Origin: Catonia carolina
Lineage: Eukaryota > Arthropoda > Insecta > Hemiptera > Achilidae
Direction of reading: 5' to 3'
Length of the DNA stretch: 64,000 nucleotides
Assembly: GCA_035578175.1 (NCBI GenBank)
Contig: JAQMRL010000003.1
Span: 24,854,172-24,918,171, forward strand
The translations under genes were made by a program, and so were the position numbers. Shown one piece after another: positions 1 to 64,000 of the stretch. Each line of letters opens with the position of its first letter. The stretch's first letter is position 1. The notes below the pieces were generated by a model. The model was given only the letters and a program-made list of their open reading frames with translations. It had not been told where the DNA came from and did not search any database.

Positions 1-609
1 CAATACATCCAGATCTATTGATTATATCAAATTCTTGTACCCGCGCGGATTACGTTAAAAACTGAATAGAACTTTCATCATGATTGTGAATGTTTATTTT
101 GTGAAATTGTTTGCATTTTGTTTATATTCTTTGTTACTAATGTTAGCCACATTGTTAGTTTTTAAGTTTTTATAAGTATATTATTAATAATCTGTTGTAG
201 AATAATATTCTAGAAGTCACTAAAAACCTGGTTGTTGATGTGACTTTAAATAAAGTATTAAAAAAAAAAAAAAAACAGTTGGACTATATAAAAAGAAAAC
301 GGGAAAAAATAAAATTGTCATTTTTAAAATTTGTGTCATTGTTAAAATTTGAGTTCAAGTAGTATACCTACTTGCACTTAAATGTTATCCATAATTCAAT
401 AATGAAAAATATTTTGGGAATGGAAACCCTGGATTATCTGATTCCTCGGTTATCTGACCATAAGTCCGTCTTGTATACGTCGGATAACCAAGGGTTTACT
501 GTATTTCATCTGAAAAAAGTTTCCTGAAGTTTTTTAAAATTGTTTGTACTTACCTCTGATGGCACTTTTTAAAAAAATCATCTTAGAATTGATAATTTTA
601 TAATTTAAA
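1..609. other. No gene; poly-A retroposed tail and Tigger/pogo-like end remnant
   Basis: I see no coding potential here. An AATAAA at 249..254 is followed by an A-run at about 260..275, which looks like a retroposed or genuine transcript 3' end on the plus strand. At 420..502 an imperfect hairpin carries ACCCTGGATTATCTGA on its left and GGATAACCAAGGGTTTACTGTA-type sequence on its right. That resembles the CAGTA..ACC..GATTATCCG termini of Tigger/pogo-like DNA transposons. Both readings are inferences from short motifs. Confidence 0.35.
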
Positions 610-1110
610 GATTTTCTGTTTCAATGTTAACAGATTGGGTTGAAGTGATACAAAAGGTTGTGTGAATTCCCATGCATTGAAAATTTTGGCTTTTGCTGAT
701 GATTTGCTGTTGTTTGCAGAGTCTCTGGATAAAGGTTACTGTACGTATTTTTGATTTGTTGAGTGATAAAACCTCTTAATTTCTTTAGATAAGACAAATT
801 TATGTGTTTTCAAGGGTATTGACCATTTCAGAAGAAAAGTAGTTTTCAATAATAAAATTTTATTAGAACAGATAAGTTAATTTTTTTTTAGGATGTAATG
901 TCTCATTAAAATGTGCAATCTCAACACCCAGAAATTAAATAAGAAAAGTTTCTGAGGCTTACAAATGCTTTGAAGAGAACGCTGGATGATATCAAGTGAG
1001 GCTGGAGACTTTTAACGTTTTATCACTCCTTGGTTCTGCAGTTTTAAAGTATGGTTCAGAGTGTTAGACTTTAACTGCTCAGCAGATACCAAGAATACTT
1101 CTTCCTTTCC
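610..1110 (+). pseudogene. Decayed non-LTR retrotransposon reverse transcriptase fragment
   Basis: Conceptual reading in shifting frames gives the reverse transcriptase active-site block AFADDLLLFAESLD (FADD at 692..703). It is followed by a block around 780..870 and then by FKYLGC-like and VLKYGSECWTLTAQQ-like blocks at about 885..1100. This order (active site, thumb, C-terminal connection) is typical of non-LTR retrotransposons, probably RTE or Jockey/CR1 type. Stops and frameshifts make it non-functional. Which clade it belongs to cannot be settled by eye. Confidence 0.6.
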
Positions 1111-1746
1111 TTCTTTCTTTTTTTCTTTTTTCTATTGTTTCTTTTTTCTGTTCCTTTTATTAATTAATTAATAAATAATATTATTTTTGATCAAGTTTTG
1201 CTAAACTATTTTTTGTGGCAATTTTTGTTTTTTTTTTCTTATTAATTTGTTATTATACTAAGTAATTTTATTGAAACATTATTTTATTTTTATGAGAAAA
1301 AGAGAAAAAAAGTGTATTAGCCATGTATATTATGTAAATAAAATAGTTATAAGCAAAGATTGTTTTGTAAATATGTAAATTTTTTATGTCAATAAGGCTT
1401 TTATGGATAAGTTCTGTTAGCCTTTATATTGTTGTAAATAAATAAATAAATACTGGCTGCTAAAGTGAGATTGGTGAGACCTTTAGTAGGGTATTGATTG
1501 CTTTACCTTGAAGAAAACAAAGATATTAGAATAAACTTGATGAGCCTGGTGTGTATCAACCATTCAAAGAAACACACAAGAGCTGTATGGTTATTTGATT
1601 GAGATGCTTGATAACTGAACACCCAAACAAGAGTTCACTTACAAGCCAATCGGACAACATGGTATTGGACGACCTTGAAAGAGATGGGCTTCTCTAGGAA
1701 ATAGCAGATCAGTAAGTTTGCAGTTGGAACAGCTAAGAGATTTATG
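1111..1746. other. Non-coding; pyrimidine tract and probable LINE 3' tail
   Basis: A pyrimidine-rich tract runs at about 1100..1150. At about 1385..1455 a GC-richer stretch ends in an (AATA)n run, which resembles the 3'UTR tail of a LINE and could belong with the reverse transcriptase fragment upstream. No open reading frame is supported between 1456 and 1746. Confidence 0.3.
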
Positions 1747-1749
1747 TAA

Positions 1750-2563
1750 AGGTACGATTTCGATCCTCGCTGCCGTGGCTGCATGCTACCGCTGCCATTG
1801 CATCGCGCTGCCATAGCAGCGGCTGCTAACTACTGGTTCAATTCATTTGTTATAGGGATGTTTCCGATATCCGCCGCAGCAGCACATGCGGCGCTGCCTG
1901 AGCTGCGCTGCTCAAGCTGTCCAGCTGCCAGGCCGCGCCAGAAGCAGTCTGGCAGCGGCAGCGTATAGTAGAAATGACCACCGATACAGACAATCATGTC
2001 AAATTTTTCGGTGTGTGATGATGAAAAGCTGGTTGAAGTTGTCTGCAAACATCCAATTATTTATGATGCTAGTACGGTGGGTTATAAAGATGCTGTACTC
2101 AGGGAAAATATATGGAAAAAGATTGGTGAAAATTCTTTTTCTTTAAATAGTCAGCCACCAAACTTAACACCGAATTTCGAATTGGGAGTAATTTAGCCTA
2201 CAGATTTTTTCAACAGGTCTTCACGTTTCAATTGCCGCTCGATAAGATTCTGAAAGCAACCTTCCTCTTCACGGGTTTTGTATGTTTCATTTACAGCTTT
2301 GCGTTTCCGTTGTAGCATCAACATCAATATCTAATCATCCTCTTCTTCTTCTTCTGCTTGTAAACGTAATCTCATTTTTTTACAATCGACATGTTGACAG
2401 TTGTATGTCGGAGGAGTAGTATATTGTATCACGTTCTATGATCAACTTGTCTAGCAGCTGCCGCCAGCAGCGATACTCGAAAACATAATACCGCTGCTAC
2501 GGCAGCGGCATGCATTGGACACGGCAGCGTGTTGCCACGGCGGCGAGGATCGAAATCGTACCT
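1750..2563. mobile_element. PIF/Harbinger-type DNA transposon, defective, 814 bp
   Basis: Terminal inverted repeats of about 30 bp begin AGGTACGATTTCGATCCTCG at 1750 and end with the complement at 2563. The flanks carry a TAA on each side (1747..1749 and 2564..2566), the 3-bp TWA duplication expected of PIF/Harbinger insertions. The subterminal regions are strikingly GC-rich (repeated GCTGCCGC-type words) inside AT-rich DNA. The element contains a MADF-domain fragment, matching the Myb/MADF accessory protein that Harbinger elements encode next to their transposase. No transposase remains, so the copy is non-autonomous. Confidence 0.75.
1996..2196 (+). pseudogene. MADF-domain fragment inside PIF/Harbinger element
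   Basis: The frame reads DDEKLVEVVCKHPIIYD, then a short spacer and LRENIWKKIGE. This is the recognisable first half of a MADF (Myb/SANT-like adaptor) DNA-binding domain: hydrophobic helix 1, the HPxIYD turn and the W of helix 2. The usual C-terminal helix is lost after residue ~45. In PIF/Harbinger elements a protein of this class works with the transposase in binding DNA at the ends. The fragment is about 65 codons, and a pyrimidine-rich stretch downstream (2335..2365) could be an antisense acidic coding remnant. Confidence 0.6.
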
Positions 2564-2701
2564 TAAGGTAACAACTATGTTTGTTTAAATGATAAAAAAC
2601 AATTGGGTCGGAACAAGACTTCTCTCTTCCGTGTACAACTCGGTATGAGTACTGAACAGTAAGTGATGAAAGTACTTTATACTTTTTGTACCTTTTACCG
2701 A

Positions 2702-3648
2702 AAAAATCTGGTGTGAAACACACACAACTTTCTCTTGCCTTCACAAGTAATTAACAATAAACCTAACATTAGTAATAAAAAATTAGAAATAAACAAAAAT
2801 CTAACCTCAATAAACATAACCTAATTTTAATCATGAGTGAAAGACGCAAAATGAAAATCAACCTCAGTTTGGTTTAAAAATATGGAAAGTCACTCTTTCA
2901 CGCTAAACTAGGCTCTGTAGAGAAACATTCTCAAAATAAAAGTTGTAGATCTTTTAATTTCCTAAAAATTTGATTAAATACACTTTTGTCATAAAATCCT
3001 GAAAGGCCAGAATCTTTAAAAAAATCTTTTTTAAAAAAAAAATTTTTTACACGTTTTTGTGAGAAAAAAACAGAAAATCGCTAATTACCGCTAAACTAAG
3101 CATTATGCATTATACAAAAAAGTGTTTAGAATAAAAGTTGTAGGATTTTAAATTCTCTACATTTTTTATTATAAATTTTTGGGCTAAAATGCATAATAAA
3201 GCCGTAATCCTAAAAAAACAATATCTTTACATAAAAACAGCCTCACCAAGAATATCAGCAAACATGGCGCCTATCCTATCTTGTAGAGCATAAAAAATTT
3301 AGTAAACCAGGCGATTTTAAAAAAAAGTTGTAGGACCCATTTTTGAGAAAATTGCAAAAAAGTGAAAAATTACACGAATAAACTACTACTTCCGGTTGAT
3401 CGATTTTGATGAAAATGTTTGTGTTGGGTCTGGTAGTGGTATGTAACTTAAGTTTTAAGTTTCAAGTTTGTACGATGTTCCGTTCTTGAGATATTATGTT
3501 TACACACAGACCAATCGCTAAAAACATGTTTTTTGGGTTCAGGGGGTCTGAAAACGTGTAGATCCGGTGAAAACTCGATTTTGAAAAATCGACATGAAAA
3601 CAATACTTTCCTTCCTATATATTCATAGAGGCAAGAGAAAGTAAAAAA
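2702..3648 (-). mobile_element. Helentron/DINE-1-like repeat, copy 1 (full length)
   Basis: This is a member of a ~0.93-kb family seen about eleven times in the window. In its own 5'-3' direction it has: a 5' subterminal repeat ACTTTCTCTTGCC; a GT/CA microsatellite ~110 bp in; two ~175-bp internal units containing a CTACAACTTTTAT word; the inverted subterminal repeat GGCAAGAGAAAGT; and a terminal hairpin GTGTGAGTGTTTCACACC followed by AGATTTTT. That plan matches non-autonomous Helentrons (HINEs, DINE-1/INE-1). No protein of its own is evident. This copy has almost no microsatellite left (only ACACACA near 3505). Confidence 0.7.
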
Positions 3649-4000
3649 AATACCAACTGAGTGAAGAATATTATTATTCTTGCTGTACTTGGTTAAATCA
3701 GAACTTTTTTTTTTTTTAGTAAAAAAAAATCAGAACTAGTGAAGTCGTATAGGAGATCAATATTTTGGACCAGGTACAAGCAAATACTATTTTTTACCTG
3801 CGAACAGGCAAAACGAGACTGGTCAGCGCATACGCTAGTTGCTGGCGGAGAGTAACTTCCCTCACTGTGTCTGACTTTGGTCTGTAACATTGCTTGTGCA
3901 TAAGTTCTCATTATAAACCATAATAAGCTTTCAGCTGTGGTGGGGGAAATTTCAAGCACATACCAGTGGGTGAGTAGCACTATAGATAAATTTGCTATTT
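3649..4000. other. Spacer between two head-to-head repeat copies
   Basis: About 350 bp lie between oppositely oriented ~0.93-kb repeats, so the whole 2.7..4.9-kb block is a large inverted repeat with this loop. A T-run/A-run pair occurs near 3708..3730. No gene is supported: the reading frames crossing this interval are continuous with the flanking repeats and are not conserved beyond them. Confidence 0.5.
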
Positions 4001-4940
4001 TTTTTACTTTCTCTTGCCTATATGAATATATAGGAAGGAAAGTATTGTTTTCATGTCGATTTTTTGAAATCGAGTTTTCACCGGATCTATACGTTTTCAG
4101 ACCCCCTGAACCCAAAAAACATGTTTTTAGCGATTGGTCTCTGTGTGTGTGTGTGTATACAAAATATCTCAAGAACGGAACATCGTACAAACTTGAAACT
4201 TTAAACTTAAGTTACATACCACTACCGGACCCGACACGAACATTTTCATCAAAATCGGTCAAACGGAAGTAGTAGTTTATTCGTGTGATTTTTCACTTTT
4301 TTGCGATTTTCTCAAAAACGGGTCCTATGATTTTTTTTTAAAATCGCCTGGTTTACTAAATTTTTTATGTTCTACAAGATAGGATAGGCGCCATGTTTGC
4401 TGATATTCTTGGTGAGGCTGTTTTTATGTAAAAATATTGTTTTTTTAGGATTACGGCTTTATTATGCATTTTAGCCCAAAAATGTATAATAAAATATGTA
4501 GAGAATGTAAAATTCTACAACTTTTATTTCAAACATTTTTTTGTATAACGCTTAGTTTAGCGGTAATTAGCAATTTCCTGTTTTTTTCTCACGAAAACGT
4601 GTGAAAAATCTATTTTTTTAAGATTTCGGCCTTAGAATGCATTTTACGACAAATGTGTATATAATTAAATTTATAGAAAATTAAAAGATCTACAACTTTT
4701 ATTTAAAGCATTTTTCTCCACGGAGCCTAGTTTAGTGAGAAAGAGTGATTTTCCATATTTTTAATTCAAACTGAGGTCGATTTTCATTTTGGTTCTTTCA
4801 CTCATGATTAAAATTAGGTTATGTTTATTGAGGTTATTTTTTTGTTTATTTCTAATGTTTTATTACTAATGTTAGGATTATTGTTTATTATTTGCATTGG
4901 CAAGAGAAAAGTTGTGTGAGTGTTTCACACCAGATTTTTT
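4001..4940 (+). mobile_element. Helentron/DINE-1-like repeat, copy 2 (full length)
   Basis: This copy begins at TTTTTACTTTCTCTTGCC (4001..) and ends with GTGTGAGTGTTTCACACC and AGATTTTTT at 4940. The (GT)n tract is at 4141..4156. The 3' subterminal repeat carries one extra A (GGCAAGAGAAAAGT). It lies head-to-head with the copy at 2702..3648. Confidence 0.75.
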
Positions 4941-6495
4941 AAATAAATATAAAAACAATAATTTTTTAACAAAAAATAAGTGATATTTATTATTAGTTGA
5001 AAATATATAATAAAAATTTTTGAAATTTATGTTATAAATACTTATTAATAAAAAAGTCTGTTGTTAATATTACAGGAATAAAAACATTTTTTTTTTTTAG
5101 ATTAAAGACTAAAATTAAAAATTTTATGTAACTTAATAATAAAATCAGATTAATTTTAACATGGTTTTTCATGAACATTTAGTTAGTTATTTTTAATTAA
5201 AATAATTTTTTAAAACTAATTGTTAGTTGTAACTATAATCATGATTTTTCTGAAAGTCATGGGGTGTTCAGGTGCTTCAAAAAATTGTAACAGGTTCTAT
5301 ATTATAGAGATATAGGAACCGTGGTCTGTTAAAGTATTGAAGGTGATCTGTTGAATTTATTAACATGCAAGAAAAGTATATTGAAATTATCAAATTTTTC
5401 TATTTAACCCTCACTGGTGTTCCATATCCCAGATTGCAATATATGTCATCATTGTTATTACTCCTGTAAATCAATTTTATATATATTTTTGTAAATCAAT
5501 TGTTCAGTTATAACTAAATATAATAATGATTTAAATATATGATTCTCATGGATTTTGTATTTCTTTAAAAAATTCTATTTATGTGAATTTAATACTACTG
5601 ACGAACTACAAATTCATGTATTATTTAAATTTATTAAATTTAGGGGTCTTATCTGTTAGACACTCTGCACTCTGTTAGTACGCCTTCAAAAACTGCAAAT
5701 GCAACATGTTTGAAAAATTATTGGATAAATGACTCTGTTGAGAAGAGTGTATTGTAACACATACAATATAGATATACAAATATGCACACACATACACATA
5801 CACATATGCCCACTCATACAATTACAAAACCAATGAATTCCACTTCAGATGAACAATAATAAATAACACACATCCCGTTAGAAAACTATACAATAACAGT
5901 AGACAAAACATTGGGGTTATTGACTCCAGATTTAATAAAAATAACATAACAGATTTAGGTCTACATGCCTAATAGATATCTTGTTATATTGCTAATGATA
6001 TCTTCCAAAGTTAATGAAATTACAAAGGTAATGACCTGTTTGAACAAATACTTGATATTGTAGCATTCTGGCCTCCTGCTTAAGTGGAACTTAAGTGTTA
6101 ATATTTATATTAGTGTTAAAATAGTTAAGTGTTAATATTTTTACGTGGAACTTCATCACCATTCTGGCCTCCTGCTTAAGTGGAATTTCATCAGTTACGA
6201 ACAAGGTATGCATCATGTATCATCAATCCACGTGACATTTATAAATACCCCCTGTACATCCTGCAATCCGCAATGGTGTGTTGTGTTGCATGTTGCATTT
6301 TCAGTTATTGTAGGCGCGCTAACAGAATGCGGGGCATCTAACACAAAAGACTTTTTGATCACGTTTGTTAACTAAACAATTATTTATAGCAATATACATA
6401 TAGTTGACCAATGATTTAGTTATAATAATGGTAACTACATATCCTCAGTTGTAATCTAGCTTACCAAGAAAGGTTACAATGATGTTTCAAAGTTA
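4941..6495. other. Intergenic; short direct repeat and CA-rich tract
   Basis: No gene is seen. A CA/TA-rich tract is at about 5775..5810. A ~28-bp direct repeat (CATTCTGGCCTCCTGCTTAA and following bases) occurs at about 6064 and again at about 6161, 97 bp apart, so a short segmental duplication happened here. A moderately GC-richer island at 6180..6375 has an open frame of 76 codons, but it has no recognisable domain and I do not support it as a gene. Confidence 0.35.
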
Positions 6496-6501
6496 TTTAT
6501 T
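6496..6501 (-). terminator. Polyadenylation signal of the disordered-protein gene
   Basis: TTTATT on the plus strand is AATAAA on the minus strand, about 195 bp beyond the stop codon of the gene at 6696..8579. It is the nearest canonical hexamer I noted downstream in the 3'UTR direction. AATAAA is common in AT-rich DNA, so the assignment is positional. Confidence 0.4.
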
Positions 6502-6695
6502 CTGCTTACAAACATTTTTGTCACATGTTAACAAACGGTAAACTTCAGACCATGACTGCTATATTTCTGTAATTTAGTAGCCATAACAATTTTTTACATA
6601 GCAATTTTTTACATTACAAACTAAATTTATAATATAAATTTAGTGTGTAATATAAAAAATTGTTATACGTATATATTATATATAAAATATTTGAT

Positions 6696-8579
6696 TCACT
6701 TGGATGAACTTAACCATGGAAAATTATTTGAAGAGCTTCCTGAAGTATCATATTCAGCAAAGGTGTCATCATCCGGATAAACTTTTATGAAATAATTTTT
6801 CGGGTCATAATTTTTTTCAGTTTTATTGTTTATATCTTCTTCAATTGCAGTACTATTATGAACACCACTGTCCATAAAAATTCCGGAACTATTATCAACA
6901 GAACTTTCATTTTTGGAATCGTAATACTTAATTATATCTTCAGTATTTTCCAAAACACTTACTTCAGTTTCATTCTTTACATTGGTATTTACAAGTGATT
7001 CAAATGACTTGTTTCCAGTTGATATTAGTTCATTCTTTGTTAAATCGAAAGAATCACTTTTAATATTGGTATCTTTATTAGTTGTTTCGTCAATGGAATC
7101 TTGGTTATTTGTGGCAGTTTCGTCAGTTTTAATCTCCTTATTTATATTCATTTTATATTCAATTTTATTCTCTTCATGATTCTGAAAAGAATGATTTTCA
7201 TCTGATTGTAGTTCTTTGTTTTTATTATCATTTTCAATAACTTCATCTCTAAAAATGGCAATCTCATTACCTTTGTTTTTTTCTATAGAAACGACACATG
7301 CTTCATGTTTGTTATCATCTTCAACAGTTCTTATATTTTCCATTGGTTTCATTCTTTTGAATTTGGCTTCATTAGTATTTGAATTATCATTTTTTTCAGT
7401 AACTTCTTGAGAATCTGCGCAATTTTTAATTGGAGATTCTTTTGAAAAAGAAATTTTACGTTTATTGTTGTTTTGGATTGTGAAATTATCTTTGGTGTTA
7501 ATTATTTTATTTGAATCTTTACTGCTATTTGAATTAACATTTAATTGATTGTTTTCCTTCTTTTTAAAAGATGGTATGTATTTTTTATTTTGAATTTTGT
7601 CAGTATTTTGAGTTGATGATCTGCCTTGTGAAGATATTTGTTCAAATTTTTTGATTAATGATTGTACTGCAAATACTTGTTTGACTTCTGAAAATAATTT
7701 TCCTGATCTCACATTATGGGTATAATTATTTCGGTTCTGGTTTGGTCCCGTTTTGGAAATTTTTTCTGACTTATATGTAGTTAGAAGTTTTTCACTCTTT
7801 ATAATTTTAACTGGTTTTACTAAAGCAGCTGGTATACTGGTAATTGCTTCCATAGTAATGGTGTGTTTATCAGTCATTTTTTTTGCAATAATATTTCCAG
7901 CGTACCGTGTAGGAAAATTATTGGTTTTTGGAGTGCCCCAGTTATTTTTTTTTACGTAGTTATGTTTATCTTTACGAATCTTTCTTGGTGTTGAACATGA
8001 CCCTAATTTGTAAACCAGCATTTCAGAAAAGTTGTCATTAGAAACTTTTGAATGATGGATAATAAAAGGGAGTCTATCAGAATTTGTTGGTGTTTTATGA
8101 GGAAATCTTTTTTTATCAATAACTGGTTCTTTTGGGCTGTCATTCTGTTCTTTTTCTAACGTACTACCTTCACTTTCTTTTGATGAAAATGATTCAATAT
8201 TTTTTTCCTTATTTAACAGCTCATTATTTGATTGTTTTTCAACATTAATATGAACAGATTCATTGTCAGAAACATTTGTTTCTATTTCCTCAACAGCTGC
8301 AGTTGAACACGATGGATCAGCAGAAGTAACTTTAGTAAAAGCAGGGACTGGTTTTTTGATAGTTTTCTTATTATTAGATGGTTTAGAATATTTTTTTTTA
8401 GTAATACCTTTGCTATTGTTCTTGTTTTGTCCATTCCTGTTTTTTACTGGAGTCTGTTGGTTTAGTGTGCTCTCAATTCTTTTTGGAGTAGAACGAAGTG
8501 TGTAAGGGTTTCCAGTTTTTTTTGGAGTAGAACGTAGTGCGTAATTAGATGTAATATTAACTTTCTTGTTTCTATCCAT
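6696..8579 (-). CDS. Single-exon gene for a 627-residue disordered, probably nuclear protein of unknown function
   Basis: The start is taken at the ATG at 8579. The frame opens ten codons earlier (8609), but the intron at 8596..8651 ends inside that stretch, so the upstream ATG would be spliced away. The protein is low-complexity and rich in Lys, Asn, Ser and Glu, with no folded domain I recognise. It starts with two copies of an LRSTPK motif (residues 25-30 and 28-33 of their units, at about 15-34). It has many S/T-P sites (QTP, KTP, STP, GTP, SPIK), a KEN tripeptide at 341-343, a KISF motif at 375-378 that fits an RVxF phosphatase-1 docking site, and basic clusters. The C-terminus is acidic and then aromatic (FIKVYPDDDTFAEY, NFPWL), the part most likely to be conserved. 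Long uninterrupted coding without stops, plus a spliced 5'UTR and a poly(A) signal, argue for a real gene. A cell-cycle or chromatin role is only an inference from short motifs. Confidence 0.75.
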   Translation of the reverse strand: MDRNKKVNITSNYALRSTPKKTGNPYTLRSTPKRIESTLNQQTPVKNRNGQNKNNSKGITKKKYSKPSNNKKTIKKPVPAFTKVTSADPSCSTAAVEEIETNVSDNESVHINVEKQSNNELLNKEKNIESFSSKESEGSTLEKEQNDSPKEPVIDKKRFPHKTPTNSDRLPFIIHHSKVSNDNFSEMLVYKLGSCSTPRKIRKDKHNYVKKNNWGTPKTNNFPTRYAGNIIAKKMTDKHTITMEAITSIPAALVKPVKIIKSEKLLTTYKSEKISKTGPNQNRNNYTHNVRSGKLFSEVKQVFAVQSLIKKFEQISSQGRSSTQNTDKIQNKKYIPSFKKKENNQLNVNSNSSKDSNKIINTKDNFTIQNNNKRKISFSKESPIKNCADSQEVTEKNDNSNTNEAKFKRMKPMENIRTVEDDNKHEACVVSIEKNKGNEIAIFRDEVIENDNKNKELQSDENHSFQNHEENKIEYKMNINKEIKTDETATNNQDSIDETTNKDTNIKSDSFDLTKNELISTGNKSFESLVNTNVKNETEVSVLENTEDIIKYYDSKNESSVDNSSGIFMDSGVHNSTAIEEDINNKTEKNYDPKNYFIKVYPDDDTFAEYDTSGSSSNNFPWLSSSK

Positions 8580-8595
8580 TATGTTGAAATAGTGT

Positions 8596-8651
8596 CTGAA
8601 ATATAACAAACAGATAAAATACAGATAATATACTATTAATTTTTTTCTTAC
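8596..8651 (-). other. 56-bp intron in the 5'UTR of the disordered-protein gene
   Basis: On the minus strand the donor CTG|GTAAGA is at 8651 and the acceptor TTATATTTCAG is at 8596. The acceptor is preceded by a pyrimidine-rich tract, and a TTAAT-type branch candidate lies inside. Splicing joins an upstream untranslated exon (8652 upward) to ACACTATTTCAACATA directly before the ATG at 8579. The length is typical of small insect introns. Confidence 0.6.
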
Positions 8652-8705
8652 CAGACTATAAAAAAGTAGGCAATGAAACAGTTTTGAAAAAAGTCATTTG
8701 TTTAA

Positions 8706-9103
8706 CACACTCAGTGCGGTGTCAATATACGTCACAAATATAGATTACGAAAGAATTAAATGAGATGTAAAACGACTTTACCGAATTACGGACGTGGTAG
8801 GACTACCACGCAGAGATTTTTGTGACTGACGAATGTGGTAGGACTACCACTTGGATATTTGAAAAACACTATTCAAGTTCTTTGTCAGTAGGGTTGGTAG
8901 ATCTGATTTTTTAGAATCGTAGTTCAGTAGTAATAGTTAGAATAACATATTGAGTTGAGAGTGTGTGAAAGTCGTTCTTTGATACATTGAATAGGTTAGT
9001 AAAGACAGAGAGTTTATGAAAATGACTCCCGTGGTATCCCTACCATGCCCGTCACTCACAAAAATCCTTACGTGGTAGGTATACCACATCCGCACGGAAT
9101 GTG
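8706..9103. mobile_element. piggyBac-type MITE, 398 bp
   Basis: The element is flanked by TTAA on both sides (8702..8705 and 9104..9107). Its inverted ends are CACACTCAGTGCGG and the complement of CACATTCCGTGCGG (two mismatches). It has no coding capacity. It carries four subterminal palindromes of the form GTGGTAGGACTACCAC (at about 8796, 8838, 9031 and 9074), two per side, likely transposase-binding iterons. It sits at the 5' side of the minus-strand gene: the TTAA at 8702 is about 50 bp from the 5'UTR donor, so the first exon may begin in or beside it. Confidence 0.75.
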
Positions 9104-9184
9104 TTAATCAATCTTCATGTTTAACCACTAAGTAAAAAAGCAATTTTAAAAATGCATCAGTCTGCTCATATGGAGACATAAAGT

Positions 9185-9345
9185 TCTAAAGAGACCTATT
9201 TGGAAACCTTCATCATGCGGTCTTGGGTTCGAATCCCCTTCAGGCACGGCATATTTTCATACATTACAAAAATTCATTTCATCCTTCACCATCTGCATTA
9301 GCAGTAATTGCAGAACAGTCGGACATTAAACCAAAAAAATATATA
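9185..9345 (+). repeat. tRNA-derived SINE, 5'-truncated
   Basis: The copy contains the polymerase III B box inside TTGGGTTCGAATCCCCTTC. The SINE body that recurs elsewhere follows (CATATTTTCATAC.. TTTCATCCTTCACCATCTGC.. GCAGTAATTGCAGAACAGTC). It ends in an A/T-rich tail at about 9335. The A-box half is damaged. It faces the copy at 9541..9705, about 200 bp away. Confidence 0.65.
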
Positions 9346-9540
9346 TATACATTTGGAAACCTTGTTAAAACTATTAATATTAAGGCTTTAGAAGATCCCC
9401 TAGTTTTGGGAATGTTCTATCCAAAACAGTACCGGATCTAGGATTTATTGGGGGGTTTTTCCCAGTCTTCCAATCCTCAACTTACCACTTTCAGGTAATT
9501 TGAGAGTTTACTATCCCCTCAAAGTGGTTCTTTTTTTTTC

Positions 9541-9705
9541 TTTAACGTCCGACTGTTCTGCAATTACTGCTAATGCAGACAGTGAAGGATGAAATGATTT
9601 TTTGTAACTTATGAAAATATGCCTTGCCTGAATGGGATTCGAACCCAAGACCGCATAATGAGAGGCGAGCACGTTACCAACTACGCCTATGTGGCCGGCC
9701 CCTCA
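9541..9705 (-). repeat. tRNA-derived SINE, nearly full length
   Basis: Read on the minus strand, a tRNA-like head (GGCCACATAGGCGTAGTTGG with an A box, then GGGTTCGAATCCC as the B box) leads into the same body as the copy at 9185..9345. The head resembles a tRNA but has no consistent acceptor stem and is fused to the body, so I call a SINE and not a tRNA gene. Confidence 0.7.
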
Positions 9706-9774
9706 AGGTGTTGATGTTCTACCAAATTTCTTTCAAGTTTTAGTCTTTGTTGTACAATTTTTACAAAAATTAAA
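9706..9774. other. Short spacer between the SINE and the TC1/mariner-type element
   Basis: About 70 bp of AT-rich sequence sit between the tRNA-SINE and the terminal repeat at 9777. No feature is seen. Confidence 0.4.
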
Positions 9775-9889
9775 TACCGCTTGTCTCAAAATAATGTATA
9801 TACACATTTTGAATGGATATATTTATTTGAAGAAAACATTTAGTTATATGATATTTGTGTTTTCTTTTAAACTTATAAATGTTCAAAAT

Positions 9890-10220
9890 TGTTAACTGCA
9901 GTAGATCTACCACAATGTGCTAATAAAGAATTGTATAACCACATTGATATTTTCATTATTTGTGGAGGTTTTTCTCCACCCAGACCGTCCTTGTTCACGT
10001 TTGTCACTGTCCCATGTGTTTCAAATTTGTCATGAATCCTAGTAATTGTTATTCTTGAAGGTGGTTGAGTTCAAAATTCCATTTGCCATCGTCTTTGAAC
10101 CTCTTGAACACTCTCAGTCTTCCAGTAACACTTTAAACCCATTAACGTTGATCAAAAGACAACTGAACTTCAGTCATGTTTATCTCATACCAAATGAGAG
10201 AAACAATGACTTTGAATCAC
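9890..10220 (-). pseudogene. N-terminal transposase remnant (helix-turn-helix region)
   Basis: The minus-strand reading starts at an ATG near 10177 (MTEVQLSFDQR) and includes EVQRRWQMEF, then PPSRITITRIHDKFETHGTV and NVNK. This is the pattern of the N-terminal helix-turn-helix part of insect Tc1/mariner-superfamily transposases with a DDE catalytic domain. In-frame stops are present and the catalytic domain is absent. It belongs to the split element at 9777..15304. Confidence 0.6.
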
Positions 10221-10224
10221 ATTG

Positions 10225-10757
10225 TGTAACGAACCAAATCATCTACAGTAAAGTCTGTTTATGTTTGCTATAGTTGAGTATATAAACAAACTCCAGCTGA
10301 CTGGAAAGTAAACATTTTTTGAAACTATTTAATTTATATTAAAGAAAAAAGAATATTGAAAAGAGAGTTATTTACTGGTTGCTAGGAAACTAAAGAAGAA
10401 AAATGATGAATTTTGTAAAAGAATATGGTGACTGTGGTTCCAGACATCGAACAGGATGGATGGTCCACAATCTCAGTGAAAAAAGTTTAAGTTAAAATAA
10501 ATTTAAAAGACGATACGATGTAAAGTGAAAGTATATTTAAAAACGACGTATAATTTAAAATGAACGGGACATATTAACATTAAAAAATATTAAAATTAAA
10601 CCAGTGAAAGTTTAAAATATAATAAAACATTTGATATAACGTACATGCTGAAAAAATATGATAAATCATTAAATATAATTCATACAAGATAATTGAGTTT
10701 ACTTTTATTCACAGCAAATTCAGTATTCAACGTATGTGGAGTATTTAGTACACCACA
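10225..10757 (+). repeat. 5' LTR, 533 bp
   Basis: The LTR begins TGTAACG and ends ACCACA, with the TG..CA ends typical of LTRs. A TATATAAA box at 10279..10286 could direct transcription. An AATAAA at 10621..10626 is a candidate poly(A) signal, giving a plausible U3-R-U5 order. Its length is identical to that of the 3' copy. Confidence 0.9.
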
Positions 10758-10761
10758 AATT

Positions 10762-10779
10762 TGGCATCAACTTGTGAGG
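10762..10779 (+). other. Primer-binding-site candidate
   Basis: TGGCATCAACTTGTGAGG starts with TGG, the complement of a tRNA 3' CCA, and lies 4 bp after the 5' LTR. The priming tRNA was not identified. The leader repeats related words: ACAAATTTGGCA recurs at 10797 and, mutated, at 10873. The later two are followed by ACCCTAGATGTGGGGAAA, so the exact site is uncertain. Confidence 0.45.
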
Positions 10780-10958
10780 ATTAGATCGTTTTACCACAAA
10801 TTTGGCAACCCTAGATGTGGGGAAACATTCACGGTTTTTGGATTGGAAATATTGGTAATAAAATAATTAAACAACAAATTTAACAACCCTAGATGTGGGG
10901 AAAGGAAGATATAAATCAAATTTATTAACTAATTCACGAATTTTTTTTAAAACAAATT

Positions 10959-12956
10959 ATGTCAGAGGCTGATAAAAAGAAAATTGTAGATCTTCGTGTC
11001 ACAGACTTAAAGTTGGAGCTCAGAAAGCGTGGTATGGACAGCAAAGGTGTAAAAACAGCACTCATGGAGCGACTACGAAGCGTTTTAGCTGAGGAAGGAC
11101 AAGATCCAGATTCCTGCCTATTTGAGATCGTCTCACCAACAACAGAAGCGGATCAGGTTCCAATTACATCTGAAGAGGGTCGAAAGGATGAGCTGACTGG
11201 AAGGGATGAGTTGTCACAGGAAGAAGAAGAGGGTCGAAAGGATGAGCCAGACCAGATAGCATTACCAGGACCAAGTCATCTCAACCAATTAACAGGTTTA
11301 GTTCAGACTTCAGGTGGAGGAAAGAACGTGAGTAATGATAATAATAGTGATGATCATCAAAATAACATGAATACAGGTATGCTACAACAACTAATGTTGT
11401 TAGTCAGCAATTTAGGCAGTAAAATGGATGAACATAAAAATGAACTAAACAGAAAAATGAATGAAGGTTTGAGCAATTTAGACAGTAAAATGGATGAACA
11501 TAAAAATGAACTAAACAGAAAAATGAATGAAGGTTTGAGCAATTTAGACAGTAAAATGGATAGACAGGAGGAAAGGTTAGGAAAGAAAATAGATGCTTTA
11601 GATTGTAGGCTGGATAAGCAAGAGAGAGATATTAAGCAGCTTAGGGAGGAGATGAGGCAAGATTGTTTGGAATTAATTGAACAAGTTAGATCAGAGTTTA
11701 AGAAAGATTTTGAAAATAGGATAACGAGTAGTGAGAATGAAATAAGTTTATTGAAAGTAGTTGTGGAGAACCAAGCTGTTAATGTTGTAGAAGAATTTAA
11801 AAGCTATAATAATAAAATAAATAAAGTAAATACAAGAGTAGATAAAATTGTTAATGATATTAAAGTAAACAATAAAGAATTAGCAGAAGTAAAAGATAAG
11901 GTGTCAGAACAAAAGGGAATTATGGGAAAGGTTACAGATAATTTAGTACAACATGAGAAAGCTGTGGTAGGAGTAGCTGAGGATTTAAAGTTTTTGAAAA
12001 AAGAATTGGATAAACATATAGAACAAGGAGGTATAAAGAATAGTTACTATGATGGTGTAGGTAATAGTATTAAGATAAAATTTTCAAATAATAATCCGAT
12101 GGAGTTTATTAGTTCACTTGAATATCAAATTAAAATAAATGAAATTAAAAGATGGAAGATGATTAAGAATATAATTAATGATAGTATGATGGATAATGTA
12201 GGAGGTAGCTCTTGGTGGATATATGTTAGAGAAAAAATAGACAATTTGGAGAAATTTATTGATAAATTTAAAGAAAAATTTTGGAATGATGGTAGGCAAG
12301 CAGAAGTAAGACAAGATTTACAATTTGGTAGATACTATAGTAATAAACATACAAGAATGTCAATTTATTTCATGAATAAGATAAATAAGGCAAAATATTT
12401 AGAGCCTAGATTGTCAGAACCAGAATTAGTTAAACTGTTAAGTAGGCATTTTAATAATACAATAAATAGAGCTAGGATAATTGGGTGCATAAGTGATGTG
12501 GAAAGTTTTGTTCAGTTGTTAGATGAGATAGAAAATTCAGGTATATGTAGGGAAGTGGAGAAAATAGAGAACAGACAAGATAATTGTGAAGGTAAAGAAT
12601 GGAATACTTGTAATCAAGACTCAGGTTTTGACAGAGTGGACAATAAGGGTTATAAAAATGTATTTAATGATAATAGAAGAAATTACCCATTATATAATGC
12701 AGATAGGGATACTTATAGAAATAATAATGACAGGCGACCATTTAATAATCAAGGTAGAGGTAATAATAATAATAATAATGGAGGTTACACCAATAGAGGC
12801 CAAAATAGTAGATTTCACTACAACAGTAGAGGTGAAGGTAATAGTTATGAAAATAAATATGAAAATAACCCTAGTAAAGATAAAAGGACCGACATTAAAG
12901 TAAATGCAATTGAAATTCAGGCAGATGTTCATAAGGAAGATGAACATTTAAATTAG
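10959..12956 (+). CDS. Gag polyprotein with N-terminal SAP domain, 665 residues
   Basis: Structural protein of the LTR element, expected to build the particle around the RNA. Residues ~10-44 fit a SAP helix-turn-helix (VTDLKLELRKRGMDSKG then ALMERL), a nucleic-acid-binding motif unusual for Gag. Residues 60-130 are acidic and disordered. Residues 140-355 form a long coiled coil that includes a tandem 24-residue duplication (GSKMDEHKNELNRKMNEGLS unit, at ~153-200). Residues ~365-525 resemble the retrotransposon Gag capsid core (WWIYVREKI.. FWNDGRQAEVRQDL.. ARIIGC). The C-terminus (~575-640) is rich in Asn, Arg and Gly with RGQ/RGEG repeats in place of CCHC zinc knuckles, none of which is present. 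The poly-Asn run comes from an (AAT)n microsatellite. The frame is intact and the start is the first ATG after the leader. Confidence 0.85.
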   Translation: MSEADKKKIVDLRVTDLKLELRKRGMDSKGVKTALMERLRSVLAEEGQDPDSCLFEIVSPTTEADQVPITSEEGRKDELTGRDELSQEEEEGRKDEPDQIALPGPSHLNQLTGLVQTSGGGKNVSNDNNSDDHQNNMNTGMLQQLMLLVSNLGSKMDEHKNELNRKMNEGLSNLDSKMDEHKNELNRKMNEGLSNLDSKMDRQEERLGKKIDALDCRLDKQERDIKQLREEMRQDCLELIEQVRSEFKKDFENRITSSENEISLLKVVVENQAVNVVEEFKSYNNKINKVNTRVDKIVNDIKVNNKELAEVKDKVSEQKGIMGKVTDNLVQHEKAVVGVAEDLKFLKKELDKHIEQGGIKNSYYDGVGNSIKIKFSNNNPMEFISSLEYQIKINEIKRWKMIKNIINDSMMDNVGGSSWWIYVREKIDNLEKFIDKFKEKFWNDGRQAEVRQDLQFGRYYSNKHTRMSIYFMNKINKAKYLEPRLSEPELVKLLSRHFNNTINRARIIGCISDVESFVQLLDEIENSGICREVEKIENRQDNCEGKEWNTCNQDSGFDRVDNKGYKNVFNDNRRNYPLYNADRDTYRNNNDRRPFNNQGRGNNNNNNGGYTNRGQNSRFHYNSRGEGNSYENKYENNPSKDKRTDIKVNAIEIQADVHKEDEHLN

Positions 12957-13973
12957 GTACAGGCGTGCAAAAAATTCAGCAACCAGTTACAAATTTATCC
13001 CGTGCGTCTGACAATGGTGTAGGGTTAAATGAAATTAAAAAGGAAGTTATTAAATTTAAAAATAAAAAGGTAAATAAACAAAACAGTAATAATATTGAAT
13101 GTTTAACCTTAAATGAAACTTGTAAGGAAGATAATGATAAAAAATTAATTGATTTTATATTTAATGATAATTTAGGTGATGAATTGTTACAGGAGGAGAC
13201 ATTAGTTACTGAAAATAATGATATAATCGAAAAAGAAATAAAATTAGTTGAAATTAATATTAATATAAAGGATAGGATGTTTAATGTTTTGTGTGACACA
13301 GGTAGCAACATTACTGCAATTAGCCAGGAGTTTTTAATACAGTTAGAGGCTGAGATGAATGAAAGTTTTTCTAGGTTATCAGTCAAAGCTATTACTATAA
13401 TAACTGCAGCAGGTAAAAAAAGATCTGGTATAAACAAACAAGTAATAATTCAGTTTAAAATAGGTGATACTACATGTATTCATACATTTTATGTGATAAA
13501 GGGCTTGAATGTTGATATTTTGTTGGGATGTGATTTCTTTTGCAAAAATAAAGTTAAGTTAGATTTTCAAAATTATTTATTCTGTGTAGGGAAAGATAAG
13601 GTTAGTTTTTCTGAAAACAAGAATGTAGAGATACATAGTTGCAATTTAAAAATATTTAATGTAGATGAAAAACAGAATAAGAGTAATGGGAAAGAAAATG
13701 CTAATTATTTTGAAAATTATAAGGATATAAATAAAAATAATATTGAAAATATAGGTAAAACTAATAATCATGTAGAAAACAATGAAGTAACCTTTGATAA
13801 TACAATAAATAGTGTGGTAACTAATAATAATTGTACTGAGATGAAAGTAAAACAAAGTTCAATTGATAACAGTAAAGGTGTGGATAATTTTCCAATTGAT
13901 TTAGGTCTGAATAGTGTCAAACAGTTTTTTAATTCTCCTATAACAAGTTATATAACAAATGATAGGGTAAGAT

Positions 13974-14009
<36 letters not shown>

Positions 14010-14299
14010 GACAGTACAATGAAACAGAGGATGATAGAAATAGTACTTCAATGTCAAATTTAGTTAAGAAAAATGTAATTAATAAACTCAATATTGGTAG
14101 GAATTTCCAAACCAAAAGAATTAACAATCTTGGTAATCTTAATGAATTACTAATGAGCTTTGTTAAAGATAATATACCTATAGTAAATATCGATGCTAGG
14201 TACACTAATCATGATAAATGTGAGAAATTTATGTATATAATGTTGGTTATGTTTGTTGTTAAGGTTTTATTTTATATTTTATTAGTTGAGAACCAATAA
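12944..14299 (+). CDS. Protease frame of Gag-Pro, reached by -1 frameshift
   Basis: The frame is open from 12944 and has no early ATG (an ATG-like start at 12965 is actually GTG), so translation most simply enters from gag by a -1 shift. A retropepsin is clear: FNVLCDTGSNITAIS with catalytic DTGS at 13295..13306, a flap-like stretch (~residues 140-165), and the second hallmark NVDILLGCDFF about 75 residues on. It should cleave Gag as a dimer. After the protease come ~230 residues rich in Asn and Lys, including a poly-Asn run (~338-347, an AAT microsatellite). The C-terminal 23-residue segment is strongly hydrophobic (MYIMLVMFVVKVLFYILLV). No reverse transcriptase follows. The role of the hydrophobic tail is unknown. 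Confidence 0.85.
12947..13010 (+). promoter_or_regulatory. Programmed -1 ribosomal frameshift signal
   Basis: The heptamer TTTAAAT (12947..12953) is positioned as T TTA AAT in the gag frame, the last two sense codons before the TAG at 12954..12956. Slipping back one base leads into TTA GGT ACA, the open protease frame. A 6-nt spacer (12954..12959) separates it from a predicted 9-bp stem, CAGGCGTGC (12960..12968) with GTGCGTCTG (13002..13010), three of whose pairs are G-U. Loop bases 12993..13001 can also pair with 13022..13030 with one mismatch, so a pseudoknot is possible. X XXY YYZ sequence, spacing and structure all fit known Gag-Pro frameshift sites. Confidence 0.8.
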
Positions 14300-14647
14300 A
14301 CATAATGTTTATCAGTAATGTTTATACATTCTAATGTTTGATAGGGTTATGTTCAATTACGTTATGTTTACAGTTTATAGTTTATGGTTTATTTGCATAG
14401 TTCATCTATTGATATGTCTATATTGTTCGTTAAGTAGTTATTTTGTTAGTGATTTGTTTATATAATTTGTTAAGTTATATTTAATTATATTAGTGTTGAT
14501 TGAGTAATAAGTTGTAAAGTTACCTAGCACTATAAGTTTTAAATATTTGGGCCATAATTAGTACATTTAAATTTATCAATCAAATTCAAAATTTTAGATA
14601 TAATTCTAGTAAAGGGCTAAATTTTTCTTTGATTTCAAAATTTAAAT
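14300..14647 (+). other. Non-coding 3' region of the LTR element
   Basis: About 350 bp of T-rich sequence between the protease stop and the polypurine tract, where a pol gene would normally have been. I find no reverse transcriptase or integrase remnant in it, so the pol deletion, if there was one, removed everything. Confidence 0.6.
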
Positions 14648-14654
14648 GGGGGGG
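14648..14654 (+). other. Polypurine tract candidate
   Basis: A run of seven G (GGGGGGG) preceded by AAAT ends 4 bp before the 3' LTR and would prime plus-strand DNA synthesis. The intervening TATT makes the junction slightly atypical. Confidence 0.55.
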
Positions 14655-14658
14655 TATT

Positions 14659-15191
14659 TGTAACGAACCAAATCAGCTACAGTAAAGTCTGTTTATGTTT
14701 GCTATAGTTGAGTATATAAACAAACTCCAGCTGACTGGAAAGTAAACATTTTTTGAAACTATTTAATTTATATTAAAGAAAAAAGAATATTGAAAAGAGA
14801 GTTATTTACTGGTTGCTAGGAAACTAAAGAAGAAAAATGATGAATTTTGTAAAAGAATATGGTGACTGTGGTTCCAGACATCGAACAGGATGGATGGTCC
14901 ACAATCTCAGTGAAAAAAGTTTAAGTTAAAATAAATTTAAAAGACGATACGATGTAAAGTGAAAGTATATTTAAAAACGACGTATAATTTAAAATGAACG
15001 GGACATATTAACATTAAAAAATATTAAAATTAAACCAGTGAAAGTTTAAAATATAATAAAACATTTGATATAACGTACATGCTGAAAAAATATGATAAAT
15101 CATTAAATATAATTCATACAAGATAATTGAGTTTACTTTTATTCACAGCAAATTCAGTATTCAACGTATGTGGAGTATTTAGTACACCACA
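14659..15191 (+). repeat. 3' LTR, 533 bp
   Basis: Same length and ends as the 5' LTR; by eye it differs at one position (G at 14676). The TATATAAA is at 14713..14720 and the AATAAA at 15055..15060. The ATTG target duplication follows at 15192..15195. Confidence 0.9.
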
Positions 15192-15304
15192 ATTGTTAAA
15201 AAACAGCTGTTTGAAATTACCAGCTGATGTAGATTTTCAAGCTGTAAGTGTTTTCTTCAAATACATCCGTTCAAAATGTGTATACATTTCTCTGAGACAC
15301 TCGG

Positions 15305-15441
15305 TATATATATAATATATATATATATATATATTATAATATATATCAATTTTTTAAACATGTTGTACTGTGTGCTGAATTTACTTTTGTTTACTGGTGG
15401 TTTAATATTATCTAAAATATAATATATATATATATATATAT
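15305..15441. repeat. AT microsatellites
   Basis: (AT)n tracts at about 15305..15345 and 15420..15441 abut the TA duplication of the split Tc1/mariner-type element. These elements target TA, so a TA repeat is a natural insertion site. Confidence 0.7.
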
Positions 15442-16455
15442 TGGGTATCCCACGAAGAGGTTGCTATTTTTGAATTAATATACCGGCCGTATCGCATACT
15501 TTACAGACTGGAAACTTTACACTTATAGTAAATAGATATGTAAAAAAGTACCCTCAAGTTTCATTGTTTCTCTGTTATTATTTATTTTGTAATGCCAAAT
15601 ATAGAATACAAAATGGGTATCTTAGCAAAACATTTTTTTTGAAATGATCGTACAGTGCTAAAAGTTAAAAAATATGGGTTGAAATTTTGGAGTAATTAAT
15701 TATCACTAACCTTGCCTGAGAAAAAGGGTCAACATTAACACGGTGGAGATAGGACATTGAGAACCCCTTAAGAAAATTGAAAAGAAGTTAAAAGCATTGA
15801 GTAAATCCAAAGAACTAATCAAAGATATGGAAAATATCAAAAAATAATTAATATTAAATAATAATAAAAATATTAAATAATAATGAGATTTCCAGGAAAA
15901 ATAAAATAAACTATGGATCGGAAAACTGACAGCACAAAGGAAGAAAAAGCAGAGTGAAAGAATAAAGTTGTTTTGAAAAAAATGAAGCTAAAATATGTAA
16001 ATATGAACTTTAGCAGTCAGAATACAAAAAAAGTAATAAATTACTATTAACTAATTTATTTATCAGTTTGTATTAAATTATTTTAATTTTTTGATTTTAT
16101 TCACATTTTTTTAGGACATTATTTACACATTACAGGCACAAACTGTGCTTGAAATAAAAAATATTGTTGTTTTGTCAATGGACGTTCCATTTAATTTAAC
16201 TTTCTTTTTATTTTTTAAGTGCTTTTTACATCTTTAAAATAATATATTGTGATATTGTACTGCACAAAATTATCACAGAATTTTAATAACTAAACATTGA
16301 TTTCAAAACAAATTTATTGTTTTTTTATGCATACAATAAAAATAACCCTCAATGTCAACACTCAATTTAATTGAAAATTTTAAATATCAGCACCATCACA
16401 ATATCCCAACAGTGCAGTATTTTCAGCTTAATGAATTGATTTATGGTTTGTTATC
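15442..16455 (+). other. Intergenic; low-confidence DNA-transposon remnant at 15445..15800
   Basis: The stretch starts GGGTATCCCACGAAGAGG. It later reads in a broken frame as RTVLKVKKYGLKF.. LPEKKGQ.. GGDRTLRTP, reminiscent of the N-terminal DNA-binding region of a Tc1/mariner-superfamily transposase. From about 15820 onward it is simple AT-rich sequence with AATAATAAT words and no recognisable content. Confidence 0.3.
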
Positions 16456-17190
16456 GTGTTGTTTAGGTCATCAGCCGAAAGGCTGGTTTGAACCTGTAGA
16501 GGTTTTACTAAGTAAAACGAGGAGTGAGGTGGTTTAACATTGCCTTCCTCACTGAATGGAAAAGTCACTTATCAGCATGCCGAGCCCTCTGAAAAGCACA
16601 TATTTTCTACTCTGCAAATGACACCTTCACTTCATTCACCACAGGGTCTGGCTGTATAATGAAATCCATTACTTTCAGAGGAGATAACTCTGATTAGTGT
16701 CTTTTACACCTCTACCTCTTCTGTTCTTAAATGATTCAGTCATTTAATTGGCTGACCATGTAATAAGAACAGAACTAAAGTCCAGCCTCTCTTAGTTTGT
16801 TCCTAATGTAAACAAATAATGACGTCACTGAGCATGCGCATTATATCAAAATTTGTACACGTGGATAAAAAAGTAACAACAAAATACTTACAAAAGTATT
16901 TAAATACAAAATACTATTAAAAGTATTTTTATAAATGAAATTGTTAGGCCTACATCATATCATGACTGATGTTTTTAGTACTTTAAGTACTTATAATTAA
17001 AAAAATAGTTAACTTAACAGAAATATGACATCCGTAAAGTCGCAGACTCTAGCGTGGACCCTGTAGTAGGTGGCTTCTGTTTGTTGACAGTAGGAGCAAA
17101 CTAAAAACGGCTGAACTGTATTTATTTTAACCCTGCAACGAACAGTTTGAGAGTAAATAATTTGACTCTCCGCCTGTCTGTTATGGGCAG
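16456..17190 (-). repeat. SINE-like family A, copy 1, split by a MITE
   Basis: This family has at least five copies here. It ends with GGTTCAAACC (a polymerase III B-box-like word), CGGCTGATGACCTAAAC and an (AAC)n tail, which sets its direction. Here the family is in two parts, 16456..16777 and about 17121..17190, separated by a TA-flanked insertion. The second part includes CCCTGCAACGAACAG and ends TTATGGGCAG. A polymerase III origin is inferred from the single box and not proven. Confidence 0.6.
16778..17118. mobile_element. 341-bp MITE with TA duplication, nested in a SINE
   Basis: Imperfect ~30-bp inverted ends (AAGTCCAGCC..TTAGTTTGTTCCTA on the left against the complement of CAGTTCAGCC..TTAGTTTGCTCCTA) are flanked by TA at 16776..16777 and 17119..17120. 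The host SINE resumes exactly after the right TA, which confirms both boundaries. No coding capacity. Confidence 0.7.
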
Positions 17191-17439
17191 GGTTTGTTAT
17201 CAAGAGTTGATTATTTGAGCAGGCACTGGTCTCATGGTGTTGGATGATTGGTAACTAACTGTAATAAATTTAGAAACTACTGGATAATTATCCACTCTTG
17301 ATAATTACCATTATCAAAAGACCTAAATTTTACGGACACTATGTTAGAATGGATGGAGACAGAATTAACAAAAAGATCTTTAACCATTACAGTAAAACCT
17401 CGCTATTTCAGACTTCACTAATTACTTCACAATTATTAT
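17191..17439. other. AT-rich spacer with one Tigger/pogo-like end
   Basis: TACAGTAAAACCTCGCTATT at about 17388 matches the CAGTA.AACCTCG termini of Tigger/pogo-like elements. No partner end was found before the next repeat begins. Confidence 0.3.
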
Positions 17440-17942
17440 ATTACATTTTTGCACCAAATGCATATTAAAGCCGCAATCTTAAAAATCATTTTTTTTTTAA
17501 TGATAAAACAACTTTCCCGAGAATTTTAGCAGACATGGCGTCTACCCTATCTTGTAAGGCATAAAAAATTTAGTAAATGAGGCAATTTTTTAAAAAAATC
17601 GTAGGAGCTGTTTTTGAGAAAATCGCAAAAAGTGAAAAATTACACGAATAAACTACTACTTCCGTTTGACCGGTTTTGATGAAAATGTTTGTGTCGGGTT
17701 GGTAGTTAGTATCTAACTTAAGTTTCAAGTTTCAAGTTTGTGCGATGTTCCGTTCTTGAGATATTTTGTTCACACACATGCACGCATGTGCGCGCACACA
17801 CACACCAATCGCTAAAATCATGTTTTTTGGGTTCAGGGGGTCTGAAAACGTGTAGATCCGGTGAAAACTCGATTTTGAAAAATCAACATGAAAACAATAC
17901 TTTCCTTCCTATATATTCATATAGGCAAGAGAAAGTAAAAAG
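17440..17942 (-). mobile_element. Helentron/DINE-1-like repeat, copy 3 (truncated)
   Basis: Only the 5' half of the family is present, from the first internal unit to the 5' subterminal repeat at 17927..17939. The CA microsatellite (17771..17804) has expanded into mixed GC/CA words such as GTGCGCGCACACAC. Confidence 0.7.
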
Positions 17943-17945
17943 CCA

Positions 17946-18210
17946 CTAAAATACACATTAGATGACTCTTACCTGACTGCAAAAGGCAATAGGTATTCTC
18001 AGATACACATCCATCTTTAATTGCAATAATAAAAAATGTCAATGCATGCACACTTTTGTCAGATTGTCATGACAAACTGACATTTTGTCTTGCATTGGCA
18101 TTTAAATTTTGCAACTGAAGTTGGTTATATGATATTCAAAAGGACCTATTATACAGCGTTATTGTACAGGGTTTTTGTAGTCAGGTGAGAGTCATCTATT
18201 GTGTATTTAG
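17946..18210. mobile_element. ~265-bp MITE with ~38-bp inverted repeats
   Basis: The left end CTAAAATACACATTAGATG..ACTCTTACCTGACTGCAAAA pairs with the right end, which reads TTTTTGTAGTCAGGTGAGAG..CATCTATTGTGTATTTAG. The interior has no coding frame. It lies directly against the 5' end of the repeat at 17440..17942. I could not fix a target duplication. Confidence 0.55.
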
Positions 18211-18414
18211 TAGTTTTTTTATATTATATAATTCTAAACAATACACAGGATAATGTATAATAAAACTAATATTAATCAATTACTACATTCATAAAAATAA
18301 CATGACAAATTGTAAAAATTTGACATAAAAAATAGTTGGAAAAAATTTAAACAGTACATACTCGTACGTATACACACACACACATACTAAAGTAATATGG
18401 TACAGAATAATTTT

Positions 18415-19477
18415 TAAAAAACTTGTGTAAAACACACAAATTTCTGTTGCTAATGTAGATAATGAATAATATGACCTATTTTTTATCATGAATGAATGAC
18501 ACAAAATGAAAATTGACCAGTTTGACTTAAAAATAGAGAAAATAAGTAATTGATTCTAAACTAGGCTCTGTAGAAAAAAATGCTTAAAATAAGTTATAGG
18601 TTTTTTTAATTTTTTATAACTTTGATTATAATTTTACACTTTTGTTGTAAAATGCACACTAAGGCCATAATTTTAAAGATCCCATTTTTTTACAAATTTT
18701 GATGAAAAGAAAATAGAAAATCACTCATTGCTGTTAAATCTAAACTAAGCGCTGTACAAAAAACCGCTTAAAATAAAATTTGTAGGTTTTTAAATGTTCT
18801 GCAACTCTGATTACACACTTTTTTCGCGAAAAGTATGTTAAGGCCGCAGTCTTAAAAAAAATCTAAATTTTTTTTACAGATTTTTATGAAAAATAGAGAA
18901 AATTACTAATTGTCGCTAAACTAACTATTGTACAAAAATAATGTTTGTAATAAAAGTTGTAGGTTTTTAAATATTCTACAACTTTGATTATAATATATAC
19001 TTTTCCCCTAGAATGCATATTAAGGCTGTAATCTTAACAAAAAAAACATTTTTTTCTAAGAGAGCACAGCTTCCTCAAGAATTTCAACAGACTTTGCGCA
19101 TACCCTATCTTGTAGACCAAAAAAAATTTAATAAATGAAGTGAATTTTTAAAAAATGTTGGAGCTGTTTTTGAGAAAACTGCAAAAAAGTGAAAAATCGC
19201 ACAAATAAACTACCTACTACTGTCAGTTGACCGATTTTTATGACATGTTCGTGTCAGTCCTCTTATGGTACCTAATTTTCGTACGAAGTTTCAACTTAAT
19301 ACGGTATTTTGTTCTTGAGATATTTTGTTCACACACACACAATGACCAATTGCTAAAAACATGTTTTTTTGGGTTCAGGTGGTTAAGTTAAATCCGCTGA
19401 AAACTCAATCTCGCAAAATCAACATGAAAACTATACTTTCCTTCCCTATATGCTCATGTAGCACGAGGCAAAGTAAT
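18415..19477 (-). mobile_element. Helentron/DINE-1-like repeat, copy 4 (old, three internal units)
   Basis: This is the most diverged copy and the longest. The internal unit that appears twice elsewhere occurs three times here, with the CTAAACTA word at about 18556, 18740 and 18915 (spacing ~184 and ~175 bp). The 3' hairpin and the 3' subterminal repeat are eroded, and the 5' subterminal repeat is mutated (GCACGAGGCAAAGT). Confidence 0.6.
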
Positions 19478-20253
19478 AAATTATCGGAAATTTTAACAGA
19501 GCAGGAAATTGCATAAATTTTATGAATAAGTGTATTTATTTAGACAATTTCCATAGAAAATAGTACACCAAAAAAAACAGCTATTGAAAAAATCTGTAAT
19601 TTTTATTGTTAATTTCTAATAGACTTGAAAAAAAATTTAATAAACAGTATTAAAAATTGTGTACGCTATGTAATTCTTTATTAATAATACCTCAAAATTT
19701 TCTTTTTCATACCTGATATTGTACATGACCACAAAATTTTTCGAATAAAGTAGGTAGGCCTAATTAATTTGAATTAAGGAAAATTTTTCAAGGAGATAAA
19801 GTAAACATTCAATTTAGGGTGTATTTTTAATTAAGGACAATTAAATTAGAGAGATTTGACTGTATAATATTTAGTTTCAGTATTGCACATGTACTGAGCG
19901 AATAATAAAATTAACTTAGTACTTTAGTGGTTACCCAAGAGGTAGAAAATTATCATTTTAAACTACCATTTTGTAAAATACATCTTAATATCATAATTAC
20001 CTTTTTTTACTTAGTAATGAGTTTTGTACATATTTAAATAAGTGTACTGAACACTGGAATTCATTCCAATATGTACAAAACTCATTACAAGGAATCAAAA
20101 GTAATATTATGATAACATGTTTTTTCCTGGTCCAGTTGAATGCCTTTGGACTAATTGTTACAGATGTCAAAAAATGTGATAAAGAATTACACAATAGAAC
20201 AACCACTATTAAAAGGATTACAAATTGAATAATTTAAAATATGAAAAATATAT
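19478..20253. other. Intergenic, with a perfect 20-bp hairpin at 20014..20088
   Basis: Mostly AT-rich with no gene. GTAATGAGTTTTGTACATAT at 20014..20033 is matched exactly by its complement at 20069..20088, with a 35-nt loop that itself contains GGAATTCATTCC. This could be a small hairpin element or a cruciform-forming remnant. Confidence 0.5.
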
Positions 20254-20970
20254 CTGTCGCCGATTTGTAAAAGGGGATATATCCAAAAAAAAATTTTTCT
20301 TAGATATTTGGCCATTTTATTCTATATTTACAGCTTTGTCGTAAAATATGTTTAAAAGGTTGCTAAACCTAGTAAAATGTATTTAAAAGTACTTTCAAAA
20401 GCTGTGTAAGGTTACAAAACGATGTATGTCCACAGTTAGTTAGTTCGCAATAAGAAATATGTCGACTGTATTTTATAGAGTTGCAAAATGGGATATATCC
20501 TCATAGTAGAGCATAGATACTTAATAATACTTTTCCAAAAAAGGACAAGTCCATTCATTATTCATTTATTAATATTAGGCCTATTGTTTTCGTTTGTATA
20601 AATGTTAAATATGTATTTAAGTATGTATAAATGTCGTATTCAGCAATATTTTAACGTTGAAAAAAATTTGAATAAGTTAAAAATTTGAATATTTTTATCA
20701 GAATTACCTATTTATTATAATAAATAAATGTTTTCAACCACAATGTTGGCTGTTCTGTACTCAGCTGTTGATGAATATTTTGTTGTATTAGAAGCACATG
20801 TTTTTGTAATTAAGAAAGTCAAGTTGAATTAAGATTTCATGGATTTCAGGGATATTCAGAGAACAGGTCATATTAATCTGGAAATAAAAGGAAAAGGCAG
20901 AAAAAATGCATCAAGAGACAAATTGGAAGAGAAATAAAGCAAAGAAAAAAAATCTGAATGAACAACAAAG

Positions 20971-22287
20971 TTGAAAGAACATATAATAAAAGCAGATGCT
21001 TTTTACAAAAAATTTCCAGAAAAAGAGGATGGTGTAGTAACATTCTTATTTGACTGCGAGAAAAATCAAGTAATGCCAAAAATTCTTGATCAGCAGGCAT
21101 ACTATGCGCGCCAGTTATATGTTTACAAATTTCACAATTTATCAAGGCTCATCACATGGACGGGTCAAAGTCAAAGTGGTCTAAGTCAGAAAACTAACTT
21201 TCGAGATAACTGATATTTTGTAAATTTTGCTACAGAACATTTAATTTTAATAACAAGTGACTTTTCGTTACTGTATTGCTTTACTAAGATATTATTTTGT
21301 TTTTTATTTATGTTAGTTAAGCTTATTATCATGATTCTGTTTAATTAGAGAGCAAAAAAAGAGACTTAGACCACTTTTCCTTACAAGAATATTTAGGTTT
21401 TCAAAACCAGTTATATTATAATGCATTGCAGGAAAGTGGTCTAAATCTGACTTAAACCACTTTGCTTTAAACATTGACTTAGACCACTTTGACATGATAA
21501 TCAGTCTACAGTAAATTCATTTATTTGGACTCAGAATGAATATAAGAAAGGGTCCAATGAGATAGGCTCACACCTCTTTTATCAGTTAAACAATACCAAT
21601 CCAACAAACATTCATTCAATAAGATTTTTTTCAGATGCCTGTGGGGCCAAAATAAAAATCAAACAGTTATTGGAATGTTAAGCAACTGGTTTCAAACGAA
21701 AGCAACTCCACAGGTAAACAGAATTTCATTATTTTTCCCAATAGTAGGTCATTCGTACCTACCACCAGAATGAGTCTTTGGGAGACTAGAAAAATTTTTT
21801 AAAGCAAATGACACAATTACAAGTTTAGAACATTATCTAAAAATTTTTGAAACTGAAGGTACTGTTGTAAGACTTCTACTAAATAATGAAAATTTTTGCG
21901 TGGGGTATGATTGGAAATCAGTAGTCCAAAATGTTATGAAACCTCCGGCTCAGTACGATTTTAAACTTGCTTCAACAAAATGTATATATTTTTTTAAAAA
22001 GCCAGCGTAATAACGTAATAGTCCAAGGAGAAACCCGTTGTGCAACAGATGTTGGAATTTCAAAAACCTTCTGCAAAAGAGGCAAATCTTTAAACATAAA
22101 TCTAGCAATAATAAACAAAGGAGTGCAGATATCTGTAGAAAAGAAAATGGATGTAACAAGACTTTTAAATGTTCACTTTGGAGAGAATTGGAGGGATAAC
22201 CAGGACCTTCTTCATTATTATAAATCTGTTATTGATGAAGAGGAAAATAAATTACCATTAGGTGCCTTTGAAGATGATGACATTTAG
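20971..22287 (+). pseudogene. Degraded transposase-like gene of a poorly characterised family
   Basis: The reading is broken by stops, frameshifts and an insertion but runs colinearly. KADAFYKKF..FDCEKNQ..YYARQLYVYKFHNLS is at 20971..21145. WTQNEYKKGSNEIGSHLF and IRFFSDACGAK are at 21515..21665. PIVGHSYLPP and VFGRLEKFFKANDTI are at 21735..21810. NFCVGYDW is near 21893, and a C-terminal part lies at 21967..22287 ending in GAFEDDDI. The SDxCG..N and GHSYLPPDRVFG hallmarks recall a widespread animal family that I remember as DUF7869, usually unannotated and often near transposon ends. The Pfam name is from memory. Confidence 0.55.
21170..21493. repeat. Nested insertion with four AAAGTGGTCTAAGTC repeats
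   Basis: The word AAAGTGGTCTAAGTC or its complement occurs at 21173, 21361, 21434 and (complement) 21476. The outermost pair forms perfect 18-bp inverted ends, GTCAAAGTGGTCTAAGTC (21170..21187) and its complement (21476..21493). The segment breaks the colinear transposase reading between KFHNLS and WTQNEY, so it is a later insertion. Confidence 0.55.
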
Positions 22288-22675
22288 GACATTTTTGAAG
22301 ATTATACTTATATTGTATAATTTCAAAAATATAAATAATATAATATAATAAAAAAGTAATTTTGTGAGTCTTAAGTAAGTTTTCTATAAATATTTTAAAA
22401 CATTGTGCTTAATCATTTAACTTTCCATGTTTTCCTTCCTGTTTCAATCAGTAATGATGCAAAACGGAGTAAGTCCACTTAACTTTTGCAAAAAGGGATA
22501 TGTCCATTCTTTTTTTTAAATTTAGGTAGAAAATATTATTGCTGATTTTCAAGCAATTGTGTCATAAATCCTACAATTTTTTTACTATTTTTGTGCAAAA
22601 TCATGATATCAGTTTTTATCGACTCCTGAAAAATTTTGTTGGAAGGACATACCCTCTTTTGCAAATGGGCGACAG

Positions 22676-23506
22676 TTATCAAAAATCTCCAGTACTCAAA
22701 AAAAAAAAAATATTAAGTTCACTAAAAATGTACTCTACATGTAATAATTGAAGTAGGTAATATTTAAGTTTAAAATTATTTTACAAACAATTTACCTAAA
22801 ATTACATAAAAAAGTGAAGTAATGAAAATAACTGAGTGCAATAAAATACCTTGTATGATCTTCTTAATGATTCGTTTTAATGTTAACGTCAGCAGTCTCA
22901 TGAACAGAATGGACAAATTATATCGTAATTGAACAGACTGCAAACATGCCGGTTAAGTCTTGCAATAGCCCAAACCACAAGTATTTTTATTGTTCTATTA
23001 TTAAGAATTATTTATTATCTTCTATATATCTAAAGAATTATTGCTGAACATTGGTAGTAAATTAATTAAAGTAACTGATTTTATTAATAAGCACACAAAT
23101 TCAATTACAATACAATAATAATTTAGTTAAAATTAAATTTTATTACACATTTTAAAATAAGCCTAAATAATTCTGAATAACCCTTAGTCACAACTATAAA
23201 AATAATATTAGAGCAATTTTTAAATTAGTAAAATAATTAAAAATACCATTGTTAGTTTATGAATTACAGGTAATCATAAATCTTCAAAATGTTTTACTAA
23301 CAAATCGTCTTTCAACACCAAGAAAAATTAGCATTATTTTAGATATAACACTGGGAAACACAGAATGTTACTCTGTTGACCCAAAAGTTTTAAATAAGTG
23401 GTTCAGAAAGCTATCCTAACTTCTCAATAAATAATTAGTTTTACGATTTATACTTAATGGGGCTTAATAAATTTTCTGTTTTTATTAAAATAATTGGTAA
23501 TTAAAC
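22676..23506. other. Intergenic, AT-rich
   Basis: No gene, repeat family member or clear terminal repeat is recognised here. Short open frames are compatible with chance in this composition. Confidence 0.5.
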
Positions 23507-23510
23507 TTAA

Positions 23511-24218
23511 GGGGAGTTCATACCGCGTATCTCACCAGTGTTAAATTAGCAGACTTTGAGACCCATTATCTCAGTAACTATTAATATTTGAAACCTATAA
23601 CTTTGAGGGATTATTTACGAATACAATAAGATGCTACTGATCCGCAGACATTAAAATAACACAACTTTTAAAAAAGTTATGAATTTTTTCTGACGGGGAC
23701 AATTTTTTCATAAAATTTCACATGTACAGTGCTGAATGAGGATCAACAGTACCACTATAACCTACTGAAGACACAGTAAAATATTCATTCATTTATGTTT
23801 TGTGGTTTCTGACAAAATGGGTCTTTTGTAAGAAATTAAATGTTTACAAATGAAACTAAATAATATTCAGACATAATAAACACAAAATAACACCCGAAAA
23901 AATTAATTTTTCCCTTTTCAACCACTATGCAAAATCAATATTATAACATACAACTGTCAAAACATAACCTACAAATCCAATAGAAAACAAGGAAAAAATG
24001 ACGTCTTCCTCATTTTCAGACATAAATAACTATGTCTGAAAATTTCACTGTCCAAAATTCCGAATCTCTAGACCTATTGTAAAAAATACATTTAAAATAT
24101 ATCTTGAGATCATATGCATATAAATTGTATACCAAATTAAACAGAAAATTCCAAATATAAATATTCGATAAAAAACAAAAATTTAATTATGGAATCAAAT
24201 TTTCAGTATGAACTCCCC
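23511..24218. mobile_element. 708-bp MITE with TTAA target duplication
   Basis: Perfect inverted ends GGGGAGTTCATAC (13 bp) are bounded by TTAA on both sides (23507..23510 and 24219..24222). G/C triplet ends next to TTAA point to the piggyBac superfamily. No transposase frame exists, so it is non-autonomous. Confidence 0.75.
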
Positions 24219-24296
24219 TTAAACATGATATCTTAGAGTATTTATAATTATTATAATTATAATATATCTAATCATGCAGGACTCTAATTTTAAATA

Positions 24297-24847
24297 CAGT
24301 ACAACCTCTTTTTTTTCGAAATAACAGGGACCTAAGGCAATCTGTAAAATCAAAAATCTGGGTAATAAGCAAAACAAATTCTTAAATAAGCAGACCTACT
24401 GTTTATTACAATAAAAAATTATGTTTTGTAACAAAATTACATAGAATTGTTTACAAGACATTAAAAAATATAACAATAACTTTTCATATAATTTTTTAAC
24501 AAAGAACTTGTCCACTGTCTTCTGTTTCAAACACATGTGGCATTTGAATGAAGCATGCTCATGCAAACGCTTTATCATTAATAGTTATTACAATACAGTA
24601 TTTTAGATAACATTTTATTACCATTATTGTACAATCTATACAGGTACAGTACATTTAATCAAACTAAAAAGCGAAAATTTGGCATACTTATAGTTATGTT
24701 CTTGCTATCATAAGTTAAAAATGATTACCTATGTGAACAACATAGCTATGTGTTATTAACTACGGTATGTGTTAATTTAAGAAAATGTCTACAAATCTGA
24801 TCCGTATTATCCGGATCAATGAGGGCTAGATAAACAAGGTTTTACTG
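24297..24847. mobile_element. Tigger/pogo-like non-autonomous element, 551 bp
   Basis: The element begins CAGTACAACCTC and ends AACAAGGTTTTACTG, with TA at 24295..24296 and 24848..24849. A subterminal CCGTATTATCCGGATCAATG near 24800 matches the GATTATCCGGA block common just inside such ends. The interior has no recognisable transposase. Confidence 0.6.
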
Positions 24848-24989
24848 TAGATAAAATAATAATTTCTGCTGAAACTGAAACTGATAGAAGATGATGTTGT
24901 TGACATCATGGGAATTACCACCTGGTCAAACAGGGTGTGATAACGGGATGGGGGATCTTCATTGAGAACATTTCTGAGGGGTAGTTAAA

Positions 24990-25690
24990 AAAATATCCAG
25001 TTTCAGGAACAGAAAAATGCACGGGGAATTAGTGACCAATATATATATCAACATACATTATAGAATGGTTACCTGGTTTTCTGCGATATCAATAAAAATC
25101 AATACCAGGAAAAAACCAGGCTGTATCATGGAAAGGCAGGTTCTGAAAAGTCTCCAATGGATGTGCTCCATAAATGTTTCCGATAATGTTGATGTCAGAG
25201 GTTCTTCCGCGCTCGTGAAGTTGTCTGGTTGTGTTGCGAATGTAATCATGAAATGAAGGGGTCAAAACATGTTCGTTTGCAATGGAATTTTGAATTCTGT
25301 AGAGAAAGCTCGAGATGATGCGAAGGATATGATTGTGGAAGGAATGAAATTTATTTTTGTTGGTTGTCGAAAGAAGAGGCTACCAGACCGGTGACCGTAC
25401 AGGAGGAAGGATCTGACAATGGCCGTGTAGATGATTACGTTGAGGGGAATGGAAATGGCCCTAGAATGAAGAATGGGGTGAGTTTATACAGGAGGATCCT
25501 ACCCTTACTTAGCTTCTCAGCAGCATGCCTCCCAAAGTTGAGCCATTTATCCAGCGTGATCCCCAAGTAACTCACACTAGTGGCCCAGACCAATGGATGG
25601 CTGTTGAAGTGAAGCAGCTCAGGTTGCTTAACTTTCACAGTGAAATTGATGGCCTTGCATTTCTCAGGGTTAGAGATCATTTCTGCTCTG
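24990..25690 (-). pseudogene. Jockey-like LINE reverse transcriptase 3' fragment
   Basis: The minus-strand reading gives NPEKCKAINFTVK at about 25665..25627, then HPLVWATSVSYLGITLDKWLNF, then RILLYKLTPFF and, after a frame change, TAIVRSFLLYGH near 25400. This is the thumb and post-thumb region of Jockey/CR1-type reverse transcriptases, just downstream of the active site (which is not preserved). Frameshifts and stops show it is dead. Confidence 0.65.
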
Positions 25691-28386
25691 AAGAAAACAG
25701 TAACTCATGTCAAAATCAGTTTGCTTAGTTAAATTATTTTTAATAAAAAATTAGTCATTAGGATATTGAAGAATCCGTCAGTAATATTGAAAAGAAACAT
25801 TATATACTCAAGAAACATAAATCTATTAGAATCGTGTATACATTAGGGGAATGACCTTAACGTTTGAATTTTCTCCGGGGAAAAAAATGTTTGAAATTGA
25901 TTGTGTCGCTATCTGACGACGCTGTCTTTAATCTACGTCATCTCTAAATTTCAATATGGTGAAGTTGTGTGTCTGTGGTTAATGTTGATGTTCAATGGCT
26001 ATGTTAGCAAGAAAGAAATAATTTTGTTTTTTGTTTGACAGCTTTATTGGAATAACACCTGCAGGTAATTATAATATTTTCTGTGTTATTTAACCGCACT
26101 TCTGTATTGTTGACCAATAAAATGAATTAAATTATTTTTGTTTTGACAGTTTGTTTCCCACCATCAAAATGTAAATATTATTATGGTTTTGTATTGTTGA
26201 ATTGTGTAATTAAAATAGTGGTGCGCTGTTTGTTGTTTTACCTCTATTCAATGTTGTTGTGGTGTAGGTCAGTATGTAAATTCAATGGTCATAATGTTAC
26301 ATTTTTAAAGTTGTGAAATTTTATGCAATAAATTTCGTTTAAAATTCTATTCGTTGCATCATGTAGTCTATTGTCTGTTATTCCTAGATCTGTTGCAGAA
26401 GTCAGAGTACAAAATATGACATTAGTTAGGTAGCCCTAATAACAAGAATGTTTTATTACAGCGCTTTTTCTGTATTTTTAGTCGGTTCGGCATAACGGTA
26501 CCGCGATTTGATGATCAAATTGTTTATATAACCTAACATCTGATATTGTTTTGACGTAAATATTTTAGATTGTGCCTAGCATCTGGACGATATCTTCCTG
26601 TTAAAAACTTGATATTTTGTTTTGGTTAAAAGATGAGAATCCATAGTTAAAGATGAATTATTTTAATTCATTAATTTTTTGTGGGTTTATAAAACAAGAC
26701 GTATAATTATACTAGTTAGCTTACTTGGTTTCCCTATTATGAAAAACGCTGATGTTTTAGCACCTGCAACTCCAGAATTGAACTTGTTGGAATGACTGAG
26801 TAAAACCTACCAGATTTTAAAACAATTCAGGTAAATAAGTTTTTTTAAAGTATTTAATATTTTCCCGTACACAGCATTCTATTTTTAATTTCTTTGTCTA
26901 ATCAAATTCTGAATGGCAGTATTTTATTGGTATGTAGATGATAAAAATGTCACTTAGATTAATTGTTATAACTTTTTAAACTATCACCACCAACACCGCA
27001 AAAGGTGCATAATTATTACACTATTTCTTTCGGAAACTTAATTTATTGACAAATTAGATTCCATTATATACCCCCGAAACAGAAACATCTTTCTTTGCGA
27101 TTACGATATTGTGGAATGATAGTAGTGTTGTGATTATACAAGGTAGTTTTAATTTTAATCTAGTAAATAAAAAAATTATTCACATTTGAAAGAACATGGA
27201 AAAATAAATTGTACAAGGTAGTTTCACTTTATTGAGGAGGCCATTAAGCAAAGATATCTTGTAAAATGGTTTTACTTGGGTTGTCCTCTATTTTAAAAGA
27301 CTTTTATCACATCTATAGTAGCTTGGAACAAGCATCATTGTGCTTATGGGAAGATGATTTGGCCATCCCACATCCTCTTGACTGTTCGGGGGCGCTCTTC
27401 TGACTGAACGAAACTCCTCTGACACGAAATTATACAGTTGATTCACATGTGTAAATACTGATTCAACAGGCCTAAATACTATATAATCTTACTAAAACAA
27501 TCATAAGTTCTAATTAGCAGCTCTGTGCTTCTGCTTTTAATAATTATAAGTGTGATTTTTAATATTTGAATTTATATAATGGAATCTGACCAACAAATCC
27601 AATCAATGGGTGTATTTAAGTCAATAATTTTATTGTATCATCATTGCTGTTAATGGTACTTACACAGACAGCAAAATTTGTATTTAGAACATTTTTTGTG
27701 TGACAAAGATCTTTAAAAGTTATTTAATGAAAGAAGAATTTTCTTTATTGTCCGATCAATTTTATTACGCAAGACTTAAAATTATAAGAATGAGCACTTA
27801 TGAAGTGGCAGTAAACAATTTTTAACAAGTGTTTGTCATCTAAGTTGTGTGTCCTGTCCTTCCTATCAGTAAATTTTATTTTGTGTATTACATTAAAAGT
27901 ACAGTGGAGAAGGGGTTGGTAATATTAAGTTTGTGAATAAATGATCTCAATTTAAGACTGGTATGAAACCTTTATTAACAGCACGTCTGAGCTTTTTTTT
28001 CTCTTTTTCACTTGCAATTTATCTTTATGGTCACCGTAAAAATAATCTTAACACATATTTTAAAACACAAAGAAGTCTGTTGATTTCCTCTTTATTTCCA
28101 TTAAATCAAATCTAATGTATCAACTGTTTACTGTTGGGAATATCGATGTAATTTTTTTAAGAACTGTGTAATTGTAAGACAACTTAGTTTAATCTCTGGT
28201 TTGCTAGTGATCTCTGGTTTATTTCCCAGTGATTGCTTACTTGAAGAGATACCTAATTGTGTTTGTTCTTGGAAAGTCAGCTGGTCACCAAAACAAGGAT
28301 ACATGTCTGAATGTTGTTACTTAACAAAAATTGTCTTGTTAACTTTAACAGCTGATTGGCTGGGCTTGCCACAAGGTCCTTAATTG
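25691..28386. other. Long intergenic stretch without a recognised gene
   Basis: No repeat family from elsewhere in the window was noticed here. At 25880..26063 the sequence is slightly GC/CpG-richer (CTGACGACGCTG, CTACGTCATC) and contains an ATG and a good donor (CCTGCAG|GTAATT at 26063). That could be a promoter with an untranslated exon, but nothing ties it to a gene. The remainder is featureless AT-rich DNA. Confidence 0.4.
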
Positions 28387-28930
28387 TCAAATGAATCTGA
28401 AGACTTGATCTTTCAACTGTCTTTTCAGGGTCCTATGGATTTTTTTACTCCTCAGCCTATTTCTTTGTATTCTACGGCCTATTGTCTCCTGTCTTCCCTG
28501 CCATCCTCCCTGAGATTTTTTTTCTTTACTCCTGATTTCTTTTCTGAGAATATATGGAAAATAGAACTTAATTTTTGCAGGGCTCGTATAGATTTGTTCT
28601 TTTCCTGCTCCATATACCCCATCATTTTCTGTCTTCCCAGTAACCCTCTTATAAATTCTTTGTTGTAATAGCATCTCGAATTCTGTATATCCATGAATTC
28701 CAAAGACTATCTCTTCTGTAATTTCCTGAGGCTATTCTTTGGATTTGCGTGTCCTTACCTGTCTGGTCTGTATTTTGTCCCAAAGTATACTAAGAACCAG
28801 CCCATTGCCTTATGTCTTAATTTTTCACGTGCTCCATTCTGTAGACTCTGCATGCCTTGTTTATTCGTGTAGCTTAGTATTTGCCAAAACATGGTACCAT
28901 AATATATCATCCCTCCAATGGTAAACTCGC
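28387..28930 (-). pseudogene. Possible LINE 3' coding remnant
   Basis: The minus strand has several overlapping open stretches. One reads IYYGTMFWQ..NKQGMQSLQNGAREKLRHKAMGW near 28920..28800, which resembles the LLYGSEVW..LQ..EM..LR block after the reverse transcriptase domain of non-LTR elements. A Lys/Arg/Glu-rich stretch follows to 28387. The similarity is weak, and no frame is intact throughout. Confidence 0.3.
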
Positions 28931-29155
28931 GAATGTGCAAATTTTGTGAATATGAGTTTGTTAGTACATGCTGATGTATACAACCCTACCAACGCTCGTT
29001 GTAGTAAACTCGCGAATATGTATCTTGTTCGGTTAGAGAGATACAGCCTTTGTAAAGTTACGAACATATACGAAGGTTAAAGAATAAAGCATTGAATTAG
29101 TTTTTTGCTCCCCTGTAAAACTGAGATTTTGCACATTTGCGAGTTTACCATTGGA
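28915..29155. mobile_element. ~240-bp MITE
   Basis: The ends match as inverted repeats: CCAATGGTAAACTCGCGAAT (28915..) against the complement of CCAATGGTAAACTCGCAAAT, continuing into GTGCAAAAT. Weaker pairing extends about 18 bp outward on both sides. A third internal copy of GTAAACTCGCGAAT is at about 29008. No coding capacity. Confidence 0.55.
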
Positions 29156-29189
29156 TGGGCGATATAGTTATGGGCTCTTTTTCATATTA

Positions 29190-29297
29190 CTGTTAATGCA
29201 GACAATGAAGGTAAAAAATAAAAAAATTCAGACTAACCAGGAATTGAACCCGGGACCTCTGCATAAAAGCCAGTTGTGCTGATCAGGTTGGCCATTA
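29190..29297 (-). repeat. tRNA-derived SINE, diverged
   Basis: On the minus strand a tRNA-like head (GGCCAACCTGATCAGCACAA, then GGTCCCGGGTTCAATTCC as the B box) leads into a shortened body with GTCTGCATTAACAGTAA. The foldback element at 29300 begins directly at its edge. Confidence 0.5.
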
Positions 29298-29299
29298 TA

Positions 29300-30381
29300 C
29301 AGGATGATTCAAAACCATACGGCAATCTCTTGGGATCTCATTCTAGCTAAAAATAAGAAAAAAAGTTCATATAAACATATGCCTGAAAACGCTTAGTTAG
29401 CGAATTACGGCTAGCGAAAAATTTCACCTAGAACTCTGTACTCTTGGTGAAGTAAGGCCGTATGAAAATGTTAAAGGTAATTACAAAGATACAAATACGA
29501 TTGTTTCCTATGTTTTTTAATCTAAAAAATTGAATAAAATTGGTTTCAGAGCTGTAAATGCAATACTTTCAGAGATATCTTACATAAAACACAAGAATTG
29601 GTGCAAAGAAATAACACATTCTTGTGTTAACGTAAGATTACTTCCATAAATGGTAAATAAAGGTATATTTTTTCTTAAATAAATTTGTAGAAAATTTAAT
29701 TCTGAAAAGATTCATGTGAATTACTCAGGAAAAAAATAATAATAAATATTGAAATTTCGCTTTATTTAAAATCAAAACAGACGCACATTCTTAACTGCAT
29801 AAAATATTAACTCATATTTAGGTTGGGAGTAACAGCTGATAAATGATCAGCTGTTACTCCCAACCTAATATTTTATGCAGTTAAGAATGTGCGTCTGTTT
29901 TGATTTTAAATAAAGCAAAATTTCAATATCTATTATTAATTTTTTTCCTGAGTAATTCACATGAATCTTTTCAGAATTACATTTTCTACAAATTTATTTA
30001 AGAAAAAATACACCTTTATTTACCATTTATGGAAGTAATCTTACGTTAAACACAAAAATGTGTTATTTCTTTGCACCAATTCTTGTGTTTTATGTAAGAT
30101 ATCTCTGAAAGTATTGCATTTACAGCTCTGCAACCAATTTTATTCTATTTTTGGGATTAAAAACCATAAGAAACAATCGTATTTGTATCTTTGTAACTAC
30201 CCTTAACATTTTTATATGGCCTTACTTCACCGAGGGTACAGAGTTGTAGGTGAAATTTTTCGCTAGCCGTAACTCGCTAACTAAGCGTTTTCAGGCATAT
30301 GTTTATATGAACTTTTTTTCTTATTTTTAGCTATAGAATGAGATCCCAAGAGATTGCCTTATAGTTTTGAATCACCCGGTG
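29300..30381. mobile_element. Foldback element: 1082-bp near-perfect palindrome
   Basis: Two ~540-bp arms (29300..29840 and 29846..30381) are inverted copies with few differences and one ~11-bp indel. They are separated by only 5 nt (AAATG) at 29841..29845. The ends read CAGGATGATTCAAAAC and the complement of CACCGGGTGATTCAAAAC, flanked by TA (29298..29299 and 30382..30383). No protein is encoded. A shorter relative lies at 50649..51270. Confidence 0.8.
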
Positions 30382-30385
30382 TATA

Positions 30386-30560
30386 GGTGCAGCTTATTCA
30401 TCCTAGTCTGTATTTTACCAGACCAGAGCATAGCATTTAATCTTTGAAGAGCAGCTGTACATGAATCCATGCAATCTTTAATTTCGTACTCATTCCCTCG
30501 GACAAAAAAGTAACCTAAGGTATTTTTATTGGTCATAATAACTGACCTCATCATTTCACT
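30386..30560 (-). pseudogene. Possible LINE fragment
   Basis: The minus-strand reading TNKNTLGYFFVRGNEYEIKD.. CTAALQRLNAMLWSGKIQTR has the RLN..LW..KI pattern of the segment after the thumb in non-LTR reverse transcriptases. It may be the continuation of the LINE remnant at 28387..28930, separated by later insertions. Only about 60 codons remain. Confidence 0.3.
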
Positions 30561-31705
30561 ATTTGAAGATCAGCTTAGAATTATTATTTAGTTGATAGGG
30601 TATTTTAGTATCTAAATTTAAAGTAAATAAATCAGTTTGTTGAATTCTTTTATTCATCATGTATACTCTAATTCTCTTAGATTCAATAAAAAGAAAACAT
30701 CTTTCATTGCCAGGGCAGATATTGCTATTATTATTATTATTAGTACCAGTGTTACTTTTCGAATGTTTTTGAACAGAACTAGTCACTACACAAAAATTGT
30801 TGAAATCTTGCCAGTTTAAAATTTGGCTCTTATTTGCCATCCCTTTCTTTCTCAGCTGATTCTTGTTTAGTAAACAACTAACTACATTAGAATACGTTTG
30901 CGAACATTGTTTTGTTTTGATTTTGTGTTATCAAGAGTACATTTTTATCTTCTTGTCAGTATTGTTCTGCTAAAAATATTCTCCCAATTAGAGAAACTAA
31001 TAATTTTATTATTTGTTAACTATTATTATTAGTATATTTTATCAGAGAAATATTTTTAAACTGAAATAAACTACAGTTATGGCAGGTTTGTACTTAATTC
31101 TAAGTAACAAAGAAACTTGTGTATCTATTACTCTAGTTTTTTGTGAGTGTGTATATGTTAGCATTGGAGGGTTTATGGAATCATATGTTCTGTACTTTTA
31201 TAATAAATATAATAGAACTCGATTAGGCCTACTGGTTTCGATAACAAAATTTGTATTTGGCGTAATAAAATATTACAGACTTAATGTATTCTATGATATA
31301 CATATTATTGTATAATTTTATATTTATTTTTATTCTAAACATCAACAACCTTATCTTTAAAATAACATTTTAACGAGTTTTTCTATTTACGTGTGTAGCT
31401 ACTTTTTATTGTATATTTTTATTAGTTAATTTTTCAATTGTTTTGTTATTACATAGATATATTTATGTTGTTCATTCATTAAATTACCTATTAATTTATT
31501 TTTTTATTGTAAAGTAGTTCATGAGCTATACAATTAAGATGATTTGACTATAGGATGATAAACCACTGGTAAAGTAATTGAATAATATGTTTTTACATTT
31601 AGTTATTCATTAAAATAATTATTTGGTTGCCTGTGTGAAAGTTTTTGCTCAGTTTCCCTTGCCAACTCCAAATTAGTGCTTGTCATTCTCTTTTTTGTAT
31701 TCAGT
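30561..31705. other. Intergenic, AT-rich
   Basis: A short (TTA)n tract is at about 30728..30745. No gene is supported; the small open frames here have no recognisable content. Confidence 0.5.
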
Positions 31706-32475
31706 ACTGTAGACGTTAAGACAATAAAACTGTATTCTTGTTAAGAAATACCCATTTTGTTGTTACTTAAGTACTTTTTATAAATTCTTTATAAATTTTA
31801 TCTATTTTATTATATTTTATTCATAAAACATTTTTTGTGTTGTATAAATATATGTTGTTTAGTACTTTTTAATGTGTATTAGTTTACCATTTTTATAGTG
31901 TTTATCATTCATGAAACAAATAATTCTGTTTTATAAAGAACCTATGGAGTGTCAAATTATTTACACTCAATCTATTCGTTGCAGGGCTAAAATAAATAGT
32001 TCTGTTTCTTATCACATGGTCAGCCAATTAAATGACTGAATCATTTAAGAACAGAAGAGGTAGAGGTGTAAAAGACACTAATCAGAGTTATCTCCTCTGA
32101 AAGTAATGAATTTCATTGTACAGCCAGACCCTGTGGTGAATGAAGTGAAGGTGTGGCATTTACAGAGTGGAAAATATGTGCTTTTCAGAGGGCCCGGCAT
32201 GCTGATAAGCGTACTTTTCCACTCAGTGAGGAAGGCAATGGTAAACCACCTCACTCCTCATTTTACTTAGTAAAACCTCTAGAGGTTCAAACCAGCCTTT
32301 CGGCTGTTGACCCTAACAACAACAACTGTAGACGTTAAGACAATAAAACTGTATTCTTGTTAAGAAATACCCATTTTGTTGTTACTTAAGTACTTTTTAT
32401 AAATTCTTTATAAATTTTATCTATTTTGTTATATTTTATTCATAAAACATTTTTTGTGTTGTATAAATATATGTT
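31706..32475. repeat. Pair of 151-bp direct repeats flanking a SINE
   Basis: The 151-bp sequence at 31706..31856 recurs at 32325..32475 with one visible difference (TATTTTAT against TATTTTGT), exactly 619 bp apart. Between the copies are ~95 bp of unique sequence and a SINE-like copy. This is far longer than a normal target duplication. It implies a local segmental duplication or an assembly artefact. Confidence 0.8.
31951..32324 (+). repeat. SINE-like family A, copy 2 (full length)
   Basis: The copy runs from GTCAAATTATTTACACTC through CGTTGCAGGGCTAAAATAAA, the CCAGACCCTGTGGTGAATG block and GGTTCAAACCAGCC to the (AAC)n tail at 32314..32326. This is the most complete copy in the window. It lies between the two 151-bp direct repeats, and its tail abuts the second one. 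Confidence 0.65.
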
Positions 32476-32619
32476 ATAAGTAAGAGTAGCTATATAGCTA
32501 CAGTAAGCTAAATTTAACTCAGAAAATAACAAAAGCAATAGGGGAATGCTATTATTAAAAAAACTGACTTTATATTTATATCATTTGATTGTAATCGTTC
32601 AATAATAATTTTTTTTATT

Positions 32620-32765
32620 TGTATTTACGTCTGACTGTTGCAATTGCTGCCATTGCAGATGTTGAGATGGATGATACATGAAGATGAGTGATAAAAAAAA
32701 ATGCCAGACCTGACCGGGAATAGAAGCCAGTTGTGCTAACCCTACGCCAATGGGCCGGCCATTTT
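32620..32765 (-). repeat. tRNA-derived SINE, diverged
   Basis: A minus-strand head (GGCCGGCCCATTGGCGTAGG with an A-box-like word) is followed by a damaged B box (TTCTATTCCCGG) and the common body words CATCTGCAATGGCAGCAATT. It lies just upstream of the repeat at 32788. Confidence 0.5.
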
Positions 32766-32787
32766 AAAAAAATTTTTTTATTACTTA

Positions 32788-33710
32788 TTTTTACTTTCTC
32801 TTGCCTATATGAATATATAAAAAGGAAAGTATTGTTTTCATGTCGATTTTTCGAAATCGAGTTTTCACCGGATCTATACGTTTTCAGACCCCCTGAACCC
32901 AAAAAACATGTTTTTAGCGATTGGTCTGTGTGTGAACAGAATATCTCAGGAACGGAACATCGTACGAACTTGAAACTTAAGTTACATACCACTACCGGAC
33001 CCGACACGAACATTTTCAACAAAATCGGTCAACCGGAAGTAGTAGTTTATTCGTATAATTTTTCACTTTTTTGCAATTTTTTCAAAAACTGGTCCTACGA
33101 TTTTTTTTAAAATCGCCTGGTTTACTAAATTTGTTATGCTCTACAAGATAAGGTAGGCGCCATGTTTGCTGAAATTCTGCGTGAGGCTGTTTTTACGTAA
33201 AAACATTTTCTTTTTAAGAATGCGGCTTTAATATGCATTTTAGCGCAAAACGTTATATAATAAAAGTTGTAGAGAATGTAAAATTCTACAACTTTTAATT
33301 CAAACATTTTTTTGTATAACGCTTAGTTTAGCGGTAATTTGTGATTTTCTGTTTTTTTCTCACGAAAACGTGTGAAAAATCGATTTTTTAAAGATTTCGG
33401 CCTTAGAATGCATTTTACGACAAAAGTGTTAAATTAAAATTTATAGGAAATTAAAAGACCTACAACTTTTATTTTCAGCATTTTTCTCTACAGAGCCTAG
33501 TTTAGCGTGAAAGTGTGATTTTCCGTTTTTTTTAAAGCCAAATTGAGTTCGATTTTCATTTTGCGTCATTCACTCATGATTAAAATAAGGTTATGTTTTT
33601 GAGGTTAGTTTTTGTTTATTTCTAATATTTTATTAATAATGTTAGGTTTATTATTAATTATTTACATTGGCAAGAGAAAGTTGTGTGAGTGTTTCACACC
33701 AAATTTTTTA
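32788..33710 (+). mobile_element. Helentron/DINE-1-like repeat, copy 5 (full length)
   Basis: Intact subterminal repeats (ACTTTCTCTTGCC at 32793.. and GGCAAGAGAAAGT at 33669..33681) and the 3' hairpin ending at about 33700. The microsatellite is minimal (GTGTGTGTG at 32925..32933). One open frame of 125 codons crosses it and is shared by other copies, but it has no recognisable domain. Confidence 0.75.
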
Positions 33711-34299
33711 TTTTAGTTCACTAGTAAGAGTAGAGAAAAAAAATTTTCTTGTGCTTTTCATAATCATTAAATAGTTTAGGATTGGATAATATTTTTTTTG
33801 TTAAAGGGTAGTTTCATAAAAAAATTAAATAATAGCAGCATATTGTCATATGGAGTTACATATGACAGACTGATTTTGTAAAAATAAGTTGTTCAAATTC
33901 TTAAATTGCTTCAAATATTATTATGTAAACTTCATTAAGCTGTGTGAAAATATTAAGAAGCCCACAAAAAGTGATTTTAATGTGCATTAATTCTAACTTC
34001 GTCTCCATGTAAAATAACAGCCCTAATAGATTTCCAGTCATTGTTGATTAAGTTGTTTTCCAATTCAATTATTTATTAACAAGAAAATGTGCTGCCATAT
34101 GATTAGCTATAGGTACAGGCTTAGTATATAATTTAAATAACTCATAATTTAAGTTTATTAGTATCAGCTCTCAGAACTATAAGTACTTTATTACAAGTTT
34201 GGTAATTAGTGCAGAAATTTTATCAAACCCAAAATTATAATCTTTGACTGAAGCTAGTCTTTGTTTGGATAATATGTTTGTGATGATTTCTTGTTCATT
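33711..34299. other. Intergenic, AT-rich
   Basis: No gene or recognised repeat seen. Confidence 0.5.
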
Positions 34300-34445
34300 A
34301 GTGGCTGCCACGGGTCTGTAGTTCATAAAATGGGAGTATTTAACTTGTTAAAATTTCCAGACCCTAGCCAGAAACCAAACCCAGGTCTTAGTATTTTTAG
34401 TCTAACATGCTAACCACTACACCACAGAGGTACCATGAATTTGTT
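34300..34445 (-). repeat. Diverged tRNA-SINE-like sequence
   Basis: The minus strand has GTACCTCTGTGGTGTAGTGG and TTAGCATGTTAGAC followed by CCTGGGTTTGGTTTCTGG, a tRNA-like head with A- and B-box-like words. The body does not match the other SINEs closely. Confidence 0.4.
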
Positions 34446-34495
34446 TCTTTTTGGATGTGGATAATTGTTTATAATAATTTTCTTAATTTGATTGT

Positions 34496-34870
34496 ACCCG
34501 CCGGGTTGGTCTAGAGGTAACATCGCCACGAGTCAGCTGTTTAACAGGTGATTTTTTTGTGACAAAGGGTTCCTGGTTCAAATCCTAGTAAAGGTAGTTA
34601 CTTTATTTAGATTTGAATACTAGACAGTGGTTACCGGTGTACTTACATGTCATATACTCCCCTGGGAGTCTCCTAGACACAATTTGAAAAAGAAAAAACT
34701 AACGGTGGTCGAGGTTCAAATAACCATACTCTCTCAGGAATGGTCAGCCTACTGAGTCTGTACAAGAAGACACCTGATTTACACGTCATACACATCATCC
34801 TTGTATCATTGACTCATGGGGTTGCGTAGTGTTCTGAGTTGAATAGATTGCAACATAGGCTACACACATT
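34496..34870 (+). repeat. tRNA-derived SINE of a second family
   Basis: The head is CCGCCGGGTTGGTCTAGAGG (A box TGGTCTAGAGG), then GGTTCAAATCC (B box) and AGTAAAGGTAGTTACTTT. A long body follows with CTCAGGAATGGTCAGCC and GTCTGTACAAGAAGACACC up to the edge of the next repeat at 34883. The body is clearly different from that of the 9.2-kb SINE family. Confidence 0.65.
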
Positions 34871-34882
34871 AAAGACAAAATA

Positions 34883-35795
34883 AGAAAAATCTGGTGTGAA
34901 ACACTTACACGACTTTTCTCTTGCCAAAGCAAATGATGAACAATAAAACCTAACATTAGTAATAAAACATTACAAATAAACAAAAAAACATAACCTAATT
35001 TTAATCATGAGTGAATTATGCAAAATGAAAACCAACCGTAAGTTTGGCTTAATAATACGGGAAATCACTCTTTCACGCTAAACTAGGCTCTGTAGGGAAA
35101 AATGCTTGAAATAAAAGTTGTAGATATTTTAATTTCCTATAAATTTGATTTGTAGACAGTTTTGTCATAAAATGGATACTACGGCAGAAATCTTAAAAAA
35201 TCGATTTTTTTACAGATGTTCATGGAAAAAATGGAAAATTACTAATTCCCGCCAAACTAAGCATTACACAAAAAAATTTTGAAATAAGAGTTGTGGATTT
35301 TTAAATTGTCTACAACTTTTATTTTATACACTTTTGCGCTAAAATGCATATTAAGGCTGCAATCTTAAAAAAAAAAAAAATTTTTATGAGAGAACAGCCT
35401 CCCTAACAATTTCAGCAGACATGGCGCATACCCTATCTCTTAGAGCATAAAAAATGTAGTAATTAAGGCGATTTTTAAAAAGATCGTAGGAGCCGTTTTT
35501 GAGAAAATCGCAAAAAAGTGAAAAATGACTTGAATAAACTACTACTTCTGGTTGACCCATTTTGATGAAAATGTTTGTGTCGGGTCCTTTAGTGGTACCT
35601 AACTTCGTACTTGTTCTGTTCTTCTGTTCTTGAGATATTCTTTTCACATACACACAGACCAATCGCTGAAAACATGTTTTTGGTTCTGGGGGTCTGAAAA
35701 CGTGTAGATCCGGTGAAAACTCTTATTTCGAAAAATCGACATGAAAACAATACTTTCCTTCCTATATATTCATATAGGCAAGAGAAAGTAAAAAT
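34883..35795 (-). mobile_element. Helentron/DINE-1-like repeat, copy 6 (full length)
   Basis: The copy runs from AAAAATCTGGTGTGAAACAC (3' hairpin side) at 34884 to AGGCAAGAGAAAGTAAAAA at 35795. The microsatellite is short (CACATACACACAG at 35646..35658). The 3' subterminal repeat has GACTTTTCTCTTGCC with an extra T. Confidence 0.75.
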
Positions 35796-36813
35796 TTGTT
35801 TGTACTTTTTCTGCATTGTGTTCAAACTAAATTTCTAATGCACGGAATATTATTTATAAATTATTTGTTCTGTAATAGCAACTATGTATAATTAGTTTTG
35901 ACATCGCTAGTAGAAAAAATGAAACTAAATGACTTTTTATCTATAATTGGAATTTTATTACATTTGTCAATAGTTTTTGTAGCCTGTACCACTTTATTAA
36001 TATTAGATAATCCTCTTTGTATTATGATAATTTAATATAATCAAAATTGGTATGATTTGTGTTTGAGTTGATATTAAAAAAGTTTATTTTTTATTTTTTA
36101 GTTACGTGTTACATAGTATATTAACATGTAATGATGGCTGTTTATTTTGTTTAGTAGAGAGCATCGTCCATAACCTATTTTTAGTAGCCTTTTATAAGAT
36201 CTATGCCAAGTTTTTTTTTGTACAAGATTAAAGCCAAGTCGGGAACTTTTACTTAACATTCCTAGTCAAAATTTTAAAATAAACATGCAAGTAAATTAAT
36301 TTTTTATAACAAAATAATTGTGTATTTTGAAGTTATTGCTGCACTTATTTGGTATGACCTCTCTTCAACCCTAGAGAATTGTAAAAATAAATGTTCTTTT
36401 TTTTAATAGTTTGTTTCTTTATGCTCGATAAAACAAATAATAATCTGAAAGAAAATTAGTACTATCAGTCTGGAGTTTAAAGATGGTTGGAAGTGATCAG
36501 TGCAACTGGATTCACTGCCTGGTCAGGTTATTTTTTTCACCACTCATTTTTAATTTTATTACAAAATCAACCTCCTCCCTCATAATTAGCCTTAATGCAC
36601 CCAAAAATCAGACGTAAAATGAAAACAAAAGAAATTTCAGATTTATGATACACACCCAGTTGTTTTGATTTAAAATTAGAGGAAGCTTGGTGGAATAGTT
36701 CTGTATTCTTTATTTTATTGAGTTTTACTTAATTAATAAAATTTAGGAGTTTTTTTTCAAGGTTTTTGCTCAATTTCTGATTGTTACTCCACGTGAATTC
36801 AGGTCGGTCTCCT
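35796..36813. other. Intergenic, AT-rich
   Basis: No gene seen. Around 36505..36560 CTGGATTCACTGCCTGGTCA and nearby words may be a worn SINE head. Confidence 0.4.
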
Positions 36814-37025
36814 TTTTACTTTCTGTGCTGTAGCAACTTTCCCATTCCCGATTCCAAAATTTTATTTTTCTTGTATATTTAATTTTGTGTAATTTGTCAA
36901 TATAATAGTTTATTTACTTTCTTTTATTTATTTTACTTTCTGTGCTGTAGCAACTTTCCCATTCCCGATTCCAAAATTTTATTTTTCTTGTATATTTAAT
37001 TTTGTTAAATTTGTCAATATAATTA
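36814..37025. repeat. Tandem duplication, two ~100-bp copies with 117-bp period
   Basis: The block starting TTTTACTTTCTGTGCTGTAG at 36814 recurs at 36931 and continues through CAACTTTCCCATTCCCGATT to the TTTGTCAATATAAT word. The copies are almost identical (GTAA against TAAA near the end). Recent local duplication; no coding content. Confidence 0.75.
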
Positions 37026-38744
37026 TTATTATAATTATTATTTATTGTTTTATATTCATAAAAACATTGTGCAAGTGTTGGTTAATTGTGTGCTTGTTGA
37101 AGTCATTTGCTGACCCAATCAGACGTTGTCTGTGGTCATGTTTAGAATGTTAAATGTTTTTCTTGAATTAGTAGTTAAAAAATTGGATTGATTTGTATTA
37201 AAAACATGTCTTTTAGTATTTCTGATTGTAGAAATATTTTTGCTTATATGACTTATGTTAGTTATAATAATTTGTGTACCTCCTTATTGATAGAAGTATT
37301 TTGAACTTTATCAAGGTTATTTGTTTGCTTTTTATTTTTATAAAGCAGTATCTGTTGTACCTTCTCCTTCCACTTGTATCAGAGTCTGATACACTAGCAA
37401 TGGTTATAAACTAGTTGGTAAAAGCAGACCAGCTGACTGTATGTGTGACATCATACCGATCTTGAACAGCCTGTTGTTATTAGGTAGATGTTGTTGCCCT
37501 ACCATTATTGACAAGAGGACGATTCAAATGTAAAAGGAACGTTTTTATTGGTTTGATTACTTACAAATAATGAATTACCTATGTACTTTACATCGAGTTA
37601 TTTATTAATAACTAATAATTTTTACCTGTTAAATTCTTATTTACATTTTATTGTTCCATGCCAAATATTTCAAGTGAAATTATTTTAACTTATATTTTAT
37701 CCAGTTTTTCTGAAAAATTTTCTTTATATAATATCGTTTTAGTCGATCATGTAGTATTAATTGGTTTTAAGTTTGCAGTAGGTTTATTTTAACTACTGGA
37801 TGAGATGAAGATGATGGTATTAAATGAGCGATCTAATGAACTTACAACTAAGATGATTTTAATTCAATTAATTATCATAATGTTTTGTACAAACTCGGTT
37901 GATCAATCCTGAACGAGTGCCTAAAAGACAAATGCAGTTTTGATAGGTTCTAATGCAGAAATGTATTTCTAATAGGTTCTTTAAATCAAAATCAGTCTTT
38001 CTTTAGAATTTTTAGTAGTATTTATGTTATAAGAATAACAGATTGGCATTTTAACGATTGTGCTAAAAGTTGGACTGAATAAAATAATTGAAAATTGTGC
38101 GCTAAATTAATTTTCTGTACACTAAATTATATTGATATTAATAAGAGTTATTAACAATTTAATGTTCTTTTTTTAATATGCAACATTCAAAAAATAATTA
38201 TTTATGGCAGTAATATTTAAAGGGCTTGTGCAGTAGCTCAGTATCTGTTAATTGTGCAGAACTAATAATTGGAATAGAGGATTAATGAAAATCATATAAT
38301 ATTTGAGTTTTAATTGAAAAAATTTGTGATTTTTTTTGTGGAAAAAATTAGCTTTATTTTGTTTTGTTTCTAGGCATTGTAAATAATCCTTTGTTGATGA
38401 GTTTGTCTTATTCACAGAATTTGTTTGTTTAGTTTACTATTTCTGTTAATTTTTCTCTCTTGAGTTTAGCCTCATAAAGACTCATAAAAGAAGCCTCATA
38501 AAAACTATGGAAAGACTAATTGATAATCCTGGTCTGGTTAGTTGTGGTTGATCCTTTTAACTCCCGTTTGCTTATTTTTCCAATGTTTTTTCATCCTTTT
38601 CGTTTGTTGTTCTTTATTTTCATCTGACCATTTAATTGGTGTTCTTATTTTTTCCCTCTTTGGAAAATCTCAAATATTTTTAGTACTTTTGTGTCTTTTC
38701 ATATAATGTCTAAATTTATTTTTATCTTCTACTGTATCCAGCCT
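37026..38744. other. Intergenic, AT-rich
   Basis: No gene or recognised repeat family member seen over about 1.7 kb. Confidence 0.5.
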
Positions 38745-39067
38745 TTACATACAGCAGTGAAGCATGGGTGATTAGGAAAAAGGAGCAAAGAAACATCCAA
38801 ACTGTCAAAATGAAATTCTTAAGGTGTATCAACGATTGCACAAGACTAAGACAGGATCAAAAATGAAGATATAAGGCAAGAATTGGGAATTTTTCTGCCC
38901 AACGAAAAAATAAAATTGGATCGTGCCCAATTGGTCGATTATTTAAATAGAATGCCAGTAAGCCACTTGCCTAGTGTAGCAAGAAAATTCAAACCATTGG
39001 GAGGAAGAGATATTGGCAGGCCGAAGAAAAGATGGGTGCCAGAACAGGTAGAAATGCCTAACCTTTG
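38745..39067 (+). pseudogene. RTE-like LINE C-terminal fragment
   Basis: The reading begins with YSSEAWVIRKKEQRNIQTVK and FLRCINDCTRLRQD and continues, after a frame change near 38860, as LNRMPVSHLPSVARKFKPLG and GRPKKRW to about 39055. The GSE(S/A)W..E.R.I...MKFLR..RMP..LP...R...GRR..GRPRKRW order is the conserved C-terminus of RTE/BovB-type reverse transcriptases. It is broken by frameshifts. Confidence 0.7.
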
Positions 39068-39374
39068 AAGAGAAGAAAAAGTATCCAACTTTGTATCCAG
39101 TACATCTCGATCCCTTTTAGTCTTAGGGTAAAAATTAGGCTTGATTCTAGTTGTAAATATAGGTTGTCAATTTCTCATTTTGTCAAAATATTTGTTTTAT
39201 TAGTGTGTTATTGTCCATTCTGTATAAATGTCTGAAAAATTGAATTCTTAATCGCACGATTTTGTTGTTTATTATTTTTTCTAAAAGTTTCTTTATTTCT
39301 GCATTTGATTGGTGTCTGTTTACATTATCTTCTCTGAAACCAAATATTTTTCTTCAAAATTTTGACTCTTTTGT

Positions 39375-39790
39375 CTCCAGTTTACCTTTGACACTATCAT
39401 CATCCTCTATCCCTCTTCCCAGTTTCCTTGAATCAGGCTAAACACAATTCCTCTCCACCTCTCTCTATTGCTGAATCATCTCTCCTCCATTACTCTCGGC
39501 AGTACATATTTTACCCAGTTCACCCATAACTGAATCCATTCACTTCACTCTTGGTCTCCCCCTTGGTCTTTTTCCCTCCATCTCCAAGTACGGCATCCTT
39601 TTAGGCAGTCTACGCTTCTTAATCCTGCTGACTTGTCAAAAATGATTATGTAATTGTTTCTTAATTCGATAATTTCTCATTCTATCTCTTTTTGTCTTTC
39701 CTAGCGTACTCCTCTTGAACTTCATTTCTGCTACCTGAATTCTTCTCTCTGCCTTTCTTCCACCTGGCCATGTTTGTACTTCATAAGTTA
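39375..39790 (-). pseudogene. LINE C-terminal fragment, minus strand
   Basis: The minus-strand reading gives CYEVQTWPGGRKAERRIQ, MKFKRS, then KKRRLPKRMPYLEMEGKRPR and GRPRVKWMDSVMGELGK. This is again the region after the reverse transcriptase domain that ends in the GRPR.KW motif, but diverged from the fragment at 38745. Stops interrupt it. Confidence 0.6.
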
Positions 39791-39897
39791 GTATTGGCAA
39801 AAGGTACATATTGTAAATAATCCTTTGAAATAATTTTGCTTAAATATAATGCTTCTGGTTGAATATATGAGCAATGTCTAATTTTTAAGTCAAATCT

Positions 39898-40293
39898 GTT
39901 GTTGTTTAGGTCATCAGCCAAAAGGCTGGTTTGAACCTCTAGAGGTTTTACTAAGTAAAACGAGGAGTGAGGTGGTTTACCATTGCTTTCCTCACTAAGT
40001 GAAAAAATTACACTTATCAGCATGCCGGGCCCTCTGAAAAGCACATAATTTCCACTCTACAAATGACACCTTCACTTCATTCACCACAGGGTCTGGCTGT
40101 ATAATGAAATTCATTACTTTCAGAGGAGACAACTCTGATTAGTGTCTTTTGCACCTCTACCTCTTCTGTTCTTAAATGATTCAGCTATTTAATTGGCTGA
40201 CCATGTGATAAGAAACAGAACTATTTATTTTAGCCCTGCAACGAACAGAATGAGTGTAAATAAATTGACTTTCCATCTGTGTGTTATGGGCAG
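39898..40293 (-). repeat. SINE-like family A, copy 3 (full length)
   Basis: The copy runs from the complement of the (AAC)n tail (GTTGTTGTTTAGG) at 39898 to GTGTTATGGGCAG at 40293. It confirms that the family extends past CCCTGCAACGAACAG to TTATGGGCAG, as in the split copy at 16456..17190. Confidence 0.65.
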
Positions 40294-43200
40294 TCAAATC
40301 TATAAATTTTTATTTATGTATTCCCGTAAAAAATTTTAAATCTATTATTCTTCCAATTTTATATGTGGTATTTATTAGTTTGCTTAATATTATTTTATTT
40401 TTCTAACGTATTCTTTGTGTAATAATAATTACTATAGAATATACCTACCTTCAAGTACATTCATTTTTTATTAGATGTGTTAGTGTTAGTATTTATATTC
40501 CTTTTGCAGCTGCATCTGCCTATGCTAGAGTAAAGTGGAATGGAAAGGTTCCATGTGGCAGTTTGTTGTTAAACTCAACATACACAATCTGTGTTGTGAG
40601 TGAGTTCTTTGTGATTATGAACGTAGTGTGTGTGATAGCAGCCAGCCAGTCACTCTACATCTGATACTCTCTCAATATCCATTACATAATTTCTTCTTAT
40701 TCCTCTTTATATATTTATTAATCCATATGGTTACAGAGAAAGTAGGTCATTTCAATTTCTTTCTATTATATTTTTTAACAGTTAATATTTTGTTACTTCT
40801 ATTTTTATTTTTATTACTTTAGTTAACTTTATTACTTTTGTTCTTCTAATAATTTTTTTACAATGATATTTATTTATAGATTTTTAATTTTAAATTTTTA
40901 TTACTGACAAAAGGTTTTATTAGTTATTAATTACCGTAATTTTTTTTTTGAGTTGAATAACTTGTATTTTATTCTTTTTATAAACTAATACATTTTTCTA
41001 CAAACATTTTTTAATTTTGTTTATCAGTTTAAATATCAGATTTTATTTTTATTTTTTTTATGATCTTATAAGATAAAAATTCAAAATCAGGACCTTTAAC
41101 TCTTGATGTCTAACATGGTCTAAGATATTTATGTAATTATTTTTTTAATGAATAAACTTACATCTAAATATTGTATAAAGTGCTGCTCTCCAAACTTTTA
41201 AAAAGTTAGATTTGCTTTAAAAAATATTTATCTTATTTTATTAGATATGATTTTTTTTAAGTGTTGTTTTCTAAAATGAATCTGTGAATTGTGCGTAAAT
41301 TTCTAAAATTTTTTGTGATTCTAGTGGGAATCAAACCCAGGTCTTTCAGTTCTGGTCCCGTAACATTTTATTACTTAGTCACCAACATGGTCTAGATTTA
41401 TGTATTTATTTAATTTCTTTAAAGTAATGAATAAATTTACTTCTGAATGTATTGTTATTAAGGGCTTTTCAGGTTTTTAAAAAGTTTGATTTTGTCTTTT
41501 TTTAAATTAGAATATTTAAGTCTAATAAATGAATATCATTAGTCTGTAATAATTAAGAAGACTGATTAAAATATACTTGTGGTAGTTTTTTTGAAGAGTA
41601 AGCCTACAACTTCTTTTACTGCTGTAATTTTCTTTTATTCGTTCATTTTCTTACATGTACATGTTTCGGTGGATCCACCATCATTAGTATATTCAAAACA
41701 TAAAAACTTGAATACAGTTTTATAGAAGTGACTGAAGAAGAACATGCAAGTGTAAGAGAGTGAATGAATAAGTGAAAAGCAAATTAAAGCAGCAATAAAG
41801 AGAATGCAGGTCACGGAAATACTAATAATTTTCTTTCATTTTGAATGATTACCAAGCTGCAGAATGCATTTCAAAGATTTGTTCGTAAATTAATACCAAA
41901 TTGTGCTTTATTTTTTCATTATTTAAAGCTGCATTAGTGACCATTTTTTTATGGAATGATGGAATTTTAAAGTTGAATATCCAGACTCAAGGCGGGATTC
42001 AAACCCAGTACCTTTAGCTTGGTAATATCATGCTAATCTCTACATGACATAGGCAACTTTAATTTATTATTATTATTTTACAGTGATAAAATAATTGCAT
42101 TAAAATATTTTGTGTTAGTAGTTTATCAAGTCTAGTTAAATATTTGTTTAATTTAAAGAGATGCTGGTTAACTTTTGACAATCCATTCTGTACACCAATT
42201 TTTTCTTGTAGTTCTGGTTTTATCATGTTGAGGAATATTAAAGTAAATGATAAATAAATTTGTTGTATGATTGCTTAAATAAATTCTATATTATTGAAAT
42301 ATTGGTCTGAATTTAAATTAAATTGCAAGATTAAATTATTTGTATTATTAAAATACTGTACGTAATACCTTATAACTGTTTTTGATAAATGATAGCAACT
42401 ACTGCAGTGATATTAATATTATTGTTAGACATAATATTTATTTTATGTAAGACATTACAAATATTAAAGCAATGTATATAATAGAGGGTCTTTTTACCAT
42501 GCTGTCTTTTTGCAATCAGGAATAATTTTGTAGTTTTTGTGAAAAAAATTCATTAAATGTTTTGGGGAGTCCAACTTTCTATATAACTCAGATGTTAACT
42601 TTTTGTCACATTTCAAGACCTATGAAAGATGGGACTTCATTTTTTGTTTTGTTGATCTATCTTTTTTTTACTTCCTTAATATGGCCATTTATTGAGTTGA
42701 ATGAAACCATGGGTTTTTTTTAATAAATTACCGAAGTGTCTAAAATCTGCATGAAAAAATCAAAAAAAAAATTTCCTCAAAAAGTATACTGTAGAAACCT
42801 CCATAAGAAAATAGAATTTAACTTGTTATAAAAAAACAATAAAAATTTGATAATATAATTTAGGCCATCAATGCTGAGAAATCTGGTGTAAAATTTGAAA
42901 AAGGTAATTTTCAGAAAACGGGCAAGTATTAAATAAACTTGTTCTCAAAAACAGTAGAATTACAATATGACATCATGTTTTTAAAGAGTTTCTAGTCGTA
43001 GAAATGTAATTATGATATTATTTTTAAAATCTGAGTTGACTTTTGTATTTTTCCAATTCACTGTTCTTAAGATCGTACTTTTAAATTTTCTTTTTTGAAA
43101 TCAAAATAATGCTGCGTAATTTTGTTGATGTAATAATAGTTTAGTTGAGGCCTCTAATCGGGAATCATATGCATGACTTTTGATACTGCAGTCAAATAAT

Positions 43201-43418
43201 TAATGACTTAGTTATCGAGTAGAAACAAGTGCTTAATATAATATATATATATATATATATAATATGAATAGAGTCTATAACATTATATCGTTGCTTTGGT
43301 GGCAAAGTTGCGAATCTGCAAAATGGTGATTTTTCAATACGGCAAATAAACACCTTCCTAACTCAACTTTTGCATTTTTACCACTTTCTAAATGCCAATT
43401 TATCAGTTAGCTGCAAAA
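40294..43418. other. Long intergenic stretch with two worn tRNA-SINE heads
   Basis: Two minus-strand tRNA-like heads are seen: about 41310..41400 (CCTGGGTTTGATTCCCACTA) and 41975..42060 (CTGGGTTTGAATCCCGCCTT). A GGTGGATCCACCATCATTAG block at 41670 is reminiscent of LINE-derived sequence. An (AT)n tract is at about 43243..43261. I see no gene. Confidence 0.4.
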
Positions 43419-44356
43419 ACATCAAAATTTTCATCAAAATTGGTCAACCAGAAGTAGTAGTTTATTCGTATAATTTTTCCCTTTTTTGCGATTTTCTCAA
43501 AAACTGGTTCTACGATTTTTTTAAAAATTGCCTCATTTACTCAATTTTTTATTCTCTACAAGATAGGGTAGGCGCCATGTTTGCTGAAATTCTTGGTGAG
43601 GGTATTTTTATGTAAAAAAAAAGTGTTTTTTTAAGATTACGGCTTTAATATGTATTAGAGCGCAAACATTTATATAATAAGAAACCACCTCACTCCTCGT
43701 TTTACTTAGTAAAACCTCTACAGGTTCAAACCAGCTTTTCGGCTGATGACCTAAACAAACAACAAACAAATCATTATTAAAAAAAATGTTTTTGTTTTAT
43801 AAAAAGTTTAAAGATTTCTATTTCTTCAATTGCTTGAAATACAGTAGAACGTTGATAATCCGGATTACCTGGGACTAGACCCCATTCGGATTTTCAAAAT
43901 GAATTAACAAAAGACGGTAGATAGCTACAATGGGCTATTCACTGTGATGTTTATCGAGGAGGAGCAGATAATTTAGCGGTAATTAGCGATTTTCTGTTTT
44001 TTTCTCACGAAAACGTGTGAAAAATCGATTTTTTTAAGATTTCGGCCTTAGTATGCATTTTATGACAAAAGTGTATATAATCAAATTTATAGAAAATGAA
44101 AACATCTACAACTTTTATTTAGAGCATTTTTCTCTACAAAGCCTAGTTTAGCGTGAAATAGTGATTTTCCGTATTTTTAAGCTAAACTGAGGTCGATTTT
44201 CATTTTGCGTCTTTCACTCATGATTAAAATTAGGTTATGTTTATTGAGGTCAGTTTTTTGTTTATTTCTAATGTTTTATTACTATTGTTAGGTTTATTGT
44301 TAATTATTTGCATTGGCAAGAGAAAGTCGTGTGAGTGTTTCACACCAGATTTTTCA
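43419..44356 (+). mobile_element. Helentron/DINE-1-like repeat, copy 7 (two pieces)
   Basis: Piece one (43419..43680) starts in the middle of the family and lacks the 5' end. Piece two (43968..44356) resumes at ATTTAGCGGTAATTAGCG and reaches the intact 3' subterminal repeat and hairpin. The gap holds a SINE fragment and a Tigger/pogo-like end. Confidence 0.65.
43681..43967 (+). repeat. SINE-like family A fragment plus Tigger/pogo-like end, within copy 7
   Basis: 43683..43762 is the 3' part of the SINE family (CTCCTCGTTTTACTTAGTAA.. GGTTCAAACCAGC.. GATGACCTAAAC with its AAC tail). From 43840 TACAGTAGAACGTTGATAAT and CCGGATTACC resemble a Tigger/pogo-like terminus. Confidence 0.55.
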
Positions 44357-45639
44357 TTATGGAGAAATTTTTGATAAAGGAACTTCAGTATATAGAAATT
44401 TTACTATAGATTTATTTAGTTGTCAGCCAATAAAAGTCTGAACATGTTTTGTCTTATTGAAAATGAATTTTAATATCATTAAATATTCCAACGAAATCTT
44501 TTCTTAGTTTAAAATAAACAATATATTTATAGTAGTTATTAGTGATTAATTGTATCGTACAATTATATAAGAAAAAACATTTGTGTGAGGCCTAAGGCAT
44601 TATATAATTGTTTTTTTTGCAAAACAATTATTAATAAGCCTATAACAAATATTTTTTCCTTTGTTTATTTTAATTGCATTGTAAACAGTTTTTAAAAGTT
44701 AAGAAGGGATAGGGTCAGTGACATTCATTGTGTTCGTTTGTTGGTTTTTTTTTATAATTTAATTAACTTGACACGTTACGTAAAACAGTAACGTGTTTTA
44801 AATCATTTACAAGTGTTTCACCAATGCATATTACTCATGAGTTTTATCTATATGTAAAATAGGCATAGTTATTTTTCATGTTATTGAATTTCTTATCAAC
44901 AGTTTCAGATTTTATGTTGTTTTTTTTATTATTGTATGTTTCATGACGTTATTTAAAAATTGTTTATTCACATCCCTGTCGTGTTTTCATTTGAATCATG
45001 TTATAACTCTGTAATTCTGAGTTTTTGTTTCTGTCATGTCTTGTTTTTATTTCTGTGTTGTTCCATTTTGGGTTGAACTACTGAATGGTCATGTATGGCC
45101 CTGATTCTGATGTTTTATTTTTTTATTGTGCTTCATATTGCAATAAATATCAGAATCTGAATACCTTAATGGAGAAGATATGTTTAAAAATTGAAAATTT
45201 TTAGTAATATTTTAAATATCCATTATTTCCTGGTTATTATGATCTACACAGGGTGGTACAAAAGTCATTTGATACTTGTTTGAAAAGTACTGATTTATTC
45301 TATTTATTATAGACAAACTTCTTTATGTTCAAATATTGCTTTCCATCTTAATTAATACATTTTCAGTCTTTTTGGAACACTGTTGCACACTCTACAGTGA
45401 AGATCTGAATCGCTGTTTACAGTGTTTGCCTGCAAATTTTATCTATGTAACTTTAATTTAAAAAAAATCAACACTCATTTTTCAGTTATCTTATTTCAGA
45501 TTTTTTTTCTGTTTGTATTTTTACTTCTTCGTTCTCTATCTATAAATTTTAACGAATAAATAATTGATCAATATATTTATAAATTTACTTCCATGTCGTT
45601 TTTTTGTAGAATTATTTATGTTGATGTGTATCCTGAACA
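44357..45639. other. Intergenic; probable LINE 3' tail near 45070..45165
   Basis: TTCATATTGCAATAAATATC followed by AGAATCTGAATACC resembles the AATAAA plus short-repeat tail of CR1/Jockey-type LINEs. At 45248 ACAGGGTGGTACAAAAGTC looks like a DNA-transposon terminus without a partner. No gene seen. Confidence 0.35.
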
Positions 45640-45860
45640 GAATATTCAAATTTTGTACCAGAGTAATATTATGTCGTGGGTCCCAGGTTCGATTCTCAAT
45701 CAGGTCTGCTACTCTTTCATTGCTCCTTTTCATCTGCCACCAGTCACTAGCCTTAATACTCCTTACAGTCGGTTGTAAAACCAAGATAAAAATTTTTCAG
45801 ACTCACTCTCCCTCTTAACTAAAAATCCTGGCTTCATGCTTGCATGGCCCAATTTATAGA
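45640..45860 (+). repeat. tRNA-SINE-like sequence
   Basis: CCCAGGTTCGATTCTCAATC provides a B box, and a body follows through CTTTTCATCTGCCACCAG and CCTTAATACTCCTTACAGTC to CTTGCATGGCCC. The A-box half is not clear. The body differs from both SINE families above. Confidence 0.45.
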
Positions 45861-46404
45861 ATAAAATTACGTGTATTGATTTTGCAATAGCTTATCGATT
45901 AATTGCCAAGAAGTGTTAATGTACCGTAAATCTGGAGAGCTTATTTAATTTTTGAAAAAGTAATTTTAAGTGATTGATTTATAGATTTAATGGTGCTCCT
46001 TCTCTGGTGGCAACGTTAAAATGTTCGGTTTGCCACACAATCTGTTCCGCTTTTTCGTTAAGCAGCCTACATCTAATCTAATTACAGTCAAGCTTCTCTT
46101 AACGACCACCTTTATCTAGCAATCACTCCTATTTACAACTTATTTATGGAAAAACCGATATAATTTTGTGTGAGGTCCCCATATTTGTAACTTCCTTAAG
46201 CAGCGACCACTCTTCACAACCAATGACTTGGCATGCTGTTAGCATTTTATTTTTTTTTGGAATATTTCAAGTTTAAAAATTTTCAATAGTTGATAATAAT
46301 TCAATTGATACCAGTCCATCAAATCTTATCATAGAAAAAATGTGTTATGGAGATGATGATGATGATGTGACTCAGGATTTGTAGTCACAAATCCTGACTT
46401 CAAA
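45861..46404. other. Intergenic with one DNA-transposon-like end
   Basis: TTACAGTCAAGCTTCTCTTA followed by ACGACCACC at about 46083 resembles a Tigger/pogo-like terminus. A short (GAT)n run is at 46354..46366. No gene seen. Confidence 0.35.
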
Positions 46405-46565
46405 TTTAGTTGGTGTAGTTGGTAACGTGCTCACCTCTCATCATGCGGCCTTGGGTTCGATTCCCATTCAGGCATGGCATATTATCATACGTTATAGAAA
46501 ATCATTTCATTTTTCACCATCTGCATTAGCAGTTATTGCAGAAGAATTGGACATAAAATAAAAAA
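46405..46565 (+). repeat. tRNA-derived SINE (9.2-kb family)
   Basis: The head TTGGTAACGTGCTCACCTCT carries the 3' half of the A-box arm, GGGTTCGATTCCC is the B box, and the body CATATTATCATACGTTATAG.. CATCTGCATTAGCAGTTATT matches the 9.2-kb copies. It ends in an A-rich tail. Confidence 0.65.
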
Positions 46566-47134
46566 ATAAAAATTGTTGTGTGCATTTATTCACATGGCCA
46601 GCTAGTACAACATTAAGTTGTTTTGTAAAATTATAAATTTTTTCAAAATCCTTGCAAAGAATCTATTTAAAAAAATTTAATTTTTAGTAATTTCTGTTAA
46701 TTTTATGGTTTCAATTGGTACTTATTCTAGTAGTGGCTAATAATTTTATTGTTGTATTTAAAGATAAGATACAGCTAGTAAAGGTCACTAATTATTGATA
46801 ATAAGCTCTTTCATACCATAGAACAAATATATTTGTTTAGACATGAACAAACTGTAGAAGTTGTTAGATTAAATTATAGGAAAGTTTTTAAATTTATAAA
46901 ATTTAAAGTTCTATTTGATCAGAGTAAAAAGTTAATGAATTTGAACTACAAAATACAGTTAAGAGTCCCACAAGCCCTACTTTTTGTATACTTTCGGACC
47001 AAGTTGATTTATTGGGAATTTCAGGTTCACTGATGGATGTCTAATAATAATAATGAATAATAAATAAACCTGTAATTTTACTCATTGGAACATGCGTTGT
47101 ATTTAACAAAGACTTAATAAAAATGAAATATTAA
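46566..47134. other. Intergenic, AT-rich
   Basis: No gene or recognised repeat seen. Confidence 0.5.
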
Positions 47135-47136
47135 TA

Positions 47137-48488
47137 GGGGAATGGCGGGTGGTATCGGCCACCTTAGCTTTTTTTCATGCAACTTTTTATTTTTGAACAT
47201 ACAATCATTTTATTTTTTGTCATTCTAACCTTTATACATTTACCTTAACCCTACTAAATAGGTTTTTTATAAAATGTGGAAGATGGGTTTGTTTCTGAAA
47301 AATTTAAAAACCTTTACATTTTTTGTTTGTAAAACTGTGGAAGGTGGTATCAGAAGGTCATCTCGTGTTTAATAAATACAATTTTGTTCGCTCATAACTG
47401 TTTATTTATTTATATATAGTACATGTTTTGTGAAACATGTGAAACATTTTTGTAATGTAAGAAAATACGTCCTAACCATAATTTTTAGTATAATAATGAT
47501 TTTTGATAATGATAAATAATGAATTTATTTATAAAAATAATAATCAAAAATTAACATTAGCCTATCTGCATAGAAATATTTCTTCTGTTTTCAAGATTTC
47601 TTACAATTTATTCTATTTCTTACATTTCTGATTACAAACATCGCATTGGTAGTAAGAACAATATCCTTCTAAATTAGTGCAGTTTTCGTGAGCCTAATCT
47701 TTACATGTGTGACACTGTATCCAGTCTTCTTCAAAACTCTAGCTGCAAATGATGCAGTGAGTAACATGGTTAGCTCTAGTCTTGATCGGGCTATTTTCTT
47801 CAGAAAAATTTAAAGCTTTTTTGATATTGCACTTTTCTAATATTTTCCTGGCTTTTTTCATAACTTTTCTTTTCATTTCCTCCCTGTCTTTTCAATGATT
47901 TAGAACTTTTATCCACGATTTTTTTTATTTTGTCATCTTCATATTTCATTTTATTTTCTTCTCTTAACTTTCGTTTCTCAGCAATTTTAGCGGCTATTTC
48001 TTCTTTGTGTGCTTTGGTTTCTCTCTAAAAAAATAATACCAGCTGATTAGATTTCGATTCGTAAAAATTCTAAGCATTCGTTTTTGTCCGATACCACCCG
48101 AAACCAAATTGTCCGATACCACCCGAATGACAACCAACTTGTAATCAACTAACAGCTGTTATTAGTTTGGTTAGAAACTTATTTAACCTATTAACTTTTA
48201 GATATTTAAAGCATATTCACTATGATAAACAAAAAACATATTAATACTCACATGTAGTGAAGATATAAGCATCCAAAATTATCTTCATACAGTAAAAAAC
48301 ATGATATAAACAAAACAACGAGCTACTACAACTAAACAACCCACAGTATCAAACCAATATCGCGAGGGTTGTTTCAACTGTCCTCGACGCACATAATAGC
48401 GGTGCGACAATGCTACCCTTTAGTGGCAAACGAGCTAAATACTATTTGTCCGATACCATCCGCTGTCCGATACCAGACGACTTTCCCC
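47137..48488 (-). mobile_element. 1.35-kb TIR element with a zinc-finger remnant
   Basis: The ends read TAGGGGAATGGCGGGTGG and, reversed, TAGGGGAAAGTCGTCTGG, both continuing into TATCGG; TA flanks each side. Subterminal TGTCCGATACC words repeat at 48085, 48110, 48447 and 48464. On the minus strand around 47770..47590 a broken frame reads THCIICS.SFEEDWIQCHTC.. AHENC.. YYQCDVC, a PHD-like zinc finger of the type found at the C-terminus of some pogo/Tigger-like transposases. Stops fall inside it, and the catalytic domain is not seen. Confidence 0.65.
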
Positions 48489-49210
48489 TACAATTTTACA
48501 AAAAGAACTTTTGTTGTTAATTTATGAAAAGAACAGTTGTTATTGTTCAAACTAGTTTCATAAAAGGTCCAAATGCAGTAATCCTACATATTGAACAATA
48601 AGTTTACGAAATATTTAAGCATTACTGTATTTACTTTCAGCAATATTAATTTTGCTCTTCAAAATATTGCAGTGTAGACTCAACTGCATTTAGGCTATCA
48701 CTATGACTACTATGTAACACTTCCTCTAGTATTTTATTCTGCTTGGGAATGTTCAAAATCACTACTATCTCTCCGCCTGTCGATTCGGCAACTTTCAATT
48801 CCCGATCATGTTTAGCATTTCTTCATCACACATTTTTCACCCTTCTTCGTCTGCTTTAATATTAATGTGCAAAACAGTCGAATGTAAAATATCCTGTAGC
48901 CTATGCCTTGTCGAGTTTCTGATGGCCAGGGTTGTGGGACACCACTGTAACTCTTTTTCTGATTCTATCAGAAGATTTGTAATTTATGTTGTACTGAAAT
49001 TCTAGCATTATGTGTTCTCATATATTCATTTGCTTACTTCATATACCCGTTTTATTTTTATTAATTTCTGTTGTGATTTTTCATCTGGTCGTTAAAATGT
49101 AATTTGGTGTTCTTTTATGTGGAGTTACTCTTGTAAATGGTTGGTCTACTTATGCATTTTATCCAGGGGTCCTGAACTTGATTCCTGGTCAGGTATGCCA
49201 TCTTTTCATC
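48489..49210. other. Intergenic with worn SINE heads
   Basis: CATTTTTCACCCTTCTTCGT with CTGCTTTAATATTAATGTGC near 48830..48880, and GGTCCTGAACTTGATTCC near 49167, look like decayed SINE parts. No gene seen. Confidence 0.35.
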
Positions 49211-49214
49211 TGTA

Positions 49215-49914
49215 CAGTCAATGCTCGATTTAACGGATTTAATTGAGGAGTACCGATCCCGTTAAATTGAAAGTCAGTCAGTATAACACAATCGATCACA
49301 TATGTTCCTACAATCTGTTAAAGTTAATTCTGGATTTGCCTAAAGCCTTATTCTTATCTTAACTTTCAAATAACTGTATCTTTCAGGAAGAACTTGCCTT
49401 AGGAAAGAGCTGCAAAGTGTCATACAATAAAAGAATATCAGTCGCTGGCTAAAACATTGATTTTATTTTGTATGCTGTTACCAATACAGTACTACTGAAT
49501 AGTAAGCTAATGGCGTATTTAAAAATTATAGTCATTAAATTGCAATTCTCAGTGCTCAGTGGGAATACAGTTGTAATACAATGCGATTCTCTACTGGGCG
49601 GGAAAAATGCTGGAGTTTACAATGATAGTAGTAATGCCAATACTACAAAAAAATCGATCTTGTATATATAAATAGTTACAACATATATGATATATAATGA
49701 ACAGCCAATAACAAAACAAATTAAATATAACACTCACCTCAGAGTATTACATTTATTCGAGATCTTTCGTCTCTCTTGGAGACATCCTCAGGAATTATTA
49801 TACTAAACACTAAACACATTATAACATTTAAAACAAATATGGTCGAAGACGACGTCAGTTATTTACTATTTCACCAACCATACAACCAACAAGCCGTGCG
49901 CGGTTATTCGGCCG

Positions 49915-49956
<42 letters not shown>

Positions 49957-50085
49957 CTAGTTAAAAATATCAAAAACTGTTAATGTAATTTTTCTTTACA
50001 AAAATGTACATTCCTTTAGATTTTTGTAATTTTAAACCATTTTATTTATTTTAGGAGGCTAGTCCTTTAAATCGAACATTGACTG
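49215..50085. mobile_element. 871-bp TIR element with TGTA duplication
   Basis: The ends CAGTCAATGCTCGATTTAAC and the complement of CAGTCAATGTTCGATTTAAA match over about 24 bp. TGTA is present on both sides (49211..49214, 50086..50089). The interior holds GAGATCTTTCGTCTCTCTTG near 49760 and an (AT)n microsatellite at about 49917..49954. No intact transposase frame. Confidence 0.6.
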
Positions 50086-50089
50086 TGTA

Positions 50090-50648
50090 TATTACTTCAT
50101 TTTATTACCTACCCACAAACCTAGGCTTATGTAGACATTGTTAATCAATAAAAAAATAAACCATATAATAAATTCTGATAGGGAAATAAAATGTTTAAAA
50201 ACAAAAGAAGTCTTGTTTTTATGAAATATAACTATTAACATGTAGTCCTATACAGTAATTAAATTTCTGTTGTAGGTTTTACTGATGTAATCATTCTTTG
50301 TGAAAGATTTTTACTTGTAAGGAATTCGTTTTGTAAAAGTAAAGTAAATACAGAAAATGAAATTTTTTTTGTAAGAGTTTATTCTAAAATATTCGTGTTA
50401 CCAGGCTAATTTAAATACAATTATTATTGTGTTAATAGTTAGCCTGCACATTATCTATCAAAATTTTATGGTTTGCTTCACAAATCATGATAGCACACAA
50501 TATGTCTGTGTAAAAGTAATTTTATTGAAATTACTACTTTTTTTATAGTAATACGCCAACAAAATTAGTATTTATCTGATATTTTACTTTCTCATAGAGG
50601 TATTTAATTTAATTAAAACTGGCAATTAAACACGTTTATTTATATATA
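50090..50648. other. Intergenic, AT-rich
   Basis: No gene or recognised repeat seen. Confidence 0.5.
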
Positions 50649-51270
50649 GGGTGATTCAAAACTATACTGCAATCTCTTGGGATTTCATTCTATAGCTAAA
50701 AATAAGAAAAAAGTTCATATAAACATATGCCTGAAAACTCTTAGTTAGCGAATTACGGCTAGCGAAAAATTTCACCTAGAACTCTGTACTGTTGGTGAAG
50801 TAAGGCCGTATGAAAATGTTAAAGGTAGTTACAAAGATACAAATACGATTGTTTCTTAATCTGAAAAATTGAATAAAATTGGTTCCAAAGCTGTAAATGC
50901 AATACTTTCAGAGATATCTTACACAAAACACAAGAATTTGTGCAAAGAAATAAGACATTTTTGTGTTCTTTCTTTGCAATTCTTGTGTTTTATGCAAGAT
51001 ATCTCTGAAAGTATTGCATTTACAGCTTTGAAACCAATTTTATTCAATTTTCAAGATTAAGAAACAATCGTATTTGTATCTTTGTAACTACCTTTAACAT
51101 TTTTATATGGCCTTACTTCACCGAGGGTACAGAGTTCTAGGTAAAATTTTTCGCTATCCGTAACTCGCTAACTAAGCGTTTTCAGGCATATGTTTATATG
51201 AACTTTGTTTCTTATTTTTAGCTATAGAATGAGATCCCAAGAGATTGCCGTATAGTTTTGAATCACTCTG
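50649..51270. mobile_element. Foldback element, shorter copy (622 bp)
   Basis: This copy has the same ends (GGGTGATTCAAAACTATA) and arm sequence as the palindrome at 29300..30381, but each arm is only ~300 bp and they meet near 50970. The central ~230 bp of each arm of the larger copy is absent. TA flanks both ends, within a short TA run. Confidence 0.75.
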
Positions 51271-51825
51271 TATATATAACTCATTTAATTATAGTAAATT
51301 TGAACAGATGTATGCGCACATGTGTTTGCACTCACTGTGTAATGAACTTTCTCATTTAGTAATGGTAGTAAATAACGCCATTATGTGATCAAGATTGAAG
51401 GAAGTATTAATTAATTTACAGTAAACATAAGACTTCATTGATGTGTATAGTATTATTTCATGACTGATACAGTTATTTGATTACTTTGTGACGTCATTCC
51501 AATACATAATCTTCAGCATTACATAAACACTTCAACTTTTAGTAGTGAGTGATTTCATGTATATTATTTGTTCATCAATGTAAGGTGATTAAACAAATAT
51601 TAAATAGTTTTAATTATTCAATTTCTAAGGTGGTTACTTACCGAAAGACTGGTTATTTGGAAAAAAAGCGTAGAAAATGTTCTTACATCTTTCAAGTATC
51701 ACTTCCAAATAACCATTACATAACATTGTTAGTATTTATAAAGTTTGTATATGAAAATCTTGTTTATATTTCATTAATTGGCATTCGGGCTAGCTCAATC
51801 TGTCAGATGGTAAAAAGTCGATAAT
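51271..51825. other. Intergenic, AT-rich
   Basis: No gene or recognised repeat seen. One open frame at 51549..51824 has no recognisable feature. Confidence 0.45.
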
Positions 51826-52707
51826 ATTTTTACTTTCTCTTGCCTATATGAATATATAGGAAGGAAAGTATTGTTTTCATGTCAATTTTTTGAAATCGAG
51901 TTTTCACCAGATCTACACGTTTTCAGACCCCCTGAACCCAAAAAAAACATGTTTTTAGTGAGTGGTGTGTGTGTGTGTAAACAGAATATCTCAAGAACGG
52001 AACATCGTATGAACTTGTAACTTGAGAAACTTAAGTTAGACACCACTACTGGACCTGACATGAACATTTTCATCAAAATCGGTCAACCGTTATTTTTCAC
52101 TTTTTTGTGATTTTCTCAAAAACGGGTCCTACAATTTTTTTTCAAAATTACCACATTTACTGCATTTTTTTATGCTCTAAAAGATAGGGTAGGCGCCATG
52201 TCTGCTAAAATTCTTGGAGAGGCTGTTTTCACGTAAAAAAATTGTTTTTTTTTTTAAGATTGCGACTTTAATATGCACTTAAGCACAAAAATGTATATAA
52301 CAAAAAATGTAGAGAATTTAAAATCCCACAACTTTTATTTAAAAAAATTTTTTGTATAACCCTTAGCTTATCGGTAATTAGCGATTTTCTGTTTTTTTCT
52401 CACGAAATCATGTAAAAAATAATTTTTTTAAGATTTCAGCCTTAGTATGCATTTTACGACAAAAGTGTATAATCAAATTTATAGGAAATCAAAAGATCTA
52501 CAACTTTTATTTAGAGTACTTTTCTCTACAGAGCCTAGTTTAGCGAGAAAGAGTGATTATCCATATTTTTAAGCCAAACTGAGGTCAATTTTCATTTTGC
52601 ATCTTCACTCATGATTAAAATAAGGTTATAATTTTTGAGGTTATATTGGTCATTTTTTGCATTGGCAAGAGAAAGTCATGTGACTGTTTTCACACCAAAG
52701 TTTTTTT
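51826..52707 (+). mobile_element. Helentron/DINE-1-like repeat, copy 8
   Basis: Full-length layout with an (GT)n tract at 51963..51978 and GGCAAGAGAAAGT near 52661..52673. The region around the rigid CGGTCAACCG word has lost about 20 bp (the GAAGTAGTAGTTTATTCG block), and the 3' hairpin is altered. Confidence 0.7.
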
Positions 52708-53197
52708 TAGTAATAACGGGCAAGTGAATTTGTATGGTGACCAGCTGACAGCCTTTCATAATAACCTCTACGGGGGGGGGGGGTCCCTGTTCAAACTCAT
52801 GCCTAATCCTCGTCAAAAAAAAATATAGCTAAAAGCAGCAATCAATCAAATTAGGTGGTTGTTAAGATTGTACAATTCCCGATAACAAATAAAAGCAAAA
52901 AAAAATTCATTAAAGAATACCTGGATCAACAGACAAGTTTGATAAAGAAATTTTAATGCCGGTGATGTATTAAGATTTTGTAGAGGATCCATATATAGCT
53001 TTTAATCAGATGTTTAAAAAATACCATGCAATTATTTCTTTGTAGTGTTTGCTTTATACAAAAGTTAATCAGTCGATGTGACCTTAAATAAATAAATAAA
53101 GTTAGTCTCTGATTGAGATTTGTGACAGCTTATAATGAATTTTACTTGAGTGTTTTTCCACTTGTTACTTTCTCTTGCTGTAAATGAATTTATAAAG
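52708..53197. other. Intergenic; worn SINE-like piece and a stray 5' end
   Basis: A G9 run at 52771..52779 precedes TCAAACTCATGCCTAATCC, like a damaged SINE head. At 53163..53195 CTTGTTACTTTCTCTTGCTG is the truncated 5' end of another ~0.93-kb repeat copy lying immediately against copy 9. Confidence 0.4.
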
Positions 53198-54134
53198 AAA
53201 AATCTCGTGTGAAACACTCCCACAACTTTCTCTTGCCAATATAAATAATTAACAATATAACCTAATATTAGTAATAAAACATTAGAAATAAACAAAAAAC
53301 TAACCTCAATAAACATAACCTTATTTTAATCATGAGTGAAAGACGCAAAATGAAAATCGAACTCAGTTTGGCTTAAAAATACGGAAAATCACTCTTTCAC
53401 GCTAAACTAGGCTCTGTAGAGAATAATGTTCTAAATAAAAGTTGAAGATCTTTTAATTTTCTATAAATTCGATTATATACACTTTTATTATAAAATGCAT
53501 ACTAAGGCCGAAATCTTAAAAAAATCGATATTTCTCACGTTTTCGTGAGAAAAAAACAGAAAATCACTAATTACTGCCAAACTAAGCACTATACAAAAAA
53601 ATGTTTGAAATAAAAGTTGTAGGTTTTTAAATTCTCTACAACTTTTATTATATAAATTTTTGCGCTAAATTGCATATTAAAGCCGTAATCTTAAAAAAAC
53701 TTCGTTTTTACGTGAAAACAGCCTCACCAAGAATTTCAGCAAACATGACGCCTACCCTATCTTGTAGAGAATAAAAAATTGAGTAAACCAGGCCATTTTT
53801 AAAAAAATCGTAGGACCAGTTTTTGAGAAAATCACAAAAAAGTGAAAAATTACACGAATAAACTATTACTTTCGGTTGACCGATTTTGATGAAAATGTTC
53901 GTGTCGGGTTTGGTAGTGGTATGTAACTTAAGTTTCAAGTTCGTACGATGTTCCGTTCTTGAGATATTTTGTATACACACACACACACACACACAGACCA
54001 ATCGCTAAAAACATGTTTTTTGGGTTCAGGGGGACTGAAAACGTATAGATCCGGTGAAAACTCGATTTCGAAAAATCGACATGAAAACAATACTTTCCTT
54101 CCTATATATTCATATAGGCAAGAGAAAGTAAAAA
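53198..54134 (-). mobile_element. Helentron/DINE-1-like repeat, copy 9 (full length)
   Basis: The copy runs from the 3' hairpin side at 53198 to AGGCAAGAGAAAGTAAAAAG at 54134, with a (CA)n tract at 53974..53995. It abuts copy 10 head-to-head without spacer. Confidence 0.75.
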
Positions 54135-54862
54135 GGAATTTGTTTTCATGATAATATTTTGAAATAGAGTTTTCACCAGAAATACATGTTTTCAGGCCTC
54201 TGAACTAAAAAACCATGTTTTTACCGATTGGTCTGTGTGTGTGAAGAAAATTTGTGGAATTTTCCAAGAACGGAATAGCTTATAAAGTTGAAATTGTGAA
54301 CTTAAATTAGGTATCACAAGGGGACCCGATGTGAACATTTTGATTATAATCGGACAACTGGAAGTAATAGTCTATTGTGCAGTTTTCACTTTTTGGCAAT
54401 TATCTCAAAAACAGCACGTACAATTTTTTTTTAAATTTGTCTCATTTACTAAATTTTTTTATGCTTTTACAAGATTAGGTAAAAGCGCTGTGTCTTCTGA
54501 AATTCTTGAGGGGGCTGTGCTCTCATGGTAAAAAATATTTTATTTTTCAGATTGTGTGTGACCTTAATATTTATTTTAGGACAAAAGCGTATTTAATCGA
54601 AGTTGTAGAAAATTTAAAAACCTATTACTTTTATTTCGATCATATTTTCCACAATGCTTCGTTTAGCATCAATAAGTAATTTTCCATATTTGTACATCCA
54701 ACAGAGATTGATTTTCATTTAGTGCCATTTACTCATGATTTAAATTAGGTTAGGTTTTTCATTTTACTCATAGACAAAAATAGATAAAAATAGGTTTAAT
54801 TTTTAATTACATACATTGAAAAGGGAAAGTCGTGTTAGTGTTGCAGATCAAATTTTTTGTTT
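54134..54862 (+). mobile_element. Helentron/DINE-1-like repeat, copy 10 (diverged)
   Basis: The layout is recognisable from TTTGTTTTCATGATAATATT through GAACATTTTGATTATAATCG to the altered 3' end (GTCGTGTTAGTGTTGCAGATC). The 5' subterminal repeat is missing because it joins copy 9. Only one internal unit is clear. Confidence 0.6.
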
Positions 54863-54894
54863 TTCTTTACCTGATAGCTTGAGAAAGACTTGTT

Positions 54895-55160
54895 AGTTTT
54901 CCTTGTATCATTCATCATTATCATCCTCTTTAACCCTTTTCCACATTTTCATCAGGTCAGGCCCAATTCAATATCTCTCCACCTCTTTCTGTCACTGGAC
55001 CATCTTTCCTGTATTGCCCTTTTGGCATCGCGTGCTTTTCTCAGTTCATCCATAACTGAACGCATTCACTTTACTCATAGTTTACCTCTTAGTTTTTTCT
55101 CAATCTTTTAAGTACAGCATTTGTTCAGGCTGTCCATTTCCAGTTCTTGATTTTCATTAG
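54895..55160 (-). pseudogene. LINE C-terminal fragment, minus strand
   Basis: Related to the fragment at 39375..39790: the same block (GTCAGGCCCAATTC, ATCTCTCCACCTCTTTCTGT, AGTTCATCCATAACTGAA) appears in the same orientation. On the minus strand it reads SVMDELRKARDAKRAIQ and similar. Lacks the reverse transcriptase core. Confidence 0.5.
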
Positions 55161-55264
55161 TGGTTACTCTGCTTTATTGTAAGCCTATTATAGATTTCTT
55201 ATACTTGTAATTAATTTAAAGTTGTCAAGTTACTCATTTAATTGATTATTTTTGTGGTTTATAG

Positions 55265-55413
55265 AGATGGATTCATTCTTGGGTTTGTTTGAGCCGGACG
55301 GAGATAGTGGCGAAGACACACAACTTCCTCCAGAGCCACAAGTGGGTAATGTTGAATATAAACTGAAACTAGTCAATCCGTCTCGGCTCAGGTTTCAGCA
55401 CCTTGTTACACAG
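55265..55413 (+). CDS. GTPBP2-like GTPase, coding exon 1 (residues 1-49)
   Basis: The ATG at 55267 lies 2 bp after an acceptor (TTGTGGTTTATAG|AG). The 5'UTR therefore begins in an unseen upstream exon. The exon ends at CACAG|GTAATG in phase 0. It encodes a short acidic head (MDSFLGLFEPDGDSGED) and the start of the conserved N-terminal domain (VEYKLKLVNPSRLRFQHLVT). In GTPBP1/GTPBP2 proteins this domain precedes an EF-Tu-like GTPase that works with Pelota-type factors in rescuing stalled ribosomes (known for vertebrates). The head is shorter than in the vertebrate proteins. Confidence 0.8.
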
Positions 55414-55608
55414 GTAATGATTATTATTAGTGTATCTTGTGTTTAAGAATTTAAGAGTGCTGGCCTAAGGTTAGACTGTCCAGCATGTTTTGACATCCAT
55501 TGGTTTCTAGGTCTGTCTCTATATGTACTATAATCTGGAGCATTAAAACAATGCTTTTTTTGGAGCCCTCTTTGCTGAAATTTTTCAAGTATTCACACCA
55601 CTTATCTA

Positions 55609-56531
55609 CGAGTTCTGGCTATTAAATAACAAGACTGATGTAAAAAATTTTAATTTTATACATAATCACTTATTGTCACAATCAATATACACTCCTTCTC
55701 TATCCCTACAACGCTCCATGCAAATTTTCCATTGTTAGAAACAGTGCTGGAAGTCATCTTCTGTCAGCTCCTTCAAGACAAATTGTTGAAATGAAGCTCG
55801 CAAAAGTGATTGTACTGACACTTTGTACGCGATTGAAAATGACCCAAATTTTTTGGAAACTATAATAACATGTGATGAAACGTGGTTTTTTACTTATGAT
55901 CCGGAAACAAAGAGCCAATCCTTGCACTGGAAAAGCCGAAATTCACAGAGAGCCAAAAAAGCTCGAATGAGCAAGTCAAAATTTAAAGCAATGATGATTT
56001 TTTTTTTTGATATCCATGTGATTGTGTACCTTCACTGGGTTCCTGAAGGTCAAACAATTAATCAATATTTCTACCTTGAGGTACTTTCTAAACTACGTCA
56101 AAAATGATTAAGGAAAAATGCCCCGAAATGTGGAAGGACAAATCATGGGTTCTCCACCAAGACAATGCGCCACCTCATTCCACGTTATCTGTCAAGAGGT
56201 TCCTAGCCAAGTACAGCATCTCAGTGTTTGAACATCCAGCTTATTCACCAGATCTTGCACCATGTGACTTCTACCTGTTCCCTAAGGTGAAATCTGCATT
56301 AAAAGGGACAAGATTTAAGTCTGTGGAAGCTGTAAAAGAGAAAGCGGCACGTGTCCTGAAGGAGCTGACAGAAGATGACTTCCAGCACTGTTTCCCACAA
56401 TGGAAAATTCACATGGAGTGTTGGAGGGATAGAGAAGGAGTGTATATTGAAGGTAACAATAAGTAATTATGTATAAAATAAAAATAAAATTTTTTACAGC
56501 TTCAATCTCGTTATTTAATAGCCACACCTCG
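55609..56531 (+). mobile_element. Mariner with an inverted duplication of its right end, in GTPBP2 intron 1
   Basis: TA flanks both sides (55607..55608, 56532..56533). The left 172 bp (55609..55780) is an imperfect inverted copy of the right 180 bp (56352..56531), including both terminal bases (CGAG..GGCTATTAAATAAC) and transposase C-terminal coding sequence. The normal left end and the transposase N-terminus are gone. The two arms differ at many sites, so the rearrangement is not recent. Confidence 0.75.
55823..56466 (+). pseudogene. Mariner transposase catalytic-domain remnant
   Basis: Reading 55823..56107 contains IITCDETWFFTYDPETK (first catalytic Asp). After a frameshift at about 56104 it continues with SWVLHQDNAPPHS (second Asp) and HPAYSPDLAPCDFYLFPK (third Asp), then the C-terminal tail to the stop at 56466. 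The Asp spacing fits DD34D mariners. The N-terminal helix-turn-helix region is missing, replaced by the inverted copy of the 3' end, so no functional transposase can be made. Confidence 0.8.
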
Positions 56532-56533
56532 TA

Positions 56534-57708
56534 TGTAATTTTTAAGGAATATATAGCACTATTATTTAGTATACATCACCCACATAACTCTGCTGCAATG
56601 CCCAAGCTGAGATGAAAACTGGTAGTGTCGTATTTGATATAACCACCTTGTTATAGTCACCTTGTAGCAAATCTTCATTTCAGTGGAAGCTGAAGGCCAT
56701 ACAGACAAATTATTTAAACAGTTTATTGTAGCTCTCCACTGTCCCTTACATCTTGAGTAAGTTATTACAATGTAGAAATTTTTTCTAGAAAAAATTAACT
56801 GCAGGAATGGTTTATTTATGACTGTTACCAGATGGCAACAGTTATGAGTTGCATTCTAAAACCTCATTGGTGGCCGTATTATATTATCTAATTGTTCATT
56901 TTTATCATCGTCTACTTGGGCAAATAGACTATTGCATGAGGGCAGGCAATGGAAGCTGCAGTGATAGTTGAAACTGTGGTACTTAGTGTCTCATCATCCA
57001 GTGAAACCATAATCTTCTTTTATGAAGTTGTGTCGTCATCAGAGTTCAGGAGCCTTAGTACACCGTTACTTCAAAGATTGCTTTTGTAGTAAACAGCAAG
57101 CGAGTTAACCATCAGGGAGAAGTGGTTTTTTGATTAGACAACAATTTTGTCGTCACTATATAGATAAGCTCCACTGCTTTAATATGCTTTTCACGGTTGA
57201 TGAGCTCTGCTGTTCCACACATTTAGACCAATCAGAACGTTTGCCAGCGTTGTCAGATTGTACCTGACAAACATTACGTGCACATGCGTATAAGAGCCGC
57301 ATTAGTTCACTCTCATCTTGCATCTCGTACTGAACACATTGATTATAGAGCGTGTTAACATACAATACTCTATAATATAATCAGCTGATTGTATGTTTGT
57401 AGGTTATAATTATTATTGAAAGACCAAAAAAATGGCTGATGAAATATATAACAGAGCTAAGAGAGCAAATATTGAGAACGTTGCTGGCCAATGATTGGCT
57501 AGCTATAAAGTGGGTAGGGGGCAATGCATACATTCAGGGCTGGGAAAATAGTATAGGCAGTTATCTGTTGTTCTTTCCCCTACATGATGGTGTCGTCAAA
57601 CGCCCAGCGGTATATACTTAAGTAGAAGGGGCATTGGGAAGAACATTTGTATTTAATATTTCAAAGAGAAGTTTTTAATGCTGATTATTGTTTCTGTTAT
57701 GTTATCAG
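56534..57708. other. Rest of GTPBP2 intron 1, with a promoter-like segment
   Basis: Most of the interval has no recognised content. At 57215..57330 a GC-richer block has CCAAT (GACCAATCAGAACG), a TATA-like GCGTATAAGAGCC and TTAGTTCACTCTC as an initiator-like word. A second CCAAT/TATAAA pair occurs at 57487..57515. An ATG at 57434 opens only 20 codons. It could be a solo LTR or an internal promoter; neither is proven. Confidence 0.35.
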
Positions 57709-57921
57709 ATGAAATGGAGATTAAGAGAAGGTCATGGTGAAGCTATATATGAAATAGGTGTTGAAGATAGTGGTTTATTAACAGGACTTTCTGATACTGA
57801 AATGGCTGCCAGTTTAGATACGTTAGAAAGAATGGCAGTTACACTTGGTGCAACTACTACTGTTTTACGAGAACGACAAGTCGATAATGAACGTCAAGTA
57901 GCAGAAGTTCTTGTTCGTAAG
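57709..57921 (+). CDS. GTPBP2-like GTPase, coding exon 2 (residues 50-120)
   Basis: The acceptor is TTATGTTATCAG at 57708 and the donor is CGTAAG|GTATGG after 57921. The 213 bp are exactly 71 codons, so the exon is phase 0 at both ends. It holds MKWRLREGHGEAIYEIGVED, GLSDTEM and TTTVLRERQVD. These match the N-terminal domain of GTPBP1/GTPBP2, where the RLxEG.GEAIYEIG and LRER blocks are conserved. It ends VLVRK, immediately before the GTPase core. Confidence 0.85.
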
Positions 57922-57982
57922 GTATGGTAGTACTTTAGTTCTTAATTATTTTTAGTCAAAATTTTATTCTGTTACAACCTAA

Positions 57983-58246
57983 TATTTACTCTCTCTTGCC
58001 TATATGAATATATAGGAAGGAAAGTATTGTTTTCATGTTGATTTTTTCAAATCAAGTTTTCACCGGATTTACACGTTTTCAGACTCCCTGAACCCAAAAC
58101 TGTGTTTTTAGCGATTGGTCTGTGTGTGTGTGTGTGTGTGCGTGCGTGCGTGTGTGTGTGTGCATGCGCACGTGCGTGCGTGAAAATATCTCAAGAACGG
58201 AACATCGTACGAACTTAAAACTTAAATTAGATACCACCAGAGGACC
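57983..58246 (+). mobile_element. Helentron/DINE-1-like repeat, copy 11 (5' fragment), in GTPBP2 intron 2
   Basis: Only the first ~260 bp are present. The microsatellite is the longest in the window, 58120..58182, and has diversified into GTGC/GTGT/GCAT words. The copy ends abruptly at GAGGACCCAAC. Confidence 0.7.
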
Positions 58247-58439
58247 CAACTAAATTTATTTTTATTTTTATTTTTTTTTATACTTGCATGATGAGACAAA
58301 TTAAAAAAATTATTTGTTCAAAGTACATAGTATCATTAGGAAATAACTCAAATAAATAATACAATTCACGAAACAACACACAAGGTTATAATAGAAAGGT
58401 AAATTAAACAAATTTTGTGAACATATATTTCAAGCCACC

Positions 58440-58572
58440 AAAATTTTTGGGTTCACATCCCATTCAGGCATGACATATTTTCATACGTTACAAAAAATCA
58501 TTTCATCCTTCAACATCTGCATTAGCAGTAATTCCAGAACAGTCGGACGTTAAACAAAAAAAAAAAAAAACC
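58440..58572 (+). repeat. tRNA-derived SINE (9.2-kb family), 5'-truncated
   Basis: Starts within the B box (TTGGGTTCACATCCC), continues through the shared body and ends CAGTCGGACGTTAAAC followed by an A12 tail. Confidence 0.6.
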
Positions 58573-59059
58573 AAAATGATGCGTAGTTTTCAAGACCTTC
58601 TGAATTACTACACTACAGGGATGGAATACCTAATAAATAACACAAAAAAAGTATTTTTCTCTTAAAATATGTTTTTTTCTGATTAGTATGGTATGCATTT
58701 TTCAGCACTAAACGCCGCATCTGTATATACGGATGTTGGCATTTTTTCAAAGTTATCTAGAACGTCTGTATGTGCGGATGTTGACCAAGGCTGGTTAACA
58801 AGGGTTAACCATGTCTGTAAAATGGAAGAAAGTCTGATGTTAAAGAAAGTGATACCATTGTATCCTATTGGTGCTCGAGAGGTTAGATAACCATGAAAGA
58901 GGTGGTCTGACTTATAAGAAGTTCCAACTGGCATATTAGTCTAATATAATTGATGTAGCGTTTGAGGTAGAAAATAAAAAATGGTATTTATGCATCATTG
59001 AAGAACATTGGATAATTTTTTTTTTGTACTTCTTCAGTACCCTATCATCTCTTATCCTA
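58573..59059. other. GTPBP2 intron 2 sequence without recognised features
   Basis: No gene or known repeat seen. An open frame at 58693..58890 is in a GC-richer patch and has no recognisable domain. Confidence 0.45.
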
Positions 59060-59571
59060 TCATGGGATTATTACACCGATCAAATTTGTAGTAAAATATC
59101 ATCTGGGTTATTTGCATTAAAACAAATCGCCAGATTAAATGATAAACAATTTTGCTTATAGCAGCTTATCATGGTTTAATTTTATCTCATATCAGGTATG
59201 CCATATTAGTATGTGGTAATTCATCACAGGGTAACATGGAAAGAGTTTTTAAAATACAGAAAAAAGCTATTAGGTGTATGATGGGAGTCAACCACCTTAC
59301 CTCATGCAGATCACTATTTAAAAAGCTGAAATTGATCACAGTTCCTTCTTTGTACATTTTTGAAGTGATAATGTACGTAAAGAAAAATACCGTTTTACAG
59401 AATTTAGAAGTTCACAACCACTACACAAGAAACAGAATCGATTATTATGCTGCTAATCACAACACTAAATTGTTTGAACAAAAACCAACTTATGCAGGTA
59501 GAAAATACATCAATAAATTGCCACAAGGTTTAAAAAGTTGTGACAATCTAAGTCATTTTAAAAAAAGATAA
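59060..59571 (+). pseudogene. Jockey-like LINE 3' coding fragment, in GTPBP2 intron 2
   Basis: From 59152 one frame reads IAAYHGLILSHIRYAILVCG, then FKIQKKAIRCMMGV, CRSLFKKLKLITVPSLYIFE and a C-terminal YINKLPQGLK. This is the conserved end of the Jockey/RTE-type reverse transcriptase protein (Y.....S.I.YGI..WG....Q.KAIR.I). Upstream, 59060..59150 continues the homology in another frame (SGLFALKQIARLNDK). The 5'-truncated copy ends at a stop at 59571. Confidence 0.7.
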
Positions 59572-59659
59572 AACAATATTTGATTGATGAAACATTTTAC
59601 AGTGTGCATGAATTCCTTTTTAAATAGTTTTGGTATTTAACTTTAATTAAACAAATATT

Positions 59660-59880
59660 GTGTACAATTTGATACAAAGGGGTTGATACAAGACTGCTGA
59701 GTTAAGCAGTGGCAGGAGGAAATTTTTGGTAAGTGATGAATTTATCATTGTTTGATTTTTTTATTTTTCATTGTGTGTGATATTTGATTCAATAGGGTTC
59801 ATGACAAGCCTACTGAAGTAAGCAGTAGCAAAAACAATTTTTGGTGGTAAGTGATGGATTTATCATTGGTGATAAACTTT
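59660..59880 (+). repeat. Diverged tandem ~115-bp units after the LINE fragment
   Basis: GATACAAGACTGCTGAGTTA..GTAAGTGATGAATTTATCATTG (from about 59680) recurs as CATGACAAGCCTACTGAAGT..GTAAGTGATGGATTTATCATTG (from about 59797). Tandem 3'UTR repeats of this sort occur in some LINEs, so it may belong with the fragment upstream. Confidence 0.5.
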
Positions 59881-60119
59881 CAGTTTATCTGTTTTATCTT
59901 GACATGTCCTATACTCCCTTTGGAGTCTCCAAAATGAGAAAAAAAAGTATTTTAAGCAAACTGCTAGAATTGAATGTTCTAGAAAGTAATATTTAGGGTT
60001 TTCTTTGTACAACCAACATCGTCTGTCATTAATAATGTTCTGTTTAAAAGTATAGAATACAATTCATTTTTCATTGTTTTTAAATACCTCGTACAAAATA
60101 TTTGTTTTATTTTTTGTAG

Positions 60120-60329
60120 GTACCAGATGATCAACATAATATTGAAGTTCGTGTGGCAGTAATGGGTAGCGCTGATGCAGGCAAATCAACCTTATTAGGT
60201 GTGTTAACACAGGGCCAACTAGATAACGGCAGAGGCAGGGCGAGACTGAATATGTTTAGACATCTGCATGAAGTACAGTCTGGTCGTACATCATCTATAT
60301 CACATGAAATTCTTGGTTTCACGTGTCAG
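60120..60329 (+). CDS. GTPBP2-like GTPase, coding exon 3 (residues 121-190; P-loop)
   Basis: The acceptor is ATTTTTTGTAG at 60119 and the donor is TGTCAG|GTATTT after 60329. The 210 bp make 70 codons, phase 0. It carries the GTP-binding P-loop GSADAGKS (residues 136-143), then [20 protein letters not shown] and [20 protein letters not shown]. The last block is the switch I region of the GTPBP1/2 group. The [21 protein letters not shown] wording is closer to GTPBP2 than to GTPBP1, as I recall those families. Confidence 0.9.
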
Positions 60330-61892
60330 GTATTTAAAAATTTTTAGTATTTATATCTTTTTATTTTAGCAGGGAGAAACTGTGGTTAATTTACATTTTC
60401 TTCTTCTGCTTTACCTGTTTTCTAAGGTCTGTGATTATAATAGCACTTTGTACTTTGGACACTGTTGCCCTAATAAGTTACACGGAGGAGGAATGATATG
60501 TTTTTAAGTTTTTTTTTATAAACATGTTCCTCATCTTCCTGTGATCCGTTCTCCTGCTATTTTTCCCGGTATAATGAACTACAGCTGATTGTAGTTCTGT
60601 CCACGTGCAGCAAGTTCTGAATACTCCAGTTTTTGTTACATTGTCATGTTAATAATTTCTAGCTCCTTGTATATTATGTATTTTCAGTTCATTTCCAAGG
60701 TTGGTGTGGTAAATCTGCTCATATTTTTTAACAGGATTATTTAACAGTAGTTCCACAATTCTGTTATTATAGTTAACATGACCTTGTTAAGGTCATCAGA
60801 CAAAAGGCTGGTTTGAATCTGTGGTGGTTTTACTAAGTAAAACAAGGAGTGAGGTGGTTTACTATTGCCTTCCTCGCTGAATGGAAAAGTATGCTTATCA
60901 GCATGCCGGAGCCTCTGAAAAGCATATATTTTCCACTCTGCAAATGACACAGTCACTTCATTTATCGCAGGGTCTGGGTGTATAATGAAATTCATTACTT
61001 TCAGAGGAGATAACTCTTTTCCATAAAGCCAGATTACAAACATAAATTTGAATGGACTGTAAATCCTAATTAATTAATAATACTCTATATACCTGTTCTG
61101 GTATAGCGGGAGGTAATTGGTAGACTATGGATGTTCCATACATGTTCCAAAAGACAACTCTTCAGGAAACGTTTTTCCAGACGTGAAATTGCCCGTTTAA
61201 GATGGCTTCTAATGTGTCAGCCATTTTTTTGAAGGCGATTGGAATTAAAATAAATTTTTAATTTTCTTGATAGTAAATAAATTTTATTTCAAAATAAATT
61301 TCGTATTTTAATTTGAAATAAATACGGTTTGAATTTTAGTAAATATAGTTTCAAAAATAAAAATAAATTGATTCAAAACTGTAGTAATAATTTGTAATCT
61401 AATAAATAGATATTCAATATTCGGTAATAAACAAAATTTTAAATTATTCATATTTATTAAAAGTATCTTATTTTAATAAATTAATGAATTAGTAGAACCG
61501 TTGAAAGTAAATCGTTTTGATAAAATCGTTGCGATTAATAATTTGTTGAGATAAGAAATCGTTGATAAGGATATTGTAAGTGTTTTATAATCGGGCTTGA
61601 AAAAACCGGTTTATGAAAATGTACCGATGCGTACACAAAACTTTCTTGTACAGCCTAGACCATAGATTGGTGATATTGATATGATATATATTAATATTGA
61701 TGACCATATTATAATATCCAAAATAATTCCTTTATAATACACGAAAATTTACATAACATAAAAAAGGAAAATAATTATTTGAACCCAAAAAAATTGACTT
61801 ATAAACTTGTGGATAAAATAATAAAAAAGTTTTTAAGTTGACGACGTATTTAAGTGTATAATCGAATGTTATAATTTAGCATTACTTACATA

Positions 61893-62808
61893 CGAGGTCT
61901 GTCCAATAAATACGCGAACTGAGCCCATAAAAACTTTATTTTGCAAAATTTAGTCTACATCAATTTTGTCCCCTTCAAAGTACTCTCCATTTGTTGCTAT
62001 GCACTTATTCCATTTTCTTTTCCACTGTTTAAAGCACCCTTGGAAGTCCTCAGCAGTTAGGCTTTTTAGTGTTATCGTCGTTCTTGCTTTATTGTGTTTA
62101 AATCTTCCCAGTGATGTCCCCTCATCACATTTTTGCATTTTGGGAATAGGAAAAAGTCGCAGGGGGTGATATCTGGTGAAGAAGAAGGATGATCAAGGAT
62201 GGTGATTGAATTTTTGGCCAGAAACTGGCGAACAATCAATGCTGAATGTGCAGGTGCATTGTCATGGTGAAGGATCCATCCATCACCTTGACAAATGTAG
62301 TGTGCACTGTTGATTTGCCTAGATTCAGTTCATCAGCTATCATTCGGACAGTTTTTCGACGATCAGTAAGGACAAGGGACCGCACATGATCAATGTTGTC
62401 GTCCAACACAGGTGGTTGAAGGTTGTCCCGCCTTGCATCATCCGTGGCGTCTTGTCGGCTATCTTTGAAACGTTTAATCCATGTGAAAATTGATGTTTTC
62501 TTCAGAGCATTATCATCGTAAACAGCTGTCAACATTTCAGTAATTTCTTTATAACTTTTACTGCACTTCACCAAAAACTTGATATTGATTCGTTGCTCTG
62601 TGATTTCGTCAGTTTCCATTTTCGACAAACAGTAAAAACAAGGACAACAGAAACTAACATAACTAGCACCATATGCACAGTTTAACAATCTGCCAAGCAC
62701 TGACGGCTTATTAGGAATCAGGCAACTAGCGCTGCCAGTGGGTAGGACTGTAGTCCGTGTCATGGGCGCTAGCTTGCACAAGTTCGCGTATTTATTGGAC
62801 AGACCTCG
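61893..62808 (-). mobile_element. Mariner with perfect inverted ends, internally deleted, 916 bp
   Basis: The terminal repeats are identical over at least 28 bp (CGAGGTCTGTCCAATAAATA and onward), flanked by TA within TATA. The perfect ends suggest relative youth. A full mariner is about 1.3 kb, so ~0.4 kb is missing from the middle. The coding strand is minus. Confidence 0.8.
61950..62619 (-). pseudogene. Internally deleted mariner transposase
   Basis: Starts at the ATG at 62619 (METDEITEQRINIKFLVKC) with the helix-turn-helix region KCSKSYKEITEMLTAVYDD.. FTWIKRFKDSRQDATDD and the second one RSLVLTDRRKTVRMIADELN. Near 62285..62305 the reading jumps to sequence for the HDNAPAHS (second Asp) and SPDITPCDFFLFP (third Asp) blocks in another frame, so the first catalytic Asp region is deleted. 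The C-terminal part reaches a stop at 61950. Confidence 0.8.
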
Positions 62809-63566
62809 TATATGTATTTAAGTATAAAAATACCTTTTCTTAAATTGTGAATAACTTTATTTCCGTGTATAAAAAAAGTACGGCTCGCGTATCCAGGCTT
62901 CCCAAACAAACACGACTAAAAACATGCAATACTGGTCATTGATGGTATACACTGATACGCAATACACTGAATTCGAATCCGGTTGCGGATAACCGAAACT
63001 TTTCAATACACTGGTTTCGAATTCGGCCGCAGATGATCAAAAAACTTATGTCCATAAAGCCAGGTTACGAACATAAATTTGATTGGACTGTGAATCCTAA
63101 TTAATACTCTATTTACCTGTACTGGCATGGAGCGAGGTAATTAGTAGACTGTGTATGTTCTGTACGCGTTCCAAAAGGCAACTCTTCTGTCCTAAAAGCC
63201 TGGTCCGTGTAGATTCCGTTCTGCTGCAAGTAGGCGGCAGCACTAGTCGAATGCGAGGGAAGCCCGTAAGTTTAAAGTTCTAACAACTCTGATTAGTGTC
63301 TTTTACACCTCTATCTTCTGTTCTTAAATGATTCAGTCATTTAATTGGCTGACCATGTCATAAGAAACAGAACTATTTATTTTAGCCCTGCATGACCTTA
63401 AGTTGTTGCAAATGAATTTGTGTTAAGGAAAGATTGAGCTTGTTTTACAGACTCTATGTAGAAGTGTACTTCACAGAAATTTTTTAAACCAAGTTGAGAA
63501 ATCCAAAAAAAATTAAGGAATAGTCTGTTTTTGTGATTTTTGTTATAATTTTAATATTTTTTTCAG

Positions 63567-63696
63567 GGTGAAATTATTAACTATAGTGAAGTGATGACTG
63601 CAGAAGAGATTTGCGAAAGGTCAAGTAAATTGATTACGTTTATGGATTTAGCTGGCCATCGTAAATATCTTAGAACAACGGTACAAGGGCTGTCAG
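63567..63696 (+). CDS. GTPBP2-like GTPase, coding exon 4 (residues 191-233; G3 motif)
   Basis: The acceptor is a good TATTTTTTTCAG at 63566. The likely donor is CTGTCAG|GTCTGT after 63696, leaving phase 1; a GTATAT at 63701 is an alternative. It encodes GEIINYSEVMTAEEICERSS, then KLITFMDLAGHRKYLRTTV. DLAGH (217-221) is the G3/DxxG switch II motif. Family members keep Leu-Ala in place of the usual Pro of EF-Tu. The gene continues past the window, where the G4 NKxD-type motif and the EF-Tu domains 2 and 3 should lie. Confidence 0.85.
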
Positions 63697-64000
63697 GTCT
63701 GTATATTTATTTGAATAGTATGCTTGTGTTGTTTTTTCAAGATTACATAGCTTTAATCGGACATTTGATTAAATGAACTGTTTGTCCAATTAAAATAAAG
63801 ATAACTACATGGAGTTTGATTAATTTTAATTTTGAAAAATTCTTCTTTGGAACCGTCTTAAATTTGCAAGGAAAACTTATTTTCACAATTTTTAGTCTTA
63901 ACCCTTGCTTGCCAACCTGGAAGCCAGGAATCAGACATGCGTCATGACCTTTTTTAAATTCAATTTTCTCTGCACCTATTCATTATTTTCTTACGGGGTC
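63697..64000. other. Start of the next GTPBP2 intron
   Basis: AT-rich sequence, no exon recognised. ACCCTTGCTTGCCAACCTGG near 63902 is a GC-richer patch of unknown nature. Confidence 0.5.

What the first reader, a model, noticed from the sequence alone, without database searches (positions are those of the whole stretch)
10225..15191. Recent, structurally complete LTR retrotransposon that encodes only Gag and protease
Both frames are intact, the LTRs differ at one visible base, and PBS, PPT and ATTG target duplication are present. Nevertheless no reverse transcriptase, RNase H or integrase is encoded. An element that keeps an intact Gag-Pro with a working frameshift signal while borrowing Pol is unusual, since most non-autonomous LTR elements keep no protein or only Gag. 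It suggests a stable lineage that parasitises or cooperates with a Pol-bearing partner.
Basis: partly seen in the sequence, partly recalled or inferred. Interest (0 to 1): 0.8.

Follow-up and report, generated by a model that had tools for sequence, protein, structure and literature searches.

The report
Recombinant Gag-protease retrotransposon lacking reverse transcriptase
This is a very young jumping element that makes its own coat protein and protease but no copying enzymes; nearly identical full-length relatives that carry those enzymes sit in the same genome, and the element looks like a mosaic of such a relative and a third, smaller kind of element.

Summary
In detail: an intact LTR element (533-bp LTRs, one difference, ATTG duplication) with a 665-aa Gag, a -1 slippery site plus a predicted pseudoknot, and a retropepsin ORF, but no RT, RNase H or integrase. 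The own-genome search adds three things. (1) It is not a lone derivative: of 21 loci taken by LTR similarity (window included), 7 have this Gag-Pro layout, 6 are Gag-Pro-Pol with ~99% identical Gag-Pro, 6 encode one ORF joining Gag's N-terminus to a C-terminal 'tail', 1 is a mosaic, 1 unresolved. (2) The 'protease ORF' is protease plus that tail: the layout is a recombinant of the pol-bearing and tail-bearing kinds, with three different junctions, all in frame. (3) Tail-bearing elements are numerous and diverse, many with open frames, and shuffle Gag N-termini. Pol-bearing copies are the obvious supplier of RT and integrase; supply in trans is inferred, not shown. Gag-Pro-only elements are known from wheat (PMC9744471), so the kind is known; the tail, the repeated origin and the shuffling look new. 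No evidence of mobility or protein function was obtained.

The parts
10221..10224 (.). target site duplication ATTG, 5' copy
10225..10757 (+). 5' LTR, TGT...ACA, 533 bp; TATATAAA at 10279, AATAAA at 10496 and 10621
10758..10903 (+). leader with PBS-like units (AATTTGGC...GTGRGG); number of units and the LTR/leader border differ between copies
   Evidence: primer tRNA not identified
10959..12956 (+). Gag ORF, 665 aa
10989..11078 (+). SAP domain of Gag (PF02037, 27.3 bits, cut-off 23.9)
10959..11719 (+). GagN module (SAP plus coiled-coil-like region), the part of Gag kept by most of the tail-bearing single-ORF elements seen
   Evidence: coiled coil inferred from weak, below-cut-off matches to helical families
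11720..12953 (+). rest of Gag, presumed capsid and N/R/G-rich nucleocapsid-like part (no zinc knuckle found)
   Evidence: capsid identity inferred
12947..12953 (+). -1 slippery heptamer TTTAAAT
12960..13030 (+). predicted H-type pseudoknot: stem 1 12960-12968/13002-13010, stem 2 12993-13001/13022-13030
   Evidence: 2 of 400 shuffles and 0 of 88 control windows as strong; stem 1 re-predicted with different base pairs in related families, (no shuffles made there)
12953..14299 (+). ORF2 read after -1 shift: protease followed by tail
13253..13540 (+). retropepsin domain (PF13975, PF13650, PF08284, PF00077 above cut-off)
13676..13681 (+). approximate junction: pol-bearing-type sequence to the left, tail-type sequence to the right
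13682..14299 (+). tail: N-rich stretch, NIDARYxNHDKC motif shared by most tails, hydrophobic C-terminus
14231..14287 (+). hydrophobic C-terminal segment (19-residue mean KD 2.63)
14400..14658 (+). 3' region shared again with pol-bearing copies (98.8-99.2% in the 6 copies)
14644..14654 (+). polypurine tract AAATGGGGGGG
14659..15191 (+). 3' LTR
15192..15195 (.). target site duplication ATTG, 3' copy

Best explanation
A young, semi-autonomous Ty3/gypsy-type element. Its LTR drives an RNA from which Gag is made; ribosomes slip -1 at TTTAAAT before a pseudoknot and some make Gag-Protease-tail. It makes its own particle protein and protease but takes RT, RNase H and integrase from pol-bearing copies of the same family, whose Gag and LTRs are almost the same, so the two RNAs can be packaged in one particle. 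The layout arose by template switching between a pol-bearing RNA (LTR to protease) and the RNA of a third element that encodes only GagN-tail (tail to 3' end), at least three times. Shown here by sequence: layouts, copy sets, shared LTRs, the different junctions kept in frame, young age, the predicted frameshift signal. Inferred: frameshifting in cells, supply of Pol in trans, mixed particles, template switching as the cause, and function of the tail (perhaps a membrane anchor for a GagN- or Gag-Pro-linked protein).
For: Own-genome LTR search: 40 scored matches of 776 candidates, most pairing into size classes. Of 21 loci (20 fetched plus window): 7 Gag-Pro-tail, 6 Gag-Pro-Pol, 6 GagN-tail, 1 mosaic, 1 unresolved. 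Pol-bearing L009 carries RVT_1, RNase H, integrase H2C2 and rve in gypsy order; from 10793 to 13721 the window matches it at 99.4% in DNA, then L009 has 3.1 kb of other sequence (pol and downstream), then 99.2% again from 14400. Three Pro-to-tail junctions: window/L010/L020/L025; L021; L012/L026. L015 is a further GagN-to-tail junction. All four are in frame. Nearest 5' LTR relatives cross layouts: L012 (Gag-Pro-tail) and L014 (pol) 0 differences, L015 (GagN-tail) and L016 (pol) 0. Core LTR pairs: 0 substitutions in 16 of 19; window 1, L014 2, L025 2; small indels in L015, L021, L025. Pseudoknot reached by 2 of 400 shuffles and re-predicted with changed stem-1 pairs in related families. Protease dN/dS 0.09-0.47 in 11 comparisons of the window with copies under 97% identical, three of them with saturated dS.
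Against: No expression, particle or mobility data. Two of 7 Gag-Pro-tail copies have a broken gag frame (L025 split, L021 one stop), so self-supplied Gag is not needed by every copy. The 7 copies are too alike in Gag-Pro to show selection acting within this layout; the low protease dN/dS comes from comparisons with pol-bearing or decayed copies. Among 18 further Gag loci no other Gag-Pro-tail copy was seen. The pseudoknot test was written after the stem had been noticed. Single-sequence structure models were unusable and Pfam finds no capsid domain.
Confidence: 0.78

Rival explanations
1. A simple deletion derivative: a pol-bearing copy lost pol by one internal deletion and was copied a few times.
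For: Such deletions do occur in the related family 2: L067, L068, L069 and L073 share one RT-to-integrase deletion, L064 has another, L070 a third.
Against: Here pol is replaced, not only removed: window 13722-14296 has close relatives in the GagN-tail elements but in the pol-bearing copy only a weak 65.6% match after pol; there are three different junctions.
Confidence: 0.07
2. Chance recombinants with no role: the Gag-Pro-tail copies are by-products of template switching, carried along as RNA, and their proteins do not matter.
For: All seven look young; two have broken gag; tail dN/dS is only weakly below 1 (median 0.79 in 125 pairs), and one of three tail pairs set beside the neutral simulation (L020-L018, 0.82) is not below its 5% point (0.73). 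The mosaic L011 has a further junction, tail to protease end, that does not join one frame.
Against: ORF2 is open through protease and tail in 7 of 7 copies, and the four recombinant junctions into the tail (three from protease, plus L015) are all in frame, about 1 in 81 if frame did not matter (my arithmetic). Neutral simulation gives a median dN/dS of 1.15-1.17; window-L020 (0.51) and window-L011 (0.60) lie below its 5% points (0.53 and 0.73). No stop arises in 31% of runs at the smaller and 2.5% at the larger distance.
Confidence: 0.3
3. The tail is the remnant of an env-like third gene; GagN-tail and Pro-tail are fusions that keep a membrane anchor from it.
For: A decayed sequence similar to the tail's 3' half lies after pol in L009 (65.6% over 244 columns, E 8e-5), with stops in all frames in the 3 pol-bearing copies translated; hydrophobic C-terminus in 29 of 32 ORFs.
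Against: The DNA match was made with the low-complexity filter off, and simple AAT repeats scored as well in the same run; the protein-level match is weak (E 0.083). No Pfam match above cut-off for the tail; no env-sized ORF after pol in the related families L060-L062. T-rich DNA gives hydrophobic peptides easily, and no composition control was made. The reverse direction, coding sequence gained from 3' UTR, fits as well.
Confidence: 0.28

Closest known systems
Wheat RLG_Sabrina_SA and RLG_WHAM with partner RLG_Wilma (PMC9744471; passages and section 2.8 read)
   Same: Gypsy elements that encode Gag and protease but no RT or integrase, multi-copy, with a likely autonomous partner; the authors call Sabrina_SA semi-autonomous.
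   Different: There the partner shares only PBS, LTR ends and a promoter motif; here partner and element share ~99% of LTR and Gag-Pro. Here pol is replaced by a tail from a third element, at several junctions.
Einkorn RLG_Quinta with RLG_Cereba (PMC11302176; passages read)
   Same: Non-autonomous element thought to supply Gag to an autonomous one; Gag regions exchanged by recombination.
   Different: Gag and wheat centromeres; no protease or tail mentioned in the passages seen.
TR-GAG elements of plants (seen in a search listing only; definition recalled)
   Same: Gag kept, pol lost.
   Different: No protease (recalled); the small elements here keep mostly only Gag's N-terminus plus a tail.
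CM-gag of Culex pipiens (title seen in the reference list of PMC3286476)
   Same: Insect element reported to contain only a gag gene.
   Different: Not compared by sequence; the title mentions no protease.

Membership tests
LTR retrotransposon | paired LTRs with target site duplication | tested here: met
   window ATTG; 4-bp duplication clear in 17 of 19 copies, L012 ambiguous, L015 not found
LTR retrotransposon | PBS next to 5' LTR complementary to a tRNA 3' end | tested here: inconclusive
   TGG-starting units follow the LTR; primer tRNA not identified; self-priming not supported
LTR retrotransposon | polypurine tract before 3' LTR | tested here: met
Ty3/gypsy (Metaviridae) group | pol order protease, RT, RNase H, integrase in the autonomous members | tested here: met
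   pieces of one copy, L009
Ty3/gypsy (Metaviridae) group | placement by RT phylogeny | not tested
   no reference RT set was aligned
Semi-autonomous Gag-Pro element (as RLG_Sabrina_SA, RLG_WHAM) | intact Gag and protease, no RT or integrase | tested here: met
Semi-autonomous Gag-Pro element (as RLG_Sabrina_SA, RLG_WHAM) | several copies with that layout | tested here: met
   7 of 21 loci, (gag broken in 2 of the 7)
Semi-autonomous Gag-Pro element (as RLG_Sabrina_SA, RLG_WHAM) | autonomous partner with matching LTR ends and PBS region, active at the same time | tested here: met
   activity inferred from young LTR pairs
Semi-autonomous Gag-Pro element (as RLG_Sabrina_SA, RLG_WHAM) | partner enzymes used in trans | not testable with these tools
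   needs expression or particle data
Simple deletion derivative | internal region is a subset of the full-length element | tested here: not met
   tail closely related to GagN-tail elements and only weakly similar to the pol-bearing copy

The most novel reading that the evidence does not exclude
The tail-bearing elements are an old guild of LTR parasites that live on one adaptor protein: a Gag N-terminus (SAP and coiled coil) fused to a membrane-anchoring tail, with no capsid, protease or polymerase. They keep the tail and repeatedly exchange the Gag N-terminus so that it matches the Gag type of the pol-bearing elements present, and now and then capture the partner's whole Gag-Pro, giving elements like the window's. 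Gag N-terminal type would then be a recognition tag under frequency-dependent change.
Probability: 0.3. Interest if true: 0.78.

Novelty: new variant of a known kind. Interest (0 to 1): 0.63.

Why it matters
It is a natural, apparently recent experiment in one animal genome: pol-bearing, Gag-Pro-tail and GagN-tail elements with nearly the same LTRs and young insertions. It makes questions about cheating versus cooperation among retroelements testable (who supplies Gag, protease and polymerase; what decides which RNA is packaged), and it suggests that a Gag N-terminal domain and a hydrophobic tail can by themselves be worth keeping for a parasite.

Tried and rejected
Protein searches with Gag (whole, and residues 360-545) and with the protease region found nothing in the 5.8-billion set. 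Viral contigs (Gag, ORF2), genome contigs (Gag) and plasmids (window 12039-13800) gave no relative. PDB sequence search gave SAP-domain chains (best E 0.0022) for Gag and one chain at E 0.05 for ORF2. Single-sequence structure models of the protease and presumed capsid regions were poor (best model mean pLDDT 74 with helices first, not a retropepsin order, the other four models 40-46; and 45) and were not used. Self-priming was tested and not supported (p 0.88). Ordinary nested folding after the slippery site is not better than shuffles (z 0.11); only the pseudoknot test stands out, and it was written after I had noticed the first stem. Stacking energies in it were typed from recall. In the cross-family pseudoknot run L052 and L056 dropped out because no heptamer lies near their gag end, and no shuffles were made. 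The tail as a plain leftover of pol was rejected. An env-sized third ORF after pol was looked for in three related families (L060-L062) and not found. Papers: ten searches; with 'SAP domain', retrotransposon, gag and insect none; without insect four, judged irrelevant from the listing only; semi-autonomous, LTR retrotransposon, gag, protease, insect none; phrases for Gag-protease-only elements none. PMC2533021 passages gave no Gag-Pro-only family.
Full report
WHAT IS THERE. The element at 10225-15191 is real and well formed: 533-bp LTRs with one difference, ATTG on both sides, purine tract, TATA and AATAAA signals in the LTR. Gag is 665 aa with an N-terminal SAP domain above Pfam's cut-off, a region with weak matches to helical families, and an N/R/G-rich end without a zinc knuckle; a capsid domain is presumed, not shown. 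TTTAAAT sits directly before the gag stop and is the only in-phase heptamer of its kind in gag. Six nucleotides that include the stop, then a 9-bp stem, an adjoining second stem of 8 pairs and loops of 24, 0 and 11 nt make an H-type pseudoknot; its summed stacking energy was reached by 2 of 400 shuffles and 0 of 88 control windows. I noticed the stem before I wrote the test. In the window's own subfamily the same method predicts the same structure or a slightly changed one; in L054 and L055 stem 1 stays and stem 2 differs; in more distant families (L057, L058, L059, L066-L073) stem 1 lies at spacer 6-7 and is built of different base pairs (no shuffles there). ORF2 holds a retropepsin and then a tail that ends in a hydrophobic segment. 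No RT, RNase H or integrase was found.

COPIES IN THE SAME GENOME. G000 has 1.47 Gb in 142 contigs. The LTR search scored 40 of 776 candidates, so all counts are of the best matches only. Of 21 loci (20 fetched plus the window): Gag-Pro-tail 7 (window, L010, L012, L020, L021, L025, L026; gag broken in L021 and L025, ORF2 open in all 7); Gag-Pro-Pol 6 (L009, L014, L016, L019, L023, L024; ORF2 1128-1149 aa, open in all 6); GagN-tail 6 (L013, L015, L017, L018, L022, L027; one ORF of 437-525 aa); mosaic 1 (L011: GagN-tail, then the end of protease and pol-sized frames); unresolved 1 (L028, one LTR). Domains in pol were tested in L009 only, piece by piece. Core LTR pairs have no substitution in 16 of 19 copies. 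Target duplications are clear in 17 of 19: 6 directly and 11 after the LTR is followed further; L012's is ambiguous and L015's was not found.

THE WINDOW LAYOUT IS A RECOMBINANT. Against L009 the window matches at 99.4% from 10793 to 13721 (the last ~40 bases loosely), then nothing close until 14400, then 99.2% to the LTR. The part between belongs with the GagN-tail elements. The junction differs: window, L010, L020 and L025 share one; L021 runs further into pol-type sequence; L012 and L026 further still; L015 has its own GagN-to-tail junction. Each keeps the frame. In L011 a further junction, from tail to protease end, does not join one frame. Nearest 5' LTR relatives often belong to another layout, with 0 differences for L012/L014 and L015/L016. 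This is what template switching among co-packaged RNAs would give; gene conversion is not excluded.

MORE GAG LOCI. A protein search with the Gag part after GagN gave 102 matches (101 scored of 706 candidates): 25 nearly full-length at 91-100% identity and many at 49-62% with long open frames. The 1.8 kb after Gag was read in 18 of these not fetched before (15 at 79% or more, 3 more distant): RT follows protease in 14 (in L051 and L056 broken or short); L049, L052, L054 and L055 gave no RT match; none gave a tail match. A nineteenth, L065, gave part of the protease only. So within the sample the Gag-Pro-tail layout is confined to the 7 young copies.

A SECOND CASE. In a related family (49-50% identity in this part of Gag) 9 copies were looked at: 3 run on into RT, 4 share one RT-to-integrase deletion that ends ORF2 at 315 aa, L064 has another deletion that stays in frame (415 aa), and L070 lost pol after protease. 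The Gag part searched has no stop in all 9, with frames of 639-643 aa. Gag-Pro layouts thus also arise by deletion, and one such deletion has multiplied to at least 4 copies; there the downstream frame is not always kept, unlike the tail cases.

THE TAIL-BEARING LINEAGE. The tail protein search gave 157 matches (150 scored of 210 candidates; not every match was listed). By hand count 56 listed rows have no stop and an open frame of 397-525 aa, with identities from 100% down to 54%; they include the 7 Gag-Pro-tail copies, the 6 GagN-tail copies and L011. Many other listed rows are short or hold stops. I fetched 19 further tail loci, chosen mostly because one search showed an open frame, so their intactness is not a rate: 17 hold one ORF of 394-458 aa with GagN before the tail, L086 holds a shorter one (287 aa; one search shows a stop in its tail match), L088 none. 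GagN and tail are shuffled: L082 and L083 share tails at 97% but GagN at 60%; L074 and L084 share GagN at 93% but tails at 57%. Of 20 GagN of such elements set against 11 Gag N-termini from loci of the Gag search or L009, some fall close to the window family's type (up to 95%, L013; L075, L078, L082 85-89%), five to the type of L102 (78-95%: L074, L080, L083, L084, L091), several lie between (63-78% to the window family: L018, L076, L077, L089, L090, L092), and L079, L081 and L085-L087 are near none of the 11. L102 lies in a locus with RT downstream (L047) whose later Gag is 95% identical to the window's while its GagN is only 47% identical. Median dN/dS is 0.38 for GagN (111 pairs) and 0.79 for the tail (125 pairs), using pairs with dS 0.1-1.0 out of 153; pairs are not independent. 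Low GagN values may reflect selection in the pol-bearing elements from which GagN may be captured. Set against a neutral simulation (median 1.15-1.17), window-L020 (0.51) and window-L011 (0.60) lie below the 5% points, L020-L018 (0.82) does not. The C-terminus is hydrophobic (15-mer KD 1.6 or more) in 29 of 32 ORFs although its sequence differs; base composition may contribute and was not controlled. A decayed relative of the tail's second half lies after pol in L009 (low-complexity filter off, simple repeats scored as well) and reads with stops in all frames in the three copies translated.

HOW IT LIKELY WORKS. The window element can supply Gag and protease, and pol-bearing copies with the same Gag and LTRs can supply the rest; the near-identity makes mixed particles easy to imagine. 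That is inference. The tail may anchor Gag-Pro or GagN to a membrane; that is a guess from one hydrophobic segment.

KNOWN OR NEW. Gag-Pro-only gypsy elements with likely autonomous partners are described in wheat (PMC9744471; passages and one section read), and einkorn RLG_Quinta is said to supply Gag to its partner and to have recombined Gag regions (PMC11302176; passages). My ten paper searches, of open papers only, listed no animal case with this tail or with GagN-tail elements; I read passages of four papers only. I therefore call it a new variant of a known kind. On re-checking, the selection of the 19 tail loci and the unfiltered DNA match weakened two arguments slightly; I lowered the best explanation from 0.80 to 0.78 and the env reading from 0.30 to 0.28.

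Noticed in passing
window 10758-10903 and the leaders of L009-L026: The leader is a variable row of ~40-bp PBS-like units (ACAAATTTGGC...CTTGTGGGG). [quoted passage not shown]) as if priming had used different units.
   Followed up: partly
L064, L066-L073 (contigs C1, C13, C58, C80, C111, C133): A related family has its own pol-less Gag-Pro copies: four share one RT-to-integrase deletion, two have others, three of nine keep RT.
   Followed up: partly
L009 versus L102: Within one pol-bearing family Gag's N-terminal 253 residues are only 47% identical while the rest of Gag is 95%: a strongly diverged or swapped module.
   Followed up: partly
L011: Mosaic copy: GagN-tail ORF followed by the end of protease and further long frames where pol lies, with identical core LTRs.
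   Followed up: no
window 11406-11537: 66-bp tandem duplication (98%) inside gag's helical region.
   Followed up: no
window 55790-56466 and 62236-62817: Mariner-like transposase pieces (Transposase_1 and Mos1-type HTH above cut-off; DDE_3 below).
   Followed up: no
window 6696-8609, minus strand: 637-aa open frame, lysine/asparagine-rich, no Pfam match.
   Followed up: no
window, e.g. 32924-33429 / 53479-53984 and 3104-3511 / 4147-4554: 124 inverted-repeat pairs found; the 25 longest are 81-98% complementary and belong to several dispersed repeat families.
   Followed up: no
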